Origin: Alphaproteobacteria bacterium
GTDB taxonomy: Bacteria; Pseudomonadota; Alphaproteobacteria; Rhodobacterales; Rhodobacteraceae
Assembly: GCA_030425145.1 (NCBI GenBank)
Contig: JAUHVK010000030.1
Coordinates: forward strand, 1-56,199
Direction: 5' to 3'
Length of the DNA: 56,199 nt
Positions within the stretch are counted from its first letter, which is position 1. The number at the start of each line of letters is the position of its first letter. Under the pieces are notes generated by a model. It saw only the letters and a program-made list of their open reading frames with translations, had not been told where the DNA came from and did no database searches. A program made the translations under genes and the position numbers. Positions 1 through 56,199 of this stretch are shown here, piece by piece.

Positions 1-15
1 CAGAAATGTCTTCAT
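1..15 (-). CDS. Start of an ABC substrate-binding protein (partial, runs off the window)
   Basis: Only five codons are inside the window, reading MKTFL from an ATG at 15. A ribosome-binding site (AGGGGA) lies about eight bases upstream. The basic and then hydrophobic start is what a signal peptide looks like. The gene follows an ATPase and two permeases of a polyamine-type ABC transporter that has no binding protein elsewhere in the window. A PotD-like periplasmic binding protein is therefore the expected identity, but this rests on position, not on homology. Confidence 0.5.
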
Positions 16-17
16 GG

Positions 18-197
18 TCAGTCCCCTGTTGAAATGCGCCCTTGCAGGCAAAGTTGATGTGCCACGGTCAGTGGCCTTGGAATCCTTCCAGCACGTTCAC
101 GGTGTTGATCCCGATTTCCGCGATGTCGTAGCCGCCCGCCAAAAAGCTCGGTCTGGGCGTCGTGCAGTTTGTGATCTTCGGAACAGTTCGTTTCCAT
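18..197 (-). pseudogene. Small ORF coupled to the permease stop, apparently frameshifted
   Basis: An ATG at 197 overlaps the permease stop codon (TGATG). It reads [18 protein letters not shown] and then runs out in Arg/His-rich sequence to 18. The next frame, entered at the A5 run at 141-145 (T5 on the coding strand), continues as LAGGYDIAEIGINTVNVLEG and stops at 68, with G/C-rich third positions and no low-complexity character. Removing one base from the run would give an uninterrupted protein of about 42 residues ending GFQGH. I do not recognise the family. It may be a real small transporter-associated protein broken by a mutation or sequencing error, or read by a +1 shift. Confidence 0.3.
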
Positions 198-1009
198 CAG
201 CGTCCTTCTGCCGGGTCCCGGCGACCGATCAGCCATGACAACGCGACCATGGCGATGGAGACCGCCAGAAGCAGCGTTGAAATAGCCATGATGTTGGGCT
301 TGATGCCCTGTTTGACTGCGCCGAAGATTGCGGTGGGAAGGGTCTCTACCCCCGCGCCTTTGACGAAATTGGTGATGATGAAATCATCCAGCGAGATGAT
401 GAACGCGAGAATGAACCCCGACACGATCCCCGGCATCATCAGCGGCAAGAGAATGCGCGTGAACGCTTGCCTCTTGGTGGCGTAGAGGTCCATCGCAGCC
501 TGTTCATAGGTTGCCTCGATCCCCTGCATCCGCGCGGAAATTGGCATGTAGGCAAAGGGAATGCAGAAGGCGATATGTGCCAGCAGGATCGTCATAAGCC
601 CGCGTTCGAACGCGATGGCGTTGAAGAAGATCAGAGTTGCAACGGCGGTGACGATTTCGGGCACCATGAGCGGTAGGGAAATCAGACCGATGGACACCGT
701 GCGCAGCCGGAACCTGCCAGCGCGCAGGACGGCGGTGGCGGCGAGCGTGGCAATAATGGTCGCTGTGATGGCGGCGGTGATCGCGATGATGAAACTGTTG
801 CGCGCCGCCTCTTTGAATTTGCCGCTTTCGGGGCCGGTGAACACATCGACATACCACCGCAATGAAAAGCCTTCCCAGATCGTGATCGAGGCGGAGTCGT
901 TGAAGCTGTAGACCGCGACCACCACGAGCGGTGCATAGAGGATCACGAGGCAAAGCATCGTAGTGGCAAAAAAGCCCGGATAGCGGCGCAGGTCATAGGG
1001 TTTGGCCAT
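197..1009 (-). CDS. Polyamine-type ABC transporter permease (PotC-like)
   Basis: This is the second inner-membrane permease of a spermidine/putrescine-type importer, 270 residues, normal for PotC. Residues 1-30 give a cytoplasmic tail and the first membrane helix ([20 protein letters not shown]). About six hydrophobic segments follow, with the permease EAA loop ([15 protein letters not shown]) that contacts the ATPase. The start is the ATG at 1009, overlapping the TGA of the upstream permease (ATGA); a longer reading to 1225 only shadows that gene. It is third in an operon with the ATPase and PotB-like genes. The transporter class is clear. The substrate is not: members of this class also carry betaines, amino acids and other cationic amines, and the neighbours suggest an N-methylated compound. 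Confidence 0.9.
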
Positions 1010-1929
1010 CACACCGCCTCCTTCCGGCTCTGTCGGGCAGAGACCAGCAGCAGGATCAGAACCATCGTCAGAAGGATCATCGACGCGGCTGCCCCGAACG
1101 GCCAGTTGCCCGCGTTGCCCTTGAACTGTTCCTCGATCAGCGACCCGATCATGAAGGTCTTGGCCCCGCCCAGCAGGTCCGGCGCGAGGAACGACCCGAG
1201 CGAGGGCACAAAGACAAGGATACACCCAGCGATGATCCCCGGCTTGACCGATGGGATCACAATCCGACGCAACACTGCCCAGCGCGGGGCGTAAAGGTCG
1301 GAGGCCGCTTCGGACAAGGCGAAGTTGTAGCGTTCAACCGCCGCGTAGATCGGCAGCACCATGAACGGCAGGTAGGAATAGAACAGCCCCAGTTGCACGG
1401 CGAGGTTGGTGTTCACGATGCCCAAAGGCTCAGCAATGACCCCCAACCCGATCAGCCCGTCATTCAACGGCCCTTCGTCGCGCAGCAGGAACTTCATCGA
1501 CACGGTGCGGATGAGCAGGTTCACCCAATAGGGGATCGTCACCAGAAACACCCAGAACGCGCGTTGCCCTTCGGGGCGCGTGGCGATGAAATAGGCGGTC
1601 GGAAATCCGATCAGCAGGCTGAGGATCGTGGCCGCGCCCGCCTGCCAGATCGAGCGCCAGAAAATCCCGATATAGGTCCATTCGATCTTCGGTGGCTCGT
1701 CCCCGAAAAGGCCCCGGTCAAAGAAGAACTGGTCATAGGCGTCGAGGCTGAATTCCCAGATCACGCCGCCCCGGAATTCCTTGGTCAGGAAGGAATAGAC
1801 CAGCATGATCATCAACGGCGCGAGCGTCAGCAGACCCAGCGTCACCCAAGCGGGCAGCAAAAGCAGCGTGCGCGCCTCGCGATAGGTTTCGCTCTGGACC
1901 GTGCCACCTGTCGCGCCGCCCCCTGCCAT
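1009..1929 (-). CDS. Polyamine-type ABC transporter permease (PotB-like)
   Basis: This is the first permease of the importer, 306 residues. A cytoplasmic N-terminus leads into a strong helix ([20 protein letters not shown]), and further membrane segments carry the EAA loop ([16 protein letters not shown]) near residue 210. The family pairs PotB and PotC as a heterodimeric pore above a PotA dimer. The ATG at 1929 overlaps the TGA of the ATPase gene by one base (TGATG), and the 3' end overlaps the next permease, so the three are translationally coupled. A longer reading to 2247 is a shadow of the ATPase and was not used. Confidence 0.9.
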
Positions 1930-3020
1930 CAGTCGATCAGGAGCCGTGCGGCCCCCTGCTCCATGTTGACGGCAACTTCGGTGCCCGGCTCGAAGATGCG
2001 CGCGTTTCCGCGCGAGGAATTGGACGAGCGCACGGTGAATTGCGGGCCGCCGTCCAGATCGACGATGGTGGCGATGTCGGTGCCGATATAGATCATCTCG
2101 CGCACCCGCCCCTTGAGGCTTTCGTCCGCAACCGGGTCTGCCGACAGGAACAAGCGTTCCGGTCTTAAGGACATATGCACCTTGGCCCCCGGTCCGATCC
2201 CGTCCACGGCATCGCAGGTCAACCTGTGCCCACCACCCAGATGGCACTGCGCGCGCCCATTCGAAACCGCGTCCACCGTGACCTCCATCAGGTTTGTGTC
2301 ACCGATGAAGTCCGCCACAAAGACGTTGCGCGGGTGTTCATAGATCTCGCGCGCTTCGCCCAGTTGCTGTAATTCGCCCGCCGACATGACCGCGATCCGG
2401 TCGGACATGGTCAGCGCCTCTTCCTGGTCATGGGTGACAAAGATGAAGGTGATGCCGGTTTCGCGCTGCAGGTGCTTGAGTTCCACCTGCATCGCCTTGC
2501 GCAGCTTGAGGTCCAGCGCGGACAGCGGTTCATCCAGCAACAGCACCTTGGGCCGGGGTGCCAGCGCGCGGGCCAAGGCCACGCGCTGCTGTTGGCCACC
2601 AGACAGTTGCGACGGCTTGCGCGCCGCGAATTGCGACAACTGCACCATCTCGAGCACTTCGCCCGCACGCGCGCGGGCCTCGGCCTTGGATTTGCCCAGC
2701 ATTTCAAGGCCGAACCCCACATTGTCGAGCACACTCATATGCGGGAACAGCGCGTAGTTCTGGAACACCGTGTTCACCGGGCGCTTGTGCGGCGGCAGGG
2801 TGTCGATCTCGTCGCCATACAGGTAGATCGCGCCTTCGGTCACATCCTCGAACCCGGCGATCATCCGCAGGAGTGTGGTCTTGCCACAGCCCGAGGGGCC
2901 CAGAAGGGTGAAAAACTCGTTGTCCCGGATCGACAGGGAGATCGTCTTCAACGCCGTGAAGGTGCCATACCGCTTGACCGCGCCCTGCACGTCGATGGCA
3001 ATGTCCCTGTCTTGCGGCAC
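1929..3020 (-). CDS. Polyamine-type ABC transporter ATP-binding protein (PotA-like)
   Basis: This is the cytoplasmic ATPase that powers the importer, 363 residues. It shows Walker A (GPSGCGKTT), the Q-loop (VFQNYALFPHM), the ABC signature (LSGGQQQRVALARAL), Walker B (LLLDEPLSALD) and the H-loop (FVTHDQEEALTMSDR). A C-terminal TOBE-type regulatory domain follows, as in PotA and MalK. The start is a GTG at 3020 with GGGGA eight bases upstream; the frame has a stop just before it, so no ATG start is possible. A better ribosome site (GAGGGAG) precedes an ATG at 3090 in another frame. A LysR-type inverted repeat lies about 88 bases upstream of the start, and the gene heads the transporter operon. 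Confidence 0.92.
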   Translation of the reverse strand: MPQDRDIAIDVQGAVKRYGTFTALKTISLSIRDNEFFTLLGPSGCGKTTLLRMIAGFEDVTEGAIYLYGDEIDTLPPHKRPVNTVFQNYALFPHMSVLDNVGFGLEMLGKSKAEARARAGEVLEMVQLSQFAARKPSQLSGGQQQRVALARALAPRPKVLLLDEPLSALDLKLRKAMQVELKHLQRETGITFIFVTHDQEEALTMSDRIAVMSAGELQQLGEAREIYEHPRNVFVADFIGDTNLMEVTVDAVSNGRAQCHLGGGHRLTCDAVDGIGPGAKVHMSLRPERLFLSADPVADESLKGRVREMIYIGTDIATIVDLDGGPQFTVRSSNSSRGNARIFEPGTEVAVNMEQGAARLLID

Positions 3021-3107
3021 TGGTGCGGTCCCCGGGCGGAATGGTCGTTAGGAACAACCGTAGAAACGATGTGGGGTTGGCAGAAGACATGACTCCCTCA
3101 GCGCTTG

Positions 3108-3122
3108 TTAGCCTGCGCCTAA
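3108..3122. promoter_or_regulatory. LysR-type operator, copy 1 (TTAG-N7-CTAA)
   Basis: The sequence TTAG-CCTGCGC-CTAA lies between the transporter operon (start 3020, minus strand) and the end of the deacylase gene. It has the T-N11-A form of a LysR-family binding site. The same arms and spacing recur at 7814-7828 and 10017-10031. Confidence 0.65.
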
Positions 3123-3194
3123 TTTCTTTTTGCAAAACGCCCAAAACTTGAGCGGTATTGGTTCGGCTTTGCCTTATCCGCGCGGGATCACTGG

Positions 3195-4331
3195 TTAGCA
3201 GATGCTGTGCAGCAGCCGGTCCAGCAGCGTATCGCAGGCGCGCAACTGCGAGCGAAAAATGAACTCATCCGCCTTGTGGCCCTGACCGGACATTGACCCC
3301 GGTCCGCAGACCACGGTCGGGATGCCCAGCGCGTCGAAGAACCCGGCTTCGGTGCCGAAGGCGACTTTGGTTGAATTGGTCCCGGCGAGGCGCTGGGCCT
3401 CTGCCACCACCGGCGCGCCTTGCGGCGTATCGAGGCCCGGATAGGACCACAACCGTTCAACCTCGATGCCGGCACGGGGGCCGTAGGCCATTGCGACGCG
3501 TGTGGCTGCGTCTTTGATCTGCTGTTCGAGAATATCCGGATCGTCCTGCGCCAGATGTCTGATTTCAAAGGTCATCTCGGCATGGTCCGGAACGATGTTC
3601 AACGCCCGTCCGCCCGAGAGCATCCCGACATGCACGGTGCTGTAGGGCACGTCATAAGCCACGTCCTGCGCGCCAGTTTGGGCGAGGTTGGTTTGGATGT
3701 CCTGTAGAGCTTTCACGAAATCCGCAGCCACGTTCAGCGCATTTACGAACTGCGGTGCCATCGCCGAATGTCCGGCCTCACCGCGAATGGTGGCACGATA
3801 AGCCCGCTTGCCCTTATGGCCGATGGCGACCTGCATCTCGGTCGGTTCTCCGACGACCGCCATGCGAGGCGTCCCGATCAGAGGTGTCAGGCGCTCCAAC
3901 ATCTGGGCGATGCCTAGACAGCCGACCTCTTCGTCATAGGACAGGGCAAGTTTCAACGGCTCTTTCAGCGCAAGATGGCTTGCCGCGTCGGCAGCGCGCA
4001 GCATCGCGGCAACAAAGCCCTTCATATCTGCGGTCCCGCGCCCGTATAGGCGGTCGCCGTCTTGCGTAAGCCGGAATGGATCACGGGTCCACACCTGCCC
4101 CTCAACAGGCACAACATCAGAATGGGCCGACAGAAGCACACCTGCGGCTTTGGGGCCGATCTCGGCATACAGCCCAGCTTTCGGCGCATCGGGATCAGCA
4201 ATGCGCGTGACGCAAAAGCCGCGTTGGGTCAGGAAGTCCTCGACATAGTCAATCAACGGCAGGTTGGACTTGGCGCTGACCGTGTCGAAGGCAATCAGCC
4301 GCGCGAGGATATCTTCGGTCGAGGTGGTCAC
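3195..4331 (-). CDS. M20-family amidohydrolase (ArgE-like deacylase)
   Basis: This is a metal-dependent cytoplasmic hydrolase of the M20/ArgE/DapE family, 378 residues. It shows the metal site LLSAHSDVVPVEG (about residue 66), GRGTADMKGF with the bridging Asp, the catalytic Glu pair YDEEVGC, the lid-domain motif GEAGHSAMAP and a C-terminal GHKADEF histidine. ArgE removes acetyl from N-acetylornithine, but here the neighbours are a decarboxylase and a flavin demethylase, so an N-acyl catabolic intermediate is more likely. The start is a GTG at 4331 that shares four bases with the upstream TGA (GTGA). A longer reading to 4391 has no ribosome site and overlaps the decarboxylase. It is the last gene of a three-gene operon. 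Confidence 0.82.
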   Translation of the reverse strand: MTTSTEDILARLIAFDTVSAKSNLPLIDYVEDFLTQRGFCVTRIADPDAPKAGLYAEIGPKAAGVLLSAHSDVVPVEGQVWTRDPFRLTQDGDRLYGRGTADMKGFVAAMLRAADAASHLALKEPLKLALSYDEEVGCLGIAQMLERLTPLIGTPRMAVVGEPTEMQVAIGHKGKRAYRATIRGEAGHSAMAPQFVNALNVAADFVKALQDIQTNLAQTGAQDVAYDVPYSTVHVGMLSGGRALNIVPDHAEMTFEIRHLAQDDPDILEQQIKDAATRVAMAYGPRAGIEVERLWSYPGLDTPQGAPVVAEAQRLAGTNSTKVAFGTEAGFFDALGIPTVVCGPGSMSGQGHKADEFIFRSQLRACDTLLDRLLHSIC

Positions 4332-5662
4332 TTCAAGGTATCCAAGACAGCCATGACGTGATCCGGGTTGGTCTGAGGATTGACGATACAAAGGCGGAAG
4401 ACCATCTCTCCGCGCCAGCGGGTTGGCAGGCAGAGCAACGCGCCGGAGCGGCGGTGTTCCTCAGCCCAGTGCACCATCTCGTCCTCGGCCTTTCCCTTGG
4501 GACGGAACAGGATCACTGTCAGGTTCGGCCCAAGCAGCAGGTCAAGCCACGGCGCCGTCGCGATGCGTTGCGCGAGATCCTCAGCTATGGCGCGGGTATG
4601 GGCGATGGCCTGCGCATAGGCTTTGGTTCCATGCGTCGCCAAGGAATACCAAAGCGGTAGCCCGCGCGCCCTGCGCGTCAGGTGCAGTGCATAATCCGAG
4701 GGGTTCCATTCGTTCTTGTCCACCGTGTCGAGATAGACAGCCCTCTGCCCATGCGCGGCGGCTCCATTGGCGGCATCCCGGTAAAGCAAGGCGCAGCTGT
4801 CATAGGGCGCAAAGACCCATTTGTGCGGATCAATGATCAGTGAATCCGCCCGTTCGATTCCGTCAAACGCCGGACGCGTCTCTGGATCGGCCATCGCAGC
4901 CCCTCCATATGCGCCATCGACGTGCACCCAGACGCCCCGCGCCTTGGCCAGTGCTGTCAGTCCGGCAATATCATCCACCGCCCCGCAATTGGTGGCCCCA
5001 CCATTTGCGACGATGGCAAAGGTCTCGGGCGTCAGATGAGCGGCAGCGGCCTCGGCTGCCATGCGGCCCGTTGCGTCTGACGGCACGACGATCAGGTCCG
5101 CATCCATCACCCGCGCGACGGCGGCGATCGAGGAATGCGCCTCGGAGGAACATAGGATCGCACCACGGCCGGATGTGTCATTGCGACTTCGGTGCCAGTG
5201 CCGCGCAGCGTGAAGCGCCGAAAGGTTGCCCAAAGTCCCGCCCGCAACAAACACACCACCGGCAGATGGCGGCCAGCCCGCCAGATCGGAGAGCCAGCGC
5301 AGTGCCTGGTTCTCGGCATGAATCGCCCCTGCCCCGCCATCCCAGTTTCCGGCAAAAATGCCTGCCGCGCCCAAAGCCGCGTCGAAACTCAGTGCGGCGC
5401 GGGTGGGTGCGGCAGCGACGACGGACAGCGACGTGGGATGGCCAAAGGGTCGTGTCGCGGGTTGGATCACATCGGTGAAAAGCGCAAACGCCGCTTCGGC
5501 CCCAAGACCGTCGGGCGTGATGGCACCGCCCATCTCGGCCTCCAACGCGACAGCCGGTCGGGCACCATTCTTAGGGTCGGGACCAGCGGCGATATAGCCT
5601 TCGACCCAATCCAGAATGCGGCGTGTGTCGTCATGCGCGAAGGGAAACGGATCGTGGCTCAA
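4328..5662 (-). CDS. PLP-dependent group II amino-acid decarboxylase
   Basis: This is a pyridoxal-phosphate enzyme of the aromatic-L-amino-acid/glutamate decarboxylase family, 444 residues. Visible family marks are SSEAHSSI with the ring-stacking His, HVDGAYGGAA with the Asp that holds the pyridine nitrogen, and IDPHKWVFAPYDS with the Schiff-base Lys at residue 281. The family removes the alpha-carboxyl of aromatic or acidic amino acids; the substrate cannot be read from sequence. The start is a TTG at 5662 whose last two bases are part of the TGA of the upstream flavoprotein gene (TTGA). No in-frame ATG occurs before residue 44, so translation probably depends on coupling. It lies between a demethylase-like enzyme and a deacylase, which suggests a stepwise amine or amino-acid catabolic route. 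Confidence 0.85.
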   Translation of the reverse strand: MSHDPFPFAHDDTRRILDWVEGYIAAGPDPKNGARPAVALEAEMGGAITPDGLGAEAAFALFTDVIQPATRPFGHPTSLSVVAAAPTRAALSFDAALGAAGIFAGNWDGGAGAIHAENQALRWLSDLAGWPPSAGGVFVAGGTLGNLSALHAARHWHRSRNDTSGRGAILCSSEAHSSIAAVARVMDADLIVVPSDATGRMAAEAAAAHLTPETFAIVANGGATNCGAVDDIAGLTALAKARGVWVHVDGAYGGAAMADPETRPAFDGIERADSLIIDPHKWVFAPYDSCALLYRDAANGAAAHGQRAVYLDTVDKNEWNPSDYALHLTRRARGLPLWYSLATHGTKAYAQAIAHTRAIAEDLAQRIATAPWLDLLLGPNLTVILFRPKGKAEDEMVHWAEEHRRSGALLCLPTRWRGEMVFRLCIVNPQTNPDHVMAVLDTLK

Positions 5663-7737
5663 TCGACTGCAAGCTCCGTGATCTCTCGACGGAACGGCAG
5701 CGCATCGCCAATATCCTCGCCATCCAGTTCACGCGCATAGCGGTGGCCCGCATAGGTCGCCCAGGCAATCGGCCCCGGCGCTTCGGCATCGCCAATGATC
5801 CGCACCGAGTTTATCCCCGCATCCGCCCAATCCGCTTCGCGTGCCTTAAGGTCATGGTAAAGCCGGTTGTTCTCCAGCTTCGATGCCACCACCACAACCG
5901 CGTCGCAGTCGATCTGGCGGGTCTGGTCGGTATAGGTGCAGTTCGACACCACATGGCCCGCCGCGATCTCGGTCACACCGCGATTGAGAACAATCTCGAC
6001 GCCCATCTCGGCCAGTCGGCGGTGGATCGTGTGCTGTTCCAGCGTGTTCACGGTCCAATCCGAGAGATAAGCCGATGGCGTAACAATCGTCACGGCCCAG
6101 CCCTCGTTGCGCAGCAGTTCCGCCAGAACGCCACCCATGTAGTAGTGATCGTCGTCATAGATCACCACGTGGCCCGAGGGGCGCTGACCGTCCATGATGT
6201 CATCGGGTGTGAACACCGGCATCGCGGCATCGATCGCGAACGGCACCACATGCTGGCGGCTCACCCCGTCCCTTCGCCAAGTGGCGCCGGTGGCGATGCA
6301 GATGTTCTGGAACCCGAATTCGAGGATCGCGTCGGCATCCAGTTCACTGTCGAAATAAGTCTCCACATTGAGTTTCTGACTAATCTGGTAGGCGCGGTAG
6401 TCCGCAACGCGCCCCCAGGCGGACAACCCCGGCAACAACCGTTCCCGCGCAACGCGCCCGCCCAGCACTCGTCCGGCTTCTGCCAGCGCCACGTCATAGC
6501 CACGCTCTGCCAAAGCGCGGGTCGCCTCCAACCCCGCCGGGCCCGCGCCGACGATAAGAACGTTCTCGCTGCTGCCCTTGGCGTTCATGCGTTCCGGGTG
6601 CCAGCCCTTGCGCCATTCCTCCATGAAGGTGGGGTTCTGCGTACACCGGCTGATCGACATGGTCATATCGCCGGTGATGCAGATGTTGCAGCCGATACAT
6701 TCGCGAATGTCCTCGATGCGGCCTTCCTCGATCTTCTTGGGCAGGAAGGGATCGGCAATCGACGGACGCGCGCAACCGATGGCATCCAGCACGCCGCTGC
6801 GCACCATCTTGGCCATCACATCAGGTGAGGTGAACCGCCCGACCCCCACCACGGGTTTCGACGACAATTCGCGTATGCCGCGCACCAGCGCCTCTTGTGC
6901 GCCCTCGTCCTTGAAACGTGACGGGCCGGAGCAATCTTCCCACGTGCCATGCGCCAGATCCCAGAGGTCCGGCAGGTCTTTGTTCATTTCGATGAACTCA
7001 CGCACCTCGGCGTTGGAGAAGCCCAGATCGCCGATGGTCTCGTCAAGCGAGACACGCAGCGTGAGGCCCATGCTGTCCCCCACCGCGTCACGCATGTCGG
7101 CAATCACCTCTCGCGCGAAACGCGACCGGTTTTCCAAACTGCCACCGTATTCGTCGTCGCGCATATTGGTGGCGCGGCTGAGGAAATGCTGGAAGATGCC
7201 GAACCCATGTGCACCGTAGAGGCAGATCAGGTCAAAGCCTGCGAGCTTGGCACGCTTGGCTGCGTTCACAAACCAACGGCGCAGATCCTTGATCTCGTCC
7301 TTCGACAAGGCCCGCGCCTGGACCGGATCATTGGTGAAGGTGCGGATCGGCCCTGCCGAGACCGCAAGCGGCACTTCCTTGGTGTACATGTTCGGCCCAT
7401 TGATGCCGGAATAAGCCAGCTGAATTCCCGCCAGTGCACCATGTTCCTTCATCTTGCCCGCCATCTTGGCGAGCATCGGAATGTCCTTGTCCTCCCACAG
7501 ACGCAGTTCGATGAAAGGGGTGATTTCCGACGTGTGGTGCATCTCGCATTGTTCGGTAAAGATCACACCCCAGCCGCCTTCGGACTTGATACCGCGCATG
7601 GCAGCAGCGGCGGACGGGTCGCGGTAGCCGCCGCCATTGCAGTGCGGCACCTGGTAAAAGCGGTTCTTGGCGGTGACTGGGCCGATAGTCAGCGGTTCGA
7701 ATAGCACGTCATACCGGGGTTCGCGTCCGTCGAGCAT
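5659..7737 (-). CDS. Trimethylamine-dehydrogenase-like iron-sulfur flavoprotein (N-demethylase family)
   Basis: This is a 692-residue OYE-type flavoprotein. It has an N-terminal FMN TIM barrel (about 1-340), a 4Fe-4S site with Cys347, Cys350, Cys353 and Cys365, and C-terminal FAD/NAD-like domains with VLIVGAGPAGLEA. Length and layout match trimethylamine/dimethylamine dehydrogenase and N-methylproline demethylase (StcD), including the QVPHC cysteine (Cys33) that covalently holds FMN in TMADH. TMADH Tyr60 aligns with Gln63, as reported for dimethylamine dehydrogenase. The third aromatic-bowl residue (Trp355 in TMADH) appears absent. Oxidative removal of a methyl group from a secondary or tertiary amine is the likely reaction. 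The ATG at 7737 follows AGGAGAGG; a TTG one codon earlier was rejected. Confidence 0.85.
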   Translation of the reverse strand: MLDGREPRYDVLFEPLTIGPVTAKNRFYQVPHCNGGGYRDPSAAAAMRGIKSEGGWGVIFTEQCEMHHTSEITPFIELRLWEDKDIPMLAKMAGKMKEHGALAGIQLAYSGINGPNMYTKEVPLAVSAGPIRTFTNDPVQARALSKDEIKDLRRWFVNAAKRAKLAGFDLICLYGAHGFGIFQHFLSRATNMRDDEYGGSLENRSRFAREVIADMRDAVGDSMGLTLRVSLDETIGDLGFSNAEVREFIEMNKDLPDLWDLAHGTWEDCSGPSRFKDEGAQEALVRGIRELSSKPVVGVGRFTSPDVMAKMVRSGVLDAIGCARPSIADPFLPKKIEEGRIEDIRECIGCNICITGDMTMSISRCTQNPTFMEEWRKGWHPERMNAKGSSENVLIVGAGPAGLEATRALAERGYDVALAEAGRVLGGRVARERLLPGLSAWGRVADYRAYQISQKLNVETYFDSELDADAILEFGFQNICIATGATWRRDGVSRQHVVPFAIDAAMPVFTPDDIMDGQRPSGHVVIYDDDHYYMGGVLAELLRNEGWAVTIVTPSAYLSDWTVNTLEQHTIHRRLAEMGVEIVLNRGVTEIAAGHVVSNCTYTDQTRQIDCDAVVVVASKLENNRLYHDLKAREADWADAGINSVRIIGDAEAPGPIAWATYAGHRYARELDGEDIGDALPFRREITELAVD

Positions 7738-7812
7738 CAAGCCTCTCCTGTCGGGTTTGCGGCAGATTACAATCTGCGCTGCAGTGCAAAAGTCATGGCC
7801 ACAGAAGCGTTG

Positions 7813-7829
7813 CTTAGGCTGTCGCTAAG
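7813..7829. promoter_or_regulatory. LysR-type operator, copy 2 (CTTAG-N7-CTAAG)
   Basis: CTTAG-GCTGTCG-CTAAG is a perfect inverted repeat just past the LysR stop codon and about 77 bases upstream of the flavoprotein operon start (7737, minus strand). It shares the TTAG-N7-CTAA core with copies 1 and 3. A second palindrome in the same short intergenic region, CAGATT-AC-AATCTG (about 7764-7777), is closer to the start and may overlap the promoter. Confidence 0.65.
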
Positions 7830-8765
7830 TCAGACCAGCGCCTCGCCGCCGATGCGATCCAATCGGCCCGTGCGCACCAGCGATCCGGCGTATTCGATGA
7901 ACGCTCGCACGGCATTCGACCGGTCTGCGTCCTGCGCCGTAAGCAGCCCCATTCGCAATGCCCGTACCTTGCCTCCGATGGGAATAACACGCACCGGGTT
8001 TCCGTCTGGAGACGTGTCACTGAGCGGGCGGACATTGGCGATGGAGTAGCCGAAATCATTGCCCACCATCGACCGCATCACCGCCATGTCGCGGGTCCGT
8101 TCGGCAATCACCGGCTTGCCGCCGGCCTGATCGAAAAGCGACAGGAAGTAATCCGCGCTCAGAGGCAGGTCGAGCAAGACCATCGGGTGTGCACTCAGAT
8201 CCTCGACCGTTACCACATCGCGATCCGCCAGCGGATGCGACACCCCCATCAGCGCGATCGGCGGCAGGCGCACCAGCCCGGTGAATTGCAAATCCGCTGG
8301 CACATCAAGGTCATAGGTCAGCGCCACATCGATTTCCGACCGTCGCAGCGCGCTGAACAGCTCCACCTGGTTCAGTTCGTGCTGGCGCATACGCACTTCG
8401 GGGAATTCCGTTTCAAAACCACGGCGCAGCGTCGGCAGGACGAGCTGTGCAAAGGTCAGAAGGCATCCGATACTCAGCGGACCACGAACAGAACCTGAAA
8501 TATCGCCGGCGATGTCCATCATCGCACTTGCCTCGCGCAATACGATCTTCGCCTGTTCCAGCATTTGACGCCCGGCCTGTGTCAACGACAGCCCTTGAGC
8601 GTGCTGGCGTACAAACAAAGGCAGACCGAATTCTGCCTCAAGCTGCGAGATGGCCGAGGAGATGGACGGCGAGGACACATTGATCCGCTCGGAGGCCCGC
8701 GCAATGCTTCCGGTTTCGCCAACAGCGACGAAGTACTCCAATTGCCGCAGCGTATAACGCAGCAT
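7830..8765 (-). CDS. LysR-family transcriptional regulator
   Basis: This DNA-binding regulator has 311 residues, standard for LysR. The N-terminal winged helix-turn-helix spans about residues 5-62 (LRQLEYFVAVGETGSIARAS, then SPSISSAISQLE as the recognition helix). It is followed by the two-lobed effector domain beginning near PLSIGCLLTFA. The start is the ATG at 8765 (MLRYTLRQL), where family homology begins; the longer reading to 9008 adds only low-quality sequence. It lies 70 bases downstream of the RidA-DUF1028 pair and is probably co-transcribed with it. Three copies of TTAG-N7-CTAA flank the surrounding operons at LysR-like distances, so I infer that it controls the transporter, the catabolic operon and the RidA/monooxygenase divergon. 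The co-inducer is unknown. Confidence 0.9.
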   Translation of the reverse strand: MLRYTLRQLEYFVAVGETGSIARASERINVSSPSISSAISQLEAEFGLPLFVRQHAQGLSLTQAGRQMLEQAKIVLREASAMMDIAGDISGSVRGPLSIGCLLTFAQLVLPTLRRGFETEFPEVRMRQHELNQVELFSALRRSEIDVALTYDLDVPADLQFTGLVRLPPIALMGVSHPLADRDVVTVEDLSAHPMVLLDLPLSADYFLSLFDQAGGKPVIAERTRDMAVMRSMVGNDFGYSIANVRPLSDTSPDGNPVRVIPIGGKVRALRMGLLTAQDADRSNAVRAFIEYAGSLVRTGRLDRIGGEALV

Positions 8766-8835
8766 CCGCGTTCCCTGTGTGAGCAGCTTGTTCAAATTGT
8801 GGACGGGTTCACGGATGTCTTCAAGGCTGCGCGCG

Positions 8836-9510
8836 TCATTCGTCGCCCGGAACGCCGTAGGATGGTGCCTGTGTCGGATCAAGCGCCCGCTGCACATAGG
8901 CATCAAGCTGTGGTTTGTAGACGTCCCACGCAGTGGCGACCGCCTCGATCGGGCAATCCTCGGTCCAGTCGCAGCGCAAGTCGGCGACGGGCCAGTTAAC
9001 CTTGTCAACCAGCATCATGCCCGCCGAATGCACCGGCCCAGCCTCTCCCCCGGCAGCCAACCCCGCGCGCAAGGCTGTAATGAGCCTGTCGCCCAGATGG
9101 CCTTCGGAGGCCTCGAATGCCGTGACGATGGCACCCGGCACACCGCCATTGGCTAGAAGGTTCCCGCCTGAGGCAACATCGCGGCCCTCGGCCTGTGTCC
9201 AGATGCCAAGAGATTTGGGACCGGAATGGATCGCTGTGCGGCCCTGCCGGTCAACCGCCAGAACCTGCCGGTAGGCAATGTGCCGTCCCTGATCCCGTAC
9301 ACCCGCAATCGCCTCGGACGCGGACATGCCGCCCTGCATGAGATCAAGCGCAAACGGTCCAAGTGACGGGTCGGTCACGTTCTGGCTGGCCACAGCGCCA
9401 ACGCCCGCCCGCGCATAAGAACACCGCGCCGCAACCGCCGGGGAGGACGAGGAAATCGCCACTCCGAACATCCCCGTGTCGGCACAGCGGGCCACCAGTG
9501 AAAACGTCAT
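8836..9510 (-). CDS. DUF1028 family protein (Ntn-hydrolase-like)
   Basis: This 224-residue protein belongs to DUF1028, a family with an N-terminal-nucleophile hydrolase-like fold whose activity is, to my knowledge, not settled. The conserved start MTFSLVARCADTGMFGVAI is present, with AVASQNVTDPSLGPFALDLM (about residues 39-58) and the later SGGNLLANGGV segment. The Thr or Ser just after the initiator Met is a candidate nucleophile if the Met is removed. The start overlaps the stop of the upstream RidA gene (ATGA, 9507-9510), so the two are translationally coupled. DUF1028 genes commonly neighbour RidA or amidohydrolase genes in amino-compound catabolic clusters, which fits here. Confidence 0.85.
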   Translation of the reverse strand: MTFSLVARCADTGMFGVAISSSSPAVAARCSYARAGVGAVASQNVTDPSLGPFALDLMQGGMSASEAIAGVRDQGRHIAYRQVLAVDRQGRTAIHSGPKSLGIWTQAEGRDVASGGNLLANGGVPGAIVTAFEASEGHLGDRLITALRAGLAAGGEAGPVHSAGMMLVDKVNWPVADLRCDWTEDCPIEAVATAWDVYKPQLDAYVQRALDPTQAPSYGVPGDE

Positions 9511-9935
9511 CTCTGATACCCGTCCGGGATCACGGCCGTGCCGTCAATCTCGACCAACCATTCCGGCCGCGCCAGCGCGCTGACGACAAGCCCGGTGGAC
9601 ACGGGATGCACGCCTTTGATGTACTCGCCCATGGTTCGATAGACCGCCTCTCGGTGGCGCACATCGGTGATGTAGACGACCACCTTGACCAGATGCGCCA
9701 TCTCGCCCCCAGCCTCTTCTATCAATTGCCTGATGTTCTGCATCACCTTGTGGGTTTGTTCGACTGGATCATGGCTGTCGATGTTCTTGGCATCGTCAAG
9801 GTTCTGCGGGCATTGCCCCCGCAACCAGACGATCCGGCCCCCTTGAGTGACGACCGCCTGACAAAGATCGTTGTCGAGGTTCTGTTCAGGGTATGTGTCA
9901 GACGTATTGAAAGGGCGGATTCGGGTATGGGCCAT
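9507..9935 (-). CDS. RidA/YjgF family enamine-imine deaminase
   Basis: This 142-residue protein belongs to the RidA/YjgF/UK114 family, trimeric proteins that hydrolyse reactive enamine or imine intermediates and release ammonia. The family core is seen in GRIVWLRGQCPQ, the long helix HKVMQNIRQLIEEAGGEMAH, VKVVVYITDVRHREAVYR and the C-terminal ALARPEWLVEIDGTAVIP, which includes an E-I-D element near the cleft. In RidA proper an Arg pairs with the carboxylate; here ARPEW replaces the usual segment, so it may belong to a separate Rid subfamily. The start is the ATG at 9935 (MAHTRIRPF); longer readings add unrelated sequence. It heads the RidA-DUF1028-LysR unit, with a LysR-type operator about 80 bases upstream. 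Confidence 0.88.
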   Translation of the reverse strand: MAHTRIRPFNTSDTYPEQNLDNDLCQAVVTQGGRIVWLRGQCPQNLDDAKNIDSHDPVEQTHKVMQNIRQLIEEAGGEMAHLVKVVVYITDVRHREAVYRTMGEYIKGVHPVSTGLVVSALARPEWLVEIDGTAVIPDGYQR

Positions 9936-10014
9936 GCCTGTTGTCCTTTTGAGCCTTACCGTTTGATCTATCCTTTCGGCGGCCAGAGGCGGAACGACCC
10001 TTTCCCTCATCTGT

Positions 10015-10041
10015 GATTAGCCCATGCCTAATCCTGATTAG
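10015..10041. promoter_or_regulatory. LysR-type operator, copy 3, with an extra half-site
   Basis: GATTAG-CCCATGC-CTAATC (10015-10033) is a perfect inverted repeat, followed two bases later by a third GATTAG half-site (10036-10041). It lies in the divergent promoter between the RidA gene (start 9935, minus) and the flavin monooxygenase gene (start 10130, plus). Core and spacing match copies 1 and 2, and this is the most complete copy. Confidence 0.7.
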
Positions 10042-10129
10042 CGAGAACCCAAGCAAGGCTTTCGGAATCCGTTGTGTGCCGCGCAACACGGGGCTGCCTA
10101 TGCTCGGCCCCATCTTCAAGGAGGCACCC

Positions 10130-11392
10130 ATGGAAGAAATCGATACGGTTGTTGTCGGCGCAGGACAGGCCGGGGTCGCGATGAGCGAACACCTGACCCA
10201 ACTCGACATTCCCCATGTGGTTCTCGAACGCGCCCGGATCGCCGAACGCTGGCGAACAGAGCGCTGGGATTCTCTGGTGGCCAACGGCCCGGCCTGGCAC
10301 GACCGCTTTCCCAATATGGCCTTTGGCTGCGATGACGATGCGTTTCCTGACAAGGAAAGCGTGGCCGCCTATTTCGAAACTTATGCCAAACGATTCAACG
10401 CGCCGATCCGAACCGGCGTCGATGTGACAGCGGTGACACCAAAGGACGGTGGCTTTGTGGTCGAGACCTCAAAAGGCAAGATCCGCGCCCGGCATGTTGT
10501 GGCGGCCACCGGACCCTTCCAGAAACCAGCCATCCCGCCTGTGGTGCCCGCCGACGCGGGACCGCTGCAACTTCACTCCAACGCCTATCGTAACCCGGCA
10601 CAGCTGCCCCAAGGCGCAGTTTTAGTGGTCGGCGGCGGGTCATCCGGTGTGCAGATTGCTGAGGAACTGATGGAAGCGGGACGCAAGGTCTACCTCTCCA
10701 TCGGTCCCCATGACCGCCCGCCCCGCCGGTACCGCGGGCGCGACAATGTCTGGTGGCTCGGGGTCTTGGGCAAATGGAACGCCGACAGCCCCGGTCCCGG
10801 CACCGAACATGTCACAATCGCCGTCAGCGGCGCGCATGGCGGCAAGACTATCGACTTCCGCACGCTGGCGCATCGAGGCATGACGCTCTTGGGGATGACC
10901 GAAAGCTATCAGGACGGCGTGGTCCGGTTTGCCGACGATCTTAAGACCAACCTCGACGCCGGGGATGCAAACCACCTGTCGGTTCTCGACGAAGCGGACG
11001 CCTATATCGCCAAACACGGGCTGGATCTTCCGCTTGAGCCGGACGCGCGGATCATTCCTGATGATCCCACCTGCGTGACCGACCCGATCCGCGAGCTTGA
11101 TCTCGCCGAGGCTGGGATCAGCACGATCCTTTGGGCCACTGGCTACCAGTTCGATTTCGGCTGGATCAAAGCCGACACCTTCGACGGAAAGGGTCGTCCC
11201 CTGCATCAACGTGGCGTGTCCCGCGAACCGGGGCTCTATTTCGTCGGCCTGCCCTGGCAGACGCGGCGCGGCTCGTCTTTCATCTGGGGGGTCTGGCACG
11301 ACGCCAAGTTCATCGCCGACCAGATCGCCATCCAGCGCGGCTACTTGGCGTACAAGGGCTGTGCCGCGATCCGGGTACCCGAAGACGCCTGA
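10130..11392 (+). CDS. NAD(P)/FAD-dependent flavin monooxygenase-like protein
   Basis: This 420-residue flavoprotein of the FMO/CzcO type has two dinucleotide-binding motifs: VVVGAGQAGVAMSEHL for FAD at about residue 7 and VVGGGSSGVQIAEEL for NAD(P)H at about residue 166. ATGPFQKP lies between them and LWATGYQ in the C-terminal third. Related enzymes N- or S-oxygenate small substrates or carry out Baeyer-Villiger reactions; the exact activity is not readable. The ATG at 10130 has an ideal AAGGAGG six bases upstream, so longer in-frame readings from 10013 were rejected. It is divergent from the RidA gene and shares its LysR-type operator, and it converges on the FadJ-like gene with only five bases between stops. 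Confidence 0.82.
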   Translation: MEEIDTVVVGAGQAGVAMSEHLTQLDIPHVVLERARIAERWRTERWDSLVANGPAWHDRFPNMAFGCDDDAFPDKESVAAYFETYAKRFNAPIRTGVDVTAVTPKDGGFVVETSKGKIRARHVVAATGPFQKPAIPPVVPADAGPLQLHSNAYRNPAQLPQGAVLVVGGGSSGVQIAEELMEAGRKVYLSIGPHDRPPRRYRGRDNVWWLGVLGKWNADSPGPGTEHVTIAVSGAHGGKTIDFRTLAHRGMTLLGMTESYQDGVVRFADDLKTNLDAGDANHLSVLDEADAYIAKHGLDLPLEPDARIIPDDPTCVTDPIRELDLAEAGISTILWATGYQFDFGWIKADTFDGKGRPLHQRGVSREPGLYFVGLPWQTRRGSSFIWGVWHDAKFIADQIAIQRGYLAYKGCAAIRVPEDA

Positions 11393-11397
11393 TCCCG

Positions 11398-13338
11398 TTA
11401 CCCGCCGTTAATGCGCGCCGCGAACATCGGCCCGCCCTTCCAGCGCGGGAAACTGTAGCCGTTGACCATGACCACATCGATATCATCGGCGGATCGGGCG
11501 ATGCCTTCAGCGAGCACGGCCTCCGCCTCGCGCGTCATCGCCCCCAGAATACGGGGCATCACGTCTGCATCCGCAAAGCTGCTGCCCTCCGCACCCATCG
11601 CCTGCCGTTCCTCGGCAATGATGGACATCACAACTTCCGACGGCTGCGTGCCCGCGTCGGAATAGTCATACCAACCAGCACCGGTCTTACGCCCAAACCG
11701 ACCCATCTCGCAGAGCCGGTCCGCCATCCGGATATACGGCCCAGTGATCTTGCCCTCGGCCAACCGCCGCTTGCGCATTGCCCAAGCGATGTCGAGGCCG
11801 GCCATGTCCTGCATCTCGAACACGCCGATCGGAAAACCATAGTCACGCATGGCGGTATCCACCTGTTCGGGGGTGGCTCCGTCGATCAAAAGCCGATCCG
11901 CCTCTGAACGATAAGCCGACATAATGCGGTTGCCGATGAACCCGTCGCAGACACCTGAGAGGACACCGATCTTGCCCAACGATTTGGAGAGCTTCGCCGC
12001 TGTCGCGACCACATCCTCAGACACCGCGTTGGGCAGCACAATCTCCAACAGCTTCATGATATGCGCCGGGGAAAAGAAATGCAGACCAATGGCGCGCGAA
12101 GGGTCGGACAGCACAGCCGCGATGGCATTCACGTCAAGGTAGGACGTGTTGGTCGCCAGGATCGCATCCGGCTTTGTGACCGTATCCAGCTTGGCGAAGA
12201 CCTGTTTTTTGACCTCCATGTCCTCAAAGACCGCTTCCACCACCAGATCGGCATCCGCTAGCGCGGCGTAATCCGTGGCCGTCCCAAACCGTGCAACGAC
12301 TGCATCCAAATCCGGCAAGAGACCCCGCTTGGCACTGCTGTCGAGCGTCCCACGGACACGGTTGGCCCCGGCCTCGAGGCTGGCCTCGTCGCGTTCGATC
12401 AGCATCACATGGAACCCGCGCATCAGGCAGGCCGATGCGATGCCTGCCCCCATCGTGCCGCCTCCGATCACGCCGATCCGGGTCACCGGGCGCGGTGCCT
12501 GTTTGGCCCTTGGATCGGCCAGGGTGGCGCGTTCTGCAAAGAAAATGTGCCGCAAGGCGCGGGCTTGATCGCTGGCCTTCAAGGCGAGGAAGGTTGCGCG
12601 TTCCTCGGCCAACGCCGCGTCTGCGGGCAAGTGCAAGCCGCGCTCCACCGCGTCGATGGCCGCTCCAATCGACGCCTGCCCGCGCGCTTTGCGGCGCAGG
12701 CCCGAGGCCGTCTTATCGAATGCGTCGGCGTTGATTGCTCCAACGACCGCCTTTCCCAGCGTGCGTCGTGGTGCCGCTTGTTCGACCGCCAAAGCCACGG
12801 CCTCTTCCAACAGATCACCCGTTGCAATCGCGTCGATCAGCCTCGCCTCCAGCGCGGCCTTGGCCGAGATCGGCTTTCCCCCCGCGATCATCTTCAGCGC
12901 CAGTTCCGCCGTCACCAGACGCGGCAACCGGACCGTGCCCCCAGCGCCGGGCACCAGACCAAGGGTCACTTCGGGCAACCCCATCCGCGCTTTGGCATCC
13001 GCGATCCGCGCATGGCACCCCATCGCCAGTTCCAATCCGCCGCCCAGCGCGGTGCCGTGGATCGCTGCGACCCAAGGTTTCGATGCAGACTCGATAGCGG
13101 CGATGACATCCGGCAGATGCGGCTCAACGGGAGGTTTGTCGAACTCGCGGACATCGGCTCCGGCGACAAAGGTCCGCCCAGCACAGGCGAGGACGACCGC
13201 GTCGATATCAGCGTCAGCCTCAGTCGCTGCAACAGCCTCCAGAAGACCGGCTCGAACCGCCTGAGACGACGCGTTGACTGGCGGGTTGTCGATGGTGACG
13301 ACCGCTACGCGGTCTTGTTTATCGATCGAAACGCTCAT
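11398..13338 (-). CDS. FadJ-like enoyl-CoA hydratase / 3-hydroxyacyl-CoA dehydrogenase fusion
   Basis: This is a bifunctional beta-oxidation enzyme of 646 residues, somewhat short for FadB/FadJ (about 700). The N-terminal crotonase domain (about 1-190) has the oxyanion loop [10 protein letters not shown] and [12 protein letters not shown], with the first catalytic Glu in [14 protein letters not shown]. The second Glu position reads ALKMIAGG (Lys), which resembles enoyl-CoA isomerases more than hydratases. The NAD domain starts at [18 protein letters not shown] (about 290), and [15 protein letters not shown] holds the catalytic His of the dehydrogenase. It is divergent from the 2-aminobenzoyl-CoA-type operon and shares its twin-palindrome promoter, so I infer that it completes beta-oxidation of the ring-opened product. 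Confidence 0.9.
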
Positions 13339-13438
13339 CGCTGTTGTTCGCCTTCGTCTTGGAATGTTGGTGCATTTGTCGGGGTGTAGATGAAGAATGG
13401 CAAGTGCCTACCCCCCAACCGATCGCGGCCTCAAATTT

Positions 13439-13468
13439 ATTTTAAGTTTAAAATTTCAAACTTGAAAT
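13439..13468. promoter_or_regulatory. Twin 16-bp palindromes, probable MarR operator
   Basis: Two perfect inverted repeats overlap by two bases: ATTTTAA-GT-TTAAAAT (13439-13454) and ATTTCAA-AC-TTGAAAT (13453-13468). They form an A/T-rich island in otherwise GC-rich DNA, about 54 bases upstream of the fused monooxygenase gene and about 100 bases upstream of the divergent FadJ-like gene. Size and symmetry suit a MarR-family dimer, and the operon encodes one at 16529-17005. Confidence 0.7.
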
Positions 13469-13521
13469 AAATAAACGACTCAGGCAGCCTTCTTTCCAAG
13501 CTGTCACAGAAAGAGGTCGAG

Positions 13522-15816
13522 ATGCGGGTTGCATGTCTGGGAGGTGGTCCGGCGGGGCTTTACTTCGCGATCTCGATGAAGCTGCGAGATCCTTCGCATG
13601 AGATCACGGTGTTCGAACGCAACAAACCGGACGACACGTTTGGCTGGGGCGTGGTGCTGTCGGACGAAACGCTGGACAATCTTGCCGCCAATGACCCCAA
13701 GAGCGCCGAAGCGATCCGCGCGCATTTCGCCTATTGGGACGACATTGCCCTGCACTATCGCGGCGAACGTCTTGTGTCCTCCGGGCACGGGTTCTGCGGC
13801 ATTGGACGCAAACAACTGTTGATCCTGCTACAGGCACGGGCGCGGGAGCTTGGCGTTGACCTGCGGTTCGAAACCGAAATCGCCAGCGCCGAGGATTATC
13901 GGCAGGATTACGATCTGGTCGTCGCCAGCGACGGGCTCAATTCCAAGACCCGCACACTCTATGCCGACAGCTTCAAACCCGACATTGACCTAAGGCATTG
14001 CCAGTTTGTCTGGCTGGGCACCCATCAGCGCTTTGACGACGCGTTCACCTTTATCTTCGAGGAAACGGACAAGGGCTGGATCTGGGCGCACGCCTACCAG
14101 TTCGACGACGACACCGCGACTTTCATCGTCGAATGTACGCAGGAAACCTTTGACGCCTTCGGCTTTGCCGACATGACCCAGGAAGACAGCATCGCCACCT
14201 GCCAAGAGATCTTCAAAGAGCACCTTGGCGGTCACGCGCTGATGACCAACGCGCGGCACATTCGGGGATCGGCCTGGATTCGTTTTCCCCGCGTGCTGTG
14301 CGAAACGTGGAGCCACGAGAACGTCGTCCTGCTGGGCGATGCCGCCGCAACCGCGCATTTCTCCATCGGGTCGGGCTCCAAGCTGGCACTGGAATCCGCG
14401 ATTGCGCTTGCCGAATATTTGCATTCCGAACCGGATATGGGCAGCGCTTTCCAGCGCTACGAAGATGAACGCCGCCTTGAAGTGCTGCGCCTGCAATCGG
14501 CGGCGCGCAATTCGATGGAGTGGTTCGAAACCGTCGAGCGGTATCTGGGCCTTGATCCGGTGCAGCTCAACTATTCGATGCTCACCCGCAGCCAGCGGAT
14601 CAGCCACGAGAACCTCAGGGAACGCGACAAGGCCTGGCTTGAAGGTGCGGAACGCTGGTTCATGACGCAGGCGGCTGTTCCCGAAGACGCGCCACTGCGT
14701 GCGCCGATGTTCACGCCGTTCCGTCTTCGGGAGATGACATTGAAGAACCGCATCGTGGTCTCGCCGATGGCGCAATACATGGCGCAGGACGGCTGCCCGA
14801 CCGACTGGCACCTCGTCCACTACGGCGAACGCGCCAAAGGGGGCGCGGGTATGGTCTTTACCGAAATGACCTGCGTGTCGCCCGAGGGACGGATCACCCC
14901 CGGCTGTCCGGGGCTTTATGCGCCCGAACACGAAGCGGCCTGGGCGCGGCTGACCAAATTCGTACACGGCTTTACGGATACGAAAATCTGCTGCCAGATC
15001 GGCCATTCCGGGCGCAAAGGTTCGACGCAACTGGGATGGGAGAGGATGGATGCCCCCTTGCCCGACGGCAACTGGGACGTGGTCAGCGCCTCCGCCCTGC
15101 CGTGGTCCGATGAGAACCCCATCCCGCGCGAAATAACGCGGGCCGAGATGGACGAGATCACCGCGCAATTCGTGGCCTCTGCCGAAATGGCGGATCGGGC
15201 CGGTTTCGACATGATCGAACTGCACGCAGCACACGGGTATCTTCTGTCGTCGTTTATCTCGCCCGCCTCGAATATCCGTACAGATGACTACGGCGGCAGT
15301 CTTGAGAACCGCCTGCGCTACCCGCTTGAGGTGTTTGCCGCGATGCGTGCGGTCTGGCCGGAAGGCAAACCGATGTCAGTGCGCATCTCGGCCACCGACT
15401 GGCTGGAGGAGGACGGTGTGACGCCGGACGAGGCGGTGCTGATCGCCAAAGCCTTTGCCGATGCCGGGGCCGATTTGATCGACGTGTCCGCAGGCCAAAC
15501 CTCGACCAAGGCCAAGCCCGTCTATGGAAGGATGTTCCAGACCCCGTTCTCGGACCGCATCCGCAACGAGGCGGGACTGTGTACGATGGCAGTCGGGAAT
15601 ATTTACGAGGCCGATCATGCCAATTCGATCCTGATGGCCGGGCGCGCCGATCTGGTGGCGGTGGGGCGTCCACATCTGGCCGATCCCTACTGGACCCTCC
15701 ACGAAGCGACCAAGCTCGGTGACCGCGCGGCACAGGACTGGCCTTTGCCGTATCTGGCCGGGCGCGATCAGGCGTGGCGGCTGGCAGAGCGCGAGGCCGA
15801 GGCGGTGCGCGCATGA
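13522..15816 (+). CDS. Fused FAD monooxygenase / OYE reductase (2-aminobenzoyl-CoA monooxygenase/reductase type)
   Basis: This 764-residue fusion has an N-terminal PHBH-type FAD monooxygenase (about 1-385: [16 protein letters not shown] for [19 protein letters not shown] as the GD motif). A C-terminal old-yellow-enzyme domain starts at [10 protein letters not shown] (residue 396), with [17 protein letters not shown] and [14 protein letters not shown]. The layout matches the Azoarcus evansii enzyme that hydroxylates and then reduces 2-aminobenzoyl-CoA to a non-aromatic 2-amino-5-oxocyclohexene product. Databases often call the family salicylyl-CoA 5-hydroxylase/oxidoreductase. The CoA ligase and RidA genes in the operon favour the amino substrate. 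It heads an eight-gene, overlap-linked operon behind the twin palindromes. Confidence 0.9.
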
Positions 15817-16532
15817 GACGGGTTCTGGTCACTGGGGGCGGAACGGGTATTGGTCGGGCGATTGCCCATGCCTTTGCCGACCACGGAGATGCAGTCACTA
15901 TTTCGGGCCGTCGTTTGGCGCTCTTGCACGAGGCCGCCGAGGGGCGCGACATCACCTGCCGTCAGGCCGATGTGACTTCGGAGGAGGACATCACGGCCCT
16001 GTTCGACACTCCGTTTGACGTGGTTATCGCGAACGCAGGCTGGGGGGCTTCTGGCAAGGTGGCGAAGCTGTCGCTTGACGACTGGAACGCCACGCTTGCC
16101 GTAAACCTAACCGGCACGTTCCTCACCTTTCGAGAAGCGCTGCGAACGGGGCTAGCGGATGCGCGTTTGATCGCCATCGCCTCGACCGCGTCCTTGCAGG
16201 GCAACGCCTCTGTCCCGGCCTACACCGCTGCCAAGCACGGGGTACTGGGGTTGGTGCGGTCCATCGCGCTTGACGTGGCAAAGACAGGCGGCACCTGCAA
16301 CGCGATCTGTCCGGGCTTCACCGATACCGATCTGGCAGAAGGTGCCATCATCGGGTTGATGCAACGCTTTAATCTGGACAGGGAGGCCGCGACTGCAAAG
16401 GTTGCCGCGGGCAATCCTCAAGGCCGGTTGATCGCGCCGTCCGAGATCGCCGGAACTGCTCTCTTCCTCGCGTCGCCTGCGGCGGCGGGGATCAACGGTC
16501 ACGCGTTGTCTGTCTCGGGAGGCGAGATATGA
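15813..16532 (+). CDS. Short-chain dehydrogenase/reductase
   Basis: This NAD(P)-dependent SDR has 239 residues. Visible marks are the cofactor motif TGGGTGIG at residue 6, the NAG motif (ANAGWG), the catalytic Ser in ASTASLQG and the YTAAK catalytic pair. The family oxidises or reduces secondary alcohols and ketones; here the natural substrate is a hydroxy- or oxo-acyl-CoA after dearomatisation. The ATG at 15813 overlaps the stop of the fused monooxygenase (ATGA); an upstream in-frame alternative at 15774 lies inside that gene and was rejected. The stop overlaps the next gene's start in the same way. Confidence 0.9.
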
Positions 16533-17005
16533 CACCGGAACACAACGCCCAGACCGAACCAATGTCAAAGGCGCGGCTGCGCCTCTGGCTGCAGCTTTTG
16601 AAACTGTCTTCGGGGATCGAAGGCGAATTGCGCCGCCGGTTGCGCGACAGGCATGATACCACCCTGCCCCGGTTCGACGTGATGGCCGCCCTTGCCCGCC
16701 ACAAAGACGGGTTGAAGATGAGCGATCTGTCGCGTTACCTCAAAGTGTCGAACGGGAATGTGACCGGGATTGTCGACCGTCTGGTCGAAGAAGGTATGGC
16801 GCTGCGTGTAGCCGTTCCCGGCGACCGCCGCGCCAATCTCGCGCGTCTGACCCCCATGGGTGAAGCCGCCTTTGCGGACCTCGCCGCACAGCACGAGGCG
16901 TGGATTGACGAACTGCTCGCACCACTCACGGACACCGACACGCAGACAATGATGGGCCTGCTCAAAAAGGCCATGACGCAGGAGGCCAGACATGGATCTG
17001 AGTAA
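16529..17005 (+). CDS. MarR-family regulator inside the aromatic operon
   Basis: This 158-residue MarR-type repressor has the winged helix-turn-helix [20 protein letters not shown] (about residues 61-80) and the wing [13 protein letters not shown]. It is encoded within the operon, overlapping the SDR gene by four bases and the crotonase gene by fourteen, so its level must follow operon expression. MarR proteins of aromatic-CoA clusters usually bind an aryl-CoA or aryl-acid ligand that releases them from DNA. I infer that the target is the twin palindromes at 13439-13468. Confidence 0.9.
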
Positions 17006-17795
17006 GCCGCAGCATTTCCGTTGCGAGATCGCAGGCGGCATCGCGCGCATTGCGCATGACCGACCCGAGCGGAAAAACCCCTTTACCTTCGACAGTTATG
17101 CCGAATTGCGCGACTGGTTTCGGGCGCTGGTTTATTCAGACGACATTCATGCCGTGGTGATCCTGCCCAATGGCGGCAACTTTTCCTCGGGCGGCGATGT
17201 GCATGACATCATCGGCCCGCTGACGCGCATGAGCATGAAAGAACTGCTGACCTTCACCCGGATGACCGGTGATCTGGTCAAGGCCATGATCGGCTGCGGC
17301 AAACCAGTGATCGCCGCTGTCGATGGTGTCTGTGCCGGGGCCGGGGCGATCATGGCAATGGCCTCGGACCTGCGGTTGGCTACTCGCGAAGCCAAGACCG
17401 CGTTCCTTTTCAATCGTGTCGGCCTTGCAGGGTGCGATATGGGCGCTTGCGCAATCCTGCCCCGGATCATCGGACAGGGCCGCGCTGCAGACCTGCTTTA
17501 TACCGGGCGCGCTATGAGTGCGGCTGAGGGCGAGGCCTGGGGTTTCTTCAACCGCGTGGTGGAGGCTGACGCTTTGGAGGCCGAAGCCATCAAACTGGCC
17601 GAACGCATCGTGGCCGGTCCGACCTTTGCCAATTCCATAACCAAAACGATGCTTGCGCAGGAATGGTCAATGAGCCTTGAACAAGCCATCGAAGCCGAGG
17701 CGCAGGCTCAGGCGATCTGTATGCAGGGCAACGATTTCCGCCGCGCCTATGAGGCGTTTGTTGCCAAGGAAAAACCTGTTTTCGAGGGCGATTGA
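16992..17795 (+). CDS. Crotonase-fold protein, possible ring-opening hydrolase
   Basis: This 267-residue crotonase has the oxyanion-hole loops NFSSGGDV and GVCAGAGA. The first hydratase Glu is replaced: the segment reads [12 protein letters not shown], with Arg142 at the Glu position. The second Glu position appears to be Asp167 ([10 protein letters not shown]). The Asp149-x-Gly arrangement instead resembles MenB and the ring-cleaving BadI hydrolase. A hydrolytic ring opening of a cyclic beta-ketoacyl-CoA is thus as likely as hydration. It overlaps the MarR gene by fourteen bases and is TGATG-coupled to the acyl-CoA dehydrogenase. A plain enoyl-CoA hydratase remains the default family name. 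Confidence 0.85.
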
Positions 17796-18946
17796 TGGCG
17801 GATCAAAGCTACCTTCACTGGCCGTTTTTTGAGCCTGCCCATCGGGACTGGGCCGCGCGTGTCGACGAGGTGGCACAAGCGTTGGAGATTGCCCACGGCG
17901 ACACGGATGCAGCGTGCCGGGCGCTTGTCGCTCAATTGGGTGCGGCGGGTGTTTTGCAGCCCACGTCCAGCGACGACGGACAGTTTGATCTGCGCACGCT
18001 ATGCCTTGCCCGGGAAACACTGGCGCGGCACGACGGGCTGGCCGATTTTGCCTTTGCCATGCAAGGGTTGGGAACCGGAGCGATTACACTGTTCGGGACG
18101 GAGGCGCAGAAAGCCGCGTGGCTGCCGAAAACCCGCGCGGGAGAAGCGATTGCAGCCTTTGCGCTGACCGAACCGGGATCGGGATCGGATGTAGCAAACT
18201 CGACCATGACCGCCACACGCGATGGCGACAGCTATGTGCTGAACGGCGAAAAGACGTGGATTTCAAACGGCGGCATCGCCGATGTCTACACGCTCTTTGC
18301 CCGTACGGGTGAGGCACCGGGGGCCAAGGGCTTGTCGGCGTTCATCGTCACCCCTGACCTGCCGGGGTTCGGAATTGCAGAACGGCTCGACACCATTGCG
18401 CCGCATCCGCTGGCCACGTTGCGCTTTACCAATTGCCGCGTCCCTGCCAGCGCGTTGCTAGGCGCCCCCGGTCAGGGGTTCAAGGTCGCCATGTCGGTGC
18501 TGGACGTCTTCCGTGCCACGGTGGCGGCTGCTGCGCTTGGCTTTGCCCGTCGTGCACTGGACGAAGCCCTTGCACGGGTGACGACCCGCCAAATCGCCGG
18601 GTCGCCGCTTGCCGACTTGCAGATGGTCCAAGGCCATATTGCGGACATGGCCGTCGATGTGGATGCGAGCGCCCTGCTCGTCTATCGCGCCGCATGGACC
18701 CGCGACAGCGGGGCGCCGCGCATCACCCGCGAAGCGGCGATGGCCAAGCTCTTTGCTACCGATCAGGCGCAACAGGTCATCGACACAGCGGTACAGCTGT
18801 TCGGCGGCGACGGCGTGCGGTCGGGCACAGCGGTCGAAACGCTCTACCGCGAGATCCGTGCGCTGCGCATCTACGAAGGCGCGTCGGATGTTCAGAAAGT
18901 CATCATTGCCCGTCAGACCCTTGCTGCCTTTGAAGGAGGAATGTGA
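17795..18946 (+). CDS. Acyl-CoA dehydrogenase
   Basis: This FAD-dependent acyl-CoA dehydrogenase has 383 residues, normal for the family. Signatures are [15 protein letters not shown] and WISNGG in the middle domain, and [18 protein letters not shown] near the C-terminus, with the Glu at the usual catalytic-base position. It would introduce an alpha-beta double bond into a CoA ester and pass electrons to ETF. The start is the ATG at 17795, overlapping the crotonase stop (TGATG); a TTG three bases earlier is less likely. It fits beta-oxidation of the alicyclic or ring-opened acyl-CoA in this pathway. Confidence 0.9.
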
Positions 18947-20562
18947 TGCTCAGCCCCTCTGCCCATGTCGATACGTTCGCCCGCGACAACCTTCCGCCAC
19001 CTGACCTCTGGCCTGAATTCAATCTGGCCGGGTTCGACTACCCCGAACGGCTGAACGCGGGGTGGGAGCTGACCGATGGCATGGTCGAGAAGGGTTTTGG
19101 CGACCATACTGCGCTGATCGGCAACGGGCGGTTGCGCACATACAAGGAACTCAGCGACTGGACCAACCGGCTGGCCCACGTGCTGGTCGAGGATTTGGGC
19201 GTGAAACCCGGCAACCGCGTTCTGATCCGGTCGGCCAATAACCCGGCGATGGTGGCCTGCTGGCTGGCGGCGACCAAGGTGGGGGCCGTGGTGGTCAACA
19301 CCATGCCCATGCTGCGCGCGGCCGAGTTGCGGACCTATGTGGAACTGGCCGAGATCACGCACGCGCTTTGCGACACGAGGCTGATGGACGAGATGGTGGC
19401 CTGCGCCAAGGACAGCGCCACTTTGACATCCGTAATTGGGTTTGATGGAACCTCGAACCACGATGCCGAGCTTGACCGGCTGGCACTGGAAAAGCCCGTG
19501 CGCTTCACTTGTGTGCCGACTGGGCGGGACGATGTGGCGTTGCTGGGGTTCACCTCGGGATCAACCGGAGTGCCCAAGGCGACGATGCATTTCCACCGCG
19601 ACCTGATGATCATCGCGGACGGCTATGCGCGCGAAGTGTTGGGCGTCACACCTGACGACGTTTTTGTCGGCTCTCCGCCGCTGGCCTTCACCTTTGGCCT
19701 TGGCGGTCTGGCGATATTTCCCTTGCGGTTCGGCGCGGCGGCAACGCTGTTGGAACAGGCGACTCCGCCGAACATGATCGAGATCATCGAGAAATACAAA
19801 GCCACGGTCTGCTTCACCGCGCCTACCGCGTACCGTGTGATGCTGCGCGCGATGGAGGAAGGAGCCGACCTGTCTTCCTTGCGGGCGGCGGTGTCAGCGG
19901 GCGAAACCCTGCCCGGCCCGGTCTATGACGAGTGGATCGCCAAGACCGGCAAACCCATGCTCGACGGGATCGGAGCGACGGAACTTTTGCACATCTTCAT
20001 CTCCAACCGGTTTGACGACCACAAGCCCGCCTGCACCGGCAAACCCGTCACCGGTTATGAGGCGAAGATCATCAATGACGCGGGTGAGGTTCTGCCGGAT
20101 GGCGAAGTTGGGCGGCTGGCAGTGCGCGGTCCGACGGGGTGCCGCTATCTCAAGGGGGATCGCCAGAGCGCCTATGTGCAAGACGGCTGGAACATCACCG
20201 GCGACAGCTTCTGGCGGGACGAAGATGGCTATTTCCATTTCGCCGCGCGCAATGACGACATGATCGTGAGTTCCGGCTACAACATCGCCGGTCCTGAAGT
20301 GGAAGCGGCCTTGCTGGCCCATCCAGCGGTGGCCGAATGCGCGGTGATCGGCACGCCTGACGAGGAACGCGGCTATGTCGTTCAGGCGCATGTGGTCCTG
20401 TCCGACGGTCATGTCCGGGACACGGAAATGGTCAAAGCCTTGCAGGATCACGTCAAGACGACCATCGCGCCCTACAAATACCCGCGGTCGGTTGTCTTCA
20501 CGGACACCCTACCCAAAACCGCGACCGGGAAAATCCAGAGATTCAGGCTGAAAGACCAATGA
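18946..20562 (+). CDS. Benzoate/2-aminobenzoate-CoA ligase family protein
   Basis: This AMP-forming acid-CoA ligase has 538 residues. The phosphate-binding loop is TSGSTGVPKATMHFH (about residue 205), with GATELLHIF and the C-terminal lysine motif LPKTATGKIQRF. The N-terminal region (NLPPPDLWPEFNLAGFDYPE) is typical of benzoate-CoA ligase relatives, which include 2-aminobenzoate-CoA ligase (AbmG) of Azoarcus evansii. It should activate the aromatic acid before the fused monooxygenase acts. The ATG at 18946 has AGGAGG six bases upstream; a GTG one codon earlier is possible. The gene overlaps both neighbours by short ATGA-type junctions. Confidence 0.88.
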   Translation: MLSPSAHVDTFARDNLPPPDLWPEFNLAGFDYPERLNAGWELTDGMVEKGFGDHTALIGNGRLRTYKELSDWTNRLAHVLVEDLGVKPGNRVLIRSANNPAMVACWLAATKVGAVVVNTMPMLRAAELRTYVELAEITHALCDTRLMDEMVACAKDSATLTSVIGFDGTSNHDAELDRLALEKPVRFTCVPTGRDDVALLGFTSGSTGVPKATMHFHRDLMIIADGYAREVLGVTPDDVFVGSPPLAFTFGLGGLAIFPLRFGAAATLLEQATPPNMIEIIEKYKATVCFTAPTAYRVMLRAMEEGADLSSLRAAVSAGETLPGPVYDEWIAKTGKPMLDGIGATELLHIFISNRFDDHKPACTGKPVTGYEAKIINDAGEVLPDGEVGRLAVRGPTGCRYLKGDRQSAYVQDGWNITGDSFWRDEDGYFHFAARNDDMIVSSGYNIAGPEVEAALLAHPAVAECAVIGTPDEERGYVVQAHVVLSDGHVRDTEMVKALQDHVKTTIAPYKYPRSVVFTDTLPKTATGKIQRFRLKDQ

Positions 20563-20978
20563 CCGAGCCCGCCTTTGCCAAAGACCAGAAGGTCCTTTTT
20601 CGCCATTGCGACCCGGCGGGGATCGTCTTTTTCCCGCGCTATTTCGAGATGATGAACGACCTCGTCGAAGCGTTCTTTGACGAAGCCCTCGATTACCCGT
20701 TCGAGCAAATTCTCAAGACCGAGGGCATCCCCACTGCCCAGATCGAAACGCGGTTCGTGAAGCCCAGCTATCACGGCGACCAACTACGGCTGTCGCTCTG
20801 GGTGGTACGTGTGGGCACAACATCCCTAACCTACAAGATGACGGCGACCTGTGGCGATGAGTTGCGCTTTGAAACCCGTGCAACGCTGGTGCATGTCGAT
20901 GGCGCGGGCCGCCCAAGCCCGTGGCCGGATGTGCTGGTCCCCCTTCTCAAGACCAAAGAGGCCCAAGATGACGCATAA
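20559..20978 (+). CDS. Hotdog-fold acyl-CoA thioesterase (4HBT type)
   Basis: This 139-residue single-hotdog protein has the 4-hydroxybenzoyl-CoA-thioesterase motif near the N-terminus (FRHCDPAGIVFFPRYFEMMN), including the Asp used in catalysis. In CoA-dependent aromatic pathways such enzymes release CoA from dead-end thioesters. It is coupled to the ligase gene (ATGA at 20559-20562) and overlaps the next gene by eleven bases. Substrate range cannot be read from sequence. Confidence 0.88.
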   Translation: MTEPAFAKDQKVLFRHCDPAGIVFFPRYFEMMNDLVEAFFDEALDYPFEQILKTEGIPTAQIETRFVKPSYHGDQLRLSLWVVRVGTTSLTYKMTATCGDELRFETRATLVHVDGAGRPSPWPDVLVPLLKTKEAQDDA

Positions 20979-21363
20979 GACGATCCACCCCGAGGGCTGG
21001 TTGCCTGCCAAGGGTTACGCCAATGGGATGCTGACCAAGGACGGTGTGCTGCATATCGGTGGGCAGATCGGGTGGGACGCCAATAAGGTCTTTGTGTCCT
21101 CGGATTTCATCGGCCAGATGCGGCAGGCTCTGTCCAACATCCGCGCGATCGTCGAGGCGGCGGGCGGCTCGGTGGAGGACGTCACCCGTCTGACATGGTT
21201 TGTGACGGACAAGGCCGAGTACCTTGCTCATCAAGCAGACGTCGGTACCGCCTATCGTGAAGTGTTCGGCAAACACTTCCCCGCGATGTCGATGGTGGTG
21301 GTCAGCGCGTTGATCGAAGACGAGGCCAAGGTCGAGATCGAAGCCACCGCGCATCTGGGCTGA
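20968..21363 (+). CDS. RidA-family protein of the aromatic operon
   Basis: This second RidA-like protein in the window has 131 residues (GYANGMLTKDGVLHIGGQIG, then the helix AIVEAAGGSVEDVTRLTWFV and a C-terminal KVEIEATAHLG). The start is the ATG at 20968 (MTHKTIHPEGW), overlapping the thioesterase gene by eleven bases. RidA proteins hydrolyse enamines and imines. The expected product of the fused monooxygenase, a 2-amino-1-ene-carboxyl-CoA, is itself an enamine, so this protein may catalyse the deamination step. The usual Arg-containing segment is absent (VSALIEDEAKV), as in non-RidA Rid subgroups, which weakens the activity call. It ends the operon and converges on fahA with six bases between stops. 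Confidence 0.87.
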   Translation: MTHKTIHPEGWLPAKGYANGMLTKDGVLHIGGQIGWDANKVFVSSDFIGQMRQALSNIRAIVEAAGGSVEDVTRLTWFVTDKAEYLAHQADVGTAYREVFGKHFPAMSMVVVSALIEDEAKVEIEATAHLG

Positions 21364-21369
21364 CAGTTC

Positions 21370-22620
21370 TCACCTTCGCGCAGGCAGGACAGTGCCGACA
21401 CACGAGCCGAACCCGATACGGTAGCCATCGCCTTGAGCATGACCGCGCAGTGAAAGCGTATCGCCGTCCTCGACAAAGGTTCGGCTTTCGCCGGTATCCA
21501 GAGTGATCGGCTCTTTCCCGCCCCAACTCAGCTCCAGCAAAGCTCCACGATTGTGCCGCTCCGGCCCCGAGATGGTGCCCGATCCGAGCAGGTCGCCCAC
21601 CCGCATCGGACAGCCGGAACTGGTGTGATGCGCCAGTTGTTGCGCGGCGGAATAGTACATTTCGCGGTAGTTGGTTTCGGCGATCACGGTCTCGGCGCCA
21701 CCCTCTGGCGACAGCCCGACCGCTAGTTCAATGTCGTAGAGCATCGGCTCTGGCTCACTCAGATAGTCCAGCAGCGGCTTTTCGCGCTCGGGCGTGCCGG
21801 TGCGGAATGGCTCCAAAGCGGCAGCCGTCACAATCCACGGGCTGATCGTGGTTGCGGTGGCCTTGGACTGAAAAGGCCCGAGCGGTTGGTATTCCCACGC
21901 CTGAATGTCCCGCGCCGACCAATCGTTCAGGATGACATAGCCGAAGATGTTATCGAACGCCTCGGCCACGCTGATCGGCTCGTCTGACGCCTGCCCCACA
22001 ATCGCGCCGATTTCGAGTTCGATGTCGAAACGTGTTGAGGGCGCAAAGCGCGGTGCGTCATCGTCCGGACCTTTGATCTGACCATGCGGGCGCGTGACCG
22101 GCGTGCCGGACACCACCACCGAAGACGCACGGCCATTGTAGCCGATGGGGATGTGCAGCCAGTTCGGCGGCAGCGCATTTTCCGCGCCCCGGAACATCGT
22201 GCCGACATTGGTGGCGTGATGGCGGCTGGAATAGAAATCGGTGAACTCGCTTACACGAAACGGCATGTGCAGTGTCGCGTCTTTCATCGGAACCGAGTGG
22301 GTGATGATCTGATCCTGCACCGCCTCATCTGCACCGTCGACCAGCATGGCGGTCAGCGACGTGCGGTATTGGGACCAAGCCTCACGGCCCAATTCCATGA
22401 AGTCGTTCCAGTACGGCGCGTCCAGCACTTCAGCGTCGGGATCGGCGCGCAGAATTCCAGCCGCTTCCAAACCGGTGGCATCGACGATCCGGTCTCCGAT
22501 AGCTACACCGCAGCGCAGGTCGCTGTCGCCCACTGAGAACACGCCGTAGGGCAAGTTGTTCAGCGGGAAATCACACTCTGGCGCGTTTGCGCTCTCCAGC
22601 CAGGACCGACGCAGACCCAT
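21370..22620 (-). CDS. fahA: Fumarylacetoacetase
   Basis: Fumarylacetoacetase hydrolyses fumarylacetoacetate to fumarate and acetoacetate, the last step of homogentisate breakdown. The protein has 416 residues, as expected. The active-site segment TDFYSSRHHATNVGTMFRG carries the metal-binding Asp and catalytic His. The further metal ligands lie in IELEIGAIVG and LNDWSARDIQAWEYQPLGPF, and the small N-terminal SH3-like domain is present (NLPYGVFSVGD). It follows hmgA on the same strand with three bases between them and is the last gene of a five-gene operon. Confidence 0.96.
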   Translation of the reverse strand: MGLRRSWLESANAPECDFPLNNLPYGVFSVGDSDLRCGVAIGDRIVDATGLEAAGILRADPDAEVLDAPYWNDFMELGREAWSQYRTSLTAMLVDGADEAVQDQIITHSVPMKDATLHMPFRVSEFTDFYSSRHHATNVGTMFRGAENALPPNWLHIPIGYNGRASSVVVSGTPVTRPHGQIKGPDDDAPRFAPSTRFDIELEIGAIVGQASDEPISVAEAFDNIFGYVILNDWSARDIQAWEYQPLGPFQSKATATTISPWIVTAAALEPFRTGTPEREKPLLDYLSEPEPMLYDIELAVGLSPEGGAETVIAETNYREMYYSAAQQLAHHTSSGCPMRVGDLLGSGTISGPERHNRGALLELSWGGKEPITLDTGESRTFVEDGDTLSLRGHAQGDGYRIGFGSCVGTVLPARR

Positions 22621-22623
22621 CGT

Positions 22624-23973
22624 TTATTTCTTCCCCGGCGTGCCGTCGAACTTCCTCTCAAGGCTCTCCCAGCAGTCGATGTAATCATCCTGCATCGGCG
22701 CTTCTTTTCCCGCAAATTCAGTAAGATGTTGCGGGAACCTCGTCTCAAACATGAAGGACATGGTGCGGTCCAGTTTGTCAGGACCAAGGTTCGCATTCGA
22801 CGCCTTCTCGAACGCCTCGCGGTCCGGACCGTGGGGCAGCATCATGTTGTGCAAGCTCATCCCGCCAGGAACGAAGCCCTGCGGTTTGGCATCGTACTGA
22901 CCGTAGATGTTACCCATCAGTTCCGACATGATGTTCTTGTGATACCACGGCGGGCGGAAGGTGTTTTCCGCCACCATCCAGCGTTCGCGGAACAGGACGA
23001 AGTCGATATTCGCGGTGCCCGGCACACCCGACGGGGCGGTCAGAACGGTAAAGATCGACGGGTCGGGATGGTCGAAGAGGATCGCACCGACCGGGCAGTA
23101 ATTACGCAGGTCGTATTTGTATGGGGCGTAATTGCCATGCCACGCCACGACGTCGAGCGGACTTTGCCCGATCTTGGTTTCATGGAACTGTCCGCACCAT
23201 TTGACCGTCAGGGTCGAAGGCACCTCACGGTCCTCGTACGCCGCGACCGGCGCTTTGAAATCGCGTGGATTGGCCATGCAGTTCGCACCGATGGGGCCAC
23301 GCCCGGGCAGTTCGAACTTCTGACCGTAATTTTCGCAGACAAAGCCCCGGCACGGGCCGTCGAGAACCTCAACCCGGTAGACCAGACCGCGCGGAATGAT
23401 GGCGATCTCCTTGGGTTCAATGTCGATGATCCCAAGCTCGGTGGCAAAGCGCAGCTTGCCTTCCTGCGGCACCACCAGCAACTCGCTGTCGGCGCTGAAG
23501 AAATAAGCGTCCTTCATGCTTTCGGTGACAAGGTAGATGTGGCTCGCCATGCCGACCTGCGTGTTCACATCACCGGCCGTTGTCATTGTCCGCATGCCAG
23601 TCAACCAGGTGAGTGGTTCGTCACTGTGCGGGACTGGATCCCAGCGATACTGGCCAAGGCTCGTCACATCTTCGGGAATGTGTGGAGCGCTTTTCCAGTA
23701 GGGAAGATCAACCCGCGCATAGCGGGCCGAATGTTTGACGGAAGGCCGGATCCGGTAACACCATGTCCGCTCGGGCGGGTTGGCGGTGAATGCCGTACCG
23801 GAAAGCTGTTCGCCATAGAGCCCATAGTTGCATTTCTGCGGGCTGTTCATGCCGCGCGGCAGGGCGTCGGGCAGTGCTTCGGTTTCGAAATCATTGGCCC
23901 AGCCGGGCATGTATCCCGGTTCGGTCAGCGTGCCTTTGGCCTGGATCAGACCGGATGTGTGCGGAGCATTCAT
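22624..23973 (-). CDS. hmgA: Homogentisate 1,2-dioxygenase
   Basis: This non-haem iron dioxygenase cleaves the homogentisate ring to maleylacetoacetate. It has 449 residues with the conserved N-terminus ([15 protein letters not shown]). The iron ligands are visible as the His and Glu of [12 protein letters not shown] and the His of [12 protein letters not shown]. The ATG at 23973 overlaps the stop of the DUF2783 gene (ATGA). A maleylacetoacetate isomerase (maiA) is not in this operon. Its position next to fahA and a ring hydroxylase points to a homogentisate route fed by a hydroxylated phenylacetate or similar acid. Confidence 0.97.
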
Positions 23974-24167
23974 TTTGTGTCTCCTTTCGAGGCAGCGGCC
24001 AGCGCTTCGGTCAAAACCGCGCGGTCGCCGATATGGTTGGCAAGGATCAGGATCAGACGGGCATTGAGCGCGATGCTGTCATCGTCGCTCAGCCCCTCAT
24101 GGGCGTTGAGCAGCTCGGCGTAAAACCCGTCGGGATCGGGGATGTTGGGGGCGGTGTTCAAAGCCAT
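23970..24167 (-). CDS. DUF2783 family small protein
   Basis: This 65-residue acidic, helix-rich protein starts [20 protein letters not shown], with [16 protein letters not shown] in the middle. It matches the small DUF2783 family, which is found next to FAD aromatic hydroxylase genes and has no settled function. It sits four bases after the hydroxylase stop and overlaps the hmgA start (ATGA). Tight placement between hydroxylase and dioxygenase suggests a partner or stabilising subunit of one of them. A longer reading to 24248 overlaps the hydroxylase and was rejected. Confidence 0.8.
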
Positions 24168-24171
24168 CGCA

Positions 24172-25785
24172 TCAGTCCTTTCCGATGGCGCGGACCAGGG
24201 CGGCGCGCACCATTGCGTTGTCATAGGCAGGCCAGCGCGCGGCGACATGCTGGTCGGGGCGAATCAGGTAGACGGCATTTCCCGCCTCGCCCAGATACCT
24301 GCCCTTGATGTCACCGCCCGCAGGCACAGAAAGGCCGCGCAGCGCCACACCTTCGACCTCCAGTTGGTCGGGCACGTCGGCTCCGATGCCCAGCAGCACA
24401 AAGTCTCCGCCAAGGTTATCCAGCAGGAACCCCTGCCCCAATGGCGCGTCCGGGCACGGAGCGCCCGGTCGCGTGCGTTCCGGTGCATCAGGGAGTGCAT
24501 CGGGCGTGTTGAGCGGCAATCCGTCATAGACGCACGGCACGGAAAGTCGGCCGGAATTGACCAGCGGACGGGCAAAGGCGTGGTGTTCGGCCAGGTCCAG
24601 CACCGCGTTGCGGAATACGTGGCTGATCTTCGACTTCGGCGTGATGAAATCGGTCGAGCGCGAGGAGTTGAGGATGTTCTCATCCGCCCCATGCCGTCGC
24701 TCGACATCATAGCTGTCGAGCAGGCTGTCGGGCGCGGTACCGTTCAGCACCATCCCGAGTTTCCAGCCAAGGTTGTCCACATCCTGAATGCCGGAATTGG
24801 CTCCGCGCGCCCCGAATGGCGACACCTGATGCGCAGCATCCCCGGCAAAGATCACTCGCCCGTGGCGAAACTTCTTCATCCGGCGGCATTGGAACGTGTA
24901 GATTGACGTCCAGACCAGCTCGTAATCCACATCCGGCCCCAGCATCGCATCGAGGCGGCGGCGGATGTTTTCTTCCTTCAGTTCTTCTTTGCGGTCGATG
25001 TCCCAACCCAGCTGGAAGTCGATCCGCCAGACGCCATCCGGCTGCTTGTGCAACAGCGCGCTGTCGCCGGATTTGAAATACGGCTCGAACCAGAACCAGC
25101 GTTCGGTGGGAAAATCGGCCTTCATGGTGATGTCGGCGATCAGGAAATTGTCCTCGAACACACGGCCATCGAAATCGAGCCCCATCATCTTGCGCAACGG
25201 GCTGGACGCGCCATCGCAACCAATCAGCCAGTCGGCACTGATCTGGTAGGGACCGTCTGGTGTGGTGATGTCGAGGACCACGTGATCGTCCTTGACCTCG
25301 ACCGCATCCACCCGGTTCTTGCCACGCAATTCGATGGGCGCGCCTTGCGCCTGCGCCTCACGCACGCGTTCGACAAGGAAGCGTTCGAAATGGGGCTGTT
25401 GCAGGTTGATAAAGGCCGGGTAGCGATGGCCTTCCTCTGGTAGCAGGTTGAATTCGTAGACTTGGCGATCATCGTGGAACACTTTGCCGAGGTTCCATAC
25501 AACCCCCTTGTCCAGCATCGGCTGCGCGCAACCGTACCGATGGGCAACCTCAAGCGTACGTTTCGCAAAACAGATCGCGCGTGACCCCTGCCCGACACCT
25601 TCGTGGTCGTCCAGCAACACGACCGGAATGCCCTGCAAGCCAAGATCAAGCGCGGTGGCAACGCCAATCGGACCGCCGCCCAGCACGACCACCGGATGGC
25701 GCACGGGGGCAGATGCGTCCTGATCGGAGCTGCGTTCATAGGGATACAGCTTGAATGCCAGTTGATAACGGTCATCGAGCGGCAT
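24172..25785 (-). CDS. FAD-dependent aromatic ring hydroxylase (MhpA-like)
   Basis: This class A flavin monooxygenase has 537 residues. FAD is bound by VVVLGGGPIGVATALDLG (about residue 32), the DG motif is WLIGCDGASSPLRKM, and the GD motif is VIFAGDAAHQVSPFGARGAN. A C-terminal thioredoxin-like region follows, as in phenol hydroxylase and MhpA. MhpA hydroxylates 3-(3-hydroxyphenyl)propionate. Being upstream of hmgA and fahA, this enzyme more likely forms homogentisate, for example from 3-hydroxyphenylacetate; that is inference from context. It is co-transcribed with the metallo-hydrolase gene 30 bases upstream and with the DUF2783, hmgA and fahA genes. Confidence 0.88.
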   Translation of the reverse strand: MPLDDRYQLAFKLYPYERSSDQDASAPVRHPVVVLGGGPIGVATALDLGLQGIPVVLLDDHEGVGQGSRAICFAKRTLEVAHRYGCAQPMLDKGVVWNLGKVFHDDRQVYEFNLLPEEGHRYPAFINLQQPHFERFLVERVREAQAQGAPIELRGKNRVDAVEVKDDHVVLDITTPDGPYQISADWLIGCDGASSPLRKMMGLDFDGRVFEDNFLIADITMKADFPTERWFWFEPYFKSGDSALLHKQPDGVWRIDFQLGWDIDRKEELKEENIRRRLDAMLGPDVDYELVWTSIYTFQCRRMKKFRHGRVIFAGDAAHQVSPFGARGANSGIQDVDNLGWKLGMVLNGTAPDSLLDSYDVERRHGADENILNSSRSTDFITPKSKISHVFRNAVLDLAEHHAFARPLVNSGRLSVPCVYDGLPLNTPDALPDAPERTRPGAPCPDAPLGQGFLLDNLGGDFVLLGIGADVPDQLEVEGVALRGLSVPAGGDIKGRYLGEAGNAVYLIRPDQHVAARWPAYDNAMVRAALVRAIGKD

Positions 25786-25815
25786 GATGGGTCTCCTCTC
25801 CCCCTCAGTGAGCCT

Positions 25816-26760
25816 TTAGCCTTGCAATTGTTCCCACATCTCAAGGTCGCGTTCGGCCGTCCAGATGCGCGGATGAACGATGCCGCGCGCCTCGTCATAG
25901 GCGCGGGCCACGTTGAACGGCAGGCAGTGTTCGTAGATCGCGTAGTCTTTGAATTTGGGATCGCAGGCGTCGCGCACTGAATCCCAAGCGTCCTTGAGGC
26001 TCCCGCCTTTCGCGGCAATCGGTTTGACTGCGTTATAGGTGCTGTCGACGAAATCCCGCGTGTTGGCGAGTGCGGCATCCACCATTTCGCGCCCGACCAG
26101 AGCGTCGCCACGTCCCGGCGCGATGCTTTGCGGGTCATAGGCCTTGACCGCATCCAGCGTCGCGCCCCAGTCTTCGAAATGGCCATCACCGCAGTAGCAG
26201 GCGGAGTGGTATTCCACGATATCACCTGTGAACATGGTCTGGCTGTCCGGCACCCAGATCACGCTGTCACCGGCAGTATGCGCGCGACCGATCTGTTTGA
26301 TCTCGACTTTCCGCTTGCCCAGATACACGGTCATGCTGTTACTGAAGGTGGTTGTCGGCCATGTCAGGCCGGGGATACTTTCATGCCCTTCGAAAAGGCG
26401 CGGAAAGCGCTGGAATTCGCTGTCCCAATCCTCTTGGCCCCGCTCTACCACCATGCCGCGCGCGGCGTCTGACATGATAATCTGATTGGCATTGAAGGCG
26501 CTCGCTCCCAGCACGCGAACAGCGTGGTAATGCGTCAGCACCACATGGGAAATCGGCTTATCCGTAACGCTGCGCACGCAGTCGATGACCTTCTGCGCGA
26601 GGCGCGGTGTGGCCTGCGCTTCGACGATCATCACGCTTTCGTCGCCGATGATCACACCTGAATTCGGGTCTCCCTCGGCGGTGAAGGCATAGAGGCCATC
26701 ACCAATTTCGGTAAAGGAAATCTGCTTCTCTGCGGTGTCGCCCTGCGATGCAAAAGCCAT
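25816..26760 (-). CDS. Metallo-beta-lactamase-fold protein with altered metal site
   Basis: This 314-residue protein belongs to the metallo-beta-lactamase superfamily (VIIGDESVMIVEAQATP, VVLTHYHAVRVLGASAF, IGRAHTAGDSVIWVPD, MFTGDIVEYHSACYCGDG). The canonical HxHxDH motif reads His77-Tyr-His79-Ala-Val-Arg82, so the Asp and His that bind the second zinc are missing. Either it binds one metal or it works differently. The start is the ATG at 26760 with GGAGAG about ten bases upstream; longer readings run through the divergent promoter. It heads the homogentisate operon, opposite a MarR gene, which suggests hydrolysis of an ester or thioester of the aromatic substrate or an intermediate. Confidence 0.83.
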   Translation of the reverse strand: MAFASQGDTAEKQISFTEIGDGLYAFTAEGDPNSGVIIGDESVMIVEAQATPRLAQKVIDCVRSVTDKPISHVVLTHYHAVRVLGASAFNANQIIMSDAARGMVVERGQEDWDSEFQRFPRLFEGHESIPGLTWPTTTFSNSMTVYLGKRKVEIKQIGRAHTAGDSVIWVPDSQTMFTGDIVEYHSACYCGDGHFEDWGATLDAVKAYDPQSIAPGRGDALVGREMVDAALANTRDFVDSTYNAVKPIAAKGGSLKDAWDSVRDACDPKFKDYAIYEHCLPFNVARAYDEARGIVHPRIWTAERDLEMWEQLQG

Positions 26761-26797
26761 TGGTGCGTGTCTCTCCATGAACTGACCGGTGCAGTCG

Positions 26798-26870
26798 GTT
26801 GCATCCGGCAACAGATCATTCGTCGTTGCAATGGCACCGAAAGTCAATATCATTTCAAATGCAACGAAAT
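26798..26870. promoter_or_regulatory. Palindromes in the homogentisate/MarR divergent promoter
   Basis: This 121-base divergent region contains GTTGC-ATCCG-GCAAC (26798-26812), a further GTTGCA at 26825, CATTT-C-AAATG (26851-26861) and the wider ATTTC-N9-GAAAT (26852-26870). The last two lie directly upstream of the MarR start (26882) and are good operator candidates for that protein. The ATTTCAA half-site also occurs in the palindrome at 13453-13468. Confidence 0.5.
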
Positions 26871-26881
26871 TGGATCGCCGC

Positions 26882-27388
26882 ATGACGCCAGAGAATTTTC
26901 ACCTGTCATCATTCCTGCCCTACCGGCTTGCTGTTCTGTCCGAACGGGTCAGTCGGCGGTTGTCGGTGGAATACGGTCGGACACATGGTCTGGTCGTGGC
27001 GGAATGGCGTGTTCTCGTGCATCTATTGCGCTGCGGAGCGGTGTCGGTTCGGGACATCCACAATTGCGTCAATCTGGAAAAGCCGCGCGTCAGCCGGGCG
27101 GTGTCGCGACTCGAAGCGGAAGGTCTGGTTCAGAAAACTCAAGGTGAAGCGGATGGACGGCTGGTCGCCATATCCCTGACGGATGCAGGGCGCCGCGCCC
27201 TGACCGACATCATTCCTGCTGCGACAAGGATCGAACGGCACCTAATGGATGCCGTCAGCCCGGACGAGCTCGACACGTTTTTTCGGGTGATGGAGCGGAT
27301 ACACGCGGTGCTCGACGAAGACCCGGAGGCTCGGCCCCGCACCGCCATGGACATGCGACCTGCCCCCGATACTGCGACGACAGCTTAG
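26882..27388 (+). CDS. MarR-family regulator of the homogentisate operon
   Basis: This 168-residue MarR protein has helix-turn-helix VSVRDIHNCVNLEKPRVSRA, recognition helix VSRLEAEGLV and wing EADGRLVAISLT. The start is the ATG at 26882 (MTPENFHLSSFLPYRLA); longer readings run through the divergent promoter. It faces the metallo-hydrolase, hydroxylase and hmgA-fahA operon across 121 bases that carry two palindromes. The usual arrangement is repression of the divergent operon, with release by an aromatic ligand. It converges on the response-regulator gene with a 34-base gap that shows no clear terminator. Confidence 0.88.
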   Translation: MTPENFHLSSFLPYRLAVLSERVSRRLSVEYGRTHGLVVAEWRVLVHLLRCGAVSVRDIHNCVNLEKPRVSRAVSRLEAEGLVQKTQGEADGRLVAISLTDAGRRALTDIIPAATRIERHLMDAVSPDELDTFFRVMERIHAVLDEDPEARPRTAMDMRPAPDTATTA

Positions 27389-27422
27389 GTCTCTAACTTA
27401 ACCCTTCGAGATCAGCTACGCT

Positions 27423-28034
27423 TCAGAGAGACCCCAATTTCCGTGCCTCGATCACGGCTTCGCCGGGGCTCGCAGCATTGAACTTCCGGCAGAGCATCTT
27501 GACCACAAAGGTCACAGTCACCTCTTTCAACCCAAGCTCGCTTGCGATTGCAGACAGGTCTTTGCCTTGATCGAGTTGCGTCAGAACGAGCGTTTCGCGC
27601 TGGGTCAGGCGCTTGCTCGGATCATCACCACCGATGCTTCCGGTTTCCGGCCCGATTTCGAACAGGTTAACCTTGTTCCCCGCGGCCATTGAGCGGACCG
27701 AGTCGATCAATTTTTGCCCGGGCAGCTTTTTCGGCAGGCACCCTGCCGCTCCGATTTGCATCGCATCGCGCACGATATGCTGCGGAAGATTGCCCGACAT
27801 CAAGGCAACAGGTGTCCCTTGCCCTTTTTCCAATGCCCGGAGGATACCATCGACGCCATCCATACCCGGTATATTGTAATCCAGAAGGATCAAATCGAAC
27901 CGGCCTTTTTCCGTGATCTTTTCGAGCGCGTCTTCAAGATCGACCGCCGTCTCGACCGTGATCCGATTGCGAGACAAAATCGCATCGAACACCTCTAGGA
28001 GCATTTCCTGATCATCTACGATTAAGACACGCAT
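27423..28034 (-). CDS. Response regulator, receiver plus LuxR-type HTH
   Basis: This 203-residue NarL/FixJ-type regulator has a receiver domain (about 1-118), with acidic pair Asp7-Asp8, phospho-acceptor Asp52 in LILLDYNIPGMDG and the conserved Lys in CLPKKLPG. An output helix-turn-helix follows (about 140-200: LTQRETLVLTQLDQGKDLSA, GLKEVTVTFVVKML). The gene starts four bases after the hybrid kinase stop, so kinase and regulator are probably partners. The arrangement resembles the pseudomonad NosP/NahK/LuxR-type regulator group. Its target genes cannot be deduced here. Confidence 0.9.
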   Translation of the reverse strand: MRVLIVDDQEMLLEVFDAILSRNRITVETAVDLEDALEKITEKGRFDLILLDYNIPGMDGVDGILRALEKGQGTPVALMSGNLPQHIVRDAMQIGAAGCLPKKLPGQKLIDSVRSMAAGNKVNLFEIGPETGSIGGDDPSKRLTQRETLVLTQLDQGKDLSAIASELGLKEVTVTFVVKMLCRKFNAASPGEAVIEARKLGSL

Positions 28035-28037
28035 TGT

Positions 28038-31000
28038 TTACTCTTTCTGATCGACGACAGAAAATACGGCCAATTCCGCCTGCTTAACAAGCGACTCGCG
28101 GTCAATCGGCTTGGCCATCACATTTGTGAAGAGCTTACTGGAACGTCTGGCTTCGCCCGCCAACGCGGTCACAAGGAGGATCGGCAGCTTCGGAGCGATC
28201 GCCTTGACCGCCTCGGCCAGTTGCGCACCAGACATTGTCGGCATGTCGTAATCCGTGACCAGCAGATCACAACAATCGGGGTCTTCTTTCAACACTTCGA
28301 CGATGTCCGCCGGATCGGTTGAGGCCGCAACTTCTGCACCGGCCGCTTCGAGGTAAGCGGTGATGACCTCCAGAACTTCGAGTTGATCGTCCACGACAAA
28401 GACCATCTTGCCGTCCAGTCGGCCGGTTGTGTCTTTCTGAGGCGGGGCTGAAGATTGATCCACCTCGACGGCGTCGACCGGCCAATAAACATCGAACGAC
28501 GTTCCTCTTCCGGTCTCCGTCGTCATCAGCATCGCACCACCGATGTCTTCTATCACCGAAGACACCACTGCGAGGCCAAGCCCCGTCCCTTGATCGCCTT
28601 TGGTGCTGAAATACGGTGTCAGGACACGCGACGCGACATCCGGCGGCATACCAGGCCCGTTGTCTGCGACCGTCAGCCTTGCGTATCGCCGCGACGGATC
28701 AAGCCATCCGATGCTCATCTCGGTCACATTCTCTGGGTAATCAGGGGCACCAATGCCGATCGAGATTGTTCCCGCCGTTTCCTCCAAAGCGTCGCGCGCA
28801 TTGATCGCGAGGTTCAGCAGGACTTGTAGGACATCGGTAGGGTCTGCCATCGCCTCGACAGCATCGTCAGGGATTTTGAGCGACAGCCGCGTCGGCGCGC
28901 GCAGGCTGGAGCGGACAAGCTCTGCTGCTTCCCGCACGGGGTTCCTCAGATCAAGCTTCACCAACTCTGATTGCCGCGCGCCCAGCGTAAGCAAGCGTTT
29001 CACCAATCCTGCGGCTTGATCCGAAGCTGCAAGAACTCGAGCCGCCCCGTTTGCTATCGCGCTCTTTTTTTCAGTTTCCTCCAAGATAAGCGAAGCGCCA
29101 CCCGAGATGATCGCCAGTAAGTTGTTAAAGTCATGCGCCAGTCCGGCTGCCATCTGACCAATCATCTCGCGGCGCTGTGCGAGCTGCAATTCGTTCATCA
29201 GACGCTCCCGCTCCGCACGTTCTCTGAGGCGGTCAGAAATATCCCGTGTAATGCACAGCAATCCGCCATCGGCGTTCAACGTCAGGGAAACGTCCAGGTC
29301 GAATGCCCTGCCGTCTTTAGCGACCCCCATCACTTCGCCGGACCAGCCACCATCACGCATCGCGATTGGCATGGCGTTTTGCTCCATCCAGTCAAACTCT
29401 TCCGGTCGGTAGAGCATGGACCAGTGCTTGCCCACCAAGTCTTCGTTCTTTGAATAGCCGAACATATCGAGATGTGCGCGGTTGACGTAGACAAAGAAGC
29501 CCTTGGCATCGGTTAGGGCAATGCCATCAAGGCTTGCCTCCATCGCGGCAGACCGATCGGCGCGCGCCCGTTGTTCGGATTCTTTGAGTTCGGTGATGTC
29601 GACACGGAGTCCGACCCGGCCTCCGCCGGGCAAGGCTCTATCAAACACTCGCAACCATGTTCCATCGGGGAGCAACTGCTCGATCTCGCCATCCGATTCC
29701 CCGTGTTTCGCCAGACGCTCGGCCAGCCACTCTTCCTCTCGTCCGATGGCCTCGGGATACTGGCCTACCTCAAGCCCGTACCGCACAAAGCTTTCGAAGC
29801 TGGCTCCAACAACGAGCGCGGACTCGGACTGCGCATAAATCTGGCGGTAACGGCTGTTGCAGATCACCAACCTGTCGTCTGCATCGTAAAGCACGAAGCC
29901 GTCGTGTAGCCCCTCCACGGCCTTTTCTAGGTTCGCGCGCGCCAAAGCGGCCTCAGCCGCGGCCAAGCGCAGCGACTCGGCCTGTTCGCGTTGGTGAGTG
30001 ATGTCCACTTCGACCGCGAGAAATCCCGTAAGCACGCCGGTTTCGTCATGCAATGGCTGAATGTCGAGTGAAAGCCAGTATTCCCGCCCATCTCGGGTCT
30101 GGTTCAGGATTTCGGCCTGAACCGATTGCGCCTTGTCCAACGCCGCGCGAATTCGGGAAACCGTATTTGGGTCTGTATTGGAATTTTGTAGAACGCGCCC
30201 CGGATTCTTGCCCAGCACATCTTCGAGGGTCCATCCCGTTATTCGCTCGAACGCCGCATTAACCCATTGAATCCGCCGTTCTGCGTCAGTGATCAAGACA
30301 AGGTTGGTGGTTCGTCGCGCGATTTCCGACAGGCGTTCGATCTCTCTCGCCTTGGCCCGCTCATCCGTGATGTTGCGCATGGCGAGGAGGTAACCTTGTT
30401 CGCCAATCGAGGAGGCCGTCAACTGCCACCACCCCTTGAGAGGTTCCAAAGTCGTCACTTCAAAGGTATGGCTTACAACAGGAACTCCGGCATCAAGTAG
30501 TCGGATTTTTTCCCGCAACTCGTCTCCCAACTCCGGTGCCAGTCCTTCTTCAAGGGTCCGGCCTACGAACGCGTCCGCCGTTTCTTCGGGTATGACGATC
30601 GAACCAGAGTGCCACGTAACGAAACGGGCATCCTGATCCAACTCGACGATCAGATCTGGCATACCCGAAAGCAATGCTTCCAGACGCTTGCGCTGCGACA
30701 GCGTTTCGGCATGGGCGGCAACCAGTTTATCCTCAGCATCGCGCCGTGCCAGCGCGGAGGCGATCACCTTGGCGACAGATCGGATCAAATAAGTCTCGCC
30801 CGGCAAAAAGTTGCGTGGCTCGCGAACTGCGTCGAAACCGATGAAGCCACGGAGCACACCGTGTTCAAACATCGGCACGGCCAGCACAGACTGAACCCCT
30901 CGGGCGATCAGATACTCGCGTTCAGGCGCATCCTCTGGCAATGCCGCGACATTCGGAAACACGACGTCATTACCGGCTTCCAAGATCGCTCTCCTAGTGG

Positions 31001-32000
31001 AAATCATACCGATCGGAGTGTCTTGCCGCTTGCCTTTAAACGCCTCTATGCCCACGCCGCACCATTCGTGGGTATTGTCGATGAAGTCGCCATTCGGCTG
31101 AATTCGGAACACGTAAGCCCTGTCTGTGCCCGTCAAAACGCCCATGCGGTCCAGCGCCATCTCAATGGCTTCGTCTAGTTGCTTGAGCGGTGCGCTCAGG
31201 AGGTCGTCCAGGATACCGACCACCTGCCCTTGCATCTCGGTCAGGCGGGCGAACGCGTTGTGCACTGCCTCCAAAGGTGCATCGAGCACGGACTCGGTCG
31301 TCTCGACCGGCTTGCCTTCGATGAGGTTCAGCAATCGTTTGTTGCGCCGCGCTTCGCGCAAGGCCAACAGGGCTTGTGCAGCCAGTTTCGCGACCTGTTC
31401 CAGCGTCCTGAATTCGCCGACGGTGTAGCGGTCCGCGATCGGGCACCCGATCAGGATCGCTCCGGGTTTTTCGTCTGGCAATTCCAGCGGTACGATCATG
31501 GTCGAGGCTGGTACCTGAACGCCACCGGGCCAAGGGAGCCCGTCGATCAGGTTGACCAACTTAGCGAGCCGTCGAGGTCGCTCAATAAACGAGACAGGCA
31601 GCGGTAGAAACTGCCCTTGGCGCTGTCGGTCGGCGCAGACCGAGACCACAATTCGGTCTCCCTCTGCCTGAACAAAGAAACAGTCTCGGCCTCCAATCTC
31701 TTTCCTTAGAACATCCAAGAGCGCCTGCATCGCTTCGTCTGCACCGGACTTGCCCGTCAGCGCCTTGAGCGCTTCAGACATGATAAGACGTTCCTTGAGC
31801 GCCGCAGCCTCGCGCACCCGAACCGCCTCGGTGTCGGCAAGCGCTGAACGCACCGCTTCGGCCTCGGCCATCAATCGACGGTTCATTTCTATGATTTCTT
31901 GGTGCTTCTCCTCAAGCAGCTCTTCAGCCTTGCGCCGTGCAGCCTGTTCACGCTCAAAGGCGCTCTGAAACTCCATAGGATCTTGGGTATCGCCGGTCAT
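28038..32000 (-). CDS. Hybrid sensor histidine kinase with GAF and PAS domains
   Basis: This soluble 1320-residue hybrid kinase starts with a coiled coil (about 12-60), followed by two GAF-like domains (about 75-215 and 260-425) and four PAS modules (near 440, 575, 700 and 830). The dimerisation domain has His956 in AAGLAHDFNNLLA, and the ATPase domain has NLAINARDAL and GTGLGLAVV. A C-terminal receiver carries Asp1250 in LLVTDYDMPTMSG. I see no membrane segment, so the signal is cytoplasmic or comes from a partner. The FIST-domain protein encoded upstream is the obvious partner, as for NahK and NosP. The start is the ATG at 32000 behind AAGGGGA; the ORF can be extended to 32090 without gaining a better site. 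Confidence 0.9.
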   Translation of the reverse strand: MTGDTQDPMEFQSAFEREQAARRKAEELLEEKHQEIIEMNRRLMAEAEAVRSALADTEAVRVREAAALKERLIMSEALKALTGKSGADEAMQALLDVLRKEIGGRDCFFVQAEGDRIVVSVCADRQRQGQFLPLPVSFIERPRRLAKLVNLIDGLPWPGGVQVPASTMIVPLELPDEKPGAILIGCPIADRYTVGEFRTLEQVAKLAAQALLALREARRNKRLLNLIEGKPVETTESVLDAPLEAVHNAFARLTEMQGQVVGILDDLLSAPLKQLDEAIEMALDRMGVLTGTDRAYVFRIQPNGDFIDNTHEWCGVGIEAFKGKRQDTPIGMISTRRAILEAGNDVVFPNVAALPEDAPEREYLIARGVQSVLAVPMFEHGVLRGFIGFDAVREPRNFLPGETYLIRSVAKVIASALARRDAEDKLVAAHAETLSQRKRLEALLSGMPDLIVELDQDARFVTWHSGSIVIPEETADAFVGRTLEEGLAPELGDELREKIRLLDAGVPVVSHTFEVTTLEPLKGWWQLTASSIGEQGYLLAMRNITDERAKAREIERLSEIARRTTNLVLITDAERRIQWVNAAFERITGWTLEDVLGKNPGRVLQNSNTDPNTVSRIRAALDKAQSVQAEILNQTRDGREYWLSLDIQPLHDETGVLTGFLAVEVDITHQREQAESLRLAAAEAALARANLEKAVEGLHDGFVLYDADDRLVICNSRYRQIYAQSESALVVGASFESFVRYGLEVGQYPEAIGREEEWLAERLAKHGESDGEIEQLLPDGTWLRVFDRALPGGGRVGLRVDITELKESEQRARADRSAAMEASLDGIALTDAKGFFVYVNRAHLDMFGYSKNEDLVGKHWSMLYRPEEFDWMEQNAMPIAMRDGGWSGEVMGVAKDGRAFDLDVSLTLNADGGLLCITRDISDRLRERAERERLMNELQLAQRREMIGQMAAGLAHDFNNLLAIISGGASLILEETEKKSAIANGAARVLAASDQAAGLVKRLLTLGARQSELVKLDLRNPVREAAELVRSSLRAPTRLSLKIPDDAVEAMADPTDVLQVLLNLAINARDALEETAGTISIGIGAPDYPENVTEMSIGWLDPSRRYARLTVADNGPGMPPDVASRVLTPYFSTKGDQGTGLGLAVVSSVIEDIGGAMLMTTETGRGTSFDVYWPVDAVEVDQSSAPPQKDTTGRLDGKMVFVVDDQLEVLEVITAYLEAAGAEVAASTDPADIVEVLKEDPDCCDLLVTDYDMPTMSGAQLAEAVKAIAPKLPILLVTALAGEARRSSKLFTNVMAKPIDRESLVKQAELAVFSVVDQKE

Positions 32001-32138
32001 GCCACCATCCCCTTCTTCCCGACCGCGGCCGCACGTCTGGCCAGACCCCAAGCCAACGCGCCTGCACAACTGCGCCGGCACCCGGCGCATCTCATGGCCG
32101 TAGCGTAGTCGACTGCGCCCGGCCCGTATACCACGTTC

Positions 32139-33329
32139 CTACCCATGCTCGTTGCTGAACACTGTGCAGGAAATCATCAGATTGCCGTGATGTAACTTAC
32201 CACCTGTGGGAACGCCCTGTTCTCCAAACGTGAAGACCCCAAGCCAAGGTGAATCGCCGAGTTCGGCTTTGACACCAGCGGACACTTCGTCCATGCGGTC
32301 GCGAACGGCCATCATGCATCCGCAGCAATAGACAACAAGAGCACCGGCAACGTTCGCACCAAAATTCTGCTTCGCCTGTTCCGCGACCCGTCCGGCACGC
32401 GCAACAAGGTTGTCGGCAGACCCGTGCATTTGCCAAATACGAGAATCTTTGTAGACAGTGGCCAAAAGATCGATGGCACCATCCGGATTCGCCGTTGTCG
32501 GGTGCGCAAGAATGTGGAATGGCACGCCTCCCACCTCCCACGTTTCGCGGCCCAACGGCCAAAACGTCGTTTCGGCAAGAATGGAGCGCAGTTCTCCATT
32601 CGCCTGAGGCACTGCGCCACCGGTCCATTCGTGCAGCACATCTGCGGCTGGACGGTTGTCGATCTCGAAAACGCGCCGCCCTTCGACACGCGTGACGATC
32701 CCACTTGCGCCCGTCGGAGCAAAGCCACTTTGGTAAACCGAGGTCACCGGACAGGACGGGAACAACACCGACACGACAACCCCGTCCGTATGAACGGTTT
32801 CGGGTCCGAGCTGCGCCCACGCACCGCTCGCGTCATTGTCTGCCGAACTGCCGCCGACGATCAGGGTTTCCTCGCCCACGACAGACCGCAACCCCGCGAT
32901 CACCTGTTCTTCCCGCCCGGGCGCAACGGTCAGCCAGACCATCTCGGGGATTTCTCCGGGCCGTCCAGCCCTGTCCAGCGCTGCTGCGATCGTGTCGTGG
33001 GCGACCTTTTCAGCGTCATCGCCAAGATCGGCAGAGCATGTTCCGTAGTCTCCTTCGGCATCCCAGATCGCAAAGGCTCCCAGCCCTGCGCCACTGATGT
33101 CGACGCCACTCGCGCCCATGATCCCGAGACAGGACGATCCACCATGGAATGCGCCCGCGCCAATAAGCGATTTAGCTTCGGATTGAAGGGTTGTGGCGTC
33201 CAGATCGACGCCGAAATGAAGAGCCATGAAATCCGGGCGGCCGTACCCGGTATTCGTAAACTGCGTCGCAATGTCTGCCAGGCCTTCGATCGCGGTTCCA
33301 GCGGTCGACTGCGCGGAAAAAAATTGCAT
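32139..33329 (-). CDS. FIST-domain sensor protein (NosP-like)
   Basis: This 396-residue protein has FIST N and FIST C domains (PDFMALHFGVDLD, SLIGAGAFHGGSSCLGIMG, VVGEETLIVGGSSADND, then GALVVYCCGCMMAV and WLGVFTFGEQG near the end). FIST proteins are cytoplasmic ligand sensors. The best known group, NosP, binds haem and nitric oxide and controls a co-encoded hybrid kinase (NahK). This gene is 138 bases upstream of such a kinase on the same strand. The ATG at 33329 has AAAGGGA eight bases upstream; a GTG one codon earlier is possible. Haem binding is not shown by sequence, and other ligands such as amino acids have been proposed for the family. Confidence 0.85.
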   Translation of the reverse strand: MQFFSAQSTAGTAIEGLADIATQFTNTGYGRPDFMALHFGVDLDATTLQSEAKSLIGAGAFHGGSSCLGIMGASGVDISGAGLGAFAIWDAEGDYGTCSADLGDDAEKVAHDTIAAALDRAGRPGEIPEMVWLTVAPGREEQVIAGLRSVVGEETLIVGGSSADNDASGAWAQLGPETVHTDGVVVSVLFPSCPVTSVYQSGFAPTGASGIVTRVEGRRVFEIDNRPAADVLHEWTGGAVPQANGELRSILAETTFWPLGRETWEVGGVPFHILAHPTTANPDGAIDLLATVYKDSRIWQMHGSADNLVARAGRVAEQAKQNFGANVAGALVVYCCGCMMAVRDRMDEVSAGVKAELGDSPWLGVFTFGEQGVPTGGKLHHGNLMISCTVFSNEHG

Positions 33330-33540
33330 CACATTGTCCCTTTGCGCGAGCTACTTTCGGCAGCACAAACTTGAGCGTGAAGTGGCTATCGGACCATTTC
33401 ACACACCAGGCATCTCAAAGCTCGCAAACCACGTTTGGCAAAATACAAAGAGCTCTCACACGCTGCAAGTGCTCGAAAGACACTCACAAAGCCTGTCCAA
33501 AGTGTACTTTTCGAAAAAGGCGAACATGGTCAATCGGCTA

Positions 33541-34539
33541 TTAGCAACGACGCCCTGAAGCATCGAAACGCATTTCATGTCGGGCATCCCACTCAAGCCC
33601 AACCAGACTTCCTTCCTCGGGGAACGATGCTGCGGCGTCCTGCCGGACGGTCACTTGGGTGCCGTCCTCGCATATCAGATGCACCAACGTTTCGGCACCC
33701 AAAGCTTCACAATAGGTCGCCCGTGCCTGCATCGCGCCTGTCTCTGCCAGACGCATGTGTTCAGGGCGCACACCCAGCTTGATCTCGGACGACCGCCCGA
33801 GCAGGTCACCGGTGATGAAGTTTGTCGGTGGTGACCCGATAAAACCTGCGACGAATTCCGTGGCCGGGTTGGCGTACACCTCAAGTGGTTTACCGATTTG
33901 GTCGGCCACCCCGCCATTCATCACGATCATACGGTCGGCCATTGTCATCGCCTCGACTTGATCATGTGTCACGTAGAGCGAGGTTACCCCCAATTCGCGC
34001 TGCAAAGCGCGAATTTCCAGCCGCATCTGCACCCGCAGCTTGGCGTCGAGGTTGGACAGCGGTTCGTCGAACAGGAAAACGGCAGGTTTGCGCACGATCG
34101 CGCGCCCCATGGCGACGCGTTGGCGCTGACCACCCGAAAGCTCACGCGGTTTGCGCTGGAGGTAGGGTTCAAGCTGCAGCAGCTTGGCCGCCTGCGCGAC
34201 ACGTTGTTCGATCTCGGACCGGGGAACCTTGGCGATCTTGAGCCCGTAAGCCATGTTATCGAAGACCGACATATGCGGATAAAGCGCGTAGTTCTGGAAC
34301 ACCATGGCGATGTCGCGTGCCATCGGCTCTTCCTCGTTCACGCGCCGCCCGCCGATCTGGACCTCGCCATCGGTAATGGTCTCCAGCCCGGCTACCATAC
34401 GCAGCAAGGTGGATTTGCCACAGCCCGATGGCCCGACGATCACGATGAATTCGCCATCTTCCACGTCGATCGACACGCCATGAATGACGTCTGTCTTGCC
34501 AAAGGATTTCTTGACGTTGTTGAGGGTCAGCGTTGCCAT
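33541..34539 (-). CDS. ugpC: sn-Glycerol-3-phosphate ABC transporter ATPase
   Basis: This cytoplasmic ATPase of the Ugp/Mal class has 332 residues. It shows Walker [11 protein letters not shown]-loop [11 protein letters not shown], signature [16 protein letters not shown], Walker [13 protein letters not shown] and His in [10 protein letters not shown]. The C-terminal regulatory domain carries GVRPEHMRL. The start is the ATG at 34539 ([13 protein letters not shown]). It is the last gene of ugpBAEC, four bases after ugpE. The order and the very clear UgpB in the same operon support a glycerol-3-phosphate or glycerophosphodiester importer. Confidence 0.93.
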
Positions 34540-34543
34540 GTTC

Positions 34544-35398
34544 TTATTTCTCGCTTTCCACAAGCCCACGGATGAACAGTTTCTGCATACCAACAACCAC
34601 CAGCACAGGCGGCACCATCGCAAGGATGGATGTCGCCATGATGACCGGCCAGTCGGCAATATCGTCGCCTGAAGGGAACATCTGTTTAATCCCCATGACG
34701 ATGGTGTTCATCGATGGATCGGTGGTGATCAGAAGCGGCCAGAGATATTGGTTCCAGCCATAGATAAAGAGGATGACGAAGAGCGCGGCGATATTCGTCC
34801 GGCTCATCGGCAGCAGGATGTCGAAGAAGAACCGCATCGGCCCGGCCCCATCGACCCGCGCGGCCTCGGCCAGCTCGTCCGGCACAGTCATGAAGAACTG
34901 CCGGAAGAGGAACGTCGCGGTTGCTGATGCAATGAGCGGCAGGATCAGGCCCTGATAGCTGTTCAGCATCCCGAAGTTCGCGATCACCTCGTATGTCGGC
35001 ACGATGCGCACTTCGACAGGCAGCATGAGAGTGAGGAAGATCAGCCAGAAGAACAGCTTTTTTCCCGGAAACTTGAAGTAGACAATTGCGAAAGCCGAAA
35101 GCAGCGAGATCGCAATTTTGCCGATGGCGATGCCCAAAGCCATGAAAAGCGAATTGCCCAGCATGAGCGCCACGGGTGCATTGATCCCGGCTGTCAAGGC
35201 CTTGGAGTAATTCTCGAAGAACTGATCCCCTGGCAAGAGCGGCATCGGGGGCCGCACTATTTCAGGCTGGCTCACTGTTGACGCGACAAAAGCCAGCCAG
35301 ATCGGGAAGAAGATGAAAGCAACACCGATGATCAGGCCCAGATGGGTCAGCCACAACCCCGCGCCGCGCTTTTCGACCATGCCAGTTTGCTCTGCCAT
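34544..35398 (-). CDS. ugpE: sn-Glycerol-3-phosphate ABC transporter permease UgpE
   Basis: This inner-membrane permease has 284 residues, with about six hydrophobic segments starting at [17 protein letters not shown]. The periplasmic [15 protein letters not shown] stretch follows the first helix. The EAA loop is [20 protein letters not shown]. The ATG at 35398 overlaps the ugpA stop by one base (TGATG). It pairs with UgpA to form the pore. No glycerophosphodiester phosphodiesterase gene accompanies the operon in this window. Confidence 0.93.
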
Positions 35399-36279
35399 CA
35401 GTAGTGCACCCTGCGTTCGATGTATTTGAATTGGATCACGGTCAACAGCGACACGATCACCAGAAGGATTACCGACTGCGCCGCCGAGGACCCAAGGTCC
35501 TGCCCCACAAAGCCGTCGGAATAGACCTTGTAGACAAGGATCGTGGTCGCCTGCTGCGGGCCACCGCTTGTGATCGTGTGGATCACGCCGAAGGTCTCGA
35601 AGAAGGCGTAGATGATGTTCACCACCAGCAGGAAGAAGGTGGTTGGCGACAGCAGCGGAAAGACGATGGTGCGGAAGCGCGTCCAGAAATGGGCACCGTC
35701 GATGGCAGCCGCCTCGATCACCGAACGGGGGATCGCCTGAAGACCGGCGAGGAAAAACAGGAAGTTATAGCTGATCCGCCCCCATGCACTGGCGACGACG
35801 ACAAGGCCCATCGCCTCCCCTTCGTTCAAAACGTGGTTCCAGTCATACCCTAAGAGGCCCAGATACCACGTCACCACGCCGACGCGGGTGTTGAACATGA
35901 AAAGCCACAGCACACCTGCAACGGCGGGCGCTACGGCGTAAGGCCAGATGAGAAGCGTGCGGTAGGTGCCCGACCCTTTGATCAGCCGGTCCGCCAGAAT
36001 GGCGAGGTAGAGGGCGACGCCCATCGACACGACAGTGACGAGGATCGAGAAGACGGCCGTCGTGATGAAAGACGCACGATAATAGCGGTCTGACAGCAGG
36101 TATTCGAAATTGCCAAGTCCAACCCATTGCATGGACAGCCCGAACGGGTCGGGGATGAACAGCGACTGCCAGATCGCCTGCCCTGCCGGATAAAAAAAGA
36201 AGATGGCGGTGATCAGGATCTGCGGCAGCACCAAGAGCAGCGGCAGCCAGATACCTTTGAACTTAACGCGCTTTTCCAT
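35398..36279 (-). CDS. ugpA: sn-Glycerol-3-phosphate ABC transporter permease UgpA
   Basis: This inner-membrane permease has 293 residues and starts with the helix [20 protein letters not shown]; about six membrane segments follow. The EAA loop is [20 protein letters not shown]. It lies 53 bases downstream of ugpB, behind an intercistronic hairpin (36291-36316), and is coupled to ugpE. The hairpin may let the binding protein be made in excess over the membrane subunits. Confidence 0.93.
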
Positions 36280-36290
36280 GTGACCAAGTC

Positions 36291-36316
36291 GGCTGCCCCG
36301 GAAATCCGGAGCAGCC
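36291..36316 (-). promoter_or_regulatory. Intercistronic hairpin between ugpB and ugpA
   Basis: GGCTGC and GCAGCC form the outer stem, CCGG-AAAT-CCGG the inner stem and loop, with one C-A mismatch between. No T-run follows on the coding strand, so it is more likely an mRNA-stabilising or partial-termination element after the binding-protein gene than a full terminator. Confidence 0.5.
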
Positions 36317-36332
36317 TGTCCTTCACAGAAGG

Positions 36333-37634
36333 TTAACGAGAAGCCTGCTCAAAGCGGCGTAGCAGAGCATTTCCACGCTCGACGGCGCTGTCGAGTGCCG
36401 TTTGCGCGTCCTTGTCACCAGCCCAGACCGCTTCAAGCTCTTCGTCGATGATGCCGCGGATCTGGTCGAAGGAACCAAGGCGAAGGCCCTTGGAGTTCGA
36501 CGTCGGCTCCTTGGCCGTCATCTGGATCACCGCGATGTCTGTGCCCGGATTTGCGTCATAGAACCCCTGACTGCGGGTCAGGTCGCCAGCTTCGGACGTG
36601 ATCGGCAGATAGCCTGTGTCCTGGTGCCACTTTGCCTGAATCTCCGGGCTTGAGAGGAAATCCAGGAACGCGGCGACGCCCGCGTATTCCTCGTCGGTCT
36701 GACCTTCCATGACCCAGAGAGACGCGCCACCGATGATGGTGTTCTGCGGCTCGCTGGCAACCGCCGACCAATAGGGCAGCGGACGCACTTCAAAGTCAAA
36801 CTCGGCTTCGGCCTTGATGCCTGCATAACCCGCCGAGGATTCCGTGAAGAGCGCACATTCCCCGGCGCGGAAGTTCGCACCGCCTTCGTTGCGGCGACCG
36901 GCATAGATGAACTTGCCGTCCTTCGCCCAATCGCCCATCGCACCGATATGTGCCACCTGCGCCGCGCTGTTGAACGCCAGCTCGGTGTCATTGCCGTCAA
37001 AGCCGTTCGACTTGGTGGCAAACGGCACGTCGTGATAGGCCGAGAAGTTCTCGAGGTGGATCCAGCTCTGCCACGCGGTGGTCATTGGGCAGCCAACGCC
37101 CGCGTCCTTGAGTTGGTCCAGCACGTCGCCCACCTGCTCCCATGTGGACAGATCCGTGTCGGGGTCAATGCCCGCTTCTTCCAGCTTGTCGCGGTTGACC
37201 CACAGAACCGGGGTCGACGAGTTGAACGGGAGCGACAGCATGTCACCATCCGGCGATGTGTAGTAGCCTTTGACCGAACCGATATATTTCGACTGGTCGA
37301 ACCCGTCGCCCATGACTTCGTATACTGGCTTGATGGCACCCTTTGCCGCCATCATTGTGGCGGTGCCCACTTCGAAGACCATCAGGATGTCAGGCTGTTC
37401 GCCCGCGCGGAACGCCGCGATCCCGGCATTCAGCGTTTCGGAATAGTTGCCCTTGTGTGTCGCAACCACAGTGTAATCGGACTGAGAGCCGTTGAAGGTT
37501 TCGACCTGTTCGGCAACCAATTCTCCGAGACGCCCGGTAAATGCGTGCCAGAACTCGATTTCGGTCTGAGCCATTGCGGCCTGCGAAGACCCCAAAACGG
37601 CCGACGCCGCAAGTATGCTGATCGTATGTTTCAT
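36333..37634 (-). CDS. ugpB: sn-Glycerol-3-phosphate ABC transporter binding protein
   Basis: This periplasmic binding protein has 433 residues with a signal peptide (about 1-22, cut after AAMA). It resembles Escherichia coli UgpB closely along its length: [75 protein letters not shown] and the C-terminal [12 protein letters not shown]. That makes glycerol-3-phosphate or a glycerophosphodiester the expected ligand. It heads ugpBAEC, 100 bases after the HAD gene, in a region with a 15-bp palindrome. I looked for a PHO box upstream and saw none that is convincing. Confidence 0.95.
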
Positions 37635-37664
37635 GAGAGATTCCCTTTTTGGCTTAACGACTTG

Positions 37665-37679
37665 GGCGGATCATCCGCC
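37665..37679. promoter_or_regulatory. 15-bp palindrome upstream of ugpB
   Basis: GGCGGAT-C-ATCCGCC is a perfect inverted repeat in the 100-base gap between the HAD gene and ugpB, about 31 bases upstream of the ugpB start. The single-base centre makes it a poor RNA hairpin loop, so a protein-binding site near the ugpB promoter is the better reading. Confidence 0.4.
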
Positions 37680-37734
37680 AGAGTTTGGCGCTTTGTCAGC
37701 GCACTTGGCAGAACGGTGATGACGCAAATCTGTG

Positions 37735-38634
37735 TCATGGCCGATCCACGATGAATTGCGGGACAATGCCCGTAGCCTGAACGGCTTTTTCGGCATCCTG
37801 CCCCGCGAAAAATCCATAATCCGCAATCAGGGCGGACGAGATGCCGACATGGCGCGCGCCCAGAATATCAGTGTGCAGACTGTCTCCGACCATCAGAACG
37901 CGCGACCGATCCACAGGCCCAAGACGCTTGAACGCCAGTTCGAAAATGTCCGGAAATGGCTTGCCGTAGAATTCGGGCACGACCCCCGTTTGGTTGGCCA
38001 GCCTGTGCGCGAAATGCCCCGGCTCTACCGAAAACCCGGTTTCGCGGGGGGCCACAATATCGGGATTACCCACAAGCACAGGGCGTGGGTTCCGTTTCAA
38101 TGCCGCTTCCAGCAAAGCCTGGCGTTCTTCGGTCCACGCTGCGCTGCCTACAAGTAGAAAGCCTTCGACCTGATTATAGGCAGCCGGGTCTTCTTCGAGA
38201 TATGTCAGAGTCAGGTCTTCGAGATCACGCAGTCCGCTTTTTCGCGTTGCCATCAGCCCCCAATGCACGTTGTGTCGTCCGTTCAACCCGGCAAGCAGAG
38301 TGGCACGGCTGGTGATCACATCCTCGGACGCAAAGTCATAGCCCAACCGGGTATATTTCTCGATCAACGCGCCATGCGGAAACCCGGCGGCATTGGACAC
38401 GACCAAGACCCGCTTGCCCGCTGCCCTCAGGTCATCAATACGCTCTCTCGTGCCGGGGATCGCGGCCTCGCCGATATTGAGCACCCCGAAGGCATCCAGC
38501 AGGAACACGTCGAACCCATCGGCAAGATGGGCCAATGTCGCCATACGGCGGAAGCCCGCATCCGACGGCGTCATCGCCGGTAGACGGTGTCGCACCGCTT
38601 CGTAGGCTTCGAACGCCGTTTGAGCGGACATCAT
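37735..38634 (-). CDS. HAD-superfamily class IIA hydrolase
   Basis: This 299-residue HAD-IIA phosphatase-like protein has motif I FLLDAFGVLN at about residue 46, motif II VLVVSNAAGFP, and motif IV MVGDSLHTDILGA. The second Asp of the usual DxD is Phe (DAF), as in a HAD-IIA subgroup that reads DVWGV there, so activity may be restricted. The start is the double ATG at 38634 or 38631, two bases after the phnE stop, so it is co-transcribed with phnCDEE. The position between phosphonate and glycerol-3-phosphate transporters suggests dephosphorylation of an imported phosphoester, but this is inference. Confidence 0.82.
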   Translation of the reverse strand: MMSAQTAFEAYEAVRHRLPAMTPSDAGFRRMATLAHLADGFDVFLLDAFGVLNIGEAAIPGTRERIDDLRAAGKRVLVVSNAAGFPHGALIEKYTRLGYDFASEDVITSRATLLAGLNGRHNVHWGLMATRKSGLRDLEDLTLTYLEEDPAAYNQVEGFLLVGSAAWTEERQALLEAALKRNPRPVLVGNPDIVAPRETGFSVEPGHFAHRLANQTGVVPEFYGKPFPDIFELAFKRLGPVDRSRVLMVGDSLHTDILGARHVGISSALIADYGFFAGQDAEKAVQATGIVPQFIVDRP

Positions 38635-38636
38635 TG

Positions 38637-39452
38637 TCAAATGATTGCCCCCCGCACTTTGGCCGAGACCCATTCACTGATGACCACGGCTGCCAGGATC
38701 ACAAGCAGGATGAGGCTGACCTGCGGCCACGCCAGCACGTTCAGAGACGACGATAGCTGCAAGCCAATGCCGCCCGCGCCCACCAGCCCCAAAACCGTGG
38801 ATTCACGAATGTTGATGTCCCAGCGGAAGACCGCAATCCCGGCAAAGGCCGGCAGAATTTGCGGGACGATGCCATATGCCATGACCTGCCATCGCGACGC
38901 GCCGGTTGCGGTAATGGCTTCGACCTGCGTCTGGTCAATCTCTTCGATCGCTTCGTAAAGCAGTTTTGCGCAGAACCCGATAGACCGGATCGCAATGGCG
39001 ATGACACCGGCAAACACCCCCGGCCCGATGATCGCAATCAACAGCAGAGCCCAGATCAGCGAGTTGATCGAGCGGGTCGATACGATGATCAGCAGGGCAA
39101 TCGGCCGGATCAGCCACGCAGACGGCGTGGTATTCCTTGCGGCAAGGAATGCCACAGGCACCGCAAGGAACAGGGCGATGATCGTGCCGAGCGTCGCGAT
39201 GTTCAGCGTGTCCCAGATCGGGCGCCCTAACTGGGTGATATACTCCCAGCGTGGTGGCGTTGCGCGGGTCCAGATGTCCTCGGCGATGCGGGGCGCATCC
39301 CAGACAAAGAACCAAGTTGTCGTTTCAGAGATGCGCTGCCAGCACAACAAGAACACGGCCACACCAATAAGCCAGCCGAACCACCGCAGAAGCGATTGGC
39401 CTTGCGTGCGTCGGCGCCAGACCTGCGCGCCACTTTTCTCAAGCACCGGCAT
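38637..39452 (-). CDS. phnE: Phosphonate-type ABC transporter permease PhnE (second)
   Basis: This is the second PhnE-type permease, 271 residues, with about six membrane segments (GWLIGVAVFLLCWQ, LNIATLGTIIALFLAVPVAF). The loop that contacts PhnC is EEIDQTQVEAITATGASRWQ, and the conserved [11 protein letters not shown] follows. It overlaps the first phnE by one base (TAATG). Two different PhnE proteins after one PhnC are common in alphaproteobacteria and probably form a heterodimeric pore. Substrate could be a phosphonate, phosphite or another phosphate-like anion. Confidence 0.9.
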   Translation of the reverse strand: MPVLEKSGAQVWRRRTQGQSLLRWFGWLIGVAVFLLCWQRISETTTWFFVWDAPRIAEDIWTRATPPRWEYITQLGRPIWDTLNIATLGTIIALFLAVPVAFLAARNTTPSAWLIRPIALLIIVSTRSINSLIWALLLIAIIGPGVFAGVIAIAIRSIGFCAKLLYEAIEEIDQTQVEAITATGASRWQVMAYGIVPQILPAFAGIAVFRWDINIRESTVLGLVGAGGIGLQLSSSLNVLAWPQVSLILLVILAAVVISEWVSAKVRGAII

Positions 39453-40267
39453 TACTGAACCCTCGCGCGGATGACACCAGAAAGGTATTCCAAGGCCATC
39501 ACGATCCCGATGATGAGGATCAGGATGGCCGCCGCCGTGTCATACTCATATCGATCGAACGCCGTATTGAGCGTGGCACCAATCCCACCAGCGCCAACCA
39601 GCCCTAGAATGGCGCTTTCACGGAAATTGATGTCGATGCGGTACATGGATAGTCCGATTAGTCTAGGCATAACCTGAGGCTGCACGCCATAGTTAATCCA
39701 TTGCATCCACTTTGCCCCGGACGCCTTGATTGCTTCGGCTTGCACCCGGTCCATGGCTTCAATGTCTTCCGCCAAGAGCTTGGAAAGAAATCCGATTGTG
39801 GCGAATGAAAGGGTCAGGAACCCGGCCAGCGGTCCAAAACCGAAAATCGCCACAAGCAGGATGGCAACGATTATCTCCTGAAGCGCGCGGCTGATGGCGA
39901 CGATCGCCCGGCAGATCACGTAGACCGGCAAGGGCGCGATGTTGCGTGCTGCACCAAGCCCGATGGGAATGGAGATCAGGATACCGACAACCGACGCGGC
40001 CACGGTCATCACGATGCTCTCCAACAACCCTTCCCAGATGTCTCCCGCCCGACTGATGAAATCCGGTGCGGTGAAGGCGAGGATGAATTGCCAGCCTCGA
40101 TCCAGGCCTTCATAGACCCGTCCCCAATCAACTTCGATAGTCAGAACGGCGGCGATCAGATAGGCCACAAAGCCGACGATAAGCGCCCACCGCAGCGCCG
40201 GGTTGGTCACGAAATGCGGTTTGCGCCACCGCGTACCCAGCATGTCGTCCAGTTCACGATGCATCAT
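39452..40267 (-). CDS. phnE: Phosphonate-type ABC transporter permease PhnE (first)
   Basis: This is the first PhnE-type permease, 271 residues: [18 protein letters not shown] as helix 1, the coupling loop [20 protein letters not shown] and the [12 protein letters not shown] motif near the C-terminus. The start overlaps the phnC stop by four bases. It resembles its neighbour in length and motifs, as expected of two diverged copies that pair in one transporter. Confidence 0.9.
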
Positions 40268-41061
40268 TCTGCGGCCTCGATATCTTCGTCGTCCTCATCG
40301 ACCTTCTCGATCGTCGCTTCCCAATCCTCCTCGCCATAAATCTCGGTCAGCTTTTCCGGGGTCAGTGTGCTGGGCACACCGTCGAAAACGATTTCGCCAA
40401 AGCGCAAGCCAACGATGCGCGGCACAAACATCTGCGCCAGCGCCACGTCGTGAATGTTGATGATGGCCGCGAGTCCCCGTTCGCGGCAAAGCTCGGTGAT
40501 GAGCCGCATGATCTGGCGGCTTGTCTTTGGATCAAGAGACGCTGTGGGTTCGTCAACCAGCAAGAGCTTGGGGTTCTGGATCAATGCGCGGCAGATGCCG
40601 ACGCGCTGGCGCTGCCCGCCTGACAATTCGTCTGCACGTTTGTCGGCCATATGCAAAAGCCCGACGCGATCCAACAGCCGGAACGCCTCATCGACGTCGC
40701 TTTGCGGATAACGCCGCAGGTAACTGCGCCAGAACCCGACATATCCCAAACGCCCGGACAGCACGTTTTCCATCACCGTCAGCCGTTCGACCAAGGCGTA
40801 TTCCTGAAAGATCATTCCCATCTCGCGCCGGGCGCGGCGAAGAGCACCCGACCCAAGTTTGGTGAGATCGGTGTCATCCAGCATGACTGCGCCGCTCGAC
40901 GGCTCGACCAATCGGTTGATACAGCGGATCATCGTGGATTTGCCCGCGCCAGATGGCCCGATCAACGCCAGAACCTGACCTTTTGGCACCTCCAGATCAA
41001 TCGCCTTCAGCGCCTGATCCCCGGTCTTGTATGTTTTTGTAAGTTTCTGAAGACGCAGCAT
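40264..41061 (-). CDS. phnC: Phosphonate-type ABC transporter ATPase PhnC
   Basis: This ATPase has 265 residues: Walker [11 protein letters not shown]-loop [20 protein letters not shown] (the V-E-R-L-T form is typical of PhnC), signature [17 protein letters not shown] and Walker [29 protein letters not shown] follows in the usual PhnC form. The C-terminus is very acidic ([15 protein letters not shown]). The start is the ATG at 41061 behind AGGTGGGG. It is separated from phnD by 68 bases that include a strong hairpin, and it overlaps phnE. Confidence 0.92.
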
Positions 41062-41087
41062 AAACCCCACCTAGCGCGGCAATGTGA

Positions 41088-41106
41088 CAGGCCCGTAACG
41101 GGCCTG
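41088..41106. promoter_or_regulatory. Intercistronic hairpin between phnD and phnC
   Basis: CAGGCCCG-TAA-CGGGCCTG is a perfect 8-bp stem with a three-base loop just after phnD. The TTTT lies on the plus-strand side, not after the stem in the phnD direction, so it is unlikely to end phnD transcripts fully. It more likely protects the phnD message or tunes downstream expression. Confidence 0.5.
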
Positions 41107-41129
41107 CACGTTTTGTTAAAAAGATGGAG

Positions 41130-42104
41130 TTATTCGCAGGCGTAGGACACGCCGTTGGCGGCGTCGATCTTGCGGATCACTTCCCAGAATTCCTTATATG
41201 TCATCTCAAGGAACTGACCTTCGTTCGACTTTTCGAATTCGGCTTGAAGCGTCGTGCCTTCCCATTCGAAATTGAAGAACGCGTTGCGAATTTTTTCCTG
41301 CAATTCGGGCGCGAGATTGTAGACAACGCCGAACCCTGTGGTGGGGAAGGTTTGCGACTTATAGATCGTCACCACGTCGTCTTCCTTGATCACGTCACGC
41401 TGGATCATGCGTGCCTTGACCGAGTTCGCGATGGAGGCTGCCGGATAGTCCTTGTTCGCAACACCCAAGATCGAGTTGTCATGCTTGCCCGAGAAGACCG
41501 GCTCGAAATCACGCTCGGCAACCAGATCGAAATCACCTTTGAGGATGGCCGATGGAGCTTTGAAGCCGGAGTTGGAGGTCGGCGAGGTGAAGGCGAGTTG
41601 CTTGCCTTTGATGTCTTCAACCTTTTCGATGCCCGAGCCAGAATAGGTGATGATCTCCATCTCATAGCCGAAATTTCCGTCTTTCGACGCCATGATCGTG
41701 AATGGGCGGAAGCCGGCGCAGTTCACGGCCAGCGGGTTCGACCCCGTGTTGAAGCCCGCAATGTGCAGACGGCCAGAGCGCATCGCTTCAATCTGGGCCG
41801 CGTTGTTTTGCACCGGGAAGAACACGACATCCTTGCCGGTTTCTGCTTCCAGATGCTCGAGGAAATCCGACCATGCAGTCTTGTAGACCGCCGGGTCCTC
41901 AACCGGGGTATAGGCAAAAATCAGTGTATCGGGATCAATCTGATCGGCCGCATCGGTCGGGATGTCCGCAATCAGGTCACCATCGACATCGCAGAAACGA
42001 TCATCAAGATCGCCACGCGGGCAGTCCTGTGCCGAGGCACTTGTGCCAATGGACATCAGAGCAATCGCTGATGCGCCCAACAGAAGTTTAATATCCAGTT
42101 TCAT
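41130..42104 (-). CDS. phnD: Phosphonate-type ABC transporter binding protein PhnD
   Basis: This periplasmic binding protein has 324 residues, with a signal peptide (about 1-22, LGASAIALMSIGTSASA). After it comes an unusual acidic segment with two Cys (QDCPRGDLDDRFCDVDGD), then the binding-protein fold (IFAYTPVEDPAVYKTAW, VQNNAAQIEAMRSGRLHIAG, FTSPTSNSGFKAPSAIL with the anion-binding Ser/Thr). The ATG at 42104 follows GGAGGAG by six bases; longer readings were rejected. It lies 53 bases after the DeoR gene and heads the transporter genes. No phosphonate-degrading enzyme is in the window, so the anion is uncertain. Confidence 0.9.
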   Translation of the reverse strand: MKLDIKLLLGASAIALMSIGTSASAQDCPRGDLDDRFCDVDGDLIADIPTDAADQIDPDTLIFAYTPVEDPAVYKTAWSDFLEHLEAETGKDVVFFPVQNNAAQIEAMRSGRLHIAGFNTGSNPLAVNCAGFRPFTIMASKDGNFGYEMEIITYSGSGIEKVEDIKGKQLAFTSPTSNSGFKAPSAILKGDFDLVAERDFEPVFSGKHDNSILGVANKDYPAASIANSVKARMIQRDVIKEDDVVTIYKSQTFPTTGFGVVYNLAPELQEKIRNAFFNFEWEGTTLQAEFEKSNEGQFLEMTYKEFWEVIRKIDAANGVSYACE

Positions 42105-42157
42105 GTTTTCTCCTCCCATGAATGCGGCTTCCCTCACCGCTTAAATTTGTCTCTAGA

Positions 42158-42973
42158 TCATGCACTCCGGGCGACGATTACCTCCACATCCGCCCCGTTC
42201 AACGACGCCAGAAGCTCCCCCTTCGGACGTGCATCAACCACCACTGAATCCAGATCGGCCATGTCTCCGACATGCGCCAATCCCTTCAGCCCGAACTTGC
42301 GCGTGTCGATCAACAGGTGCCGCTTGGCGGCACGGCTGAGCATCATGCGTTTGACCGCCGCAAAGCCACGTACCGTTTCCGATGGCCCGTCAGACGACAG
42401 GCCCGACGCGCCGATCATACAACGGTCCACGTTAAAGCGCGCAAGGAATTCGAGCGTTTCGGTACCGATCACCGCTGACTCCTCAGCAAGGTATTCTCCT
42501 GGGCACAACACCACTTCGGGCGCGCCGTGTCCAATTGTCATGGCGACCGGGATGGAATTTGTGATCACCGTACATTTCGTTCCGCGAAACGCGAGGGCGC
42601 GGGCAAGCTGAATGGTGGTCGAGCCGGAATCGATCATCACGGTCTCGCCATCCTGCACCAGTTCTGCCGCTTTCAGCCCTATCCGTTCCCGCTCTTCAAT
42701 CTGCGCGCTTGTGCGCTCGTTGAGGTCTGGATAGTGCCCTTGCGCCGGTGCGGACGCGCCACCATGCGCGCGGGCGATCAGCCCATCGTCAGACAGCGCG
42801 TCCACATCCCGGCGCACCGTTTCCGTCGACACGTTGAAGCGGCGCGCAAGCTCGCTGATCCGCACATGAGGGCGCAGCTTGAGCTCAAGCAGAATCTGGC
42901 GGCGCCGGTCAGATTTCTTGAGCCGGACCGGTCCTGGTTCTGCACTGGCGTCCTGTGTTTCCGTGGCTGACAT
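42158..42973 (-). CDS. DeoR/GlpR-family regulator
   Basis: This 271-residue DeoR-family repressor has the N-terminal helix-turn-helix VRISELARRFNVSTETVRRD (about 36-55), then the DeoR sugar-phosphate sensor domain (MIDSGSTTIQLARAL, ERERIGLKAAELV). Members bind phosphorylated ligands such as glycerol-3-phosphate. It is the first gene of the unit that continues with phnDCEE, HAD and ugpBAEC, so it probably controls that unit and itself, with a phosphorylated product as signal. The divergent neighbour is the Na/Pi transporter gene. Confidence 0.88.
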   Translation of the reverse strand: MSATETQDASAEPGPVRLKKSDRRRQILLELKLRPHVRISELARRFNVSTETVRRDVDALSDDGLIARAHGGASAPAQGHYPDLNERTSAQIEERERIGLKAAELVQDGETVMIDSGSTTIQLARALAFRGTKCTVITNSIPVAMTIGHGAPEVVLCPGEYLAEESAVIGTETLEFLARFNVDRCMIGASGLSSDGPSETVRGFAAVKRMMLSRAAKRHLLIDTRKFGLKGLAHVGDMADLDSVVVDARPKGELLASLNGADVEVIVARSA

Positions 42974-43000
42974 GTGCCCTTCCGACTCGAATACCCCTTC

Positions 43001-43040
43001 ACTTTTGTGGACTTTCCGACATTTTTCAATTATTTTTGTT
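43001..43040. promoter_or_regulatory. Phased T-runs upstream of the DeoR gene
   Basis: Four T-runs recur about every ten or eleven bases (ACTTTTG, ACTTTCC, ATTTTTC, ATTTTTG) in the divergent region between the DeoR gene (start 42973) and the Na/Pi transporter gene (start 43143). DeoR-type regulators often bind short direct repeats, and phased runs can also bend DNA. I cannot tell which applies. Confidence 0.3.
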
Positions 43041-43142
43041 GCATAACACGCAGTTGAGTGCTCAGATCCTTAGAAATACCACGAAAAGCCAAGGTGCATC
43101 GCTCATCATGCTTCTGCACATTCCTGACTTGGACAGTCCAAT

Positions 43143-44804
43143 ATGATCCTTCTCGCCGCACAGCTTGCGGCGGCGGTCGCATTGTTGCTTTGGTCCACGC
43201 GTCTGATCCGAACCGGGGTGGAACGTGCGTTCATGCCGGAACTGAAAATCGGCCTGAAACGCCTCGCGGGGAATTCGCTTTCGGCGGCGGCAGGTGGCGG
43301 GCTTGCGGCAATGATCATGCAAAGCGCGACGGCAGTGGCTTTGATCAGCGCAGGCTTTGCCGTTTCAGGCATGTTGGCACCCTATACCGCTCTTGCGATC
43401 CTCTTGGGGGCGGAGCTTGGGTCAGCGCTGATGACACGTGTGCTGATCCTGCCGGTCGAAGCTGTCTTGCCTTTTGCCCTGCTCGCCGGGGTCACCGCTT
43501 TCTTCAAGGCCAAAAGCCGGAAGATGAAACAGGTTGGCCGTATCATCATCGGTCTGGCGCTGGTCTTCATCTCCTTGGGGATGATCCGCGAGGCCACAGC
43601 GCCAATTGGCGAGAATGCAATCATTCAAAGCATCGCAGCGTATTTCCGGAACGACCTCATCAGCGCCTACGCTGTGGGTGCTGTACTGACTTGGGCCATG
43701 CATTCCAGCCTTGCCGCCGTACTGACCTTTGCGACTTTTGCGGCAACCGGAATGATTTCCGCCCCTGTTGCGGCAGCGCTGGTCATTGGCGCGAACCTCG
43801 GTGGTGCCGTCATTCCTTTTGGCCTCCTTTGGTCAGCCGAGCGTCCGGCACGGTTGATCGCTTTGGGCAACCTCGTGGCGCGCGGGACGATGACGGTGAT
43901 TTTTCTTAGCGTTTTGCTCAGCGGCCGCGTCGACATCGCACTTTTTGGCGCGTCACCGGCACAGCAAACGGTCACGTTGCACATCCTGCTCAATGCAACG
44001 CTGTTGCTGATCGCTCTGCCCTGCGTAGGCGTAATCGTGCATCTGGCAGACAGCGTGCTGCCCCGCCACAGCGACAAGGAAACGGATACACTTTCGGCGC
44101 TTGACCCCGACGCGCTGGATCATGCGCCTCTGGCCCTTGCCTGCGCGCAACGAGAATTGCTGCGCATGTCGGAAACCGTGCAGGCCATTCTCGTTCCGGT
44201 CATTCACCTCTTCCGCAACTGGGACCCGGAACAAGCCCGCGTGATCGAACGCCGCGAGGACGAGATCGACCGAATGCATTTCGATACAAAGATCTACATC
44301 TCGCGCCTGCGGGAAACCGATCTGCAACCCTCGCAGGAGAAAAAGACGCTTGAAATCGTCGCGATGGCCAACAGCCTTGAAGAGGCCGCAGATCGTATTG
44401 CGGTAAACCTGGTGACGCTGGCCAAAAAGATGTCGAATGAGGCCATAACCTTCTCGGACGAGGGGCTGGCCGACATTGCCCATTTCCATGACCAGGTGGT
44501 GACCAACGGGCAATTGGCGCTAAGCGTTTTGACCACAGGCGATGCCGAAGCCGCGCGTCAGCTTGTGGCGGAAAAAGACCGCATCCGTTTCGAGGAACAA
44601 AAGCTTCAAGAGCGCCACCTCAAACGACTGCAAGTGGGCGCTCCGGCGAGCATTGAAACCACCAACATTCATCAGGACGTGCTGCGGGTTCTCAAACAGA
44701 TCAACGCCGCCCTGACCTATGTCGCCTACCCGATTGCCGAAGAAACCGGCGATCTCCTCGAGAGCCGCCTTGCCCGTCCGCGAGGCATCCGGGGGTCGGC
44801 ATGA
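43143..44804 (+). CDS. Na/phosphate cotransporter with PhoU-like tail
   Basis: This 553-residue NptA/YjbB-type inner-membrane protein has two inverted transporter repeats in the first 320 residues, each with the Gln/His-Ser-x-x-Ala element (MIMQSATAVALISAG and WAMHSSLAAVLTFATFA). A cytoplasmic PhoU-like helical domain spans about residues 340-540 (VIERREDEIDRMHFDTKIYI, MANSLEEAADRIAVNLV). The family moves phosphate with sodium, in some bacteria outward. It is divergent from the DeoR-phn-ugp unit and overlaps the NUDIX gene (ATGA). Confidence 0.88.
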   Translation: MILLAAQLAAAVALLLWSTRLIRTGVERAFMPELKIGLKRLAGNSLSAAAGGGLAAMIMQSATAVALISAGFAVSGMLAPYTALAILLGAELGSALMTRVLILPVEAVLPFALLAGVTAFFKAKSRKMKQVGRIIIGLALVFISLGMIREATAPIGENAIIQSIAAYFRNDLISAYAVGAVLTWAMHSSLAAVLTFATFAATGMISAPVAAALVIGANLGGAVIPFGLLWSAERPARLIALGNLVARGTMTVIFLSVLLSGRVDIALFGASPAQQTVTLHILLNATLLLIALPCVGVIVHLADSVLPRHSDKETDTLSALDPDALDHAPLALACAQRELLRMSETVQAILVPVIHLFRNWDPEQARVIERREDEIDRMHFDTKIYISRLRETDLQPSQEKKTLEIVAMANSLEEAADRIAVNLVTLAKKMSNEAITFSDEGLADIAHFHDQVVTNGQLALSVLTTGDAEAARQLVAEKDRIRFEEQKLQERHLKRLQVGAPASIETTNIHQDVLRVLKQINAALTYVAYPIAEETGDLLESRLARPRGIRGSA

Positions 44805-45286
44805 GCAAGACAAAGGCACGGAAAAAGGCCGCGGCTCCGATAGAGCAGATCGCAGCGCTGCCGGTGGTTTGGGACAAGAACGGCAAGCTGCGCGTGCTTA
44901 TGGTCACGTCCCGAGACAGCGGGCGTTGGGTGATGCCAAAAGGCTGGCAGATGGATGGCAAGAAACCGTGGCATGCGGCGAAGATCGAAGCCTTGGAAGA
45001 GGCAGGCGCCATTGGTTTCATCTCGGACACCGAAATCGGCCATTACCACTACGATAAACGCATGGAAGACGGGCGGAAAATCCTCTGCCGCGTTACCCTC
45101 TATCCGATGATCGTAGACAAGCTGAAAAGCCGCTGGAAGGAGCGCAAACAGCGCAAGCGGCATTGGTTTTCGGCCAAGAAGGCAGCCAAGCTGGTGGAAG
45201 AAAAGGAGCTGACGCAGCTCCTCAAATCGCTCCCTCAGTTGGAAGACCAATTGAAGTCGATCCAGCAAATGCGGGACGCTGCCTGA
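44801..45286 (+). CDS. NUDIX hydrolase
   Basis: This 161-residue NUDIX protein has its box at about residues 48-70 (GWQMDGKKPWHAAKIEALEE then AGAIG), preceded by WVMPKGW. The first Glu and the Arg of the consensus box are replaced (Lys and Ile), but the EE pair that binds metal is kept. The form resembles DIPP-type NUDIX enzymes that cleave diphosphoinositol polyphosphates or dinucleoside polyphosphates. The C-terminal half is Lys/Arg-rich (KLKSRWKERKQRKRHWFS). Its start overlaps the Na/Pi transporter stop, which suggests a link to phosphate balance. Confidence 0.85.
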   Translation: MSKTKARKKAAAPIEQIAALPVVWDKNGKLRVLMVTSRDSGRWVMPKGWQMDGKKPWHAAKIEALEEAGAIGFISDTEIGHYHYDKRMEDGRKILCRVTLYPMIVDKLKSRWKERKQRKRHWFSAKKAAKLVEEKELTQLLKSLPQLEDQLKSIQQMRDAA

Positions 45287-45307
45287 CGATTTCAGACCCC
45301 AGCAAAT

Positions 45308-45988
45308 CTAATCTTCGGGTGAAGCCGACGATCGTGGTCCGTAGTTCTGGAACGCCGCCGAGACCTCTGCAATCTCGGCATCCGAGAGGATGTGTGGCGC
45401 GCCGCCAATACTGCTGAACAGGTAAGTGCGCGCCAGTGTCTCCAACTCCTCGAGCCGCCATCGCGCCTTGGCGATGCTTTCGCCCAGCACCGTGGCGCCG
45501 TGGTTCGCCATCAAACACGCGTGCCGATCCGCCATGATCTCGGCCATGTTGGCGCAAAGCTCCGGACTGCCGAAAAGCGCGTAATCCGCCAGCGGCACGC
45601 TGTATCCGCCGAAGGCTGCAATCATGTAGTGGCAGGCAGGGATGGCACGCCGCTGAACCGCGAGAATACTGCAATAAGGCGGGTGTGCGTGAAGAACGAC
45701 AGGCATATCCGGCCGCGCCTGATGCAATCCTTGATGAAAGGGCCATTCCGATGAAGGCTTCAACCCGATGCCATCCGGTTCACCGACCAACGGGATCGTC
45801 ACCATCTGGTCAGGTGACAATTCATCATAGGGCACCCCGGACGGCGTGATGAGGATACCTGCCTCAGTCCGGGCCGAGATATTGCCCGATGTCCCCTGAT
45901 TGAGATGCCGTTCATTCATCCAGAGGCAGGCGTCAATTAACGCCTGACGGGTCTCTTCTGTGTCCGGTAACGGATTGGCAGGTGTCAT
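45308..45988 (-). CDS. FucA-like class II aldolase (DHAP-shunt aldolase candidate)
   Basis: This 226-residue zinc aldolase is strikingly like L-fuculose-1-phosphate aldolase (FucA): LNQGTSGNISAR, LITPSGVPYDEL, catalytic Glu in SSEWPFH, zinc ligands in HAHPPYCS and NHGAT, and IPACHYMIAAFGGYSVP. MtnB dehydratases share the fold but not these stretches. Next to mtnA and mtnK, and with no mtnC or mtnD here, the likely reaction is cleavage of 5-methylthioribulose-1-phosphate or 5-deoxyribulose-1-phosphate to DHAP and an aldehyde. It is the last gene of the mtnK operon, overlapping the SorC gene by one base (TGATG). Confidence 0.87.
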   Translation of the reverse strand: MTPANPLPDTEETRQALIDACLWMNERHLNQGTSGNISARTEAGILITPSGVPYDELSPDQMVTIPLVGEPDGIGLKPSSEWPFHQGLHQARPDMPVVLHAHPPYCSILAVQRRAIPACHYMIAAFGGYSVPLADYALFGSPELCANMAEIMADRHACLMANHGATVLGESIAKARWRLEELETLARTYLFSSIGGAPHILSDAEIAEVSAAFQNYGPRSSASPED

Positions 45989-46992
45989 CAGACCATCTCC
46001 AACAGCTCTTCCGCGACGCGGGTACTGGTCGCCAGATGGGTGACAAAACCGCCCTTCATCGCCGCGCAGGCCGGACGTGCGCGCCCCGGACCAGCGGCCA
46101 CCAGCAACGCCATGTCCTTGCCGCGCATCTGGACGAGCGAGACACCGATCATTCGCTCTTCCACCGTCGACACGATGGGGTTGCCCTGACTGTCAATCAA
46201 TCGGCCACAGATCACTCCAACCGCTCCTTCGGCGCGGTACTTTGCGATCTCATCCGGCGTCAAGATCCCGCTTTTGACCACATGGGCATCTTCATCGCAG
46301 GTGCCGCAGGCAAGCACCGTCTTGTTGCAGGTGGCCAATGCATCCAATTGATCCCGTACAACCGGTTCATCGCAAAGCGCATCACGCAGCGCCTTGTTCG
46401 ACAGAACCAGCGGTGCGTGGAAGTTGATGCACTCCCCACCGAGCCTCTGCGCCAGCATCGACGTGCAGGCTTCAGCGGCAAACCCAAGTGCGGCGGGACG
46501 CGATCCCAAAAGCTGAATCACCGTCAGATCAGGCACGGGTGAGTTCGGCACCTGTTGTGCCATCTGGTAGACCGTGGCCCCCCAGGACACGCCCAGCCGG
46601 TCCCCCGGCTCTAAAAGCCGTGGCAACCAATCGGCGGCCGCCCGCGTCACCCGCGCCACGCTGGCTGCTGTACCATGTGGATCGACCGGATCGTCAGGCA
46701 CGACCATCGCTTCGTTCAGCCCGTAGGCCGCGCAGAGTTCCTCGGCCAGCCGGTGTCCCTTGAAGACATCGCTGTCCATATGCACCCGCACCCAGCCCCG
46801 GTTGCGCGCTTCGTTTAGGTAATTGACCACTGACGCGCGGCTGATCCGCATACGATCCGCGATCTCGTTCTGGTTCAGACCGTCATGGTAATAGAGCCAC
46901 GCCGCCTCGATATAGGGTGCATCGTCCCGGGCAGGCATCCGCGACGCATCCACGGTCGTCGCACGTGTTTTACCAAGCGGTGTGGCAGGCAT
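45988..46992 (-). CDS. SorC/DeoR-type sugar-binding regulator
   Basis: This 334-residue SorC-family regulator has its helix-turn-helix in LNQNEIADRMRISRASVVNY (about 39-58), then a sugar-phosphate-binding domain (LGVSWGATVYQMAQQV, ATCNKTVLACGTC, VGVICGRLIDSQGNPI). Family members sense phosphorylated sugars. It lies between mtnA (nine-base gap) and the aldolase, so a phosphorylated pathway intermediate is the likely effector. The perfect palindrome at 49426-49442, between the two divergent operons, is its probable operator. Confidence 0.88.
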   Translation of the reverse strand: MPATPLGKTRATTVDASRMPARDDAPYIEAAWLYYHDGLNQNEIADRMRISRASVVNYLNEARNRGWVRVHMDSDVFKGHRLAEELCAAYGLNEAMVVPDDPVDPHGTAASVARVTRAAADWLPRLLEPGDRLGVSWGATVYQMAQQVPNSPVPDLTVIQLLGSRPAALGFAAEACTSMLAQRLGGECINFHAPLVLSNKALRDALCDEPVVRDQLDALATCNKTVLACGTCDEDAHVVKSGILTPDEIAKYRAEGAVGVICGRLIDSQGNPIVSTVEERMIGVSLVQMRGKDMALLVAAGPGRARPACAAMKGGFVTHLATSTRVAEELLEMV

Positions 46993-47001
46993 CGGGGCGC
47001 C

Positions 47002-48105
47002 CTACTCCGCCGCGCGGGCGAATTCGGGGAAAAGCGACGCCAGCCCCTCTTCGGATGCATCGCAGACACCGCGTTCTGTGATCAGTCCGGTGACCAGACG
47101 GTTCGGCGTCACGTCAAAGGCCGGGTTGCCGCCCGGAGTCCCTTCAGGAGTGACCTGCACCGTGCCGATGCCGCCGCCGTCTAGAAAGCCCTGAACATGG
47201 GTGAGTTCCCGCGCGTTGCGCTCTTCGATGGGGATCTCGGCGACACCATCCGTCACGGTCCAGTCGATCGTCGGCGAAGGAAGAGCGACGTAGAACGGCA
47301 CGCCATTGTCATGGGCGGCCAGCGCCTTGAGATAGGTGCCGATCTTGTTGCACACATCCCCTTGCCGCGTTGTCCGGTCGGTGCCGGTGATAACCATGTC
47401 CACCATCCCGTGCTGCATCAGATGCCCGCCCGCATTGTCGGTGATGTAGGTGTGCGGCACGCCGTGTTTGCCCAATTCCCAAGAGGTCAGCGCGCCTTGA
47501 TTGCGCGGTCGGGTTTCATCGACCCAGACATGCAGGGCGATGCCCGCATCATGCGCCTGATACATCGGGCTTGTGGCCGTACCCCAATCCACCGTCGCCA
47601 ACCATCCCGCGTTGCAATGGGTCAGCAGGCGCACGGGTTCCCCTGCCGGTTTCTTGGCCGCGATTTCTCGGATGATGGCCAAGCCGTTTTCCCCGATCCG
47701 GCGGTTGATCTCTACGTCCTCATCGGCAATCTCATGCGCCAGCGCCAAAGCTGCAGCAGCACGTTCACCCTCTGCCAAAGGTCGGAGCGCAGCGCGGCAG
47801 CGGTCAAGCGCCCAGCGCAGGTTGATCGCCGTTGGGCGTGTTTTCTCTAGAAACGTCCAAGCCACATCCATGTTTGCATCGGACGGGTCTTCCGCCATCG
47901 CAAGCGCCATGCCGTACGCCGCCGTGGCCCCGATCAACGGCGCGCCGCGGACGCGCATCTCGTAGATCGCGTCTGCATAGTCCTGCATGGACGTCACCGG
48001 GATCACCCGAAAGTCGTGCGGCAGCCAGCGTTGGTCTATGATCTCAAGAACGTCCTTATCGTGGTTCCACCACAGCGAGCGGTAATGGGTTCCGTCGATC
48101 TTCAT
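47002..48105 (-). CDS. mtnA: S-methyl-5-thioribose-1-phosphate isomerase
   Basis: MtnA converts 5-methylthioribose-1-phosphate to the ribulose-1-phosphate form, and MtnA enzymes also accept 5-deoxyribose-1-phosphate. The protein has 367 residues and shows [13 protein letters not shown], the catalytic Cys in [33 protein letters not shown] and the catalytic Asp in [18 protein letters not shown]. The ATG at 48105 overlaps the mtnK stop (ATGA). It works between the kinase and the FucA-like aldolase. Confidence 0.94.
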
Positions 48106-49361
48106 AGGACATCCTTTCCGTTGAAGTCCCGCGCGATGGCGCAGACTGCGCTGGCATCTGCCAGCCTTGCAGCCTCATGGATTAATTCCGCCCCCATAAG
48201 CAGATTCCGCGCCTCGAGCGGCGCGCGCACTGCCGGGTCCGCGATATCCTCGAAATCGGCGTTGTGGGCGAGTGACAGACATCGTCGGTGCATCTCGATG
48301 CCGCAAATCGCCCAAGCATCGCGCAACAGCCCTGCCAAGACTGCATCGCAAGCAGGCGTGCTGTCCTGTCCCTGATCCTCAAACAGGCTGGCAGGATACA
48401 GAATGCCCGACCGCTCGGTCGCCCAGAGGTGCCGGAACTCGGCCTCAAAGGTCGCGCAGACCTCTTCGATCACCCCCAATATCCATTCCTGATACTCGGC
48501 AAGATCATCGCCCCGGTGGGCCGGTTGACTGAAATAAGCCATCAGGAAATTTGCGCAGAGCATTCCGATGTCGAACCCTAGCGGTCCGTATTGTGCGAAT
48601 TCAGGGTCAATCACCCGGCTTTCGCTGTCCGTGGACATGATCGACCCGGAGTGCAGATCGCCATGCACCATGGTTTCAGTGTTGGACACAAACCGCTGCA
48701 ACGCCTGTTGAACTTTGACCTTGAGCGCCACGTCAGAGCGCAGCCGTTTGACGACTGGGTCCAGACCCTCAGTATGATGGTTCATTTCGGCTGAAAAATA
48801 CGGATCAGTAAAGACGAGCGCCTCTGTGATCGCCGGAATGTCCACATTGCCAGCAAACAGAGCCACATCGGCTTTCTTGTCACCGCTCTTCATCGACAGT
48901 TCGGAACCGCGAAACGCGGTTCGGGCGCAGAACTTGCCCAAGAAGTCGGCAAGTCCCTCGACCCGTTCGCCGGCGATGAGCTTGCGGCGCAGGATCACGT
49001 GGGGCGACAGGAACTCCATGACAATCAACGCCTGCGCTTCGTCGAAATGGAAAATCTCGGGCACTGATCCGGGATCGCGCGCCGCCTGACGGGTCAAAGC
49101 ATGGTACTCGTAAAAGGCCCGGTAGAGCGGCAATGGCCAACTATCACCGACCAATCGGACATATGGCAACGCCTGTTTCACTACCGCTTTCCCGTTCGGC
49201 CCGGACACGATGAAAACAAGGTTCAGGTTGCCGTCTCCAACCTCCTGCACCTGCCATGCGGCACTGTCAGTACCCACTCTGGAGGCCAGAGCATCAACGT
49301 CTTTCAGACGTTCCGACAATGTCTCCACGCTCAGGGCTTCATACGTTGTACCGATGCTCAT
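48102..49361 (-). CDS. mtnK: S-methyl-5-thioribose kinase
   Basis: MtnK phosphorylates C1 of 5-methylthioribose, or 5-deoxyribose, with ATP. The protein has 419 residues of the choline/aminoglycoside-kinase fold, with the N-terminal [12 protein letters not shown] nucleotide loop, [11 protein letters not shown] (catalytic Asp) and [15 protein letters not shown] (metal-binding Asp). The ATG at 49361 has a strong GGGGGAG site; a longer reading to 49400 was not used. It heads the mtnK-mtnA-SorC-aldolase operon. No MTA nucleosidase or phosphorylase gene is seen, so free sugar probably comes from the divergent transporter. Confidence 0.94.
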
Positions 49362-49425
49362 CGGTGATCTCCCCCATTCCGTCCAATGCGCCCTCCCCAA
49401 TGAGGTAGCGCCGAATTTACACTTA

Positions 49426-49442
49426 TGTCAAACCATTTGACA
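49426..49442. promoter_or_regulatory. 17-bp palindrome, probable SorC operator
   Basis: TGTCAAA-CCA-TTTGACA is a perfect inverted repeat in the 128-base divergent promoter between mtnK (start 49361, minus) and the ABC transporter (start 49490, plus). Surrounding DNA is A/T-rich. One site could control both operons. Confidence 0.6.
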
Positions 49443-49489
49443 AATGTATTATCGCACGCCTACCGTCATTGCATCAGGGGAGGAACCGA

Positions 49490-51007
49490 GTGGCTGTCGA
49501 TGCGCTCAAAGTGAACGGTTTGCAAAAATCGTTCGGAAAAAACCATGTATTGCGCGGGATTGATGTGGCCTTGGAACCGGGGTCCGTGACCGTGCTCATG
49601 GGCGCAAACGGCGCTGGCAAATCCACATTGGTCAAGGTGATTTGCGGCCATCACCGCGCCGACGGCGGCAGCATGACACTGGCCGGCAAGGCGTTTGACC
49701 CCGTGGATGCCGCAGACGCGATCCGGCAGGGTGTCGTCACGGTTCACCAGTCCATTGACGACGGTGTGATTCCCGATCTGGACGTCGCCAACAACCTGAT
49801 GCTGGACCGTCTGGTGGAACGCAGCCACGGGCTGTTTGTCCGCGAACGTCACCTGCGCGCCGAGGCGGCCAAGGTCGCCGCCGCGATGGGGATCGACGTC
49901 AATCTGCGCGCCCGCGTGTCAGACCTGTCGGTGGCGGATCGCCAGATGATCGCCATTGCCCGCGCCATGGCCCGTGCGCCCAAGGTCCTGATCCTCGACG
50001 AGCCGACATCGTCGCTTTCGGCCACCGAGGCGGACCGGTTGTTCGCGCTCATCGACCGGCTGCGCGCGCAGGGGGTTGCGATCCTCTACATCTCGCACCG
50101 CATGTCCGACATCCGCCGCATCGCGGATCGGATCATCGTCATGCGCGACGGGGCGATTTCCGGCACCTTCGAGACGACCCCCTTGGACTACGAAGCCGCC
50201 GTGACAGCCATGCTGGGCCACCGCATGACCGAAGTGGATGTAGCTGTGCAAAGCGGCACGGCCCCTGTTCTGGAACTTGCGGACCTGCGGCTTTTCAACG
50301 GGTCTGCCCCGATCACCCTTCAGGCCTGCGATGGCGAGGTGGTGGCACTGGTCGGCCTTCTGGGCAGTGGCAAGAGCCGGTTGGCGGAAATCCTCTACGG
50401 TATGGCCCGCCCGGCCAGCGGCGCGATCCGTATCAACGGCACGGACTACACGCCACGCTCGGTCGAAGACGCGGTGGCAGAGGGCGTGTTCATGTCGCCT
50501 AAGGACCGGGGCACCAATGCGGTGATCCCTGCGTTCGACATTGCAGACAATATGACCCTGCCCTTTCTCAAGGGATTGAGCGTCGGGTCGTTCCTCAAGG
50601 CAAACCGCCAGAAAACCCGCGCACAGGAGATGGTCAGCCAGCTTGGTATCGTCTGCCAATCGGTGGGCGACGGCATCGGCACGCTGTCAGGTGGCAACCA
50701 GCAGAAGGTGATGATCGCCCGCTGGCTGCTGGAACCCGCGCAGGTGCTTCTGCTCGACGAACCGTTCCAAGGGGTCGACATAGGCGCCCGGCGCGATATC
50801 GGGCGTCATATCCGCGCCACGACACAGGGACGGGCCACGCTCGTGTTCCTCGCGGAAATCGACGAAGCGCTCGAAATCGCCGACCGCATCGTTGTGATGA
50901 ACGAAGGCGCCATCGTCGGCGAACACAAGAACCAGAATGTCGATCTCGCCGCGCTGGTCGCGGACATCTCGGGGGCCCAATCGACCGCAACAGGCACATT
51001 TTCATGA
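49490..51007 (+). CDS. Ribose-type ABC transporter ATPase, two domains
   Basis: This 505-residue CUT2-class sugar ATPase has two ABC domains. Domain 1 has Walker A GANGAGKST and DEPTSSLS. Domain 2 (from about 255) has the diverged GLLGSGKSR and the signature LSGGNQQKVMIARWLL, as usual in RbsA. The start is the GTG at 49490, six bases after GGGGAGG; an in-frame TTG further up lies over that ribosome site. Being divergent from mtnK-mtnA-aldolase, it probably imports 5-methylthioribose, 5-deoxyribose or a nucleoside that yields them. Confidence 0.9.
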   Translation: MAVDALKVNGLQKSFGKNHVLRGIDVALEPGSVTVLMGANGAGKSTLVKVICGHHRADGGSMTLAGKAFDPVDAADAIRQGVVTVHQSIDDGVIPDLDVANNLMLDRLVERSHGLFVRERHLRAEAAKVAAAMGIDVNLRARVSDLSVADRQMIAIARAMARAPKVLILDEPTSSLSATEADRLFALIDRLRAQGVAILYISHRMSDIRRIADRIIVMRDGAISGTFETTPLDYEAAVTAMLGHRMTEVDVAVQSGTAPVLELADLRLFNGSAPITLQACDGEVVALVGLLGSGKSRLAEILYGMARPASGAIRINGTDYTPRSVEDAVAEGVFMSPKDRGTNAVIPAFDIADNMTLPFLKGLSVGSFLKANRQKTRAQEMVSQLGIVCQSVGDGIGTLSGGNQQKVMIARWLLEPAQVLLLDEPFQGVDIGARRDIGRHIRATTQGRATLVFLAEIDEALEIADRIVVMNEGAIVGEHKNQNVDLAALVADISGAQSTATGTFS

Positions 51008-52014
51008 ACGACCGACTTCTCGACTTTGCCATCCGCTACGGCTTTCTGATCCTGCTGGTCGGGCTGATCATCTATTTCAGCCTGGCCGCACCAGGTTTTT
51101 TCGGCCCGCTCTCTGCCGCCTTTGTCCTACAATCCGTGGCGATCACCGGAATTCTGGCCTTGGGCGTGACCTGCACGCTGGTCGTGGGCGGGTTCGATCT
51201 GTCCATCGGAGCAGTTGCGACATCGGCGCTGATGCTGTCGGCCTATTCGATGGTGATCCTCGAACATCCAACCATCGTTGCTGTCGCCCTTTGTCTGGGC
51301 ATGGGCGCGCTGGTCGGGTTCATAAACGGCATCCTGATTGTCAAATTCCGCGTACCCGATCTTCTGGCAACGCTTGGCATGATGTTCCTTCTGATCGGGC
51401 TTCAACGCATCCCGACGCAGGGCAATTCCATCGCGACGGGTATGACCCTTACTGATGGCACCGTGGCCGAAGGTACGTTTTCGGCTGCCTTCCTGTGGTT
51501 GGGTCGTCACCGATTTGATCTGGTCATCGAACGACTGTTGCCCATGCCGGTTGTGATTTTCATCGGGATCGCCGTTCTGATCTGGCTCTTCCTCGGGTTC
51601 ACCCGCCACGGTCGGTTGATGTACGCAATCGGGTCAAACGAACGCGCTGCGGCGCTCGTGGGCACACCGGTCAACAGCTACAAGGTGGCCGCCTATATGA
51701 TTTCGGGCGTCACCGCGTCCATCGGGGGCATCCTGCTGGCCGCCCGTCTGGGGCGCGGCGACATCGCCAGCGGCAACAACCTGCTTTTAGACTCAGTTGC
51801 GGCAGCCTTGATCGGCTTTGCAGTACTGGGCGCAGCTCGCCCCAACGCCTTCGGCACCGCCATCGGCGCGCTTTTCGTCGGCATTCTTTTGCAAGGCATG
51901 ACCATGATGAACGCGCCCTATTACACGCAGGATTTCGTCAAGGGCGCGGTTCTCGTCGCCGCTCTTGTCTTCACATTCTACCTGTCGTCGCGTCGCAGCG
52001 GCACAGGACACTGA
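51004..52014 (+). CDS. Ribose-type ABC transporter permease
   Basis: This 336-residue RbsC-like permease has eight to ten hydrophobic segments (YGFLILLVGLIIYFSLAAPG as the first), the family loop TLVVGGFDLSIGAVATSALM and YAIGSNERAAALVGTPV near residue 210. Its ATG overlaps the ATPase stop (ATGA). A single permease gene implies a homodimeric pore, normal for the class. Confidence 0.9.
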   Translation: MNDRLLDFAIRYGFLILLVGLIIYFSLAAPGFFGPLSAAFVLQSVAITGILALGVTCTLVVGGFDLSIGAVATSALMLSAYSMVILEHPTIVAVALCLGMGALVGFINGILIVKFRVPDLLATLGMMFLLIGLQRIPTQGNSIATGMTLTDGTVAEGTFSAAFLWLGRHRFDLVIERLLPMPVVIFIGIAVLIWLFLGFTRHGRLMYAIGSNERAAALVGTPVNSYKVAAYMISGVTASIGGILLAARLGRGDIASGNNLLLDSVAAALIGFAVLGAARPNAFGTAIGALFVGILLQGMTMMNAPYYTQDFVKGAVLVAALVFTFYLSSRRSGTGH

Positions 52015-52040
52015 CAATCAGCGATAGGGAGGATATCAAC

Positions 52041-53081
52041 ATGCTGAGACGTCACTTCATGGCCCTCGCGAGCGCGGCCAGCCTCGCCCTCGGTGCGGGT
52101 GCGGCCACGGCGCAGAGCGCCCCCGCCCCGCTGGACAATCCCGGCGACGTGACCATCGCGTTGGTGCGTTACCTGTCCACTGGCGACTTCTTTCAGGCTT
52201 ATCTCTCTGGAGTGGAATCCCAAGCGGCTGCCCTTGGTGTGAACCTGCGGGTATTCGACAGCCGACAGGACGCCGCCCTTCAGGCCGACATGGTAGATCA
52301 GGCCATCGCGCTGGGCGTCGATGGGATCGTCATCCAGCACGGGCTGACCGAATCCATGCGCGACGCGGCACAGCGCGCCGTGGATGCCGGGATCAAGGTC
52401 GTTGCCTTTGACGTGAACGTCGAAAACGAAGCCATCCCGCAGATTGAACAGTCGGATTACCTGCTAGGCAAGCTGGCGCTGGAACAAGCGATCGAAGACA
52501 ACGGTAAAAACTTTGCCGCCGGATATGTCTACGTGCCGGGCATTGCCCCGCTGGATCGCCGCCATGTCGCATGGGAAGAGGTTAAGGCCGCCAATTCCGG
52601 CATCACCGAAGCCGCCCGCATCGGTACGCTCGACAACCCGATTGCCAACTCGAACGCCAACCAGGCACGCGCGGCCTTGCAGGCGAACCCGAACATCTCG
52701 GTCTTCTTCGCGCCCTATAACGAGTTCGCCAAAGGCGTGAAAATCGCGGCGGACGAATTGGGGATCGGTGGCGATCTGAGCATCTATTCCGCCGACATCT
52801 CGACTGCTGACATCGCGCTCATGCGTGAAGCTGGAAGCGGTTGGAAAGCGACCGTCGCCACCAACCCGGCTGTTGTGGGCGAAGTCTCGGTTCGGGCACT
52901 GGCTCTGATGCTGACCGGCGAGAACCCGGGCGCGTCGGTCATCGTGCCGCCAACCCTCATCACGCAGGCGTTCCTCAACGACGAGGATATCCGCAACATG
53001 GAAGACCTCGGCGCGAAGATGCCCCAGTTCCAGCACGCGGATGTGGCGATGGCAGACTGGATGCCCCTGCCGCCCCGCTAA
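52041..53081 (+). CDS. Ribose-type ABC transporter binding protein
   Basis: This 346-residue periplasmic binding protein has a signal peptide (about 1-25, ALGAGAATAQS) and the RbsB-like fold: VTIALVRYLSTGDFFQAYLS, LQADMVDQAIALGVDGIVIQ, KVVAFDVNVENEA. AGGGAGGA lies nine bases before the ATG. The ligand is inferred from the neighbouring mtn genes to be a 5-substituted or 5-deoxy pentose. No ribokinase gene is seen in the window, which argues against plain ribose. Confidence 0.9.
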   Translation: MLRRHFMALASAASLALGAGAATAQSAPAPLDNPGDVTIALVRYLSTGDFFQAYLSGVESQAAALGVNLRVFDSRQDAALQADMVDQAIALGVDGIVIQHGLTESMRDAAQRAVDAGIKVVAFDVNVENEAIPQIEQSDYLLGKLALEQAIEDNGKNFAAGYVYVPGIAPLDRRHVAWEEVKAANSGITEAARIGTLDNPIANSNANQARAALQANPNISVFFAPYNEFAKGVKIAADELGIGGDLSIYSADISTADIALMREAGSGWKATVATNPAVVGEVSVRALALMLTGENPGASVIVPPTLITQAFLNDEDIRNMEDLGAKMPQFQHADVAMADWMPLPPR

Positions 53082-53147
53082 CACCCACTCGCCTGACCTC
53101 GCCGCGCGTGGGGTCAGGCCAAACCTTGCGCAATCGGAGCCGCTGCC

Positions 53148-53591
53148 ATGTTGATCGGACTGGACCCGCGCCTGACACCCGACCTGCTGTATACGATGGC
53201 CCGGATGGGACATGGCGACGAGATTGTGTTAGTGGACCGGAATTACCCCTCGGACACTTCTGCGGCGGGGTGTCTGGTCAGGGACGTGATCCACTATCCC
53301 GGACAGGAAGCGCCCCTCGTTGCAGACCTGATCACCCAGCTTATGCCGCTGGACGGCTTCCACAGCTATTCCGCGCTTCGGATGGAGATCGACAACGAAC
53401 CGGACACCTTGTCGGAGGTCCATCAGGAGGTGTGGGATGTCTTGGAACCGCGCCTGCCCGAAGGCGGTGCCATGTCCAGCATTGAGCGGCAGGCGTTCTA
53501 CCAACACGCGGCAACCTGTTTTGCCGTGGTTCAGTGTAGCGAGGATCGGCCCTTCGGCTGTTTCATTTTGCGCAAGGGTGTCGTCTTCTGA
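53148..53591 (+). CDS. FucU/RbsD-family sugar mutarotase
   Basis: This 147-residue protein of the RbsD/FucU family interconverts ring forms or anomers of free sugars. The N-terminal motif is LLYTMARMGHGDEIVLVDRN, with the catalytic His, and the C-terminal QAFYQHAATCFAVVQC and GCFILRKGV match FucU (fucose mutarotase) better than RbsD. A 5-deoxy or 5-thio pentose cannot form a pyranose, so anomer exchange of the furanose for MtnK is the logical role. It is the last gene of the transporter operon and is followed by a strong terminator. Confidence 0.87.
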   Translation: MLIGLDPRLTPDLLYTMARMGHGDEIVLVDRNYPSDTSAAGCLVRDVIHYPGQEAPLVADLITQLMPLDGFHSYSALRMEIDNEPDTLSEVHQEVWDVLEPRLPEGGAMSSIERQAFYQHAATCFAVVQCSEDRPFGCFILRKGVVF

Positions 53592-53616
53592 GAGTGTTCC
53601 AACCGATGCGCTAATG

Positions 53617-53650
53617 AAAAAGGGGCCGGTCCAACAGGACCGGCCCTTTT
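53617..53650. terminator. Bidirectional intrinsic terminator
   Basis: A 10-bp stem GGGCCGGTCC / GGACCGGCCC with loop AACA (53623-53646) is flanked by an A5 run on the left and TTTT on the right. It can end the transporter-mutarotase operon from the left and the TRAP permease gene (stop 53655) from the right. Confidence 0.85.
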
Positions 53651-53654
53651 CGCG

Positions 53655-55922
53655 TCAGTCCGCGCCGCGCACGGGGATTGCAGCGTCCGGATCAGGATGC
53701 AGGAAGCGCTGCACGAACCATGCCGCAGCCGTTGCCCCGATCCCGATCAGATCGGTGATCAACCCGCCTTCAATCATGAACAGCGCCGCAACGATCAAGC
53801 CAAGACGAATGAACCACACCGCACGTTGACCCACGAACCAGCCTTGCACCCCTCCCGACAAGAGGAACACACCAAAGGTTGCCGTGACGCCCGCCCGGAT
53901 GACTTCGAACCATGTGCCGTCCATCAACAGCGCACTGTTGTAGAAGAACATGAAGGGCACGATGAACGCCGCGATGCCAACCTTGAAACTGACCACACTG
54001 GTCTCCATCGGGTTCGCGCCGGAGATCCCCGCCGCTGCATAGCTGGCCAGCGCCACGGGTGGCGTAATGGCCGACAGCACCGCAAAGTAGAACACGAAGA
54101 AATGTGCGGTGAGCTGCGGGATTCCCAGTTGGACAAGGCCCGGAGCGACGACGGAGGCCGCAACCGCATAAGCAGCGGTCGTCGGCATCCCCATTCCCAA
54201 AAGGATCGCGATGCACATCGCAAAGAAGAGCGCCAGAAGTTGGCTGACACCGGCGAGGTCCAGCAGCACCGCCGAGAAGCGTGCGCCCACGCCGGTGAGG
54301 CTGATGACGCCAACGATGATACCCGCGCAGGCACAGACCGCAATGATCTGGATCGACATGATGCCCGCGAGTTCGAACGCCTTGGCGATGCCACGCAGGG
54401 TCATCGGGAACGGAGTCAGCCAGCTCACCATGGCTGCTGCAATCGTTGCCAGCGTGCCTGCCCGGATCACCGAATAGCCCATAAACAAAGCGGCGATCAG
54501 GATGATGATCGGAATGAACAGGTAGACCTGCCGTACCATTTTGGCGAGCTTGGGCAGTTCATCTTCGCGCATTCCACGCATACCCAGTTTTGCGGCTTCG
54601 AAATCGACCATGAAGTAGACCGACACAAAGTAAAGCACCGCCGGAATGACCGCCGCGATGGCGATCTCCTGATAGGGAATGCCGGTGATCTCGGCCATGA
54701 TAAAGGCCCCTGCGCCCATGATCGGCGGCATGATCTGCCCACCGGTGGAGGCGGCAGCCTCCACCGCACCTGCCGTCGTGGGGCGATAGCCCACCTTCTT
54801 CATCAGCGGAATGGTCAGCGATCCGGTCGCAACCACGTTGCCCGCCGATGTGCCGTTGATCATGCCCATCAGACCGGAGGCGAAAATCGCCACTTTCGCC
54901 GGACCACCACGCGCGCGCCCGGCAGCGGCAAAGGCGAAGTTGACGAAATAGTCGCCCACTTTCGACGCCTGAAGGAAGGCTGCGAAGATGATGAACAGAA
55001 TGATATACGTCGAAGACACGGCCGTTGTCGGCCCGAGGATACCCGCATCCGAATAAACGTGACCAAAGAAGCGCTGCCAGGAATAGGCGCTTTGCACGGC
55101 CAGAATGCCCGGCAGCAAATGTGCGACGAAGGTGTAGAGAAGGAAGACACCGGTAATGATCACCAGCGCAAGACCCGCAACACGGCGCGTCAACTCAAGG
55201 ATCATCGCAGAACCGGCCGTCGCGGCGAAAGCAACCCCGATAGGCACAAACGGCGTACCGACCGAGTTGCGGGCCGCGGTGCCGTAGATGGCGATCAAAT
55301 AGGCAGCGACTGCGAAACCGCAAACCGCTAGCAAGATGTCTGAAACGCGGAACCTGTCACGTGGCGCTTTTTCCAGCCAGCCGAGGACGATGCCCCCACC
55401 CGTTGCAACCAACAGCGGAAGGCCGAAATACCAGACTTCCTGGCTGTAGATCGGTGTTCCTGCAAACGCGGGCCATGTGGTCAGTCCACCCATTTCCGGC
55501 AGGGTGCCAGAAGCGATTGTCCGGGCAAACCACAGGCTTGCACCCAGTGCCAGCAGCGCGGGCAGGAAAAGCACATAAGCGATCTTGCCCCACGGGCCGC
55601 CCTGCGTGTCGTCGTCCTTGTCCGAAAACATCATCGCGTTGTAGACGAGGAAGCCCAAGGCCAGCGCGCCCGCGATATGGACGATGCGAAAATTCCACGT
55701 CTCCATCGGGAATTGCGGCAAGAGCGGAACTGTTATCCCGGTATAGGCCGAGATCGACACGCCGTTGAGGGCCGCCATATGAAACAAGGCATAGAGCGCG
55801 GCAAATCCCGCCACAGCCTGCATGCGCCAGCCAGAGAAGATGCGACGGTTGCCTTCTACCGGCTCTTCATCAACACCATCGGCGATCAAACCGTCTTCGG
55901 CCTGTGTGGAGTCCTGAACCAT
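53655..55922 (-). CDS. TRAP transporter fused permease (4TM/12TM, TAXI type)
   Basis: This 755-residue fusion combines the small DctQ-like and large DctM-like TRAP subunits. After a hydrophilic N-terminus (about 1-35) come the DctQ-like helices and then many further helices, with GLMGMINGTSAGNVVATGSL, GGQIMPPIMGAGAFIMAEIT and GMGMPTTAAYAVAASVVAPG in the DctM-like part. Such fusions work with TAXI receptors using an ion gradient. The ATG at 55922 has a near-perfect AAGGAGG five bases upstream, so a GTG two codons earlier was rejected. The receptor gene lies upstream on the same strand, separated by a terminator. Substrate is unknown; related systems carry C4-dicarboxylates or glutamate-like acids. 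Confidence 0.92.
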   Translation of the reverse strand: MVQDSTQAEDGLIADGVDEEPVEGNRRIFSGWRMQAVAGFAALYALFHMAALNGVSISAYTGITVPLLPQFPMETWNFRIVHIAGALALGFLVYNAMMFSDKDDDTQGGPWGKIAYVLFLPALLALGASLWFARTIASGTLPEMGGLTTWPAFAGTPIYSQEVWYFGLPLLVATGGGIVLGWLEKAPRDRFRVSDILLAVCGFAVAAYLIAIYGTAARNSVGTPFVPIGVAFAATAGSAMILELTRRVAGLALVIITGVFLLYTFVAHLLPGILAVQSAYSWQRFFGHVYSDAGILGPTTAVSSTYIILFIIFAAFLQASKVGDYFVNFAFAAAGRARGGPAKVAIFASGLMGMINGTSAGNVVATGSLTIPLMKKVGYRPTTAGAVEAAASTGGQIMPPIMGAGAFIMAEITGIPYQEIAIAAVIPAVLYFVSVYFMVDFEAAKLGMRGMREDELPKLAKMVRQVYLFIPIIILIAALFMGYSVIRAGTLATIAAAMVSWLTPFPMTLRGIAKAFELAGIMSIQIIAVCACAGIIVGVISLTGVGARFSAVLLDLAGVSQLLALFFAMCIAILLGMGMPTTAAYAVAASVVAPGLVQLGIPQLTAHFFVFYFAVLSAITPPVALASYAAAGISGANPMETSVVSFKVGIAAFIVPFMFFYNSALLMDGTWFEVIRAGVTATFGVFLLSGGVQGWFVGQRAVWFIRLGLIVAALFMIEGGLITDLIGIGATAAAWFVQRFLHPDPDAAIPVRGAD

Positions 55923-56024
55923 TGCCACCTCCTTGGCAAAACCCGCCTAGGCATCTGCGTCGGCGCTTGGAATGTGTTTGAAAAGGCATCCACTGTGTCG
56001 CATTCGGTGATGGAAAGGATGCTG

Positions 56025-56059
56025 AAAAAGCGACGGCGCAACTAATCATGCGCCGCCGC
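56025..56059 (-). terminator. Terminator or attenuator between TAXI receptor and TRAP permease
   Basis: On the minus strand a hairpin (TGCGCCG against CGGCGCA, an A-C mismatch, then GCG/CGC, loop of eight) is followed directly by a T5 run (56025-56029). It begins nine bases after the receptor stop codon. Read-through would reduce permease message relative to receptor. Confidence 0.65.
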
Positions 56060-56067
56060 AGGACGGC

Positions 56068-56199
56068 TTACTCGCCGTGGATCATGTCCGCCGCGATGTT
56101 TGCACCGGCGTTTTCAGTGAACCAGCGCGCTGCGCCCGGGTGCCACTTCATGACGGTGTTGCGATCCCAGAACTCGGGCAGTGTGGAACGTGCTGCGCG
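56068..56199 (-). CDS. TAXI-family TRAP receptor, C-terminal end (partial)
   Basis: The last 43 residues of a protein run in from beyond the window edge: STLPEFWDRNTVMKWHPGA then ARWFTENAGA and a TAA stop at 56068. The HPGA segment followed by an aromatic-rich helix is the usual end of TAXI-type periplasmic receptors, and the neighbouring gene is the fused TRAP permease such receptors serve. The identification rests on this short tail and the context. Confidence 0.75.
   Translation of the reverse strand, partial: RAARSTLPEFWDRNTVMKWHPGAARWFTENAGANIAADMIHGE

What the first reader, a model, noticed from the sequence alone, without database searches (positions are those of the whole stretch)
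45308..53591. Dedicated uptake and DHAP-shunt system for 5-methylthioribose or 5-deoxyribose
mtnK, mtnA and a FucA-like aldolase form the known DHAP shunt that turns 5'-methylthioadenosine or 5'-deoxyadenosine sugars into DHAP and an aldehyde. Here they are paired, across a shared promoter, with a complete ribose-type ABC importer and a mutarotase and carry their own SorC regulator. No nucleosidase and no later methionine-salvage genes (mtnC, mtnD) are present, so the system appears to scavenge these by-products from outside the cell.
Basis: partly seen in the sequence, partly recalled or inferred. Interest (0 to 1): 0.8.

Follow-up and report, generated by a model that had tools for sequence, protein, structure and literature searches.

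The report
Importer and breakdown operon for 5-methylthioribose

The parts
45308..45988 (-). FucA-like class II aldolase, proposed 5-(methylthio/deoxy)ribulose-1-phosphate aldolase
   Evidence: Pfam Aldolase_II; 44.6% identity to FucA over 202 aligned residues; positions E73, H92, H94, Y113, H155 and Y209 all kept
45988..46992 (-). SorC-family regulator, proposed repressor of both operons
   Evidence: Sugar-bind 186 bits; 34% identity to an E. coli YjhU/MtnR
47002..48105 (-). mtnA, MTR-1-phosphate isomerase; only copy found in the genome
   Evidence: TIGR00512 433 bits, over cut-off; one match in the own genome
48102..49361 (-). mtnK, MTR kinase; only copy found in the genome
   Evidence: TIGR01767 449 bits, over cut-off; one match in the own genome
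49426..49442 (.). Palindromic operator TGTCAA-ACCAT-TTGACA
   Evidence: One match in the window, 0.01 expected; exact in 45 of 53 divergent intergenic regions (43 of 50 distinct, window included), the rest with 1 or 2 mismatches
49437..49466 (+). Proposed importer promoter: TTGACA, 18 bp, TACCGT, the -35 lying inside the operator
   Evidence: TAnnnT 16-18 bp after the right half-site in 32 of the 47 regions long enough to test, 1.9 expected from shuffles
49490..51007 (+). Sugar ABC transporter ATPase (two ABC domains)
   Evidence: AraG/RbsA-like, below equivalog cut-offs; start chosen by eye; open frame from 49469
51004..52014 (+). Permease, RbsC type
   Evidence: BPD_transp_2, RbsC-like
52041..53081 (+). 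Periplasmic binding protein, proposed 5-methylthioribose/5-deoxyribose binder
   Evidence: Closest solved structure 4ry8; orthologues only in mtnK+ genomes of two samples
53148..53591 (+). FucU-type mutarotase
   Evidence: RbsD_FucU; nearer to the L-fucose mutarotase model (63 bits) than to D-ribose pyranase (26 bits), both below cut-off; PDB best Atu2016 91 bits

Best explanation
It is a sugar-inducible scavenging locus for 5-deoxypentoses, 5-methylthioribose (MTR) and/or 5-deoxyribose (5dR). Proposed working order. The binding protein captures the sugar in the periplasm and the ATPase/permease imports it. FucU interconverts the anomers: these sugars lack a free 5-OH and cannot form pyranoses, so anomer exchange rather than pyranase activity is what is needed. 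MtnK phosphorylates C1, MtnA isomerises to the ribulose-1-phosphate, and the FucA-like aldolase cleaves it to DHAP plus 2-methylthioacetaldehyde (from MTR) or acetaldehyde (from 5dR). SorC represses both operons from one palindrome between them until sugar or sugar-phosphate is present. Endogenous MTA/5dAdo can enter at the MtnA step through MtnP. Shown here by sequence: gene families, co-occurrence, catalytic residues, operator conservation, no MtnN, MtnB or MtnD over cut-off. Inferred: substrate, direction of transport, regulator-operator pairing, aldehyde fate.
For: SBP nearest to 4ry8, titled a 5-methylthioribose transporter SBP. SBP orthologues (639.8 bits or more; next match 249.5) in 15 of 149 family genomes, all 15 among the 21 mtnK+; in the class sample 5 of 385, own genome included, all among the 16 mtnK+ (Fisher 3.7e-16 and 6e-8, or 1.5e-6 for the class without the own genome; relatedness ignored). 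Importer adjacent and divergent to mtnK in 13 of the other 20 mtnK+ family genera plus the window. MtnK and MtnA over cut-off. Aldolase catalytic set intact. No MtnN over cut-off but MtnP present in the own genome, so MtnK is not needed for endogenous MTA. B. thuringiensis DrdK, a characterised kinase of this pathway (not compared with the window here), acts on 5dR and MTR and not on ribose or fucose (PMC6079011 passages). E. coli MtnR, 34% identical to the window regulator, represses the DHAP shunt there (PMC12632272 abstract and passages).
Against: No biochemistry. SBP identity to 4ry8 is only 37% and I saw the entry title, not its ligand contacts. 7 of the 21 mtnK+ family genera have no adjacent importer in the stretch fetched (L060 is a 6-kb contig; L069's genome has the SBP orthologue on another contig; L066 has only a 39-45% identical ABC set about 6 kb away). 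The aldolase is nearer to FucA (174 bits) than to 6btd (103 bits; that this is the proven 5dR aldolase DrdA is recalled) and is below every NCBIfam cut-off. Many relatives carry a different aldolase. The operator's partner is inferred: the site is conserved also in loci, such as L029, where no SorC gene was seen. Two other mtnK+ genera do have MtnN.
Confidence: 0.85

Rival explanations
1. The importer serves ribose or another common sugar and merely shares a promoter region with an MTA/5dAdo detoxification operon.
For: The ATPase and permease are RbsA/RbsC-like and the SBP has weak RbsB similarity (33 bits).
Against: The SBP is nearest to an MTR SBP by sequence and fold; its orthologues were found only in mtnK+ genomes in two samples; none of the eight genes is a ribokinase; the mutarotase is FucU- rather than RbsD-like.
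Confidence: 0.05
2. Methionine salvage: the class II aldolase is an MtnB dehydratase and sulphur returns to methionine.
For: mtnK and mtnA are the first methionine-salvage enzymes (names); the aldolase superfamily includes MtnB.
Against: MtnB model 69 bits against cut-off 137; FucA tyrosines 113 and 209 and Glu73 kept; no ARD match in the own genome and 0 of 149 family genomes over cut-off.
Confidence: 0.03
3. The locus mainly disposes of endogenous MTA/5dAdo via MtnP, MtnA and the aldolase; the importer retrieves leaked sugar.
For: MtnP is in the genome and the locus holds the only mtnA and the only FucA-like aldolase.
Against: MtnP makes MTR-1-phosphate, so neither MtnK nor an importer is needed for disposal; 24 of the 45 family genomes with mtnA over cut-off have no mtnK over cut-off; the conserved operator suggests substrate-dependent expression.
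Confidence: 0.07

Closest known systems
5-deoxyribose salvage clusters drdK-drdI-drdA (Beaudoin 2018, PMC6079011)
   Same: Kinase, isomerase and class II aldolase clustered; four of the drawn clusters carry sugar transporter genes and one a fucose-mutarotase homologue (passages); exogenous salvage already suggested there.
   Different: Here the importer is divergent, with a SorC gene and a conserved shared operator; the aldolase is nearer to FucA than to 6btd (identity of 6btd with DrdA recalled). Whether the published clusters share this layout was not checked: the figure is not held.
E. coli DHAP shunt mtnK-mtnA-ald2 with MtnR/YjhU (PMC10986504, PMC12632272)
   Same: Same three enzyme families and a homologous repressor; use of exogenous 5dAdo, MTA and 5dR shown there (abstracts and passages).
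   Different: In the E. coli locus viewed there is a single GRP-family transporter gene and no mutarotase; proteins are 34-62% identical; the MtnR site is unknown there.
5-methylthioribose transporter binding protein, T. lettingae TLET_1677 (PDB 4RY8)
   Different: Distant organism; its operon was not examined.
R. palustris DHAP-methanethiol and MTA-isoprenoid shunts (PMC5893883)
   Same: MtnP, MtnA and Ald2 act in sequence on MTA (passages).
   Different: Those serve sulphur salvage from MTA; the word transporter does not occur in the paper's main text.

Membership tests
DHAP shunt | MTR/5dR kinase or MTA phosphorylase | tested here: met
   mtnK over cut-off; MtnP on another contig
DHAP shunt | MTR-1-phosphate isomerase MtnA | tested here: met
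   433 bits against cut-off 279
DHAP shunt | Class II aldolase with aldolase catalytic residues | tested here: met
   Aldolase_II; FucA positions kept (residue roles recalled)
DHAP shunt | Cleavage of the ribulose-1-phosphate to DHAP and an aldehyde | not testable with these tools
   needs enzyme assay
5-methylthioribose ABC importer | Complete ATPase, permease and binding protein | tested here: met
5-methylthioribose ABC importer | Binding protein closest to a protein described as an MTR binder | tested here: met
   4ry8 first by sequence and fold; description from the entry title
5-methylthioribose ABC importer | Measured MTR or 5dR binding | not testable with these tools
   needs binding assay
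Canonical methionine salvage | MtnB dehydratase | tested here: not met
   neither Aldolase_II match in the own genome is MtnB: window aldolase 69 bits against cut-off 137, the other is PRK07490
Canonical methionine salvage | MtnD/ARD dioxygenase | tested here: not met
   no PF03079 match in the own genome
Canonical methionine salvage | MtnC or MtnW/MtnX | not tested
   no family search for these; a RuBisCO-like query (not MtnW itself) found nothing in the own genome
Ribose utilisation (rbs) | Binding protein nearest to RbsB | tested here: not met
   ribose SBPs at most 64.4 bits against 252.9 for 4ry8

The most novel reading that the evidence does not exclude
The importer-mtnK-mtnA core is a modular platform for living on waste 5-deoxypentoses in marine and soil Proteobacteria. 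The third step has been swapped: the FucA-like aldolase of the window; an aldolase/short-chain-dehydrogenase fusion that would also process the aldehyde, for example to methylthioacetate; and, in some loci, an added RuBisCO-like protein with a split transketolase that may take the ribulose-1-phosphate by an undescribed route. One palindrome marks the regulon across these variants.
Probability: 0.55. Interest if true: 0.6.

Novelty: new variant of a known kind. Interest (0 to 1): 0.42.

Why it matters
MTR and 5dR are by-products of S-adenosylmethionine chemistry; at least one cyanobacterium excretes 5dR (PMC8102628 passages). A dedicated, regulated importer in marine roseobacter-type bacteria would make these sugars a possible exchanged carbon and sulphur currency in the sea, testable with a short list of mutants and a binding assay. 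It would also give annotators a marker, the 4RY8-type binding protein plus mtnK plus the palindrome, for genes that the general families place with ribose transport.

Tried and rejected
Rejected: MtnB dehydratase reading. Rejected: ribose importer. Rejected: an intracellular nucleosidase as source of free sugar in this genome; the three PNP_UDP_1 matches are MtnP, DeoD and AMP nucleosidase, and the own genome's only match to the MtnN model is a weak one at the DeoD gene. Two other mtnK+ family genera (G107, G109) have MtnN over cut-off, so this argument is not general.

Led nowhere: the same palindrome upstream of mtnK in an E. coli DHAP-shunt locus (no site with fewer than 3 mismatches). On the mtnK side a -10-like hexamer at the right distance was seen in 10 of 50 regions (1.9 expected) and not in the window, so the claim of a -35 inside the operator is made for the importer side only. 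The general promoter scan of the region did not report that promoter; it gave two other matches of 9 of 12 (0.4 expected). No terminator-like site at 45000-45400. Marine sources: passages in PMC11428151 report MTA inside nitrifier cells, and in PMC9723752 MTA in reef control incubations; neither passage concerns free MTR or 5dR. The 2020 Mol Microbiol paper on the shunt is not held and was not read.

Limits of the samples: the SBP alignment A1 used 21 of the 39 SBPs at hand after (window plus 20 of 38), chosen for spread, one row (L042) with unknown residues. The class search scored at most 5 candidates per genome and the family search at most 14. The 50 loci are close relatives of the window's mtnK and so not a random sample. 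Supplementary files and figures of papers were not seen.

On novelty: ten paper searches. For uptake phrases one search found 3 papers; passages in two name a methylthioribose ABC transporter (PMC7843439, gene mtrB; PMC9502454), so that label is not new; the third was not opened. For the aldolase fusion one search listed 15 of 54 papers, none of which held 'bifunctional aldolase'. For RuBisCO-like protein with transketolase and methylthioribulose one search found 0 papers.
Full report
Observation. On the minus strand: FucA-like aldolase 45308-45988, SorC regulator 45988-46992, mtnA 47002-48105, mtnK 48102-49361, each overlapping or within about 10 bases of the next. On the plus strand: ABC ATPase (GTG 49490 by its likely ribosome-binding site, open from TTG 49469) to 51007, permease 51004-52014, binding protein 52041-53081, mutarotase 53148-53591. 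The window is contig C73 of a 4.9-Mb genome. Its name is not given; the nearest named relatives of the mtnK are Marivita species, with up to 97-98% protein identity across the locus and the same order.

Rest of the genome. One match each for mtnK and mtnA. Three PNP_UDP_1 proteins: MTA phosphorylase (over cut-off), DeoD and AMP nucleosidase. The MtnN model gives only a weak cross-match at the DeoD gene. Two Aldolase_II proteins, the window's and a PRK07490 type; neither is MtnB. ARD has no match. MtnP yields MTR-1-phosphate directly, so MtnK is needed only for free sugar, which in this genome should come from outside unless an enzyme not sought here makes it. MtnA and the aldolase can be shared by internal and external substrate.

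Family survey, 149 genomes, one per genus, the own genome included. mtnK over cut-off in 21; MtnN in 5, two of them mtnK+ (G107, G109); ARD in 0; mtnA in 45, including all 21 mtnK+. MtnP was sought only in the 21 mtnK+ genomes and is over cut-off in 17 (misses G019, G090, G107, G112). Neighbourhoods of the 20 other mtnK+ genomes: divergent importer in 13; none seen in 7. Of those 7, L060 is a 6-kb contig, L069's genome (G108) has the SBP orthologue on another contig, and L066 has only a distant ABC set about 6 kb away.

Aldolase. Nearest solved proteins are FucA entries (166-177 bits), then 4c24 (125), then 6btd (103; DrdA by recall), with an Aquifex putative class 2 aldolase (MtnB-like by recall) at 46 bits. 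Thirteen of fourteen FucA active-site positions examined are identical; Thr43 is Ser, as in the E. coli shunt aldolase of L077 (roles recalled). This fits an aldolase and not a dehydratase, but leaves the substrate unproven: it may be a separate recruitment of a FucA.

Mutarotase. It is nearer to the L-fucose mutarotase model (63 bits) than to D-ribose pyranase (26 bits), below both cut-offs. MTR and 5dR have no free 5-hydroxyl, so only furanose anomers need exchange; this is chemistry, not a result. It was found in 13 of 50 and 5 of 20 loci (some loci are cut by contig ends), so it looks accessory.

Regulation. TGTCAA-N5-TTGACA occurs once in the window (0.01 expected). Among 53 divergent mtnK/ATPase intergenic regions (50 distinct, window included), 45 (43 distinct) hold it exactly with a 5- or 6-base spacer, and the other 7 distinct ones have 1 or 2 mismatches. 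In 48 of the 77 loci then held it was found, once each, and every exact match, the window's included (49), lies 55-250 bases upstream of an mtnK match. The right half-site is a consensus -35, and TAnnnT follows at 16-18 bp in 32 of 47 regions (1.9 expected). A repressor there would block the importer promoter. That SorC is this repressor is inferred; the E. coli homologue MtnR (34% identical) is a shown repressor whose site is unknown (PMC12632272 passages).

Variants elsewhere. Within importer loci the FucA-like aldolase and the aldolase/dehydrogenase fusion were not seen together: 13, 16 and 0 with both among the 39 importer loci, ten showing neither; 3, 8 and 0 among the 13, two showing neither, some of these on cut contigs. 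One locus without importer, L071, has both. At least two genomes (L015/L061, L039/L068, by equal contig lengths) appear in both sets. Seven of the 20 family loci (six of them with the importer) and 4 of the 50 also carry a RuBisCO-like protein with a split transketolase; the own genome has no match to that RuBisCO-like protein. Its nearest solved relative is 3qfw (225 bits). R. palustris RLP1 isomerises 5-methylthioribulose-1-phosphate (PMC5893883 passages); whether 3qfw is that protein was not checked. These are leads, not results.

Known and new. Beaudoin 2018 (PMC6079011, abstract and passages) defined the kinase-isomerase-aldolase route, drew clusters with sugar transporters and a fucose-mutarotase homologue, and proposed salvage of exogenous 5dR. 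Huening 2024 and 2025 (PMC10986504, PMC12632272; abstracts and passages) showed E. coli using 5dR, 5dAdo and MTA for growth, and the repressor MtnR. A methylthioribose ABC transporter label is in print (PMC7843439, PMC9502454; passages). It is a new variant of a known kind; interest is moderate.

Noticed in passing
17 of 50 loci (e.g. L029:12344-14377, L049:13412-15508) and 11 of 20: A bifunctional aldolase/short-chain dehydrogenase (the two tested are over the NF006192 cut-off) lies in mtnK loci without the FucA-like aldolase, L071 excepted; it may also oxidise or reduce the released aldehyde.
   Followed up: partly
L047:10399-13458; L058, L063, L065, L068, L071, L073, L074: Split transketolase plus RuBisCO-like protein in mtnK loci, six of these seven family loci with the importer; a possible second route for the ribulose-1-phosphate.
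   Followed up: partly
L029:14526-16692; also L031, L032, L047, L050, L052: An amidohydrolase like MTA/SAH and 5'-deoxyadenosine deaminases (below cut-offs) and a purine nucleoside phosphorylase near the cluster in uncultured Rhodobacteraceae and a Devosia MAG.
   Followed up: partly
L013:14050-20941; also L014, L016, L018, L019, L021, L034: An aldo/keto reductase after the aldolase, then DhaK/DhaL-like genes with a second sugar ABC transporter; the reductase may take the aldehyde.
   Followed up: partly
L017, L025: mtnK without mtnA in the stretch, beside another sugar ABC transporter and a very long ORF (2776 aa; 1560 aa in L025, whose stretch ends early).
   Followed up: no
L029:17517-17891: Small cupin-like protein (named by eye; no NCBIfam match at 1e-10) near the cluster; a cupin works in the MTA-isoprenoid shunt of R. 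palustris (passages).
   Followed up: no
L077; E. coli collection: 1065 of 5426 E. coli genomes hold a place covering at least 80% of a Xenorhabdus mtnK-mtnA-aldolase query.
   Followed up: no
window 41130-45286 and 53655-55928: Flanking genes, named by eye: phosphonate-type binding protein, DeoR-like regulator, Na/Pi cotransporter, Nudix hydrolase, TRAP-type fused permease; they seem unrelated to the cluster.
   Followed up: no
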